DNA from: a virus
Virus record (IMG/VR): IMGVR_UViG_3300020411_000368
Location: 1-33,126 of that record
Strand: one strand, 5' to 3'
Length of the DNA: 33,126 nucleotides
The notes under the pieces were generated by a model, which saw only the letters and a program-made list of their open reading frames with translations, ran no database searches and was not told the DNA's origin. The first letter of the stretch is position 1; each line of letters starts with the position of its first letter. The position numbers and the translations under genes were made by a program. Below are positions 1 through 33,126 of this stretch, piece after piece.

Positions 1-962
1 CTTCTTATACAGTCAACTATGGCAGATCGAGACCAGGACCTTCTTATACAGTCAACTATAGTGTAAACTATGGTAGAGTATATTATGGTCAATATAGTAG
101 ATCGTTTGGTAGAGTATATTATGGCCAATATAGTAGATCATTTGGTAGAGTATATACTGGATCCTATGGTAGATCGTTTACTAGAGTATATACTGGATCC
201 TATGGTAGATCATTCGCTAGACAGTTTACAAGACAAACTGGTGGTCCTAACTATGCAGTAAATTATACTAGAATAAATCCTGGTCCTAACTATGCAAGAA
301 GTTTTACTAGAATAAATCCAGGACCTAACTATAGTAGATCATTCGCTAGACAAAATCCTGGTCCACAATATACAGTTCAATATACAAGAACCGTTGGTGG
401 TCCACAATATACTGTTCAATATCAAAGAGAATATGAAGGTCAATATGCTAGACAATTTGGTAGAATATATTCCGCTGCATATGGTAGACAATTTGCAAGA
501 GAGTATGAAGGATTATATGCTAGACAATTTAATAGAGTATATTCTATTCAATATACTATACAATACGCAAGAGAATATCAAGGGCAATATACTGTTCAAT
601 ATTTAAGAATATATTCTGTCCAATATCAAAGAACAAGACCTGGACCTAATTATTCAGATGGTCAATACCAAAGAACTACGCCAGGTCCACAATACACTGG
701 TAATTATCAGAGAGCAACTCCTGGACCAGGTTACACTGATGGACAATATCAGAGAACAACACCAGGACCTCAGTATACAGGTAATTATCAAAGAGCGACT
801 CCAGGACCTAATTACTCAGATGGACAATATCAAAGAGCTACTCCTGGACCTCAATACACTGTTCAATATAGTAACCAATTCACAGGTCAATATACTGGCG
901 CGACAGTGACTGATACACCATCTCTAAATAGCACAAAGAAATTGTGGCTTAGAGTTGCATAA
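1..962 (+). CDS. Tyr/Arg/Gln/Gly/Pro-rich repeat structural protein (5' end outside window)
   Basis: The reading frame is open from the left edge (codons begin at positions divisible by 3) to TAA at 960-962, giving about 319 residues; the start lies upstream. The protein is almost entirely repeats rich in Y, R, Q, G, P, S and T, with no lysine until the last ten residues. First come four 12-residue units (GRVYYGQYSRSF type). A middle zone of QYxR/EYEGQYARQF units follows, then alternating 14- and 13-residue PGP units (PGPNYSDGQYQRTT, PGPQYTGNYQRAT). The C-terminus KKLWLRVA resembles the short hydrophobic ends of phage virion proteins. No signal peptide or membrane segment is visible in this part. 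Its position before fibre genes suggests a virion adhesin or fibre, but no known family is recognised. That it is coding is nearly certain; the function is inferred. Confidence 0.75.
   Translation, partial: SYTVNYGRSRPGPSYTVNYSVNYGRVYYGQYSRSFGRVYYGQYSRSFGRVYTGSYGRSFTRVYTGSYGRSFARQFTRQTGGPNYAVNYTRINPGPNYARSFTRINPGPNYSRSFARQNPGPQYTVQYTRTVGGPQYTVQYQREYEGQYARQFGRIYSAAYGRQFAREYEGLYARQFNRVYSIQYTIQYAREYQGQYTVQYLRIYSVQYQRTRPGPNYSDGQYQRTTPGPQYTGNYQRATPGPGYTDGQYQRTTPGPQYTGNYQRATPGPNYSDGQYQRATPGPQYTVQYSNQFTGQYTGATVTDTPSLNSTKKLWLRVA
72..215 (+). repeat. Four in-frame 36-nt tandem repeats
   Basis: Units lie at 72-107, 108-143, 144-179 and 180-215. Each encodes 12 residues: GRVYYGQYSRSF twice, then GRVYTGSYGRSF and TRVYTGSYGRSF. 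Units 1 and 2 differ at few bases, as do 3 and 4, which points to recent pairwise duplication. The period is a multiple of three, so the frame is kept. Confidence 0.9.
639..881 (+). repeat. Three 81-nt (27-residue) PGP super-repeats
   Basis: Units begin at 639, 720 and 801. Each joins a 14-residue block (PGPxYxDGQYQRxT) to a 13-residue block (PGPQYTGNYQRAT); the last half-unit diverges to PGPQYTVQYS. They are in frame within the repeat protein. Confidence 0.85.
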
Positions 963-968
963 TAAATA
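961..968 (+). promoter_or_regulatory. Possible late promoter (AATAAATA)
   Basis: AATAAATA overlaps the stop of the repeat protein, 50 bases before the next start. It is one mismatch from the T4 late-promoter box TATAAATA. An AT-rich context makes chance occurrence likely. Confidence 0.3.
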
Positions 969-1018
969 AAAATAAGTTATAATAACTTTAACTTAGGAAT
1001 ATATCATGGAGTTATATT

Positions 1019-1432
1019 ATGGCCAGATTCAAAAAGGCACTTTGGGAAGATCCCGAAAATAAACAACGCATAAAGGCTAGAGAGATTACAGAAGATGGTA
1101 GTCGTGATATCGTTATAGATAGAGACGACACTGAAAACTTTAATGCAGTAATTGCAGAATTTCCAGAAGATGTAATTGATAAAGCTACCGAAGAAGATAT
1201 CGCAAGATATCGTCAAGAAAGATCCATAAAAGAACAACAACAAAAAGAAGCTGACATTAGGCAATTTCAAGAGTCTTTGTTTAATGAGAAGATTGAAATA
1301 TTTAAAATAGATGAAGTAGCTAAATGTGAAGATAAGCTTCTTAAAAGAAGAATAAGAAAAGCTAATACCTTTGCAGAGCTATATGCTTATACTGCAGCTC
1401 TTATTGTTCATGGTGATTTAAAAGATGACTAA
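1019..1432 (+). CDS. Small charged protein of unknown function
   Basis: This 137-residue protein is not recognised. The ATG at 1019 has a GGAG Shine-Dalgarno sequence at 1008-1011, which supports this start. It is highly charged and appears mostly helical. The N-terminus (MARFKKALWEDPENKQR) is followed by an acidic middle, a Q/E/K-rich helix at about residues 67-85, and a basic KRRIRKA segment near residue 110. The C-terminus ends GDLKDD and overlaps the glycosyltransferase start by 8 bases, so the two are probably translated together. Lying between a repetitive structural protein and modification-type enzymes, it could be an assembly factor or small virion protein. That is inference from position only. 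Confidence 0.75.
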   Translation: MARFKKALWEDPENKQRIKAREITEDGSRDIVIDRDDTENFNAVIAEFPEDVIDKATEEDIARYRQERSIKEQQQKEADIRQFQESLFNEKIEIFKIDEVAKCEDKLLKRRIRKANTFAELYAYTAALIVHGDLKDD

Positions 1433-2198
1433 AGGTATTGTAATTGTAGCTTCTGTTAAAGAAGTATTTAAAAGGCTAGCTTTAAATTTAGTTGATTCAT
1501 TAGATGATTACGCTCCAGATATTCCTATATTTGTATCAACTATACCTGAATGGGCTGATGAATTTAAAGACTATGATAATGTAGTTGAAATAAGATCTGA
1601 TGGACCTAATAATATAAGAAATAAATTATGGGCTTTACAGCATTCACCTTTTGATATATCTTGTTATATGGATGCTGATATGGAAGCTAAATCAGAAAGA
1701 GTTAATGAAGTATTTGATTTATTAGATGATGATCATGATTTTGCTTTTACTAACATATATGCACAGACTGGTGCTTCTACAATGCTCTATCAAGAAGATT
1801 ATGAAAAGGATCCTGAATGGAGAGACAATGATGGTGTTAGACATTTAAGGCATCATGGTGGATTCTTTCTTTGGAATAAAAATAGACCCAATGCAGCATT
1901 GGCTGCTAAACGATGGTGGGAGCTTTGGCAAGAGATAAATGAAAATGATGAATGGTGGGATAATCATCCAGAGTTCTATAGAGGTAATCAAAGTTGGGAT
2001 CAATTTTCTTGGTGGTGGTTATGCAATAAAGATATTCCAGATTTAAAAATTCAAGAAATAGAAAATGACACTTATTATCAATATCAATGGAATTGGTGTC
2101 CTGGAATACCTAGGTGGCATACAGATCCTGTTCCAGAAGATTTCGAAATTATATTATATCATTATCCAGCTCATCAGATAAAACAAAAAATGGAATAA
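1425..2198 (+). CDS. Glycosyltransferase-like protein (GT-A fold)
   Basis: This 257-residue protein starts with a strand-type segment (KGIVIVASV). It carries a DxD motif in CYMDADME (D83, D85), preceded by the pattern K67-LWAL...SPFD. That arrangement is typical of GT-A nucleotide-sugar transferases, where DxD binds the metal and sugar nucleotide. A later segment GGFFLWNKN and a very Trp-rich region (residues about 163-230) follow. It has no signal peptide or membrane segment, so it should act in the host cytoplasm. It overlaps the upstream gene by 8 bases and is followed 2 bases later by an oxygenase-like gene. Such transferases in phage fibre regions may modify virion proteins or host surface glycans; donor and acceptor are unknown. 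Confidence 0.75.
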   Translation: MTKGIVIVASVKEVFKRLALNLVDSLDDYAPDIPIFVSTIPEWADEFKDYDNVVEIRSDGPNNIRNKLWALQHSPFDISCYMDADMEAKSERVNEVFDLLDDDHDFAFTNIYAQTGASTMLYQEDYEKDPEWRDNDGVRHLRHHGGFFLWNKNRPNAALAAKRWWELWQEINENDEWWDNHPEFYRGNQSWDQFSWWWLCNKDIPDLKIQEIENDTYYQYQWNWCPGIPRWHTDPVPEDFEIILYHYPAHQIKQKME

Positions 2199-2200
2199 TT

Positions 2201-3013
2201 ATGAGAATGACAGAAATAAAAATACGTAATAAAGGTTTTATAAAACTTTTAGATGAATTACGTATTGCTGCTGAAGATTGGATAAAAGAAGGTGATAAAA
2301 GAAGAAAATTAGATGCGATGCTGAAAAAGCATTTAGAGAAACAAAACCCCTACCAAAGAGAAGAAGCTAATAAAGGAAGAAATGATGGTCCTGGTGAAGC
2401 ATTCGCAGGTTATGATATTCATAAGAAATATGAAAAAGATGATCCATGTCATATAGACATTTATAATTGGATGGTAGAAGAAACTAAAAAACATGGGCTC
2501 AGAGCGGAATTAACAAACGGGTTCCCATCTTTTGAAAATATGGTATCATATATTAATATCACTCAAGAACCATATTATGATGGTAGTTTAGATGTTATTA
2601 AAGATATATCCTATAAATATTTAGGAGGAAACTCATTAGCATTAGCTGCATTCTATCCACCTGGCGGATATATAGGATGGCATAATAATAGTAATGCACC
2701 TGGTTATAATATATTATTGCATTATAATTGGGGTGGCGAAGGTAATTTTTATACAGTAGAAGATGGTAAAAGAATAGCTTATCCAGATAGACCTAATGAA
2801 TGGGTTGGACGAGCAGGTGACTTTGTTGGCTTTAAAGATACTAAAAATCCAAGAGGAAATGACAAAGAAAATATTAGACATGTAGATAAAGAAGAAGACT
2901 TATCTTGGCATGCTGCACACACACCTGATACTTGGAGATTCACACTTTCTACTATTATAAATGATGAATATCTACGTGAAGATGTAATTGATGAAATAGA
3001 ATCTGAATGCTAA
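2201..3013 (+). CDS. 2OG-Fe(II) oxygenase-like double-stranded beta-helix protein
   Basis: The start at 2201 was chosen over an in-frame ATG at 2114. The longer form would overlap the glycosyltransferase by 85 bases and add an unlikely Ser/Arg-rich leader. The protein has 270 residues. A helical N-terminus is followed by a region resembling prolyl-hydroxylase-type 2OG-Fe(II) oxygenases: AFYPPGGYIGWHNNSNAPG with H161, then a glycine turn near 178-181, AGDFVGF near 205-211, and WHAAHTPDTWRFTLS with H237/H240 and R246. The H...H...R pattern fits iron and 2-oxoglutarate binding. However, the usual HxD acid is Asn163 (HNN), so activity is uncertain. Similar PPGGYIGWH sequences are familiar to me from marine T4-like phages. 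It forms a likely operon with the glycosyltransferase. Confidence 0.65.
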   Translation: MRMTEIKIRNKGFIKLLDELRIAAEDWIKEGDKRRKLDAMLKKHLEKQNPYQREEANKGRNDGPGEAFAGYDIHKKYEKDDPCHIDIYNWMVEETKKHGLRAELTNGFPSFENMVSYINITQEPYYDGSLDVIKDISYKYLGGNSLALAAFYPPGGYIGWHNNSNAPGYNILLHYNWGGEGNFYTVEDGKRIAYPDRPNEWVGRAGDFVGFKDTKNPRGNDKENIRHVDKEEDLSWHAAHTPDTWRFTLSTIINDEYLREDVIDEIESEC

Positions 3014-3056
3014 GAGCTTAAATCGCCTAAATATAATATAGTAATAGAGGGTATCA

Positions 3057-3389
3057 ATGGCAATCAAAGCTAATCTTACAATAGACAAAGGAACAGATTA
3101 TTCAATAGCGGTAAACGTGACGCAATCAAATGGCGCTGTTTACGTTATAGATGATGGATCTACATGTTCTATGAAGATGAGAAAACACTTCTCATCTAAC
3201 ACGGCTTATACACTATCGGCACAAGTTAGTGATCGTACTACCGGTGAAATAACACTATCTGCCAATAACTCCGTTACAGGTGCTATCCCACCTGGAAGAT
3301 ACTCCTATGATGTTGAACTTAATCAAGGTGCTAATGTGACGAGAGTATTACAAGGCACGGTAACTGTTACACCGGAGTATTCATACTAA
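3057..3389 (+). CDS. Small beta-rich virion protein (baseplate/fibre-attachment type)
   Basis: This 110-residue protein begins MAIKANLTIDKGTDYSI, with an upstream GAGG at 3047-3050. The alternation of short strands and the phrase IPPGRYSYDVEL resemble the N-terminal immunoglobulin-like domain of phage upper-baseplate proteins (BppU type), common in marine phage structural clusters. It has no cysteine-rich or membrane segment; its single cysteine lies in GSTCSMKMRK. Its stop overlaps the next start (TAATG). It heads a run of TAATG-coupled structural genes, so a role in attaching fibres to the baseplate is plausible but inferred. Confidence 0.7.
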   Translation: MAIKANLTIDKGTDYSIAVNVTQSNGAVYVIDDGSTCSMKMRKHFSSNTAYTLSAQVSDRTTGEITLSANNSVTGAIPPGRYSYDVELNQGANVTRVLQGTVTVTPEYSY

Positions 3390-3613
3390 TGGCCAATACA
3401 AGTATTAAAGCAACTATACAATCAACCCAAAACCCAGTTGTTACAAAAATAATTAAAAACCAAACCACTCTTGGTGATGTTACTGGTATTAATGTTAATT
3501 ATGATGATGTAGCAAATGGTCACGTATTAGCTTATAATCAATCGTCAAATACCTTTGCACCTATATCTGTAGCTTCAGCTCGTGGAGCAATTGATGGCGG
3601 TGAGGTAACCTAA
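3389..3613 (+). CDS. Small structural protein ending GAIDGGEVT
   Basis: This 74-residue protein, rich in T, N, V and S, is coupled by TAATG overlaps on both sides. The middle (NVNYDDVANGHVLAYNQSSNTFAP) resembles the short linker segments found in fibre proteins of marine myoviruses. The C-terminal IDGGEVT is close to the IDGGTY and LDGGTY endings of two fibre proteins downstream, suggesting a shared structural tail. No enzyme motif is seen. It is likely a virion component or a detached fibre module; specific function unknown. Confidence 0.65.
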   Translation: MANTSIKATIQSTQNPVVTKIIKNQTTLGDVTGINVNYDDVANGHVLAYNQSSNTFAPISVASARGAIDGGEVT

Positions 3614-6600
3614 TGGCTGATTTAATTCAAATAAAACGATCGCAAACCGTTAATGCGTTTGCTAATATTGTTTTCGGTGAATTAGCATTTACAACTAATG
3701 GTGATATACTATTTGTTGGTGATAGCACTAATGCAGTATCAGTTCCTGTAGGTGGTAGAAGAACACCAGGAACGTTATCAGCAAACCAAGCTATTGTCGT
3801 TAACTCAACATCTTATGTAGATAATTTAAAATCAGTAGCTCTTACTATTGATGGTACAGCTACTGTTAATAATTTAGTTATATCTACTTCTGCTACATAT
3901 CCTAATCAATCTATTACAGAAGCAGCATTTCAAGGATTTAAAAAGACAGTTACAGTATCTGGTGGTAAGTTTTTAATAGATGGTGGATCCCAACAAGTAA
4001 TTAGATTGCTGCCTGGAATTAAATATTACTTCGATCAATCAGATTCAACAAACGCAACACATCCTATTAAGTTTAGTGAGACAAGCGATGGTACTCATAA
4101 CTCAGGATCAGAATTTACAACAGGAGTTACTTCATCAGGAACTCCAGGTTCAGCTGGTGCTTATACAGTAGTTCAATTAGAAGCAGACGCACCTACTAGA
4201 TTATTCTATTATTGTGGTGCACATTCAGGTATGGGCTCTACAGTAAGAGTTCATGAACCTCAAATTATAGCTTCTAATTCAACTGTTACTACATTTACAG
4301 GAACATTGCACGCTAATGATATTTCTATATCAAACAATTTAACAGTAAATGGAGATTTAATATTAAGAGGATCTAGTATACAATTAGGTGATGGTGGTGA
4401 TGTAATATCATTAGGTGCTACAGTTAATACTAGTATCATACCATCAGATAATGTATCTTATGATTTAGGATCCTCAGCAAAACAATATAGACAAGTATAC
4501 GCTAATCAAATGACAGTGTCAACCGATCCATCGAGCGCAATGGAAGTAGCTACAAAACAATATGTAGATAATATTGAAGCTCAGTTGGGTGGTAATAGTA
4601 TAGTCATAGGACCACCTACAGATGGTGCTTATGCTAATGGTAAAGGATCTGGCGCAGAAGGTGCAACAGTAGACTTAGCTAATACTACAAAGATATCAGA
4701 TTCTGTTGACATTTTAAATGAGGTGATGTATAATATATATCAAAATACATACGTTAGAGATGTAACAGTAACTTGCACATCTGGTAATACAGGCGGAGCT
4801 CCATTAACTGCTACACTAACATTAGACGTAACAGGTAATGCATCTCACTTTGATATTAATTGGGGTGATGGTAATTGGTCAAATAATACTACTGATAGTA
4901 CACCAAGCCATACATATTCTAATAATGCATCATCGCCTTTTGATGTTACAGTGACAGCTAAGAATACTTCTGCTAAAGGCTCAGGTAATTCAGCATCACA
5001 TTCTGTTACAGATTTAATTACATTGTATACATCAGATCCAAATGCAGACTTTAACATATATAATGTCTCATCTGGTGGTACAGTAATAACTGAGGCAAAC
5101 ATAAATGAAACAATATATGTCGACAATAATACAACGAACGCGAATGACGTCACTGCGACTTTCTTTATTAATTGGGGCGATTCTTCTTCTGACTCTATCT
5201 CCAACACTAGCGTCGATGGTGGTACACAAGGATCAAGAAAATCGCACGTATACTCATCTGGAACCGGAACCGGGTCAAATACAATCACCCTTTCCATTAA
5301 TACTCACTCCACAGCAGATCCGTCAGCATTGCCGGATAGTGCATCCAAGACCATCAAAATCTTCAATACCTCCATTGCAGCACCGGAAGGATTGTCGGGA
5401 AAAACACTTGGACTTTCTTCGTCATCTGTTGGAACCAACCCCAGACTGGCCTCCGGCTTCATTAACAATACATCAGAGGGTTCTTTTAGCGCAGATGATA
5501 CAATCAGTTATAGATACACAACTAGTGGAGCAATTGCAACAACTGGAGAAGCAAATTCACAAATCGCATATGATGCCGGCTCAGGCACGGTCTCTGCTAT
5601 CGTAGATGGATCAGTAGATGGAACTATTACTTTTAATTCTTCTGATAATACTGGCACCAATAATTCACTCCAAGTCGTAGATGAATTAGACTTCTATAAT
5701 TTCGATGCTTCTGGTGATTCAGTATCAGCAGCTAACAGAATACATGCACCTGGTTTATATTCTGGATTTAGAAGTAGAATATCAAAATCAAGTTTAGGTA
5801 CTGGCGCACATACTTATAAGTTAAGTCATTCAAGTCAAGGCAATACTAATGTCATGGAGTTTGTTCATGATAATTTAACAGGTGCACCAGTTATTAATTT
5901 CAGTGGGACTTCTGTAAGTCAAAACTCTGCAGGTACATTGGCTTACGTATCTGGAGTCCCTTATTATACAAATGATGCATCAATAAATGTATCAGGAGTA
6001 TTGGTTTCTAATGTAGCTGGACAAACATATAGAAACGACACATCACCCTTTACTATTTCATCAGGTACAAATGTAGAAGGGGACAATGGTTCAGCATTCA
6101 ATACACAAACTAAAGCTTATAGTATTTTACCAAGTGCGACATTGAATGCTGGATATCCTATAGCAAATACAGGAATGTCAGCTAACGTAACAATAGATGA
6201 TTTCCAATTAAGTGTTAATGGTGGCGGTAGACGTGTAGAAGGATTTGCCATGATGATGAGAAACGTCAATGGTAATGGATCTACTATACAATATGCTAAT
6301 ACTAAAATAGCTACTTATAATGGTAATTCATCAGGTGTTAGAGAGGATGCTATTCCTGTGTCTGATAGTTTAGGAGCAGGACATGATACAGACGGTAAAA
6401 GATTATCTAACTTCTCATCTACCAATGCAACTCCAACGTTTGCGAATAATGTTGATTACTACGCTAGTAATGCTTGGAGTGGTGCAGTTACTGTGGCTGG
6501 CACGGATGAAGCAATTGTTAGATATGGAACATTAGCACATAATGAAAATAATTATTCCAGTGGTTACTTACCAGCTGGACCAAATTTAAGCACAGGTAGA

Positions 6601-6987
6601 TCTGGAGTTCAATACTTTAGATTTGCATTTAAAAGATCAACAATGTCTAACTTTGATGTTAGATTAACAGGTAACGTAGCATCATTCCATGTTGCTGCAC
6701 CTGGAACAGATATAGATGATACATCAGATTCAAATGGTTGGATTGATTGTTCATCTACTTATGCTGGATCCGGAACGCCAGGAGCTAATACTACAGCTGG
6801 TGGTAATGGTTCTGATGGATGTGCATTTACATCCGGTGATAGGATCCAAGCAAATACGAATATAAGTAATAGTGTCTTTACAATGACACTAGGTGATCAG
6901 AATGGATCTTCTGCTTATAATAACCAAATACTTATTAGTATAGGTTTGCATAGTGGACAAAGTATAACTAGGTTGGAGATAGAATAA
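3613..6987 (+). CDS. Long tail-fibre protein with cupredoxin-like and PKD domains
   Basis: This 1124-residue modular fibre begins with a docking-like segment (LIQIKRS...GELAFTTNGDILFVG, residues 4-40) shared with two downstream fibres. Residues about 105-215 resemble cupredoxins, with H150 (THPIKF), C201, H204 and M207 (CGAHSGM) matching a type-1 copper ligand set. Residues about 385-465 and 470-575 look like PKD domains, each with an INWGD motif (W417 and W521) and a later HTY/HVY strand. The rest is Ser/Thr/Asn/Gly-rich beta structure, ending in a Cys-containing, Gly-rich segment (WIDCSSTY, residue about 1042 on) and SITRLEIE. There is a TAATG overlap on each side. It is most likely a receptor-binding or decoration fibre. 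Codon use changes sharply around 5105-5470 (second PKD domain). Confidence 0.85.
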   Translation: MADLIQIKRSQTVNAFANIVFGELAFTTNGDILFVGDSTNAVSVPVGGRRTPGTLSANQAIVVNSTSYVDNLKSVALTIDGTATVNNLVISTSATYPNQSITEAAFQGFKKTVTVSGGKFLIDGGSQQVIRLLPGIKYYFDQSDSTNATHPIKFSETSDGTHNSGSEFTTGVTSSGTPGSAGAYTVVQLEADAPTRLFYYCGAHSGMGSTVRVHEPQIIASNSTVTTFTGTLHANDISISNNLTVNGDLILRGSSIQLGDGGDVISLGATVNTSIIPSDNVSYDLGSSAKQYRQVYANQMTVSTDPSSAMEVATKQYVDNIEAQLGGNSIVIGPPTDGAYANGKGSGAEGATVDLANTTKISDSVDILNEVMYNIYQNTYVRDVTVTCTSGNTGGAPLTATLTLDVTGNASHFDINWGDGNWSNNTTDSTPSHTYSNNASSPFDVTVTAKNTSAKGSGNSASHSVTDLITLYTSDPNADFNIYNVSSGGTVITEANINETIYVDNNTTNANDVTATFFINWGDSSSDSISNTSVDGGTQGSRKSHVYSSGTGTGSNTITLSINTHSTADPSALPDSASKTIKIFNTSIAAPEGLSGKTLGLSSSSVGTNPRLASGFINNTSEGSFSADDTISYRYTTSGAIATTGEANSQIAYDAGSGTVSAIVDGSVDGTITFNSSDNTGTNNSLQVVDELDFYNFDASGDSVSAANRIHAPGLYSGFRSRISKSSLGTGAHTYKLSHSSQGNTNVMEFVHDNLTGAPVINFSGTSVSQNSAGTLAYVSGVPYYTNDASINVSGVLVSNVAGQTYRNDTSPFTISSGTNVEGDNGSAFNTQTKAYSILPSATLNAGYPIANTGMSANVTIDDFQLSVNGGGRRVEGFAMMMRNVNGNGSTIQYANTKIATYNGNSSGVREDAIPVSDSLGAGHDTDGKRLSNFSSTNATPTFANNVDYYASNAWSGAVTVAGTDEAIVRYGTLAHNENNYSSGYLPAGPNLSTGRSGVQYFRFAFKRSTMSNFDVRLTGNVASFHVAAPGTDIDDTSDSNGWIDCSSTYAGSGTPGANTTAGGNGSDGCAFTSGDRIQANTNISNSVFTMTLGDQNGSSAYNNQILISIGLHSGQSITRLEIE

Positions 6988-7721
6988 TGGCTATTGCTGA
7001 TAATCAAAAAACCGATTTACTTTGGAAGAAGATTGGCTTCGGTAAAATGAAGACTGACACCAACGCAAATAAAAAAGCACCCAATGAATCCATCGTTTCG
7101 GAGCTTATTATCAAACCCACCCAATTGTGGTCAGAAGCTGGAAGTATACCCTCTACTATCCCTACTAGCAACTCAGGTGTGTTGATAATTTATACGGGAT
7201 CCGGAACAACGGAAGATAGTTCCTCAACCGCAAGAAGAACGTGGAAAACAGGAGTTACTAATTGGGTGCCCCCTACATTTGGAGCTACATATCAATTAAA
7301 AGTATATGTAGATTCCTCTGGATCTGGTAATCCAACATCTAATGGAACTCAATTATTTGAGACTGGATCTGGGAATGATGATGAATGGTATTTTGATTAT
7401 CAATCAGGTACATTACATTTCATAGGCTCTAACTTACCTTCAGGTGTTACCGCAGGAAAAAGCATCTTTGTTAGTGGGGCTAAATATAATGGTAATACTG
7501 GCTTTACGTCTGCTAACTTAGTAAGCGCAACAATTACTTCGTTAACAGCTCCGTTAAGCACAGCATATGGTGGTACAGGATTAAGTAGCTTTACAGCTAA
7601 TGCTCTATTTGGAACAGCTAATTCTAGTGCCATAGAATTTAAAACTGGTTCAAATGGGCAAGTAATGATAGTAACAGATAATGATGTGGACTTTGGTGAT
7701 TTAGATGGTGGAACTTATTAA
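6987..7721 (+). CDS. Fibre/structural protein with YGGTG motif
   Basis: This 244-residue protein starts at a TAATG junction. The first 85 residues are unlike the neighbouring fibres and use more C-ending codons. The middle (YQLKVYVDSSGSGNP...EWYFDYQSGTLHFIG) is beta-rich. Near residue 190 is LSTAYGGTGLSSFT, a motif common in phage tail-fibre proteins. The C-terminus (QVMIVTDNDVDFGDLDGGTY) resembles the end of the fibre encoded at 7993-9099. No catalytic motif is visible. It is likely a short fibre or fibre-connector protein of the distal tail. Its last 17 bases overlap the start of the next coding region. Confidence 0.75.
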   Translation: MAIADNQKTDLLWKKIGFGKMKTDTNANKKAPNESIVSELIIKPTQLWSEAGSIPSTIPTSNSGVLIIYTGSGTTEDSSSTARRTWKTGVTNWVPPTFGATYQLKVYVDSSGSGNPTSNGTQLFETGSGNDDEWYFDYQSGTLHFIGSNLPSGVTAGKSIFVSGAKYNGNTGFTSANLVSATITSLTAPLSTAYGGTGLSSFTANALFGTANSSAIEFKTGSNGQVMIVTDNDVDFGDLDGGTY

Positions 7722-7983
7722 AAGACTCTTCGGAAGAGGAGACGCAAAAATAAAAGACGAACTTGGTGATACAGAGTTAAAAATATTAAGTAAATTCGTA
7801 TCAAACCAAAAAATTATTATAGATAACCTTTCGCAGGACAATCAACAATTGCGTGCGGAACTAGAGGTTTTACGAGAGATAGTTGACGAGCTAAGTTCTA
7901 TAAATAATATAGTTATAGATAAAGCTTTAGCATCCAAAGATGCGAAACGTAAGCAATCTCCATTTAAGAAATTGAAGAAATAG
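7705..7983 (+). CDS. Small coiled-coil protein
   Basis: This 92-residue protein has a basic N-terminus (MVELIKRLFGRGDAK). A long heptad-like helix runs from about residue 20 to 70 (SQDNQQLRAELEVLREIVDEL), and the tail is strongly basic (KRKQSPFKKLKK). The start overlaps the upstream fibre by 17 bases, so translation is probably coupled. It lies between two fibre genes, as does a second coiled-coil protein at 9119-9337. A trimerisation partner or fibre chaperone is possible. No family is recognised. Confidence 0.7.
   Translation: MVELIKRLFGRGDAKIKDELGDTELKILSKFVSNQKIIIDNLSQDNQQLRAELEVLREIVDELSSINNIVIDKALASKDAKRKQSPFKKLKK
7899..7906 (+). promoter_or_regulatory. Possible internal late promoter (TATAAATA)
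   Basis: This is an exact TATAAATA box inside the coiled-coil gene, 86 bases before the fibre start at 7993. It could give that fibre its own late transcript. Because it lies in coding sequence, chance is a real alternative. Confidence 0.3.
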
Positions 7984-7992
7984 GAGTTATAA

Positions 7993-9099
7993 ATGGCAAG
8001 AAACGCACTTATTAAATTGAGGAGAGGTACGGGTCTCCCAGCAAATAATGCGCTTGCAGAAGGTGAGTTAGCAATTGATATAGCAGCTAAGAAGCTGTAT
8101 TCCGCTAATTCAACAGGATATGCATTCACATTATCTGGCGACCAGTATAACCTAGCCCAATCAGGTAACGCTACTCATGGTATTGTTACTTTAAATGTTG
8201 ACAATAATGCGCTATCAAATGATAGTGTTTTAATTACTGGTGGAACAGATACAGTTGTTGCAGGTAACTCAACAGTAATCAATGTTAATTCAACTTCAAC
8301 ACTAGATACCGTACTAGGAAGAGGAGCAACTTCTTCTAAAACTCTAGGAGTTGGAAACACAACGGTAACAGGTTTTGCTAATGTTACTACAACATTAGAA
8401 GTAGGCACCACATCATTAATGAAGGGTGCTGTCACAGTAGGTAACTCTACTGTAAACGCAGTCATTGCTACATCTGGTAATATTGATACAGATGGAACAT
8501 TAACTGTAGCAGGTAATACTGCATTAGCCGATTCATTAACAGTAGCAGACACTTCTACCTTTAGTGGTAGTGTAACAGTAGGTAACTCTACTGTCAATGC
8601 TGTAATAGCAACATCAGGTAATATTAATACTGATGGAACTTTGACCGTAGCAGGCAATACAGCTTTAAGTGGTGCTAATAATGAAATCGCAGGACAAGTC
8701 AATATAAATGATACAACAACTTCATCATCTGTAGCCTCAGGTGCTTTAGTAGTAGATGGTGGTGTTGGTATAGCAGAAAATTTATATGTTGGTGGTAACC
8801 TTAACGTTGCAGGTACAACAACTACAGTATCTTCAACAACAGTTACAATTGATGATAACTTAATTAAACTAGCTGCAAACCAAACTGCAGATGATACAGA
8901 TGCGGTTGATACTGGTTTTTATTCAACGTATGACGTTGGCGGTACTCAGAAATATTCTGGATTTGTTAGAGACACATCTAATAGTAATAAGGCTTTTATA
9001 TTCTTCGAAGGAATAACATCTGAGCCAGCTGGAACGGTTTCCTACTCAGCAAGTGACTTAGCTTACATCGAGGCTATAATCGATGGTGGAACATATTAA
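7993..9099 (+). CDS. Tail-fibre-like protein with internal repeats
   Basis: This 368-residue protein has a TAGGAG ribosome binding site upstream (7981-7986). The N-terminus (ALIKLRRGTGLPANNALAEGELAID) matches the docking-like segment of the fibres at 3613 and 9389. Next is a low-complexity T/S/N/V region with two 47-residue repeats (TVGNSTVNAVIATSGNI). Then comes a marine-phage fibre module (ALVVDGGVGIAENLYVGGNLNVAG followed by TVTIDDNLIKLAANQ). That module is related to the NLTVSG...TVNDAIITL module occurring twice in the 1027-residue fibre. The C-terminus is IDGGTY. It is a beta-rich fibre, probably trimeric by analogy with phage fibres, and likely exposed on the virion. Confidence 0.8.
   Translation: MARNALIKLRRGTGLPANNALAEGELAIDIAAKKLYSANSTGYAFTLSGDQYNLAQSGNATHGIVTLNVDNNALSNDSVLITGGTDTVVAGNSTVINVNSTSTLDTVLGRGATSSKTLGVGNTTVTGFANVTTTLEVGTTSLMKGAVTVGNSTVNAVIATSGNIDTDGTLTVAGNTALADSLTVADTSTFSGSVTVGNSTVNAVIATSGNINTDGTLTVAGNTALSGANNEIAGQVNINDTTTSSSVASGALVVDGGVGIAENLYVGGNLNVAGTTTTVSSTTVTIDDNLIKLAANQTADDTDAVDTGFYSTYDVGGTQKYSGFVRDTSNSNKAFIFFEGITSEPAGTVSYSASDLAYIEAIIDGGTY
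8434..8667 (+). repeat. Direct 141-nt-period repeat in fibre gene
   Basis: Two copies start at 8434 and 8575. Each encodes TVGNSTVNAVIATSGNI(D/N)TDGTLTVAGNTAL, and the offset is 47 residues. Third-position differences between copies show that the duplication is not very recent, or that the protein sequence is under selection. Confidence 0.85.
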
Positions 9100-9118
9100 T
9101 ATATAATAGGAGTATATT

Positions 9119-9337
9119 ATGCAAGCATTTGAAAATGCAGACGATATTTACATTAAACAGTATATCGCACAATTGAACACTGCTTATAATGAGAAGTGTT
9201 TAGAAGTAATTAGTAATAAGGCTAGAATAGATGTTTTAAATACCCAGATAACAGAATTAGCTGTTAGGGTTAAAGATCTAGAAAATGACTTAGAACCGAT
9301 TGAAGCTCCAGATGAGAGCAAAAGTAAAAAGAAGTAG
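9119..9337 (+). CDS. Small coiled-coil protein
   Basis: This 72-residue protein has a good ribosome binding site (TAGGAG, 9107-9112). A short acidic N-terminus is followed by a continuous helix with heptad-like hydrophobics (ISNKARIDVLNTQITELAVRVKDLENDLE). The tail is charged and basic (DESKSKKK). It resembles the other small coiled-coil protein at 7705-7983 in size, architecture and position beside a fibre gene, though not clearly in sequence. It may be an assembly partner for fibres. Its stop codon at 9335-9337 overlaps the first stem of a potential RNA structure controlling the next gene. Confidence 0.7.
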   Translation: MQAFENADDIYIKQYIAQLNTAYNEKCLEVISNKARIDVLNTQITELAVRVKDLENDLEPIEAPDESKSKKK

Positions 9338-9380
9338 GTGACGGGGAAGAGTGTATCCTCACCTCTTATATAAGAGGATA
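9336..9380 (+). promoter_or_regulatory. Overlapping hairpins that can sequester the next gene's ribosome binding site
   Basis: Three competing pairings are readable. AGGTGA (9336-9341) pairs with TCACCT (9359-9364). CCTCTTATATAAGAGG (9362-9377) is a perfect palindrome. TATCCTC (9354-9360) pairs with GAGGATA (9374-9380). The GAGG at 9374-9377 is the probable Shine-Dalgarno sequence for the ATG at 9389 and is buried in the second and third pairings. The first pairing would compete with both. Regulation is inferred. Confidence 0.45.
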
Positions 9381-9388
9381 TAAGCCAA

Positions 9389-10507
9389 ATGGCAGCAAAG
9401 TTTTTAGTTAAGCGTTCGTCCGTTTCTGGACAAGCGCCTAATACATCTCATATAACGACCGGTGAGTTAGCTCTTAACTTGCCTGATGGAATCATGTATG
9501 GTTCCAATGGAACTGTTATATTTGAGATTGGTGCTAATACAACTAACCTGTCTGTCGGCGCGAATAACATTCATGCCAATTCATCTACGGCAAAAGTCAA
9601 CTCAGCACTTACAGTTGGTAATATCACAATACCAAGAACTGATGGTAGTGCTAATCAAGTTTTAACAACAGACGGAAGTGGATCACTTTCATGGGTTGAC
9701 CAATCGGCTTCTGGTGGCGGTGGTGTCACCATTCACAATTTTAAATTTGAACCTAGTGCTAATGCTACTGTAATAGGTGGCGCAGACGCTAATGGTAATA
9801 CAATGTCTTATACTCCAGGCGAGGAAGATGTTTATTTAAATGGTGTTAAATTAGTTGATGGTGGAGAAGACTATACAGCATCTAATAGTACTCACGTTAC
9901 ATTAGCTGCTAATGCAGTTAGTGGTGATACAGTAGAAGTAGTTAGTATAGTAGGTGTAACTGGTAGAAAAGAATATCAGTATACTATATCTTCTGGATCC
10001 TCAACTATAACTGGAGCAGATGACGCAAGTCAAACTTTATCTTATATAGAAGGTAAAGAACAAATGTTCCTTAATGGTGTTAAACAAGTTAAAGGTGATG
10101 ATTATACTACACCTAATACAACACATATATCATTAACTAATCCAGTTGTCTCAGGAGACTTTGTAGAAATAGTTGTATATCCATCAGCTACAAATGACTT
10201 AGATGAAGCTGTAGCATATGCATCATCAGATACAAGCCAATTTACTTTAAATACATTTAAAGCTAGCACCTATCGAACTGCTAAATACTTTATACAAGCA
10301 AATACATCTTCAGCGTATCATAGCGTAGAAGCAATGGTCACACATGATGGTACTAGTGCCTATATGAACCAATACGGTGCAGTAAAATCAGGAGCTGATT
10401 TATTTACATCTGCTGTTGATATTGTAGGTGGAGATGTTAGACTTAGAATAACGCCCGCAGGTAACGGGACAACATTTAAACAAAAGAAAATTTTAATTAA
10501 GGTGTAA
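9389..10507 (+). CDS. Virion structural protein with duplicated LNGVK domains
   Basis: This 372-residue protein has the docking-like N-terminus (KFLVKRSSVSGQAPN...GELALNLPDG), then a Gly-rich linker. Two copies of a roughly 75-residue domain follow, centred on DVYLNGVKLVDGGEDYTASN and MFLNGVKQVKGDDYTTPN, each ending GD(T/F)VE(V/I)V. This domain is widespread in phage fibre and baseplate proteins. The C-terminal 90 residues (VTHDGTSAYMNQYGAVKSGAD) are clearly homologous to the C-terminal part of the next gene. It is probably a fibre or fibre-adapter of the distal tail. Its start lies behind a potentially regulatory RNA structure; the spacing from GAGG to ATG is 11 bases. Confidence 0.8.
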   Translation: MAAKFLVKRSSVSGQAPNTSHITTGELALNLPDGIMYGSNGTVIFEIGANTTNLSVGANNIHANSSTAKVNSALTVGNITIPRTDGSANQVLTTDGSGSLSWVDQSASGGGGVTIHNFKFEPSANATVIGGADANGNTMSYTPGEEDVYLNGVKLVDGGEDYTASNSTHVTLAANAVSGDTVEVVSIVGVTGRKEYQYTISSGSSTITGADDASQTLSYIEGKEQMFLNGVKQVKGDDYTTPNTTHISLTNPVVSGDFVEIVVYPSATNDLDEAVAYASSDTSQFTLNTFKASTYRTAKYFIQANTSSAYHSVEAMVTHDGTSAYMNQYGAVKSGADLFTSAVDIVGGDVRLRITPAGNGTTFKQKKILIKV

Positions 10508-10508
10508 T

Positions 10509-10913
10509 ATGTCAAAAGCATTTGAATTAGCAGAAATAGTAAGACATTTTACTTATGATGCAGACAACGGTAAGTTCGATACATCTAAAAAAATTGATTC
10601 TGCAAGAGCTGAAGGTAAAACATTCAGTGCATCTAGCACTAGTGCTCAACTATTAGATTCTTTTACAAAGACCACATATGGTGGTGGACAATATTTTATT
10701 GTAGTAAAAACTGGATCTGATTATCAAGCTTTAGGAATTAATTTAACACACGATGGAACGACTGCGTATATGAACCAATTTGGTGATGTCAAATCTGGTT
10801 CTGACCTAGCAACTTTTAGTGCTAACGTACATACAACAACAGTAAGACTTTATGTTACACCTGGAAGCGCAAGCGCTACTGCAAATTTTAAAGTAGAATA
10901 CGTAGACGCATAA
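10509..10913 (+). CDS. Small structural protein sharing a C-terminal domain with the upstream gene
   Basis: This 134-residue protein starts just after the upstream stop. The first 45 residues (MSKAFELAEIVRHFTYD...KKIDSARAEGKTF) are specific to it. Residues about 46-134 match the last 90 residues of the preceding protein, most clearly LTHDGTTAYMNQFGDVKSGSD against VTHDGTSAYMNQYGAVKSGAD. Domain duplication or exchange is the simplest explanation. It could be a free-standing version of the terminal domain, for example a tip protein or competitor in assembly. No known function is recognised. Its stop overlaps a CATAAATA box. Confidence 0.75.
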   Translation: MSKAFELAEIVRHFTYDADNGKFDTSKKIDSARAEGKTFSASSTSAQLLDSFTKTTYGGGQYFIVVKTGSDYQALGINLTHDGTTAYMNQFGDVKSGSDLATFSANVHTTTVRLYVTPGSASATANFKVEYVDA

Positions 10914-10916
10914 ATA
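10909..10916 (+). promoter_or_regulatory. Late promoter candidate (CATAAATA)
   Basis: CATAAATA overlaps the stop codon region and precedes the 1027-residue fibre start by 31 bases. The same CATAAATA variant lies before the portal gene. It matches 7 of 8 bases of the T4 late box. Confidence 0.5.
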
Positions 10917-10947
10917 AACATATAGAGCTAGGGGAAAGTGAACCATT

Positions 10948-13900
10948 ATGGCAAACCAAAATTTTAGAGTCAAACACGGATTAGAAGTCGGCGGCGTTGA
11001 GATCGCTGATTCAAGTGGTAATATTAATACCAGTTCCTTTGCTGTGTCTGGAGCAACAGCAGGAACGTATGGTAATGCTACTCACATACCAATTATAACA
11101 GTAACCAATAAAGGTATTGTTACTAATGCGCAATCAGGTGCATTAAACGGATTAACAACAAATTATACTTACAATACGAGCACACGTGTTCATAGTATTG
11201 TAACTAATGGTGGCACATTTGCACAAACAATGCCACTAGCCAATTCTACGATCGCCGGTGTATCCCTAGTCGCCGATGGTCTATCAACTAACGCAACAGG
11301 TCATTTGAGTGTAGATGTTGGCAACAATCAATTAGTATCTAATTCATCAGGTTTATTTGTAACCGAAGGTAATTTAGATATTCATAACTTATCAGGTTAT
11401 GTCGCAAACGAGAATATAGACCATTCATCTGTATCTATAAGTTCAGGTAATGGTTTATCGGGCGGTGGAGATATAACTGCTTCAAGAACACTTACAGTAC
11501 AAGGTAATAACGGTACGACTGTCAATTCATCAGGTGTCTTCGTAAGACAAGGTACAGGAACAGTAGTTAATGCTACTGGTGTACACATTGGTCAGTCAGT
11601 TGGAACAACAGACGATGTTTCATTTAGAGATGTTACAGTATCTGGTAACTTAACAGTATCAGGAACTCAATCAGCTCTTAATGTTACTGACCTAACAGTT
11701 AATGATGCCATAATCACACTCGCTTCAGGTCAGACAGGAACACCTTCCCTTGATGCTGGATTAGAAGTAGAAAGAGGTGACTCAGCTAATGCATTATTCT
11801 ATTGGGATGAATCAACTGATAGATGGGTTCATAAACTAGCTGGTGGAACCGAATATAAAATTCATACAGAGGCTAATGATGTAACACTTGGCACAGATAC
11901 TACAGGTAACTATGTCGCTGGTGCTACAGCCGCTAACGGTATATCAGTATCCGGATCTGCAGGAGAAGGATGGTCACCAACTATTGGTGTTACTACTGGC
12001 GGAACATTAGTCGTAAATTCAACAGGTATGCATGTTAATAATGCTTCCTTAGCATTAGCTAATCTTTCAGATTACGATGCTAATGATCATATTGACCATT
12101 CAACCGTATCTGTAACAGCTGGAAATGGTCTATCTGGTGGTGGTACAATTGCTGCTACTAGAACACTTGCTGTTAAAGGAAACACTGGTATTACTGTAAG
12201 TAGTGATGGTGTATTCTCTAACGATAGTGAAATAGACCATGATAGCTTATCTAACTTTGTAGCTAACGAACATATTGATCACTCAACTGTATCTATGACC
12301 GCTGGAAATGGATTAACAGGTGGTGGAACAATAGCAGCTACAAGAACAATATCAGTAGAAGCTAATACAGGTATTACAGCAAACTCAGATGGACTATTTA
12401 CAAAAGATAGTGAAATTGTTCATGATAATCTAAGTGGCTTTGTTGGTGACGAACATATCAATCACGGATCTGTATCTATAACAGCAGGTAGTGGTTTAAC
12501 TGGTGGCGGTAATATTACTGCAAGTAGAACAATAGCAGTTAATGCAAACAATGGTTTAATAGCTAACGCTGATGGAATCTTTGTAAAAGCTAACACAGGT
12601 ATTGTTGCTAACTCATCAGGTATCTTTGCAGGATCCGGTGGTATTGTTCACGATGACTTATCAGGATTCGTAGCTAACGAACATATTGATCACTCAGGTG
12701 TATCAATAACAGCTGGTGTTGGTTTAACAGGTGGTGGAGATATAACCACATCTAGATCAGTAGCAGTATTAGCTAATACAGGTATTGTAGCTAATTCAAC
12801 TGGTCTTCATACTAATGATGCAGCTATTGTTCACGATGACTTATCTGGCTTTGTAGCCAATGAGCATATAGATCACTCTAGTGTATCTGTAAATGCAGGT
12901 AATGGTTTAACTGGTGGTGGTACAATTGCTGCTGATAGAACTTTAACAGTTGTAGGTAATACAGGTATTACAGTAAGCAGTGATGGTGTATTTACTAATG
13001 ATTCAGAAATCGATATACATAGTTTATCAGGTTATGTTGCTAACGAACATATTAATCACGGTTCAGTAAGTATAACTGCTGGAAATGGATTAACAGGAGG
13101 TGGTGATATAACTGCTTCTAGATCACTTGCCGTTAATGCAAACAATGGTACAGTATCTAATTCATCTGGTATATTTGTTAAAGCTGGAACTGGTATTACT
13201 GTAAATGCTACAGGTGTTCATTTACCACAAGCATTAGGTACTTCAGATAATGTAGAGTTTAATGACTTAACTGTATCTGGTAACTTAACAGTATCAGGTG
13301 CTACAGTAACTATCGATGCTACTAACCTATCAGTTAATGATGACATTATTGTTTTAAATAGTGGGTTATCATCTGGTTCAGCTCCTTCAGCTGATGTAGG
13401 TATTAGAGTAAATAGAGGTTCAGCCGCTAATGCAGTATTGTATTGGGATGAATCTACTGATAGATGGACTCACAAATTAAATGGTGGTTCTGAATATGCA
13501 ATCCATACTAAAGAAAATGATATTGCTCTTGGAACAGATACTTCAGGTAACTATGTAGCAACTATTACAGCTGGTAATGGTATTACAGGATCTTCTTCAG
13601 CAGAAGGTGGAACTCCAACTATAGCTGTTGCAGCTGGTAACTCACAAGTAGTATCTAATTCATCTGGTGTATTCGTAGCAGAATCTAATATTGATATTCA
13701 TAACCTATCCGGATATGTTGCTAATGAAAACATAGATCATTCAACAGTTACTATGACAGCAGGTAATGGTTTAACTGGTGGTGGTACAATCGCAGCTACA
13801 AGAACATTTACTGTTCAAGCTAATAATGGTGTTGTTGCTAACTCAACAGGTGTTTGGGTTAAAGCAGGAACAGGAACAACTGTAAACTCTACTGGTGTTC

Positions 13901-14031
13901 ATATTGGTCAAGCAGTTGGAACATCTGATGATGTTACATTTGATAATGTAGATGTTGATGGTGATTTAAGAGATAGTTCAAACAGAGTATTTAAGGTCTA
14001 TAACGCATCTGGCACGGTAGTATGGGGGTAA
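10948..14031 (+). CDS. Long tail-fibre protein with 61-residue repeats
   Basis: This 1027-residue fibre has a distinct N-terminus (MANQNFRVKHGLEVGGVEIADSSGN). It contains eight copies of a unit of the form HxxLSGFVANEHIDHSxVS, AGNGLTGGG, ASRTIAV, NTGIVANSxGIF. Six of these are in tandem at 61-residue spacing. Two copies of another module (TVNDAIITL...YWDESTDRWVHKLAGGTEYKIHT and its partner at about 13321-13510) separate the first and last units from the array. The C-terminus is SNRVFKVYNASGTVVWG. Similar HxxLSG...DH and GLTGGG elements are widespread in phage fibres. Several histidines per repeat (HxxL and HIDH) may bind metal ions along the shaft, by analogy with the histidine-metal sites of T4 gp37. 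It is probably a main long fibre. Confidence 0.85.
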   Translation: MANQNFRVKHGLEVGGVEIADSSGNINTSSFAVSGATAGTYGNATHIPIITVTNKGIVTNAQSGALNGLTTNYTYNTSTRVHSIVTNGGTFAQTMPLANSTIAGVSLVADGLSTNATGHLSVDVGNNQLVSNSSGLFVTEGNLDIHNLSGYVANENIDHSSVSISSGNGLSGGGDITASRTLTVQGNNGTTVNSSGVFVRQGTGTVVNATGVHIGQSVGTTDDVSFRDVTVSGNLTVSGTQSALNVTDLTVNDAIITLASGQTGTPSLDAGLEVERGDSANALFYWDESTDRWVHKLAGGTEYKIHTEANDVTLGTDTTGNYVAGATAANGISVSGSAGEGWSPTIGVTTGGTLVVNSTGMHVNNASLALANLSDYDANDHIDHSTVSVTAGNGLSGGGTIAATRTLAVKGNTGITVSSDGVFSNDSEIDHDSLSNFVANEHIDHSTVSMTAGNGLTGGGTIAATRTISVEANTGITANSDGLFTKDSEIVHDNLSGFVGDEHINHGSVSITAGSGLTGGGNITASRTIAVNANNGLIANADGIFVKANTGIVANSSGIFAGSGGIVHDDLSGFVANEHIDHSGVSITAGVGLTGGGDITTSRSVAVLANTGIVANSTGLHTNDAAIVHDDLSGFVANEHIDHSSVSVNAGNGLTGGGTIAADRTLTVVGNTGITVSSDGVFTNDSEIDIHSLSGYVANEHINHGSVSITAGNGLTGGGDITASRSLAVNANNGTVSNSSGIFVKAGTGITVNATGVHLPQALGTSDNVEFNDLTVSGNLTVSGATVTIDATNLSVNDDIIVLNSGLSSGSAPSADVGIRVNRGSAANAVLYWDESTDRWTHKLNGGSEYAIHTKENDIALGTDTSGNYVATITAGNGITGSSSAEGGTPTIAVAAGNSQVVSNSSGVFVAESNIDIHNLSGYVANENIDHSTVTMTAGNGLTGGGTIAATRTFTVQANNGVVANSTGVWVKAGTGTTVNSTGVHIGQAVGTSDDVTFDNVDVDGDLRDSSNRVFKVYNASGTVVWG
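12055..13197 (+). repeat. Tandem array of six 183-nt repeats, one expanded by 45 nt
   Basis: The GxGL(S/T)GGG codons start at 12121, 12304, 12487, 12715, 12898 and 13081. The spacing is 183 nt, except for one 228-nt interval. The extra 45 nt encode a second copy of the 15-residue module (ANNGLIANADGIFVK then ANTGIVANSSGIFAG). Further single units occur at about 11446 and 13762. Confidence 0.9.
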
Positions 14032-14036
14032 TATAA

Positions 14037-14783
14037 ATGGCCCAACCTACTAGCAGAACACAATTCAAAGACTATTGCCTAAGAAAATTAGGTTATCCAG
14101 TTATTGAAATTAATATAGAAGACGATCAAACAGAAGATAGAATTGATGAAGCTCTATCCTTCTATTGGGATTATCACTTTGATGGATCCGAAAGAACTTT
14201 CTATAAGTGGACTTTAACTCAAACCGATATAGATAACGGATATTTAGCAGTGCCAGAAAATATAATTGGTGCTGTTAGAATATTTGATATTGGTGATGCT
14301 TTATCAACAAACAACTTATTTAACATAAGATATCAAATCGCTTTAAATGATTTGTATGATCTTACTTCATTTAACCAATCCTTAGTAACCTATTATACTA
14401 ATATGATGCATATTAGGTTTATTGAGGAAATCTTAGTAGGAAGACAACCTATCAGATATAATAGACATATTAATAGATTATATGTCGATATGGATTGGGA
14501 TAAGGTTCAAGCTGGTGAAATAATCATTGCAGAAGCTTATCAGATTGTTGATCCAGATACATATACTGATGTTTGGAAAGATAGATGGTTACAAAATTAT
14601 GCTACCGCAAAAATAAAATATCAGTGGGGTTCTAACCTAGCGAAGTATGAAGGCTTACAACTACCTGGTGGTGTAACATTTAATAGTGCAAAAATACAGG
14701 ATGAAGCTCTTCAAGAAATTACTAAATTAGAAGAGGAGGTCATCGCATCCTACAGCTTACCTGTAACTGATATGATAGGATGA
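14037..14783 (+). CDS. gp13: Neck protein gp13
   Basis: This 248-residue protein has the hallmark gp13 beginning: FKDYCLRKLGYPVIEINIEDDQTEDRIDEAL, then FYWDYHFDG. It matches the T4 gp13 pattern of a short helix, GxPxIxVE and an YxxYHFDG motif. In T4, gp13 and gp14 form the collar that connects the head to the tail after DNA packaging. The T4 protein is longer (309 residues), so this is the shorter form. It is followed 4 bases later by gp14. Together with 15-16-17-18 it gives the canonical T4 order, which makes the assignment firm. Confidence 0.92.
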   Translation: MAQPTSRTQFKDYCLRKLGYPVIEINIEDDQTEDRIDEALSFYWDYHFDGSERTFYKWTLTQTDIDNGYLAVPENIIGAVRIFDIGDALSTNNLFNIRYQIALNDLYDLTSFNQSLVTYYTNMMHIRFIEEILVGRQPIRYNRHINRLYVDMDWDKVQAGEIIIAEAYQIVDPDTYTDVWKDRWLQNYATAKIKYQWGSNLAKYEGLQLPGGVTFNSAKIQDEALQEITKLEEEVIASYSLPVTDMIG

Positions 14784-14787
14784 TAGT

Positions 14788-15543
14788 ATGGCCAGATCAA
14801 ATTACTTTCAAAACTATGAAGCTAGCGGCGAACAGCGCTTATTAGAATCATTAGTAATTGAAGCCATATCTATATATGGTCAAGAAGCATATTTCCTACC
14901 TAGAACGGTAGTCAACTCCGATCAACTATTTTCTGAAGATACTGTATCGCAGTTTGCAGGTGCTTATCCTTTAGAGATGTATATTAAAGATGTAGAAGGA
15001 TTTGCAGGCGAAGGAGATTTCTTAACAAGGTTTGGTTTAGAGATAAGAGATCAAGTAACATTGTCTATGGCACGTAGACGATTTGAAGAAGAAGTAACCG
15101 AATGGGATACTTCTATTACAAGACCTAGAGAAGGTGATTTAATATATCTACCTTGGATTAAAGGTTCATTACCTAATGCTAAAGGTGCTTTGTTCGAAAT
15201 TAAATTCGTAGAACATGATACACCATTTTATCAATTAGGCAACCTTTATATGTATGATATATCTTGTGAAAGATTCGAATATAGTGATGAAAGACTTGAT
15301 ACTGGTTTAGCTACTATAGATAATATAGAAGTAGATGAGTCTCAATCTTACGCACTTACGGCAGCTAATCTGTCAACAGAAGCAGGAGCAATTATTGCAT
15401 TAGAGAATGGCGAATACTTAATTAATGATAACTATAGTAAACGACTTGTAGATAAAGATGATGATTCTGATTTCTTCCAAGGCGGCGCATCTGGATTTAT
15501 AGACTTCTCAGAAGTTAATCCATTCTCGGAGAACTTATTCTAA
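14788..15543 (+). CDS. gp14: Neck protein gp14
   Basis: This 251-residue protein is close to the T4 gp14 length of 256. Recognisable segments are the N-terminal SNYFQNYEASGEQRLLESLV, YGQEAYFLPR (residues about 33-42), and the central GDLIYLPW...ALFEIKFVEHD...FYQLG. The C-terminus, FSEVNPFSENLF, is Phe- and Asn-rich, as in the neck proteins. It works with gp13 as the head-tail connector that closes the filled head. Its stop overlaps the start of gp15 (TAATG), giving coupled translation. Confidence 0.92.
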   Translation: MARSNYFQNYEASGEQRLLESLVIEAISIYGQEAYFLPRTVVNSDQLFSEDTVSQFAGAYPLEMYIKDVEGFAGEGDFLTRFGLEIRDQVTLSMARRRFEEEVTEWDTSITRPREGDLIYLPWIKGSLPNAKGALFEIKFVEHDTPFYQLGNLYMYDISCERFEYSDERLDTGLATIDNIEVDESQSYALTAANLSTEAGAIIALENGEYLINDNYSKRLVDKDDDSDFFQGGASGFIDFSEVNPFSENLF

Positions 15544-16376
15544 TGTTTGGTCAAAAGTTTTACAACGGGATTATAAGAAAGTATGTTATATACTTTGGAA
15601 CTCTGTTTAATCAAATAGAAATTGATAGGACAGATAGTTCTGGTGATGTCATACAATCTATTCGTGTGCCTATATCATATGCACCAAGAGCTGGATTTAT
15701 AGAAAGAATAAATGTAGATCCTAACCTAGATAGACAAGTAGCAGTTCAATTACCTAGAATGGCATTTGAAATGACATCCTTTACTTATGCTCCTGAAAGA
15801 AGATTAAATCCTGCTAAGAAAATATACAATACAAAGTCAGGCGATAATCATAATTACAAATCAATGTTCACACCAACTCCGTTTGATATAACATTCTCAT
15901 TAGCTATTGCTGTTAAGAATGCAGAAGATGGTGTTAGAATATTAGAACAAATATTACCTTTCTTTACTCCTGAATATACAGCAACATTAAAGCTCGTAGA
16001 TGATATGGATATTAAGATGGACATTCCGGTAGTATTTCAATCATTACAAACAGAAGATAGTTTTGAAGGTGACTTTATAACACGAAGAGCTATTATACAC
16101 ACTATTGACTTTGTTGTCAAGGGTTATCTCTTCGGAAGAGTAAACGATCAAGCTGGATTAATAAGAACTGCTAATACAAGATTCTTTGTAGATGAATCAG
16201 ATCCTAATGTATTTCAATTAGATGGAGAAGATGAAGCATCTAAAGTAGTCATTAAACCAGGACTTGATGCCAATGGTAATCCAACCAGTAATTCTAGTGC
16301 AAGTATAAATATAGATAGTATTACTGCAAATGATAACTTTGGTTACATTATTAATAAGACGGTAGAAAATGGATAA
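15543..16376 (+). CDS. gp15: Tail terminator / sheath stabiliser gp15
   Basis: This 277-residue protein is near the T4 gp15 length of 272. It opens MFGQKFYNGIIRKYVIYFGTLF and continues with VPISYAPRAGFIERI and VQLPRMAFEMTSFTYAPERRLNP, all typical of gp15. In T4 a gp15 hexamer caps the tail tube and sheath and provides the surface for neck attachment. The last 45 residues are Asn/Ser-rich and less conserved. It overlaps gp16 by 8 bases. A TATAAATA box lies inside its 3' end at 16304-16311. Confidence 0.92.
   Translation: MFGQKFYNGIIRKYVIYFGTLFNQIEIDRTDSSGDVIQSIRVPISYAPRAGFIERINVDPNLDRQVAVQLPRMAFEMTSFTYAPERRLNPAKKIYNTKSGDNHNYKSMFTPTPFDITFSLAIAVKNAEDGVRILEQILPFFTPEYTATLKLVDDMDIKMDIPVVFQSLQTEDSFEGDFITRRAIIHTIDFVVKGYLFGRVNDQAGLIRTANTRFFVDESDPNVFQLDGEDEASKVVIKPGLDANGNPTSNSSASINIDSITANDNFGYIINKTVENG
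16304..16311 (+). promoter_or_regulatory. Possible internal late promoter before the terminase genes
   Basis: This is an exact TATAAATA in the 3' end of gp15, 57 bases before the gp16 start. It could give separate late transcription of gp16-gp17, but its coding location leaves chance open. Confidence 0.35.
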
Positions 16377-16770
16377 TGATAAAATTGGTGAATTTTTAGA
16401 ACTCGATCCTATTAAACAGGATATAGCAAAAGCTCGAGACATAGTTCAAGATTCAAAAGTAGAAAATGATTTCGAATATGCACGCGGCAATTTATATAAT
16501 GTCGTTGAGCAAGGAAGTCATGCTCTTTCTGAATTATTGGAAGTAGCGCAAGCAAGTCAACATCCTAGAGCTTTTGAAGTAGTAGCAACATTAGTAAAAG
16601 TATTGGCCGATGCCAATATGTCACTTATGGATCTTACAAAAAAGAAACAAGACATTACTAATGAAACAGGTAAAGGTCCAAACACAGTTAATAATACTTT
16701 GTTTGTTGGCAGCACTGGAGAGTTACAAAAATTAATCAAGAAACAAATAAAAGATGAATCAACCGATTAA
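16369..16770 (+). CDS. gp16: Terminase small subunit gp16
   Basis: This 133-residue protein is shorter than T4 gp16 (164 residues). It is mostly helical, with the conserved segments DFEYARGNLYNVVEQGSHAL (residues about 35-54) and HPRAFEVVATLVKVLADAN (residues about 65-83). In T4, gp16 forms an oligomeric ring that recognises the packaging substrate and stimulates the gp17 ATPase. The gene overlaps gp15 by 8 bases and gp17 by 17 bases, as expected for a co-translated terminase pair. Confidence 0.92.
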   Translation: MDNDKIGEFLELDPIKQDIAKARDIVQDSKVENDFEYARGNLYNVVEQGSHALSELLEVAQASQHPRAFEVVATLVKVLADANMSLMDLTKKKQDITNETGKGPNTVNNTLFVGSTGELQKLIKKQIKDESTD

Positions 16771-18364
16771 GGAAAACTACCTAGGTAATCCGAACCTTAA
16801 ACGAGCTAACATTGCACAGGAGTTTACTCCAGAGCAAGTAGAAGAGTTTGTAAAGTGTTCTCAGGATCCTCAATACTTTATTAGTAAGTATATTACTATT
16901 GTAAATATTGATGAAGGTCAGATTATATTTGAGCCTTACGAGTATCAGAAAGACATTATATCGCTCGTAGAGCGCGAGAGATTTGTTATCTGTAAGATGC
17001 CTAGGCAGACCGGAAAAACTACTGTTATATGCGCTGTACTGCTGTGGTACATGATGTTTAAGGATAGTTTCAATATAGCTATACTAGCACATAAGAGTTC
17101 ACAGTCAAGAGAAATATTAGCGCGTATACAATTAGCATATGAGCACTTGCCAAGATGGATGCAATTGGGTATAGTAGAATGGAACAAAGGTAATGTAGAG
17201 TTGGAAAATGGATCTAAGATCCTAGCAGCATCTACATCAGCATCATCCATAAGGGGTGGATCATTTAACTTAATTTACTTAGATGAGTTTGCATTTGTTC
17301 CAACGCATGTACAAGAAGACTTTTTTGCTTCTGTATATCCTACGATATCATCTGGTCAAACATCTAAGGTATTAATTACATCAACCCCAAATGGGTTGAA
17401 CTTATTTTATAAGCTATGGCACGATAGCGAACAAGGACTAAACGAATATAAACGTATAGACGTTCATTGGTCAGATGTTCCCGGAAGGGACGAAGAATGG
17501 AAAGAACAAACTATACGTAATACGTCTGAAGGACAATTCAGACAAGAGTTTGAATGTGAATTTATAGGATCCACAAACACTCTTATTAGTCCAAGTGTAC
17601 TGAAGAGACTTGTATATGAGACACCAGTACATCAAAACGAACACGTTAGAGTATATGAGGAACCGAAAGAAAATCATATATATACTATATTAGTAGATAC
17701 TGCAAGAGGCGTATCAGGAGATTATTCCGCTTTCGTTGTTGTTGATGCATCAGACTTACCACACAAAGTAGTTTGTTGTTATCAAAATAATGAGATACCA
17801 CCTATGCAATATCCACAAATCATAGAGAGCTTTGCAAAATCATATAACAATGCTTTTGTATTAGTTGAATCTAATGATATAGGAATGGCTGTCGCTGAGA
17901 CATTACATTCCGATTTAGAGGTAGATAATATATTAATGTCTGCTTCTAAAGGTAGAGCTGGTCAGGTATTGTCGTCTGGATTTGGTGTAGGACAGCAATA
18001 TTTGGGTGTTAGAACAACCAAACAAGTAAAACGGAATGGTTGTTTACATTTAAAGACGATAATAGAGAAAGATCAGCTTATTATTAATGATTATAAAATC
18101 TTAGAAGAGCTCACCCATTTTATACAAAAGAATGAGTCCTTCGAAGCTGAAGGTGGAAATCATGACGATTTAGTCATGTGTTTAGTTTTATACGGCTGGT
18201 TAGTCGTACAAGATTATTATAAAGAGCTAATAAGCTCAGATATTAAAAAGACAATACAGGACCAAAACGCGAAAGTAATAGAAGATGATATGGTCCCGTT
18301 TGGATTTATAGAAGATGGCATATCAGATATTCCAGATGGTTATAGCCAAGAAGGAAGCTGGTAA
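16754..18364 (+). CDS. gp17: Terminase large subunit gp17
   Basis: This 536-residue packaging motor and headful nuclease is shorter than T4 gp17 (610 residues). The ATPase domain shows Walker A in KMPRQTGKTT (residues about 82-90), Walker B LIYLDE with D177 and catalytic E178, and the coupling motif TSTPNG near 209-214. The C-terminal RNase-H-like nuclease has the acidic set D315 (LVDTARG), E372 (VESND) and D471/D472 (NHDDLV), matching the D-E-D triad of T4. All key residues are present, so the enzyme should be active. It docks on the portal (gp20) and receives DNA with gp16. Confidence 0.97.
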   Translation: MNQPIKENYLGNPNLKRANIAQEFTPEQVEEFVKCSQDPQYFISKYITIVNIDEGQIIFEPYEYQKDIISLVERERFVICKMPRQTGKTTVICAVLLWYMMFKDSFNIAILAHKSSQSREILARIQLAYEHLPRWMQLGIVEWNKGNVELENGSKILAASTSASSIRGGSFNLIYLDEFAFVPTHVQEDFFASVYPTISSGQTSKVLITSTPNGLNLFYKLWHDSEQGLNEYKRIDVHWSDVPGRDEEWKEQTIRNTSEGQFRQEFECEFIGSTNTLISPSVLKRLVYETPVHQNEHVRVYEEPKENHIYTILVDTARGVSGDYSAFVVVDASDLPHKVVCCYQNNEIPPMQYPQIIESFAKSYNNAFVLVESNDIGMAVAETLHSDLEVDNILMSASKGRAGQVLSSGFGVGQQYLGVRTTKQVKRNGCLHLKTIIEKDQLIINDYKILEELTHFIQKNESFEAEGGNHDDLVMCLVLYGWLVVQDYYKELISSDIKKTIQDQNAKVIEDDMVPFGFIEDGISDIPDGYSQEGSW

Positions 18365-18380
18365 TAGAGAACCGTGATTC

Positions 18381-18388
18381 TATAAATA
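18381..18388 (+). promoter_or_regulatory. Late promoter before tail sheath (TATAAATA)
   Basis: This is an exact TATAAATA in the 63-base gap before gp18, preceded by C as in T4 late boxes. A transcript start about six bases downstream leaves a leader of roughly 34 bases carrying AAAGGAG, a strong ribosome binding site. Confidence 0.7.
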
Positions 18389-18427
18389 TATCCAAACAGT
18401 TTATTGACATATTAAAGGAGACAGAAA

Positions 18428-20518
18428 ATGGGATTTCAAGTTAGTCCTGGTGTTAATGTCAGCGAAATCGATCTAACTACAGTTGTACCTGCAGTATCTA
18501 CTACTGAAGGTGCTATTGCTGGTGTCTTTAATTGGGGACCAGTAGAACAACGTGTGTTAGTTGATTCTGAGACAACACTAGTATCACGATTTGGTAAACC
18601 AACCTCCGATAACGCAGAAACTTTCTTTACTGCTGCTAACTTCTTGGCATATGGTAACAAGTTGTATGTTGTGAGAACTGTGTCTTCTGGTGCTAAGAAC
18701 TCTACCGGAGTAGCTAATACTTCTGGAACAACTGGGGTTCTAATTAAAAACCAAGACATATTTGAAGAAGGCGGACTGTCATTTGATGCTAATATCAAAG
18801 TTGCTGCTAAGTATGCTGGTACTGATGGAGACTCATTAAGAGTTGAGATTTGTGATTCCGCTAATGCTTACAGTCAAGATATTGATCCAGCATGGGGTGG
18901 TGGTTCTTCTAATAATGCTTCTTTAAATCCTGCTGACTCAGCCACTCATTTGGCTATGTCTGTTGGATCTAATACAGCAGTATTAAAATTAACCGCTGTT
19001 GATTCTTCTATCTCAAACTCAGCTCTATCAACACTTGCCGACGCAGTAGTTGCAGATATTCAAGTTGGCGATCTCGTAGTAGTTGGTAATTCCTCAATCG
19101 GGGAACAAAATTTAGAAATAAGCTCAATAGCTGCATCTGGTTCAGATACATTTACTGATGAAGGAAGTAGCGTATTCAGCGTTAAAAGAAATATATCACT
19201 TAAGAATAGATTTACTCTATCTAGTGATATCAATATGGGTACAATCAAACGAAGATGGAAGTATTTCGAATCATTCGACGCCGCACCTGGCACTACAGAT
19301 TATGTCTCCGACAGGTCTGGAGTTGGTGATGAGTTACACGTCATCGTCGTAGATGAAGATGGAGTCATTTCCGGAGTACCAGAAACAATATTAGAGTCTT
19401 GGCCTTCAATGTCAAGAGCCACAGACGCTAAAACAGAATCAGGTGATTCTAATTATTACTATGATAAAATAAATCAAAGCTCAAGCTGGATTTACTTTGC
19501 TAATCATCCTGCAGGTTCTTATGCTACAACAGCTAGCGCATCAGCTGCGTTATCAACAGCACTACCTTATAGATATTCTTTCTTAGGTGGTAATAATGGT
19601 AACAATGAAGGTGCTATCAGCTTAGCAGACCTAGCAGTTGGATACGATATGTTTGCAGACTCTGCAGATGTAGATGTATCATTAGTAATGCAAGGTAGAT
19701 CAGTTGGCGGATCCGTTGGTGAAGGTCTTTTCAATTACATTATTGACAATGTAACAGAGAAAAGAAAAGATTGTGTTGCTTTCGGTTCACCTGCTAAAGC
19801 AGACGTAGTTGGTGTTACATCAGCTTCTGATGCAGCAGATAATATCGTAGAATATAGAAACGCCGCAAGATCAAGTTCATATGCCGTGTTAGACAGTGGA
19901 TATAAATATCAATACGACAAGTATAATGATGTATATAGATACATTCCACTTAACGGTGATGTCGCTGGACTAGTTGCTAGAACAGACGACGAAAGAGATG
20001 CTTGGTTCTCGCCTGGTGGATTTAACAGAGGTCAAATTAAAAACGTTGTTAAGTTAGCTTACAACCCAAGACAAGCTTTTAGAGATGTTCTTTATAAAGC
20101 TGGTGTTAACCCTGTTGTATCATTTCCAGGACAAGGAAACGTCTTATATGGTGACAAAACATTACTAGCTAAGCCAAGTGCTTTCGATAGAATCAACGTA
20201 AGAAGATTGTTTATCGTACTTGAGAAAGCTATTAGTACAGCTGCTAAGTTCACATTGTTTGAATTCAATGATGAATTTACAAGAGCTCAATTTGTTAACC
20301 TTGTAGAACCTTTCCTTAGAGATGTCCAAGGAAGAAGAGGAATTTTCGACTTCCGCGTAGTTTGTGACGAATCAAACAATACTGGTGAAGTAATTGATAG
20401 AAACGAATTTATTGGTGACATATATGTTAAACCAGCAAGATCTATCAACTTTATCCAATTGAACTTTGTAGCAGTCAGAACAGGCGTAGAGTTTAGTGAA
20501 GTAGTAGGTAAATTTTAA
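18428..20518 (+). CDS. gp18: Tail sheath protein gp18
   Basis: This 696-residue protein is somewhat longer than T4 gp18 (659). The N-terminus QVSPGVNVSEIDLTTVVPAV and GVFNWGPVEQ are classic sheath signatures. The C-terminal domain carries PLNGDVAGL, AFRDVLYKAGVNPVVSFPGQG, RRLFIVLEKAIS and RSINFIQLNFVAVRTGVEFSEV. The sheath polymerises around the gp19 tube and contracts on infection. The central insertion (residues about 100-330, Ser/Asp-rich) is the variable surface-exposed part. It has its own late promoter and an AAAGGAG site, fitting very high late expression. Confidence 0.97.
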   Translation: MGFQVSPGVNVSEIDLTTVVPAVSTTEGAIAGVFNWGPVEQRVLVDSETTLVSRFGKPTSDNAETFFTAANFLAYGNKLYVVRTVSSGAKNSTGVANTSGTTGVLIKNQDIFEEGGLSFDANIKVAAKYAGTDGDSLRVEICDSANAYSQDIDPAWGGGSSNNASLNPADSATHLAMSVGSNTAVLKLTAVDSSISNSALSTLADAVVADIQVGDLVVVGNSSIGEQNLEISSIAASGSDTFTDEGSSVFSVKRNISLKNRFTLSSDINMGTIKRRWKYFESFDAAPGTTDYVSDRSGVGDELHVIVVDEDGVISGVPETILESWPSMSRATDAKTESGDSNYYYDKINQSSSWIYFANHPAGSYATTASASAALSTALPYRYSFLGGNNGNNEGAISLADLAVGYDMFADSADVDVSLVMQGRSVGGSVGEGLFNYIIDNVTEKRKDCVAFGSPAKADVVGVTSASDAADNIVEYRNAARSSSYAVLDSGYKYQYDKYNDVYRYIPLNGDVAGLVARTDDERDAWFSPGGFNRGQIKNVVKLAYNPRQAFRDVLYKAGVNPVVSFPGQGNVLYGDKTLLAKPSAFDRINVRRLFIVLEKAISTAAKFTLFEFNDEFTRAQFVNLVEPFLRDVQGRRGIFDFRVVCDESNNTGEVIDRNEFIGDIYVKPARSINFIQLNFVAVRTGVEFSEVVGKF

Positions 20519-20528
20519 GGAGTAAGAA

Positions 20529-21077
20529 ATGGCATTTAATGTAAATGAAATTAGATCGCAATTGACCCTAGGTGGTGCAAGAAACTCCTTATTCCAAGTT
20601 AGGATTAATAACCCAGCTAACAGTGCTGGTGATTTAAAAGTACCTTTCTTGGTCAAGGCTACACAAATTCCTGCATCTACTTTAGGTTTAATTGAAGTTC
20701 CATACTTCGGTAGAAAATTAAAAATCGCTGGTGATAGAATATTTGCTCCATGGCAAACTACTGTTATCAATGATGAAGACTTTCTAATCCGTAATGCGTT
20801 AGAGGAATGGATGAATGAAATCAACCATCATTCTGAAAACATCCGTGGTTTCGGCTCAGCTGGACCAGATGGTTATAAGAAAGATGCTACTGTAACTCAA
20901 TTCAGTAAGACAGGTGTTCCAATTAGAGAATACAAATTTGTAGGAATTTATCCTGCAGAACTTGCTGAGATTGATCTTCAGTGGGAAGCTGTTGACCAAA
21001 TTCAAGAGTTCCAATGCATATTCCAATACGATTATTGGACTGTAAGCGGAGCAACCGGCTCAGCTGGAACATCATAA
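20529..21077 (+). CDS. gp19: Tail tube protein gp19
   Basis: This 182-residue protein is near the T4 gp19 length of 163. Diagnostic segments are FQVRINNPA, KATQIPASTLGLIEVPYFGRKLKIAGDR and WQTTVINDEDFLIRNALEEWM in the first half, and YKFVGIYPAELAEIDLQWE at the end. It forms the inner tube through which DNA passes. It lies 10 bases after gp18 with an AAGGAG site, the usual sheath-tube pair. A second, divergent member of the same family is encoded at 27519-28061. Confidence 0.96.
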   Translation: MAFNVNEIRSQLTLGGARNSLFQVRINNPANSAGDLKVPFLVKATQIPASTLGLIEVPYFGRKLKIAGDRIFAPWQTTVINDEDFLIRNALEEWMNEINHHSENIRGFGSAGPDGYKKDATVTQFSKTGVPIREYKFVGIYPAELAEIDLQWEAVDQIQEFQCIFQYDYWTVSGATGSAGTS

Positions 21078-21080
21078 ATA
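21073..21080 (+). promoter_or_regulatory. Late promoter candidate before portal (CATAAATA)
   Basis: CATAAATA overlaps the gp19 stop. A start six bases downstream, as in T4, would fall at about 21086, just before a GC-rich hairpin. The portal ATG is at 21134. Confidence 0.55.
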
Positions 21081-21086
21081 TATTGA

Positions 21087-21109
21087 AGAGGGGGGATAAT
21101 TCCCCCTCT
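21087..21109 (+). terminator. GC-rich hairpin between gp19 and portal
   Basis: Left arm 21087-21095 (AGAGGGGGG) and right arm 21101-21109 (TCCCCCTCT) form about nine pairs, including one G-U, around loop ATAAT. The following tract, acattttacat, is a poor U-run. It may therefore be a weak or leaky terminator for gp18-gp19, or a 5' stabilising hairpin of the portal transcript. Confidence 0.5.
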
Positions 21110-21133
21110 ACATTTTACATAATGGAGAAATAA

Positions 21134-22765
21134 ATGGCAGAACTTTTTGGCTTTGAGATCAAAAGGAAGTCTTCTGAGCTATCCTCTAATACAGTATCAT
21201 TTGTAGAACCGACCAGAGATGACGGCGCCTTACAGGTGTCAGCAACTGGTGGTGCATATGGTACATATGTAGATTTAGAAGGATCAGCAAAGAATGAAGC
21301 CGAACTGGTGACTCGATATCGTAAGATGGCAATGGCACCTGAGTGTGAACATGCTATAGACGATATAGTAAATGAAACAATCATATCAGATCCCCAAGAG
21401 AAAGTAGTAGACATTAATTTAGATAATGTTAAATCGCTTTCTGCTACTATTAAGAAAGCAATCTTGAAGGAGTTTGAAGATGTGACTCATATGCTTAATA
21501 TTAATAAAATAGGATATGAGATTTTTAGAAAATGGTATGTAGATGGTCGTATGTATTTTCATGCGGTAATCGACGAAGACAATCCCGGAGAAGGGATAAA
21601 AGAATTAAGATATATCGATCCTAGAAAGATAAGACTTGTTAGAGAAGTCTCTAAGAAAAGAAAGGGTCGAGATATATACGTAAAAGAAGTAAAGAAAGAA
21701 TTTTACGTTTACAATGATAAAGGGTTTCATAGTAAATCATCTATGACACCGGATCCTATTGCAGCTGGTGGTGGAGCAATGGGTCTTAAAATTGCAAAAG
21801 ATTCTATTGTTCATATTACATCTGGTTTAACAGATGAGAACAATAAGATGGTCCTATCTCATTTGCATAAAGCAATTAAACCACTTAATCAATTACAAAT
21901 ATTAGAAGATGCTTCTGTGATATATAGAATATCAAGAGCACCTGAAAGAAGAATATTTTATATTGATGTTGGTAACTTACCTAAGATGAAAGCAGAACAG
22001 TATCTTAGGGATATGATGACTAAACATAAAAATAGATTAGTCTATGATGCAGCTTCTGGAGAGATAAGAGACGATAGAAAATTTATGACCATGATGGAAG
22101 ATTTTTGGCTTCCAAGAAGAGAAGGTGGTCGAGGAACTGAGATTACTACTTTACCTGGTGGACAAAACCTAGGTGAAATGGAAGATATAGAATACTTTAA
22201 AAAGAAACTATATAGATCACTTAATGTTCCTATTAGCAGATTAGAACCAGAAGCAGGATTTACTTTAGGTAGAGCATCAGAAATAAGTAGAGATGAACTT
22301 AAATTTAATAAGTTCATTAGAAGATTAAGATTAAGATTTGCAACATTGTTTGACAATTGTTTAGAGAAACAAGTAGTACTAAAAGGTATTATGAGTCAAG
22401 AAGAATGGTTGCAAGTTAAGCAACACATTAAATATGATTATATAGAAGATAATCATTTTGCGGAATTAAAGAATTCTGAGATCGTAAGAGAAAGATTACA
22501 AACTCTTAATGATATAGAAAATAGTGTAGGTGTTTATTATTCTAAAGCTTGGATCAAGAGAAACATCCTTAAATTGAATGATCAAGAAATTGAAGACATG
22601 CAAAAAGAGATGGATATGGAGAAAGCAGATGATGATGACTTTGGACCAGGCGGTGGTGCTAAACCAGACGCCCCATGGAATGCATTAGCTACTAGACCAG
22701 GTTATATCGCACAACCAAGCGGTGAACCTGAACAACAAGATTCAAATAGCAATGGTGAAGAATAA
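21134..22765 (+). CDS. gp20: Portal vertex protein gp20
   Basis: This 543-residue protein is close to T4 gp20 (524). Typical segments are RYRKMAMAPECEHAIDDIVNE near residue 60, LRYIDPRKIRLVRE, EDASVIYRISRAPERRIFYID, MTKHKNRLVYDA, and LPGGQNLGEMEDIEYFKKKLY followed by LNVPISRLEPE. The portal dodecamer initiates head assembly on the prohead core and is the DNA channel for gp17. The C-terminus is Gly/Pro/Asn/Gln-rich and low complexity. The ribosome binding site is GGAG at 21124-21127. It heads the head-morphogenesis block 20-(67/68)-21-22-23. Confidence 0.97.
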   Translation: MAELFGFEIKRKSSELSSNTVSFVEPTRDDGALQVSATGGAYGTYVDLEGSAKNEAELVTRYRKMAMAPECEHAIDDIVNETIISDPQEKVVDINLDNVKSLSATIKKAILKEFEDVTHMLNINKIGYEIFRKWYVDGRMYFHAVIDEDNPGEGIKELRYIDPRKIRLVREVSKKRKGRDIYVKEVKKEFYVYNDKGFHSKSSMTPDPIAAGGGAMGLKIAKDSIVHITSGLTDENNKMVLSHLHKAIKPLNQLQILEDASVIYRISRAPERRIFYIDVGNLPKMKAEQYLRDMMTKHKNRLVYDAASGEIRDDRKFMTMMEDFWLPRREGGRGTEITTLPGGQNLGEMEDIEYFKKKLYRSLNVPISRLEPEAGFTLGRASEISRDELKFNKFIRRLRLRFATLFDNCLEKQVVLKGIMSQEEWLQVKQHIKYDYIEDNHFAELKNSEIVRERLQTLNDIENSVGVYYSKAWIKRNILKLNDQEIEDMQKEMDMEKADDDDFGPGGGAKPDAPWNALATRPGYIAQPSGEPEQQDSNSNGEE

Positions 22766-22770
22766 AAACA

Positions 22771-22778
22771 TATAAATA
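22771..22778 (+). promoter_or_regulatory. Late promoter before prohead core genes (TATAAATA)
   Basis: This is an exact TATAAATA in the 28-base gap after gp20. A start about six bases downstream (near 22784) would leave only about ten bases of leader, which would still hold the GGAGAG site. Confidence 0.6.
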
Positions 22779-22793
22779 TAATGGAGAGATATT

Positions 22794-23264
22794 ATGCCAG
22801 ATAATGATTATAAATTTGACATTGATGATATGATTCAGAATGCTATTGGTGATAAGCCAGTAGGAGTTCAGAAAAGTTTTGATAATGTTATGGTTCAGAA
22901 GGTCGCCAATATAATTGGTGGTAAGAAAGAAGCCTTTATGAAAGGTTTGTTTGATCCAGAAATGGTACCAGAGGAACCTGAAGAGGTCGAAGACCAAGTC
23001 GATGCAGAAGATGCAGAAGCTGAAGTAGAGGATCAAGAAGTAGATACAGAAGTAGATGCGGAAGATCAAGAACTTGCAGCGGATCCATCAGAAGAAGAAA
23101 TAGATGATGCTATTGATTCTTTAGAAGCGGATAGTCCAGAAGAAGTGGACGAACCAGAAGTCGAAGAGGTTGAAGAACCAGAAGAAGTAACTGAACCTGA
23201 ATCTGAAGAAGAACCAGAAATGGAAGAACCCGAGGAACCCGAAGAGGAAGACACAAATGGCTAA
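22794..23264 (+). CDS. Acidic prohead core-type protein (gp67 position)
   Basis: This 156-residue protein has a normal N-terminal 60 residues (YKFDIDDMIQNAIGDKPVG, then AFMKGLFDPEM). An extremely acidic tail follows, made of E, D, P, V and A (for example VEEVEEPEEVTEPE). T4 gp67, encoded at the same position after gp20, is a small prohead core protein with a long acidic C-terminus that is degraded by the gp21 protease during head maturation. This protein is about twice as long. Function as a core or scaffold component is inferred from position and composition. Its end overlaps the next gene by 8 bases (ATGGCTAA). Confidence 0.65.
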   Translation: MPDNDYKFDIDDMIQNAIGDKPVGVQKSFDNVMVQKVANIIGGKKEAFMKGLFDPEMVPEEPEEVEDQVDAEDAEAEVEDQEVDTEVDAEDQELAADPSEEEIDDAIDSLEADSPEEVDEPEVEEVEEPEEVTEPESEEEPEMEEPEEPEEEDTNG

Positions 23265-23766
23265 AAGATTAAAAGATATATTAGAAGCAGCTATTGATGC
23301 TAAACATCATGGTCGTGAAAATGCCGAGGGTGAAGTTCAGTTTAAAAAGAAGCATACAGACAATGTCGAAATAAAAGATTATCCTGTAGATTCTAAAAAT
23401 CAGCACAAAGCTGATAAAGTCAAGAAAGACAAATCTAAAAGAACTCATATAGAGCCCGAAGCAGAAAAACTTGCTTACGAAGAAACAATGGCTGAAGTAG
23501 AAGATATACTAGCTGAAGACGAACTTGCAATTGAGGGAGTCTTAGAGCAACTTAAATCAATCGTATCTTCTGGTCAAGACGCCGAAATAACATTAAACGA
23601 TGATACACAAATGGAAGTAGATGTAGAAACAGCTTCTGCTATCACCGACGTAATGGAATTTTTAAACGACGATAACGTAGACACTTTCGTCGAGAAACTA
23701 GAAAACAACCAAGAAGATTTCCTAAGAATGGTTGACTTTGCTATCCAAATGAGAGGTGGCGAATGA
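23257..23766 (+). CDS. Prohead core-type protein (gp68 position)
   Basis: This 169-residue protein begins MAKRLKDILEAAIDAKHHGRE and carries a Lys-rich stretch (HKADKVKKDKSKR, residues about 50-62). It then turns acidic and helical (EETMAEVEDILAEDEL). In T4, gp68 (141 residues) lies here, between gp67 and gp21, and helps determine prohead core shape. The basic N-terminal half could interact with the acidic tail of the preceding protein. Overlaps of 8 bases upstream and 4 bases (ATGA) downstream show tight coupling. The assignment rests mainly on position. Confidence 0.6.
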   Translation: MAKRLKDILEAAIDAKHHGRENAEGEVQFKKKHTDNVEIKDYPVDSKNQHKADKVKKDKSKRTHIEPEAEKLAYEETMAEVEDILAEDELAIEGVLEQLKSIVSSGQDAEITLNDDTQMEVDVETASAITDVMEFLNDDNVDTFVEKLENNQEDFLRMVDFAIQMRGGE

Positions 23767-24014
23767 AGATAATTATTCTTAAAGGTAATGAAGTTGCAGC
23801 TGGTACAGACTTAGCTAACGCTAGTGCTTTATCTGGCGCACAGTTAGTTAAACATTATCATACTGCTGCAGCTACAATTACTTTAGTTAATAGCGCTAAT
23901 GGCGCAATAGGAAACACCACTGTAGGCGCTGGAGTTAATTACTTTAGTAAAGCTCCTGACGATAAAATCTACGCTACAGCAGGTAAATTTACACCAGTAG
24001 GATTCGGACAATGA
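23763..24014 (+). CDS. Small protein of unknown function between core genes and protease
   Basis: This 83-residue protein is coupled by ATGA overlaps on both sides. It is beta-rich and uncharged compared with its neighbours: MKIIILKGNEVAAGTDLANASALSGAQLVKHYHT, then ITLVNSANGAIGNTTVGAGVNYFSKAP. The composition (A, G, T, N, V) looks like a virion surface or decoration protein rather than a core protein. T4 has no obvious counterpart at this place. A head decoration, spike or fibre-like role is speculation. It is certainly translated as part of the head operon, given the overlaps. Confidence 0.7.
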   Translation: MKIIILKGNEVAAGTDLANASALSGAQLVKHYHTAAATITLVNSANGAIGNTTVGAGVNYFSKAPDDKIYATAGKFTPVGFGQ

Positions 24015-24679
24015 AACTAATAGCAGAAGTATTAGATAATGAAATAAACTATATTGCTGAAGAAAACAAAGATACTGGTAAGAAAGATTACTTCATCGAA
24101 GGTGTTTTCATACAAACAGAACAAAAGAACAAGAACGGTCGTATCTATAGAAAGTCAACTATGGATAAAGAAATCGATCGTTATACCAAAGAGCACATTG
24201 ATAAGAAACGTGCTTATGGTGAATTAGGACATCCGCAAGGCCCTACCATTAACCTTGAAAGAGTATCTCATATGATACAATCTTTAAAACCAGAAGGCAA
24301 CAACTATATTGGTAGAGCAAAAGTAATGGATACTCCATACGGATCTATCGTCAAAAACCTTATGAAAGAAGGTGCTCAACTAGGCGTTAGTTCAAGAGGT
24401 ATGGGATCCCTGAAAGCGAAAAAGGACATCATGGAAGTTCAAGATGACTTCATGTTGGCGACTGCTGCAGATATTGTAGCAGATCCATCTGCTCCCGATG
24501 CATTTGTAAAAGGAGTTATGGAAGGTTGTGAATGGATTTATGATCAGGAGACTGGTGCCTGGACTAAATCTACGATCAACGTTGTTGAGGAAATTCTGGA
24601 CACTGGTAAAAAATCAGCTAAGGAATTAATGGAACGTAAGGTACAATTATTTGCAAAGTATCTAGATACTTTAAAGTAA
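24011..24679 (+). CDS. gp21: Prohead core scaffold protease gp21
   Basis: This 222-residue protein is near the T4 gp21 length of 212. The catalytic His lies in AYGELGHPQGP (H74) and the Ser in LGVSSRGMG (S127/S128); VADPSAPDAFV near 157-167 is also conserved. This matches the T4 prohead protease, a herpes-assemblin-like serine protease. It sits in the prohead core and cleaves gp22, gp67/68-type proteins and the gp23 N-terminus at sites of the form (I/L)xE. No active-site residue appears missing. ATGA overlap with the preceding small gene. Confidence 0.95.
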   Translation: MKLIAEVLDNEINYIAEENKDTGKKDYFIEGVFIQTEQKNKNGRIYRKSTMDKEIDRYTKEHIDKKRAYGELGHPQGPTINLERVSHMIQSLKPEGNNYIGRAKVMDTPYGSIVKNLMKEGAQLGVSSRGMGSLKAKKDIMEVQDDFMLATAADIVADPSAPDAFVKGVMEGCEWIYDQETGAWTKSTINVVEEILDTGKKSAKELMERKVQLFAKYLDTLK

Positions 24680-24692
24680 CATACCGCGTTCT

Positions 24693-24700
24693 TATAAATA
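24693..24700 (+). promoter_or_regulatory. Late promoter before gp22 (TATAAATA)
   Basis: This is an exact TATAAATA in the 58-base gap between gp21 and gp22. The predicted leader is about 32 bases and carries GAGGAG, a good ribosome binding site. Confidence 0.7.
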
Positions 24701-24737
24701 ATAGGAAATAAATTAAGATATACTAGAGGAGTCTCAA

Positions 24738-25760
24738 ATGTCTGATAAAGAATTGGAAGTGAACCAAGAAGAAGACGTTCAACTTGACGAGTTCAAGGCT
24801 ACAGGTGATGCTTCTATGGTCGCTGATCCAGTCGCTACAAAAAGCAATAAGAGACCTGCCGACAAAGATCAAGGTGATAAAGCTATGCCTAAACTCACCC
24901 GAGCTGGCATGATCTCTGCCATTGTTCAGAAATTGAACAGCTTTGGTGGCAGTGGGGTTAGTGACGCATACGATACAATCTTCGGTAAATCCGCTCCTAA
25001 TAATTCAGCCAAGAATATGGCTTCAATCAAACCTAAAGGAATGAAAGAAGACATAGATGAAATCTTTGGCGAAGAGTTAGATGAGGAAACAAGAGATAAA
25101 GCAGAAACAATATATACTGCAGCAGTTAATGCTAAAGTAGGTGTTGAAGTTGCTAGACTCGAAGAAGAGTACGAAGCGAAGCTAGAGGAAGCAATTGAAG
25201 CATATCAATCTGACCTTAATGATAAGGTTGATGAGTATGTTACATACGCTGCCGAAGAGTGGGCTAAAGAAAATGAACTCGCCATCGAAAGTTCATTTAA
25301 AGTTGAAGTCGCTGAAAGTTTCATGAATGGTATCAAGCAATTGTTCGAGGAAAACTATATCGACCTACCGGAAGAGAAAGTTGACCTAGCTGCTGATGCT
25401 GTTGAAAAAGCAGAACAACTAGAAGACGATCTTAACGAATCTGTTAAAGAAAAGATCGAACTTCAAAAAGAAATTGACGATCTGAAAGTTAAAGCAAGCA
25501 TCGCAGAACAAGCTGATGACTTAACTTTGACTCAAAGAGAGAAACTATCTTCATTAGCTGAAGGTATTGAATATGATGATCTTGAGGATTTCAACAAGAA
25601 GTTGGAAGTAATCAAGGAAAACTATTTTGCTTCAAAAAGCGAATCCCCTGACATTACTCAGGAAAACGATGAGCCGCTAGAAGAAGCAGAAGAAAAGGCT
25701 GCAGTCGAGCCAACAATGGCAAGATATGCAAGTGCTATTTCACGCACTATTAAAAAATAA
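24738..25760 (+). CDS. gp22: Major prohead scaffolding core protein gp22
   Basis: This 340-residue protein is longer than T4 gp22 (269). It is acidic and largely alpha-helical with coiled-coil stretches (VARLEEEYEAKLEEAIEAYQ at about residues 137-156; AVEKAEQLEDDL and EKIELQKEIDDLKVKASI at about residues 220-255). The conserved ESFMNGIKQLFEENYIDLPE and the C-terminal ARYASAISRTIKK are gp22 features. It forms the inner scaffold of the prohead, around which gp23 assembles, and is then destroyed by gp21. Its own late promoter fits the large amount needed. Confidence 0.93.
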   Translation: MSDKELEVNQEEDVQLDEFKATGDASMVADPVATKSNKRPADKDQGDKAMPKLTRAGMISAIVQKLNSFGGSGVSDAYDTIFGKSAPNNSAKNMASIKPKGMKEDIDEIFGEELDEETRDKAETIYTAAVNAKVGVEVARLEEEYEAKLEEAIEAYQSDLNDKVDEYVTYAAEEWAKENELAIESSFKVEVAESFMNGIKQLFEENYIDLPEEKVDLAADAVEKAEQLEDDLNESVKEKIELQKEIDDLKVKASIAEQADDLTLTQREKLSSLAEGIEYDDLEDFNKKLEVIKENYFASKSESPDITQENDEPLEEAEEKAAVEPTMARYASAISRTIKK

Positions 25761-25763
25761 ATA
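25756..25763 (+). promoter_or_regulatory. Possible late promoter before gp23 (AATAAATA)
   Basis: AATAAATA overlaps the gp22 stop, 29 bases before the gp23 start. One mismatch from TATAAATA. A strong promoter is expected before the major capsid gene, and no better box is seen. Confidence 0.45.
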
Positions 25764-25792
25764 TTGATAAAGGGAAAATTAGGAGAGCTATT

Positions 25793-27118
25793 ATGAACCT
25801 TAATTCAAGTTTAGTTGAGAAGTGGCAGCCTATCTTAGAGCACGAAGATCTACCAAATATCGGAGATGCTCATAGACGTGCAGTAACTGCTCAACTTCTA
25901 GAAAATACTGAGATTAGTCTCAGAGAAGGATCTACTTTCTCATCTCAGTCACTACTTAGCGAGGCAACTCATACGCCTACAAACGCTACTGGTGCTGACA
26001 TTGATAATTACGATCCTGTTCTTATCTCATTGGTAAGAAGAGCTATGCCAAACTTGGTAGCTTATGACATGTGTGGTGTTCAACCTATGTCAGGGCCTAC
26101 TGGTTTGATTTTTGCTATGAGAAGCAAATACTCTAATCAGAGTAACAGTGCTACAGAAGCATTCTATGATGAAGCTAACACTTCATTCTCTTCTGTTGTA
26201 GCTAATGCTAACACACTTGGTGACAAGCACGTTGGTTCAGTTCCTGTTTCAGCTAATAACGCAGAAGCTGGTTCTTATAACTTCGGTGACGCTATGTCAA
26301 CTAACCAAGCAGAAGCTCTAGGTCATGCATCTAACGTTGCATTCCCAGAGATGGCTTTCTCAATCGAGAAAGTAAGTGTTACAGCTGGTTCAAGAGCACT
26401 TAAAGCTGAGTACACAATGGAATTAGCACAAGACCTTAAAGCAATTCATGGTCTTGACGCTGAAACTGAATTGGCTAATATTCTTTCAACTGAAATCCTT
26501 GCGGAGATCAACAGAGAGATTATCAGAACAATTAACATTGTTGCTAAGCAAGGTGCACAGACTGACGTAACTACAGCTGGTACTTTTGATTTAGATACTG
26601 ATTCAAACGGAAGATGGTCTGTTGAGAAATTCAAAGGACTTATGTTCCAGATTGAGCGTGATGCTAATCAGATCGCAAAAGACACAAGAAGAGGAAAAGG
26701 TAACGTATTGATCACAAGTTCAGACGTTGCATCTGCCCTTCAAATGGCTGGCGTGTTGGATTACGCACCTGCGTTAAACTCTAACAACCTACAAGTTGAT
26801 GATACTGGTAATACATTTGCTGGTGTTCTTAACGGTAGATACAGAGTTTACATCGATCCTTATACTACTGGTAACTACTATGTTCTAGGTTATAAAGGAT
26901 CTTCAGCATTTGACGCTGGATTATTCTATTGCCCATACGTACCTCTACAAATGGTTAGAGCCGTTGGCGAGAATACTTTCCAACCAAAAATCGGATTTAA
27001 AACACGTTACGGCGTTGTTGCAAACCCATTTGCGGAAGGCTCAAGTGTTGGTCTTGGTGCATTAACTAAAGATTCTAATGTATACTACAGAAGAGTTCTA
27101 GTTAACAACATCATGTAA
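25793..27118 (+). CDS. gp23: Major capsid protein gp23
   Basis: This 441-residue protein is shorter than T4 gp23 (521), as usual in marine T4-like phages. Signatures are DIDNYDPVLISLVRRAMPNLVAYDMCGVQPMSGPTGLIFAMRSKY (split here for reading: positions about 70-115), AEYTMELAQDLKAIHGLDAE, GRYRVYIDPY and VGENTFQPKIGFKTRYG. A probable gp21 cleavage site is LLSE57/A58, by analogy with the IAE/A site of T4. The ribosome binding site is AGGAG (25780-25784). It builds the hexameric capsid lattice. No gp24 vertex gene follows here. Transcription ends at a strong terminator 20 bases downstream. Confidence 0.98.
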   Translation: MNLNSSLVEKWQPILEHEDLPNIGDAHRRAVTAQLLENTEISLREGSTFSSQSLLSEATHTPTNATGADIDNYDPVLISLVRRAMPNLVAYDMCGVQPMSGPTGLIFAMRSKYSNQSNSATEAFYDEANTSFSSVVANANTLGDKHVGSVPVSANNAEAGSYNFGDAMSTNQAEALGHASNVAFPEMAFSIEKVSVTAGSRALKAEYTMELAQDLKAIHGLDAETELANILSTEILAEINREIIRTINIVAKQGAQTDVTTAGTFDLDTDSNGRWSVEKFKGLMFQIERDANQIAKDTRRGKGNVLITSSDVASALQMAGVLDYAPALNSNNLQVDDTGNTFAGVLNGRYRVYIDPYTTGNYYVLGYKGSSAFDAGLFYCPYVPLQMVRAVGENTFQPKIGFKTRYGVVANPFAEGSSVGLGALTKDSNVYYRRVLVNNIM

Positions 27119-27137
27119 GCCAAAACCTTATGGTTTC

Positions 27138-27165
27138 AAAAGGGTCCTTCGGGACCCTTTTTTTT
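27138..27165 (+). terminator. Strong intrinsic terminator after gp23
   Basis: The perfect ten-pair stem AAAAGGGTCC / GGACCCTTTT closes a TTCG tetraloop (C-UUCG-G, exceptionally stable) and runs into further Ts. A small AAACC-TTAT-GGTTT hairpin lies just upstream (27123-27136). It marks the end of the head operon. Confidence 0.95.
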
Positions 27166-27169
27166 GTCT

Positions 27170-27177
27170 TATAAATA
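27170..27177 (+). promoter_or_regulatory. Late promoter after the gp23 terminator (TATAAATA)
   Basis: This is an exact TATAAATA five bases after the terminator. A start near 27183 would give a 36-base leader that has no G until the AGGAGG ribosome binding site (27209-27214), so it should be unstructured. Confidence 0.75.
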
Positions 27178-27218
27178 TATTTGTATTACATAACACACAC
27201 AAACACACAGGAGGAATT

Positions 27219-27437
27219 ATGTCAAATACAAAATCAGGCTATGAAATAAGAGCAGATCTAATCTACGCGGCTCAGCAAGTACTCGAAAGTAATGCTAATA
27301 GAGTCATGGAAGCAACCATAGAAAACAATAATCATGCAGAAGAAAAGCAAGATGTTCCACTTACTCAGATAAGTGCATCTGATATTGTTTCTGTTGCAAA
27401 AGAACTTAATGAGTTTGTAACTCAGCAAGTTTCTTAA
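27219..27437 (+). CDS. Small conserved-type protein after gp23
   Basis: This 72-residue protein begins MSNTKSGYEIRADLIYAAQQVLESNANRVMEA and ends in the helical SDIVSVAKELNEFVTQQVS. Short proteins starting KSGYEIRADLL are, from memory, common directly after gp23 in marine T4-like phages; their role is not known. It has a perfect AGGAGG site four bases before ATG and its own late promoter between a terminator and the next promoter, so it is probably a strongly expressed single-gene transcript. It appears helical, with no membrane segment. Confidence 0.8.
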   Translation: MSNTKSGYEIRADLIYAAQQVLESNANRVMEATIENNNHAEEKQDVPLTQISASDIVSVAKELNEFVTQQVS

Positions 27438-27445
27438 AAAAAAGG

Positions 27446-27474
27446 TTGCCCCTTGCTAAACTATATGTTATAAT
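27446..27474 (+). promoter_or_regulatory. Sigma-70-like promoter (TTGCCC-17-TGTTATAAT)
   Basis: The -35 box TTGCCC is at 27446-27451, then a 17-base spacer, and a consensus TATAAT at 27469-27474 with extended -10 TG at 27466-27467. The start would be near 27481. It lies in the gap before the gp19-like gene, so host polymerase could transcribe the following genes early. A GATAAATA box at 27506-27513 would start at the ATG itself and is less convincing. Confidence 0.75.
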
Positions 27475-27518
27475 GTGTATTGTACGCGCGAGAGATAATA
27501 ATATAGATAAATATTAAT

Positions 27519-28061
27519 ATGGCTATTATAAACACTCAACCATCAAATGTAAACTTTCTATCACCTTTAAAGTTTACTTTCCAAATGAAGAAGCTTCCTA
27601 ATGTGAACTTCTTTGTACAGCAGTGTATGCTACCTAATATTGCTCTCGGACGTTTCGATATACCTACTCCATTTGTTAAGTTGCCCATGGCGGGCGATCA
27701 CTTAGAGTTTGGAGAATTTCAATTAACATTCCGTGTTGACGAGGATATGAAGAACTATAAAGAAATCTATAACTGGATGATGGCGTTAGGATTCCCTGAT
27801 AAGTTTGATCAATACAAAGCACTAGCAGATAAAGACACAAGACTCTTTAGAGGGGCGACAGGCGCTGATAGCCTCGTATCAGATGCCACTTTAATTATAC
27901 ATAATAGTAACGTTAACTCTAATCAACAAATAACGTTCCTTAATATGTATCCTACTACTATACAGGATATCCTATTTGACTTCCGTCAAACAGATGTAGA
28001 ATACGTAGAATGTCTTTGCACTTTCGCATATGAAAGATACGATATAAAAGACATTACTTAG
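27519..28061 (+). CDS. Second gp19-family tail-tube-like protein
   Basis: This 180-residue protein aligns by eye with gp19 along its length. Matches are FTFQMKKLPN against FQVRINNPA, LPNIALGRFDIPTPFVKLPMAGD against IPASTLGLIEVPYFGRKLKIAGD, VDEDM against INDED, and ITFLNMYPTTIQDILFDF against YKFVGIYPAELAEIDLQW. It is therefore a tube-fold protein, but distinct from the main tube. In marine T4-like genomes the position after gp23 often holds a gene labelled gp3 (tail tube terminator), and a tube-end or tube-cap role would suit this fold. The ribosome binding site is weak. An unusual point is its placement behind a host-type promoter. Confidence 0.75.
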   Translation: MAIINTQPSNVNFLSPLKFTFQMKKLPNVNFFVQQCMLPNIALGRFDIPTPFVKLPMAGDHLEFGEFQLTFRVDEDMKNYKEIYNWMMALGFPDKFDQYKALADKDTRLFRGATGADSLVSDATLIIHNSNVNSNQQITFLNMYPTTIQDILFDFRQTDVEYVECLCTFAYERYDIKDIT

Positions 28062-28090
28062 TTGCCTTTCTACATACAATAAGCTATAAT
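28062..28090 (+). promoter_or_regulatory. Sigma-70-like promoter before uvsY (TTGCCT-17-TATAAT)
   Basis: TTGCCT (28062-28067), a 17-base spacer and TATAAT (28085-28090) match the form of the promoter at 27446. The expected start (about 28097) is essentially the first base of the uvsY ATG at 28098, implying a leaderless mRNA. Confidence 0.7.
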
Positions 28091-28097
28091 ATACATT

Positions 28098-28532
28098 ATG
28101 GATTTAAATGAACTACTAGAAGAGTGGTCGAAAGACTCTGATATTGATAGAACCGAATTAGGTCGCGAAGCAATTAAAATACCTAAGTTACATGCAAAGT
28201 ATTTTAAGATATTTGCTAGCGAACGTCTAGCTATGCGTAGACTAGAAGAGAAGTATAAAGAGCTTAGACAGCTTAAATATGAATACTATGATGGCACTCT
28301 AGATAAATCCACATTAGATAAGTATGGTTGGGATCCACAGCCGCTTAAAATTTTGCGCGCTGATATAGCCAATTATATTTCTGCTGACGCAGATATTATC
28401 GATTTAAACTTGAAGATCGCTTACGCGAAAGAGAAGGTAGACTTTTTAGAAAGTGCTATACGCTCTTTACAAACCAGAGGTTATAATATAAAGTCTGCTA
28501 TTGATTGGGAAAAATTTAAAGTAGGATTATAA
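28098..28532 (+). CDS. uvsY: Recombination mediator UvsY
   Basis: This 144-residue protein compares with 137 in T4. The pattern MDLNELLEEWSKDSDIDRTELGREA, LHAKYFKIFASERLAMRRLEEKYK and LKYEYYDGTLDKSTLDKYGW follows T4 UvsY closely; the YYDG and KILRADIANYI segments are distinctive. UvsY loads the UvsX recombinase on gp32-coated single-stranded DNA in recombination-dependent replication. It is followed 1 base later by thyX and then by uvsW, its usual neighbour. It has a promoter of its own and no leader with a ribosome binding site. Confidence 0.92.
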   Translation: MDLNELLEEWSKDSDIDRTELGREAIKIPKLHAKYFKIFASERLAMRRLEEKYKELRQLKYEYYDGTLDKSTLDKYGWDPQPLKILRADIANYISADADIIDLNLKIAYAKEKVDFLESAIRSLQTRGYNIKSAIDWEKFKVGL

Positions 28533-28533
28533 A

Positions 28534-29214
28534 ATGAAAGTTAAGCTTATTAGTCATAGTCAATGTGATGGTAAGGAGTTGTTGATGTCTACTAGTGTTA
28601 CAGAATTAGTAGCGTACTGTGCAAGAGTATCTAATCCAGATAATCAAATGAACGACACGACATCAGCTAAGCTACTAAAGTATCTAATTAAACATAAGCA
28701 TTGGTCACCATTTGAAATGGTATCAGTATGTTTAGAAATAGAAACAACAAGAGACATAGCTAGACAAATATTAAGACATAGGTCTTTTTCATTCCAAGAA
28801 TTTAGTCAACGCTATGCACATCCGGAGATAGGTTTTGAACTTAGAGAAGCTAGGATACAGGATCCAAAAAATAGACAGAACTCAATTGAGACTGAAGACT
28901 TCAAACTCATTGACGAATGGAATGAAAAACAAAGCGAAGTCATTGAAGCAGCCCAAGAAGCATACAACTGGGCTATCAATAACGGGATCGCAAAAGAACA
29001 AGCTAGAGCTGTATTGCCGGAAGGGAATACTTTATCACGTTTATACGTAAACGGAACCTTAAGATCATGGATCCACTTTTGTGAATTAAGAGGTGGACAT
29101 GGTACACAGATGGAGCACCAAGAAGTAGCTTGGGCGTGTGCTAAGGTTATTAGTAAAATCTTTCCTTTTAGGATAGACTACAATGCTCCTGAACCAATTA
29201 ATTTTTATGGCTGA
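28534..29214 (+). CDS. thyX: Flavin-dependent thymidylate synthase ThyX
   Basis: This 226-residue protein is typical ThyX length. The diagnostic RHRx7S motif is complete (RHRSFSFQEFS, residues 81-91). Other family elements are HWSPFE (residues 56-61), SQRYA, EQARAVLPEG and NGTLRSWIHFCELR. The enzyme methylates dUMP to dTMP using methylenetetrahydrofolate and FAD/NADPH, supplying thymidine for an AT-rich genome. It sits between uvsY and uvsW, genes adjacent in T4, so it looks inserted into the recombination operon. It overlaps uvsW by 8 bases (ATGGCTGA). Confidence 0.97.
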   Translation: MKVKLISHSQCDGKELLMSTSVTELVAYCARVSNPDNQMNDTTSAKLLKYLIKHKHWSPFEMVSVCLEIETTRDIARQILRHRSFSFQEFSQRYAHPEIGFELREARIQDPKNRQNSIETEDFKLIDEWNEKQSEVIEAAQEAYNWAINNGIAKEQARAVLPEGNTLSRLYVNGTLRSWIHFCELRGGHGTQMEHQEVAWACAKVISKIFPFRIDYNAPEPINFYG

Positions 29215-30694
29215 TAATATATTCATTGAAAAATATGATGAAGTATACGTAAGATGTTATACTGAACCTGGAATAAGTTATGAACTACAGGAATACTTTA
29301 CCTTTGAAGTTCCTGGTGCTAGGTTTATGCCTCAAGTCCGTAATAAATTTTGGGATGGTAAAATAAGATTATACAATCCTTCTACAGGATTAATATATGC
29401 CGGACTAGTTCCCTATATAAGGGAGTTCGCAAAAAATTATGACTATACCGTAGAGGTTGATGATGAATTACATGATGTAGAGTTTTCATTAGCAGAGGCC
29501 ACCTCCTACGCCAAAGACTTATTGAAGGGTGCTGGGTTTGAACCTAGAGACTATCAATTAAAAGCTTTTGCGCATGCAATGAGAACTAAGAGAGCATTAA
29601 TGCTTTCACCTACAGCTAGTGGTAAGTCTTTAATTATATATCTCATAGCACACATGATGCAAGAGATGGGTAATAAGATTTTAGTGATAGTACCAACTAC
29701 ATCATTGGTATATCAAATGCAAACAGACTTTAAAGACTATGGTTTTGAAAAGGATGTTAGAGTGATTGACGGATCACAAAATAAATCTTGGAGAGACACC
29801 ATTAGTGAAGGTATAGTCATATCTACGTGGCAGTCAATACATAAGATGCCTAAACCTTGGTTCGCACAATTTAAATGTGTGATAGGTGATGAGGCACATC
29901 ATTTTAAATCCAAATCATTAACTACAATTATGACTAAGCTAGTCGATTGTCCTTATAGATTTGGTTTCACTGGAACTATAGATGAAACACAAACACACAA
30001 ACTAGTATTAGAAGGTTTGTTTGGATCCATTAAGAAAGTTACAACTACCAGTGAATTAATGGAGAAAGGAACCCTATCAGAGTTGGGTGTTAAAGCTATA
30101 GTGTTAAAGCATCCTGGTACGTCTTGTGATTTGCTGAAGAAAGCAACCTATCAAGATGAGCTTCAACATATAGTAGCATCTCCAGCCAGAAATAAATTTA
30201 TACAGAACCTCGTTACAGGACTAAATGGTAATACATTATTGTTATATCAATTGGTTGAAAAGCATGGTAAAATATTGTATAATAATATATTAGAACAACA
30301 ACAAAAGGAGGTCATTGACCGTAATATCTTTTTTGTATCCGGAGAAGTAGATGCTGCTGCTAGAGAGCAGATAAGAGCATTAGTAGAAAGTGATACTGAT
30401 GCAATAATAGTAGCTTCATACGGTACGTTCTCAACTGGCATAAATATTAAGAACCTTCATAATGTTGTCTTTGCTTCACCTAGTAAGTCTAAGATTAGAG
30501 TATTACAAAGTATAGGTAGAGGTTTAAGACGGTCTGATACGAAATCAACAGCTACGTTATTTGATATTGCCGATGACTTAACACATAAGTCTAGGAAGAA
30601 TTATACATTGAAACATTTTCAAGATCGTGTACAATATTATAATGACGAGAAGTTTGATTATAAAATTTACCAGGTAAAGCTTAATGGAGTTTAA
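29207..30694 (+). CDS. uvsW: Recombination/branch-migration helicase UvsW
   Basis: From ATG 29207 the protein has 495 residues. An upstream in-frame ATG at 29183 has an AGGAT site and would add eight residues; family alignment (MADNIFIEKYDEVYVRC against the T4 N-terminus) favours 29207, but this is not settled. The N-terminal domain contains FMPQVRNKFWDGKIRLYNP. The superfamily 2 helicase core has Walker A PTASGKS (135-141), Walker B IGDEAHHF (DEAH 228-231), FGFTGT (motif III) and QSIGRGLRRSD (motif VI). UvsW unwinds branched DNA and R-loops and helps switch from origin- to recombination-dependent replication. Confidence 0.95.
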   Translation: MADNIFIEKYDEVYVRCYTEPGISYELQEYFTFEVPGARFMPQVRNKFWDGKIRLYNPSTGLIYAGLVPYIREFAKNYDYTVEVDDELHDVEFSLAEATSYAKDLLKGAGFEPRDYQLKAFAHAMRTKRALMLSPTASGKSLIIYLIAHMMQEMGNKILVIVPTTSLVYQMQTDFKDYGFEKDVRVIDGSQNKSWRDTISEGIVISTWQSIHKMPKPWFAQFKCVIGDEAHHFKSKSLTTIMTKLVDCPYRFGFTGTIDETQTHKLVLEGLFGSIKKVTTTSELMEKGTLSELGVKAIVLKHPGTSCDLLKKATYQDELQHIVASPARNKFIQNLVTGLNGNTLLLYQLVEKHGKILYNNILEQQQKEVIDRNIFFVSGEVDAAAREQIRALVESDTDAIIVASYGTFSTGINIKNLHNVVFASPSKSKIRVLQSIGRGLRRSDTKSTATLFDIADDLTHKSRKNYTLKHFQDRVQYYNDEKFDYKIYQVKLNGV

Positions 30695-31088
30695 ATATTT
30701 TAAATTAATTGATAACACCCAGTTAGTAGGAGATGTTGTCGCTGAGGATGAAAAGTCCTACCTAATAGATAATGCAGTTGAGATGGGAGTCTCTAACGAA
30801 GAATTTGAACAGTTCGTAGAACAAAGATATTATTTTAAAGGTATGTATTGTCCTTTTGTTAAAGGCAAACCAATAAAAACGGTTTTAATGAAGAATAGGG
30901 TTACTACAGTATTTGATGATCTTGAAGTTAACCTTAAAACACAATATAATAAATTTGTAAAGGAATGGTATAAGCAAAGAGTATTTCATAAGGATCCTGA
31001 AAAGATGAAAGAGCTAGAGGATAAAATGATGACAGAACTTGAAGCTTGGGTAGAGCGTACAACGGTCGCCAATAACCAGATACACTAA
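30684..31088 (+). CDS. Small protein with Sm-like N-terminus, unknown function
   Basis: This 134-residue protein overlaps uvsW by 11 bases and gp55 by 1 base (TAATG). The first 35 residues (MEFKYFKLIDNTQLVGDVV, then KSYLIDNAVEM) follow the strand pattern of Sm/LSm-like barrels: a ligand strand with KLxD(N/G)xxLxGxVxxxD, then xYxLxNA. The rest is helical and charged (NLKTQYNKFVKEWYKQRVF). A small unnamed gene between uvsW and gp55 is usual in marine T4-like phages. RNA or nucleic-acid binding is only a structural guess. Placement before the late sigma factor could hint at a role in gene expression. Confidence 0.75.
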   Translation: MEFKYFKLIDNTQLVGDVVAEDEKSYLIDNAVEMGVSNEEFEQFVEQRYYFKGMYCPFVKGKPIKTVLMKNRVTTVFDDLEVNLKTQYNKFVKEWYKQRVFHKDPEKMKELEDKMMTELEAWVERTTVANNQIH

Positions 31089-31657
31089 TGGGAAAACATT
31101 ACGTTGATAATAAGCAACTATACAAAGTATTAGTTGAATATAAAGCAGCAAGATTAAAAGCTGAAAAAGCAGGGAAGCCAGCACCACCAATTCCTAACTA
31201 TGTTGGAGAATGTTTATTACAGATAGCCAATCGATTATCTTATAAACCCAACTTCGCCAATTATATGTTTAGAGAAGAGATGGTAGGTGATGGAGTTGAG
31301 AATTGTATTAATTATTTAAATAACTTTAATCCAGATAAATCTACAAACCCATTTGCATACTTCACACAAATAATATATTATGCTTTTCTTAGAAGAATTG
31401 ATAGAGAGAAAAGACAATTATATATTAAGCACAAAGCTTTAGAACAAAGTATTGTGTATGATGAATTAAGTGATTCTCATGAATCATCAGGTGAAGCCAA
31501 GCAAGGGGATCAACCTAAAATAAATCTACATACAGATTATATGAAAGATTTTGTAGGTAACTTTGAACAGAAATTAGCTGACCGCAAAGCTAAGAGAGAA
31601 GCAAAGAAAGCTGAAGCGAAAGGCCTGGAAAAATTTTATACGAGACCAAATGAGTAA
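31088..31657 (+). CDS. gp55: Late-transcription sigma factor gp55
   Basis: This 189-residue protein is near the T4 gp55 length of 185. The sigma-region-2-like core is NPDKSTNPFAYFTQIIYYAF followed by LRRIDREKR (residues 81-109), the best conserved part of the family. gp55 binds host RNA polymerase core and recognises the TATAAATA box, so it should drive the late promoters listed in this window. The C-terminal third is very Lys/Ala-rich and ends GLEKFYTRPNE. L180, F183 and Y184 might form the sliding-clamp (gp45) contact found at the C-terminus of T4 gp55. Overlaps gp47 by 8 bases. Confidence 0.95.
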   Translation: MGKHYVDNKQLYKVLVEYKAARLKAEKAGKPAPPIPNYVGECLLQIANRLSYKPNFANYMFREEMVGDGVENCINYLNNFNPDKSTNPFAYFTQIIYYAFLRRIDREKRQLYIKHKALEQSIVYDELSDSHESSGEAKQGDQPKINLHTDYMKDFVGNFEQKLADRKAKREAKKAEAKGLEKFYTRPNE

Positions 31658-32702
31658 AATTGCATTAGTAACTGATATACATTTCGGAGCTAGGAATGAC
31701 AATCAAAGAGTTGCAGACTTTCAAGAAAAGTTCTTTAAAGAAGAATTCTTTCCATATTTAGATGAGCACGGGATCACGACTGTTGCTGACCTTGGTGACA
31801 CTTTTGATAGAAGAAAATACATTAACTTTTATTCATTAGATAGAGCTAAGAGAATGTTCTTTGATCCTCTTCAAGAGAGAGGTATTAAATTACATGTGCT
31901 AGTTGGTAATCATGATAGCTTTTATAAAAATACTATTGAGCTTAATAGTATGAGATTACTAGCAGAGCATTACGATAATATAGTTGTATATGATACTCCA
32001 ACAGAATGGAATGGTATCTTTATGTTACCTTGGATATGTCAAGACAATGAAGATGAAGTATTTCAAAAGGTAGCAGAGACTAAGTGCCAAGTGTTATTTG
32101 GTCATTTAGAATTAAAAGGTTATCAAATGTATAAAGGTCAATCTTTATTCCATGGAATGAAAGATGACTTTCTTAAGAAATTTGATTTAGTATGCACAGG
32201 ACACTATCATACAAAATCGGTAACAGGTAATATTAATTATCTTGGTTGCCCATATGAGATGACATGGTCAGATGCTAATGATGATAAAGGATTCCATATA
32301 TATGATACTGAAACAAGAGAATTAGAATTTATAAAGAATCCTAATACTATGTTTAAAAGAATATGGTATAATGATCAAGATGCTGTTGTTACAGATATTA
32401 TAGAAATGGATATGGAACAGTATGCTAACTGTTACATTAAATTAATTATAAAGAATAAAACAAACCCTTACTGGTTTGATATGTTTATTGAAAGATTGGA
32501 GAGAGTCAATCCAATCCATTTACAGGTAGTTGAAGACCACCTGAATTTAAATTTAGAAGATGATGAGGACGTCGTAGCTGAGGCGGAAGATACACTTACA
32601 ATACTTAATAATTATATTGAGCAATTGGATACTAGTGTTGACAAGCAAAACGTCACTAAGGTGATACATGACTTATATTCCGAAGCGCTAACGCTTAATT
32701 AA
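31650..32702 (+). CDS. gp47: Recombination endonuclease subunit gp47 (SbcD/Mre11-like)
   Basis: This 350-residue protein compares with 339 in T4. All metallophosphoesterase motifs are visible: DIH (9-11), GDTFDR (49-54), GNHD (86-89), GHLE (151-154) and GHYH (184-187). It binds two Mn/Mg ions and, with gp46, processes double-strand ends and degrades host DNA for recombination and replication. The C-terminal part beyond residue 250 is acidic and helical and should contact gp46. The stop overlaps the gp46 start by one base (TAATG). Confidence 0.96.
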   Translation: MSKIALVTDIHFGARNDNQRVADFQEKFFKEEFFPYLDEHGITTVADLGDTFDRRKYINFYSLDRAKRMFFDPLQERGIKLHVLVGNHDSFYKNTIELNSMRLLAEHYDNIVVYDTPTEWNGIFMLPWICQDNEDEVFQKVAETKCQVLFGHLELKGYQMYKGQSLFHGMKDDFLKKFDLVCTGHYHTKSVTGNINYLGCPYEMTWSDANDDKGFHIYDTETRELEFIKNPNTMFKRIWYNDQDAVVTDIIEMDMEQYANCYIKLIIKNKTNPYWFDMFIERLERVNPIHLQVVEDHLNLNLEDDEDVVAEAEDTLTILNNYIEQLDTSVDKQNVTKVIHDLYSEALTLN

Positions 32703-33126
32703 TGATAAGATTTAAAAGTATAAAGTGGAAGAACTTTCTATCCACGGGAAATACCTTTACTGAATTGGACCTAGATTCACATAGGTCTACATTAGTAATA
32801 GGAGATAATGGTTCAGGGAAATCTACATTCCTGGATGCGTTATCGTTTGGTCTATATGGTAAAGCATTTAGAAAGATTAATAAGCAGCAATTGCTTAATA
32901 GTATTAACCTCAAACAATTAGTAGTAGAAGTAATTTTCGAAACCAAAGGTAAGACCTATATGGTTAGAAGAGGTGTTAAGCCAAATATATTTGAGATATA
33001 TGAAGGCGATAGACAAATTAATCAAGATGCTCATGCTAGAGACTTTCAAGACTTCTTAGAGAAGAACATTATTAAAATGTCGCATAAGGCATTTAGTCAA
33101 GTAGTAGTTTTAGGATCCACTACCTT
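32702..33126 (+). CDS. gp46: Recombination endonuclease subunit gp46 (SbcC/Rad50-like), 3' end outside window
   Basis: The frame is open from ATG 32702 to the right edge: 141 complete codons of a protein of about 560 residues in T4. The N-terminus MIRFKSIKWKNFLSTG, Walker A GDNGSGKST (34-42), LDALSFGLYGKAFR, and the Q-loop segment KAFSQVVVLGS (Q133) are typical of SMC/Rad50-type ATPases and match T4 gp46 closely. It pairs with gp47. Only the N-terminal ATPase lobe is present here; the coiled coil and C-terminal lobe lie beyond the window. Confidence 0.96.
   Translation, partial: MIRFKSIKWKNFLSTGNTFTELDLDSHRSTLVIGDNGSGKSTFLDALSFGLYGKAFRKINKQQLLNSINLKQLVVEVIFETKGKTYMVRRGVKPNIFEIYEGDRQINQDAHARDFQDFLEKNIIKMSHKAFSQVVVLGSTT

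Follow-up and report, generated by a model that had tools for sequence, protein, structure and literature searches.

A four-gene cassette joining an aromatic-tetrad repeat protein to a glycosyltransferase and a 2OG-like protein: a probable fibre-modification unit of uncultured T4-like phages

Serine-rich-repeat adhesin loci, for example that of pneumococcal PsrP with GlyE and other glycosyltransferases, are among the systems to which the phage genes described here can be compared. In mimivirus, collagen modification relies on a lysyl hydroxylase together with collagen glycosyltransferases (PMC9546862), and in mycobacteriophages the glycans of virion proteins have been attributed to phage-encoded glycosyltransferases (Freeman et al. 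2023, cited in PMC12619734). As for the oxygenases, AspH is active with two His residues and a water molecule replacing the carboxylate ligand (PMC13168262). The window studied here is the 33,126-nucleotide virus record IMGVR_UViG_3300020411_000368 of IMG/VR, in which positions 3-3013 hold four genes, namely a truncated repeat protein (REP), a small protein (chap), a glycosyltransferase (GT), and a 2OG-like protein. We propose, with a probability of about 0.6, that these four genes serve uncultured T4-like water phages as a cassette dedicated to modifying their own fibre. The preliminary description of this DNA had placed the repeat protein, GT, and 2OG-like genes correctly and had seen a tight gene run; the observation is confirmed and proves stronger than first described, but the gene directly following REP is chap, absent from that description, and not the GT. 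The features are as follows:

3..962, + strand: REP, C-terminal part, 319 aa, with the N-terminus beyond the window start
1019..1432, + strand: chap, small charged protein, 137 aa
1425..2198, + strand: GT, 257 aa, GT-A fold
1671-1679: DxD of the GT (D83-A-D85)
2201..3013, + strand: 2OG-like protein, 270 aa, double-stranded beta-helix
2681-2689: H161-N162-N163 of the 2OG-like protein
2909-2911: H237 of the 2OG-like protein
2936-2938: R246 of the 2OG-like protein
3057..3389, + strand: LtfC-like protein (L-shaped tail-fibre assembly), phrog_3304, E=3e-16

Linkage of these genes was followed in IMG/VR scans started separately from REP, chap, and GT. The chap, GT, and 2OG-like genes occur together in 244 loci, whose GTs fall into 87 clusters at 90% identity or 14 at 50%. 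REP lies upstream in 78 of the 82 clusters with sequence available; in the other four, the contig or locus ends, the ORF call is overlong, fibre genes intervene, or the repeat is weak. In nearly all loci without a member, whichever of the three genes the scan started from, the contig stops within the unit, and the REP-started scans found no REP without the enzymes where the sequence covers the unit. The co-occurrence search that the preliminary description had put forward as a check is thus strongly positive from three starting genes, and the linkage is near-obligatory in divergent phages. The set also persists through rearrangements: the order is chap-2OG-GT in L077, L027 and L033 have a 2 kb insert separating GT from 2OG (in L032, which is related to them, the 2OG gene is directly preceded by a repeat gene), a cupin is inserted in L043, and GT lies 4 kb away in L100 and L124. 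Given that the set is kept in all these arrangements, while just 39 of the 82 clusters have the next gene outside, the non-obligate LtfC-like neighbour, at most 1.5 kb from the 2OG gene, this linkage is not frozen synteny. In L100 and L124, the GT adjoins a Gly-rich protein, and other fibre genes stand between REP and chap in L061, L072, L082, L095, and L097. Shared descent accounts for part of the linkage, because a T4-type portal was present in 18 of the 19 large carriers tested. The genes around the cassette in T4-like phages are those of tail fibres, neck, and tail, a location that favours a role in fibre modification. The carriers were also considered as cyanophages, an identity that we rejected after finding a psbA-type gene in 0 of 14 records. 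With a single match, the unit is all but missing from 50,697 phage records, and it is likewise essentially lacking in Pfam, PHROGs, NCBIfam, and PDB; we found no description of the four-gene cassette in the open-access literature.

REP had been described as a Tyr/Pro/Gly/Arg-rich repeat protein with many PGP units, and this holds for the window protein (Y 15.7%, G 11.6%, R 11.0%, P 7.2%), whose 10 PGP compare with about 0.2 expected from composition. Its strongest regularity is an aromatic residue every four positions, with 43 Y/F pairs at distance 4 vs. 11.3 ± 2.7 in shuffles, and the PGP units are located in longer spacers, where the Tyr to Tyr distance is 9. The tetrad common to the REPs is [Y/F]-x-[G/R]-x. 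Tyr (65%) and Phe (35%) exchange at the tetrad position, as would be expected if this residue had a structural role. The window REP ends in LWLRVA, the C-terminal motif of a family whose homologues include L043:2176-5031 (952 aa) and C48C1 CDS0201 (3347 aa), and REP searches against PDB gave no useful match. In the tetrad regions of 160 REPs, only Tyr, Thr, and Gly are present in every one; Arg and Asn were each rejected as a universal target since each is missing from some of these regions, and so were N-x-S/T sequons, which some REP repeats of the same set do not contain. As for chap, it is always linked to REP, and its residues W9, L87, F88, K91, F95, and R113 do not vary across 50 clusters; the chap-started scan was built from a closer subset, the full set of 31 chap sequences having no conserved stretch. 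That chap works as a fibre chaperone is our guess from its position and size only.

The GT has a GT-A fold (AF2 pLDDT 93), and the nearest folds found by Foldseek are UGGT, LARGE, LgtC, glycogenin, and GlyE (E 4e-9 to 4e-7, TM 0.5-0.6), with further matches to GT24 and GT6; GT-A families other than GT8 are thus matched too. The DxD motif already noticed in the preliminary description is D83-A-D85 in the window and is intact in all 87 GT clusters, and D83/D85, D192-Q193, and H246 are unchanged throughout 40 GT clusters and set A3. By analogy, these residues would be the GT8 motifs, that is, the DxD, the second-half DQ, and the C-terminal His ligand. Glycogenin-1 was the only glycosyltransferase matched in a PDB sequence profile search with the GT (E=0.02); PF01501 was not matched, nor was any Pfam or NCBIfam family above cut-off. 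Homologues in cellular genome contigs were limited to three contigs, each with a phage-type cassette. As a possible supply of the sugar donor, 12 of 22 large module-bearing records encode a UDP-glucose-dehydrogenase-like protein, in most cases next to an epimerase, compared with 75 of 50,697 phage records by tblastn, a different method from that of the former count; the sugar-nucleotide genes appear limited to one clade.

The 2OG-oxygenase-like call was right about the fold, a double-stranded beta-helix core (AF2 pLDDT 83), but not about the site, since the canonical HxD is missing and the protein reads H161-N-N163. HxN stands in place of HxD in 101 of 101 clusters, leaving the HxD/E...H triad incomplete, and prolyl- or lysyl-hydroxylase activity should therefore not be assumed. 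The non-canonical site is itself conserved, with H161, N163, H237, and R246 kept in 98-100% of 50 clusters; R246, in 98% of them, comes nine residues after the conserved distal His (H237) and, by analogy with oxygenases having an Arg/Lys about 9-10 residues after this His, may bind 2OG. Because GYIGWHNN had served as search word in the first 2OG scan, HxN might have been an ascertainment artefact; we discarded this possibility, given that the GT-started loci still have HxN in 50 of 50 cases. Foldseek matches were ACO2, AlkBH3, P4H, and cupins (E from 1e-4, TM ~0.3), and no oxygenase was matched in Pfam by 18 members of set A2 or in NCBIfam by the window protein. Relatives of the 2OG-like protein also occur without a repeat protein (L016, L034, L035, and L037-L042), and C48C1 has paralogues elsewhere.

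In the cassette that we propose, REP would be a virion component, a long tail or baseplate fibre made of aromatic tetrads, and chap would probably aid its folding or present it to the enzymes. With REP as its likely substrate, the GT would transfer a sugar from a nucleotide-sugar to tetrad side-chain hydroxyls (Tyr, or Thr/Ser), and the 2OG-like HxN protein, if catalytic, would make a second modification on the REP fibre or on its attached sugar. The modification might serve receptor binding, stiffness, or shielding; the preliminary description had suggested putative effects on receptor binding or antigenicity. Counting against the proposal are the share of the linkage due to descent, sugar-nucleotide genes that appear limited to one clade, the absent carboxylate ligand, which could leave the 2OG-like protein non-catalytic, the relatives of this protein that lack a repeat protein, the C48C1 paralogues, and the Tyr/Phe exchange in the tetrads. 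It is conceivable, albeit distinctly improbable, that the HxN proteins form a novel group of catalytically active 2OG enzymes that oxidise or otherwise modify fibre Tyr/Thr tetrads or sugars, paired with a glycogenin-like Tyr glycosyltransferase; if so, the chemistry on the virion fibre would be one that has yet to be reported from viruses.

Three other readings have to be weighed against this one. The collagen-like scheme of the preliminary description, with the 2OG enzyme hydroxylating the Pro of PGP (or Lys) and the GT glycosylating the hydroxylated residue, agrees with the PGP-rich REPs of the window, L043, L122, and L177 and with an enzyme pair laid out as in the mimivirus collagen modification (PMC9546862). 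However, more than one PGP occurs in just 11 of 160 REPs, and Pro is missing from 70 and Lys from 142 of the 160 tetrad regions, yet both enzymes are kept; moreover, the Gly-X-Y tripeptide repeat was not found in REP, whose period is 4 and not 3. With this repeat composition and with HxN in every cluster, collagen-type hydroxylation fails as a general mechanism, and we consider the scheme very improbable.

It is somewhat more plausible, although still unlikely, that the enzymes have a different target (some other fibre, a glycan of the host surface, or a small molecule) and that the genes are simply a co-inherited late tail operon, as the T4-type portal of all large carriers but one, the fibre genes between REP and chap in five loci, and the GT adjoining a Gly-rich protein in two others would allow; against this, the whole set is retained in rearranged loci, the flanking gene is kept in fewer than half of the clusters, and enzyme-less REPs did not appear where the sequence covers the unit. 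Only slightly less credible is a non-enzymatic 2OG-like protein, a binding or assembly factor leaving the GT alone to modify REP. The Asn that replaces the acidic iron ligand throughout, and Foldseek matches mixing oxygenases with non-enzymatic cupins at low TM, point in that direction, but the near-complete retention of the four site residues is unexpected in a dead site, and AspH functions with two His and water (PMC13168262).

The cassette is thus a widespread, unannotated, tightly conserved, and probable virion-protein modification unit, carried by phages nearly missing from culture collections, and four protein families are named at once. It raises the general question of 2OG-fold proteins having Asn at the iron-binding Asp position and, should the fibre prove to be glycosylated, phage-made glycans would have to enter models of how the carriers recognise their hosts.

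As in self-glycosylated repeat adhesin systems, the gene of the repeat protein is linked to its GT gene. Serine-rich-repeat adhesin loci likewise encode a long low-complexity repeat surface protein beside its own glycosyltransferases, and GlyE has one of the solved folds closest to that of the phage GT; in contrast to these bacterial surface systems, the phage cassette lies in a tail-fibre region, has aromatic tetrads instead of Ser-rich repeats, and combines one GT with a small protein and a double-stranded beta-helix protein, with no accessory secretion genes seen. The GT itself has the GT-A fold, DxD, DQ, and C-terminal His in common with glycogenin and other GT8-like retaining enzymes; Pfam and NCBIfam gave no match above cut-off, and GT8 is a candidate assignment. 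AspH-type oxygenases similarly have two His without Asp/Glu, and an Arg suited to 2OG binding, whereas the 2OG-like protein has Asn at the ligand position and no detectable sequence relation to them. Mycobacteriophage glycosylation places glycans, attributed to phage-encoded glycosyltransferases, on virion proteins, as is proposed for the cassette; the account in PMC12619734 places those glycans at capsid and tail-tube C-termini, with neither a repeat fibre nor a 2OG-like partner mentioned there. Finally, the mimivirus system (PMC9546862) belongs to an unrelated virus and differs in its collagen repeats, in the Lys that is almost lacking from the phage repeats, and in having HxD where the phage protein has HxN, but in both cases, a virus encodes a 2OG-fold protein, a glycosyltransferase, and a repeat protein.

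The window, a virus record of 33,126 bases, is from a T4-like myovirus, judging by genes that follow the T4-like order of neck proteins, sheath stabiliser, terminase, sheath, portal, scaffold and helicase; cyanophage terminases are about 58% identical to its own. At the left end lie the four genes considered here:

3-962, + strand: repeat protein (REP), its 5' side cut by the window start
1019-1432, + strand: small 137-aa protein (chap)
1425-2198, + strand: glycosyltransferase (GT), 257 aa, overlapping the chap gene by 8 nt
2201-3013, + strand: oxygenase-like (2OG-like) protein, 270 aa

The gene set of the preliminary description is real, although the chap gene was absent from it. On the 3' side of the 2OG-like gene there is an LtfC-like fibre-assembly protein gene and then fibre genes. 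We also observed that the 1124-aa fibre-like protein at 3613-6987 is strongly conserved with locus L043, the closest relative of the window (phmmer E=0), and that its C-terminal half matches phrog_8578, of unknown function.

The linkage of these genes, for which a co-occurrence search had been proposed, was borne out in IMG/VR scans begun from four queries, namely the 2OG protein, the GT, the REP N-terminal region and chap. Together, chap, GT and 2OG are present at 244 loci, whose GTs fall into 87, 42 and 14 clusters at 90%, 70% and 50% identity, respectively, and since some contigs hold several loci, it is these cluster numbers that give the fair count. All four genes are present in 63 of the 76 loci started from REP, the remaining 13 ending inside the unit, in 73 of the 80 started from chap, where 7 are cut by contig ends, and in 73 of the 79 started from the GT. 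As for the six incomplete GT-started loci, three (L045, L071, L094) start just 5' of chap, two (L062, L081) resemble layouts with other fibre genes between REP and chap (L061, L082), and L077 carries a weaker tetrad protein, that is, one with the four-residue aromatic repeat, at the REP position.

The set also survives rearrangement: the order is chap-2OG-GT in L077, in L100 and L124 the GT is found some 4 kb upstream, L027 and L033 have 2 kb inserted between GT and 2OG, the related L032 has a repeat protein immediately 5' of the 2OG gene, and L043 has a cupin gene between chap and GT. Meanwhile, the neighbouring LtfC-like gene is found less than 1.5 kb away in only 39/82 clusters, and this difference argues for functional linkage of the cassette genes rather than a frozen gene order, with common descent contributing, given that 18/19 large carriers have a T4-type portal. 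The cupin-like gene of L043 (5480-5884, 134 aa), not present in the window, weakly matches aminosalicylate dioxygenase and oxalate decarboxylase models, and a 254-aa protein right after the 2OG gene of L124 (10932-11693) is GT-like by eye only, with no NCBIfam match.

The window REP contains 10 PGP units, but its main pattern is the return of an aromatic residue at every fourth position: Y/F pairs four residues apart number 43, versus 11.3 +/- 2.7 in shuffled sequence. In the DNA, copies are spaced by 12, 36 and 81 nt. Among relatives the tetrad reads [Y/F]-[T/A/V/S]-[G/R]-[N/D/T...], most frequently YTGN, FVGN and FAGN. Of the 160 non-redundant copies, among which are fragments, the shortest has 118 aa and the longest, in Phage C48C1, 3347 aa; short complete REPs share an N-terminal region with repeated LKEMSDAEI-like blocks, and most REPs end in L-[YW]-[VL]-R-x-A. 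Phages with identical GTs (L115/L116, L249-L251, L237/L240/L241/L255) have REPs dozens of residues apart (1585 versus 1639; 1614, 1671 and 1676 aa), and the array thus seems to grow and shrink rapidly.

The 2OG-like protein is modelled by AlphaFold2 (pLDDT 83) as a double-stranded beta-helix (DSBH), with ACO2, AlkBH3, prolyl hydroxylases and cupins as its nearest Foldseek neighbours, at low TM. Its putative metal site is H161-x-N163...H237...R246. Because the first 2OG scan used the search word GYIGWHNN, HxN was rechecked on GT-found loci, where it occurs in 50/50 clusters; overall it occurs in 101/101, and hence the acidic ligand is lacking. In AspH, two His and one water suffice for activity, and the metal site of 2OG halogenases is similar (PMC13168262), so that catalytic activity of the 2OG-like protein is possible. 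HxN genes also stand alone, with no REP, chap or GT, at L016, L034, L035, L037, L038 and L039-L042, where they directly follow other virion-type genes; two different settings of this kind were seen. C48C1 likewise has 2OG-like relatives away from the cassette, one of which (CDS0046, L281:4131-4805) is found in the replication region, adjoining the gene of a NifU-like Fe-S protein.

The collagen-type hydroxylation and glycosylation suggested earlier fits poorly with this HxN site and with the tetrad regions of the 160 REPs, where Lys is absent from 142, Pro from 70, Arg from 19 and Asn from 2, and with PGP occurring more than once in only 11/160 REPs. Tyr, Thr and Gly are the only residues found in every tetrad region, and given that GT and 2OG are kept throughout, the shared substrate feature, if within the tetrads, would most simply be Tyr or Thr/Ser. 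That Tyr and Phe interchange at the tetrad position (65:35) suggests that the aromatic residue serves a structural role, leaving Thr/Ser as a candidate.

For the GT, the AlphaFold2 model (pLDDT 93, 45 sequences) has as Foldseek neighbours the GT-A retaining enzymes UGGT, LARGE1, LgtC, xyloside xylosyltransferase, GlyE, glycogenin and BoGT6a (E 4e-9 to 4e-7, TM 0.5-0.6), and glycogenin-1 was the only glycosyltransferase matched, weakly (E=0.02), in the PDB-sequence profile search. The DxD is unbroken in 87/87 clusters, and D192-Q193 and H246 are invariant. Since glycogenin adds glucose to a tyrosine and the substrate of GlyE is a repeat adhesin, a repeat-protein hydroxyl is a plausible GT acceptor. 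Regarding sugar supply, C48C1 has genes for a nucleotide-sugar epimerase and for a UDP-glucose-dehydrogenase-like protein; the dehydrogenase domain is matched in 12 of 22 large carriers and the epimerase domain in 16, the two genes being mostly neighbours, and the C48C1 dehydrogenase was matched by tblastn in only 75/50,697 phage records. These two counts rest on different search methods, and the positive carriers appear to form one clade, so we take the sugar genes as supporting evidence only.

Where scanned in Pfam and NCBIfam, the four cassette families gave no match above cut-off, save a low-complexity DUF in the L043 repeat; the one PHROGs match is a weak one, of the GT to phrog_1903 of unknown function; and the only carrier among the 50,697 phage records is Phage C48C1, whose host is not given. 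Virus-made glycans on virion proteins are already known, as are repeat adhesins that have GTs of their own, but a search of open-access papers turned up no case in which a repeat protein and a GT are combined with an HxN DSBH protein.
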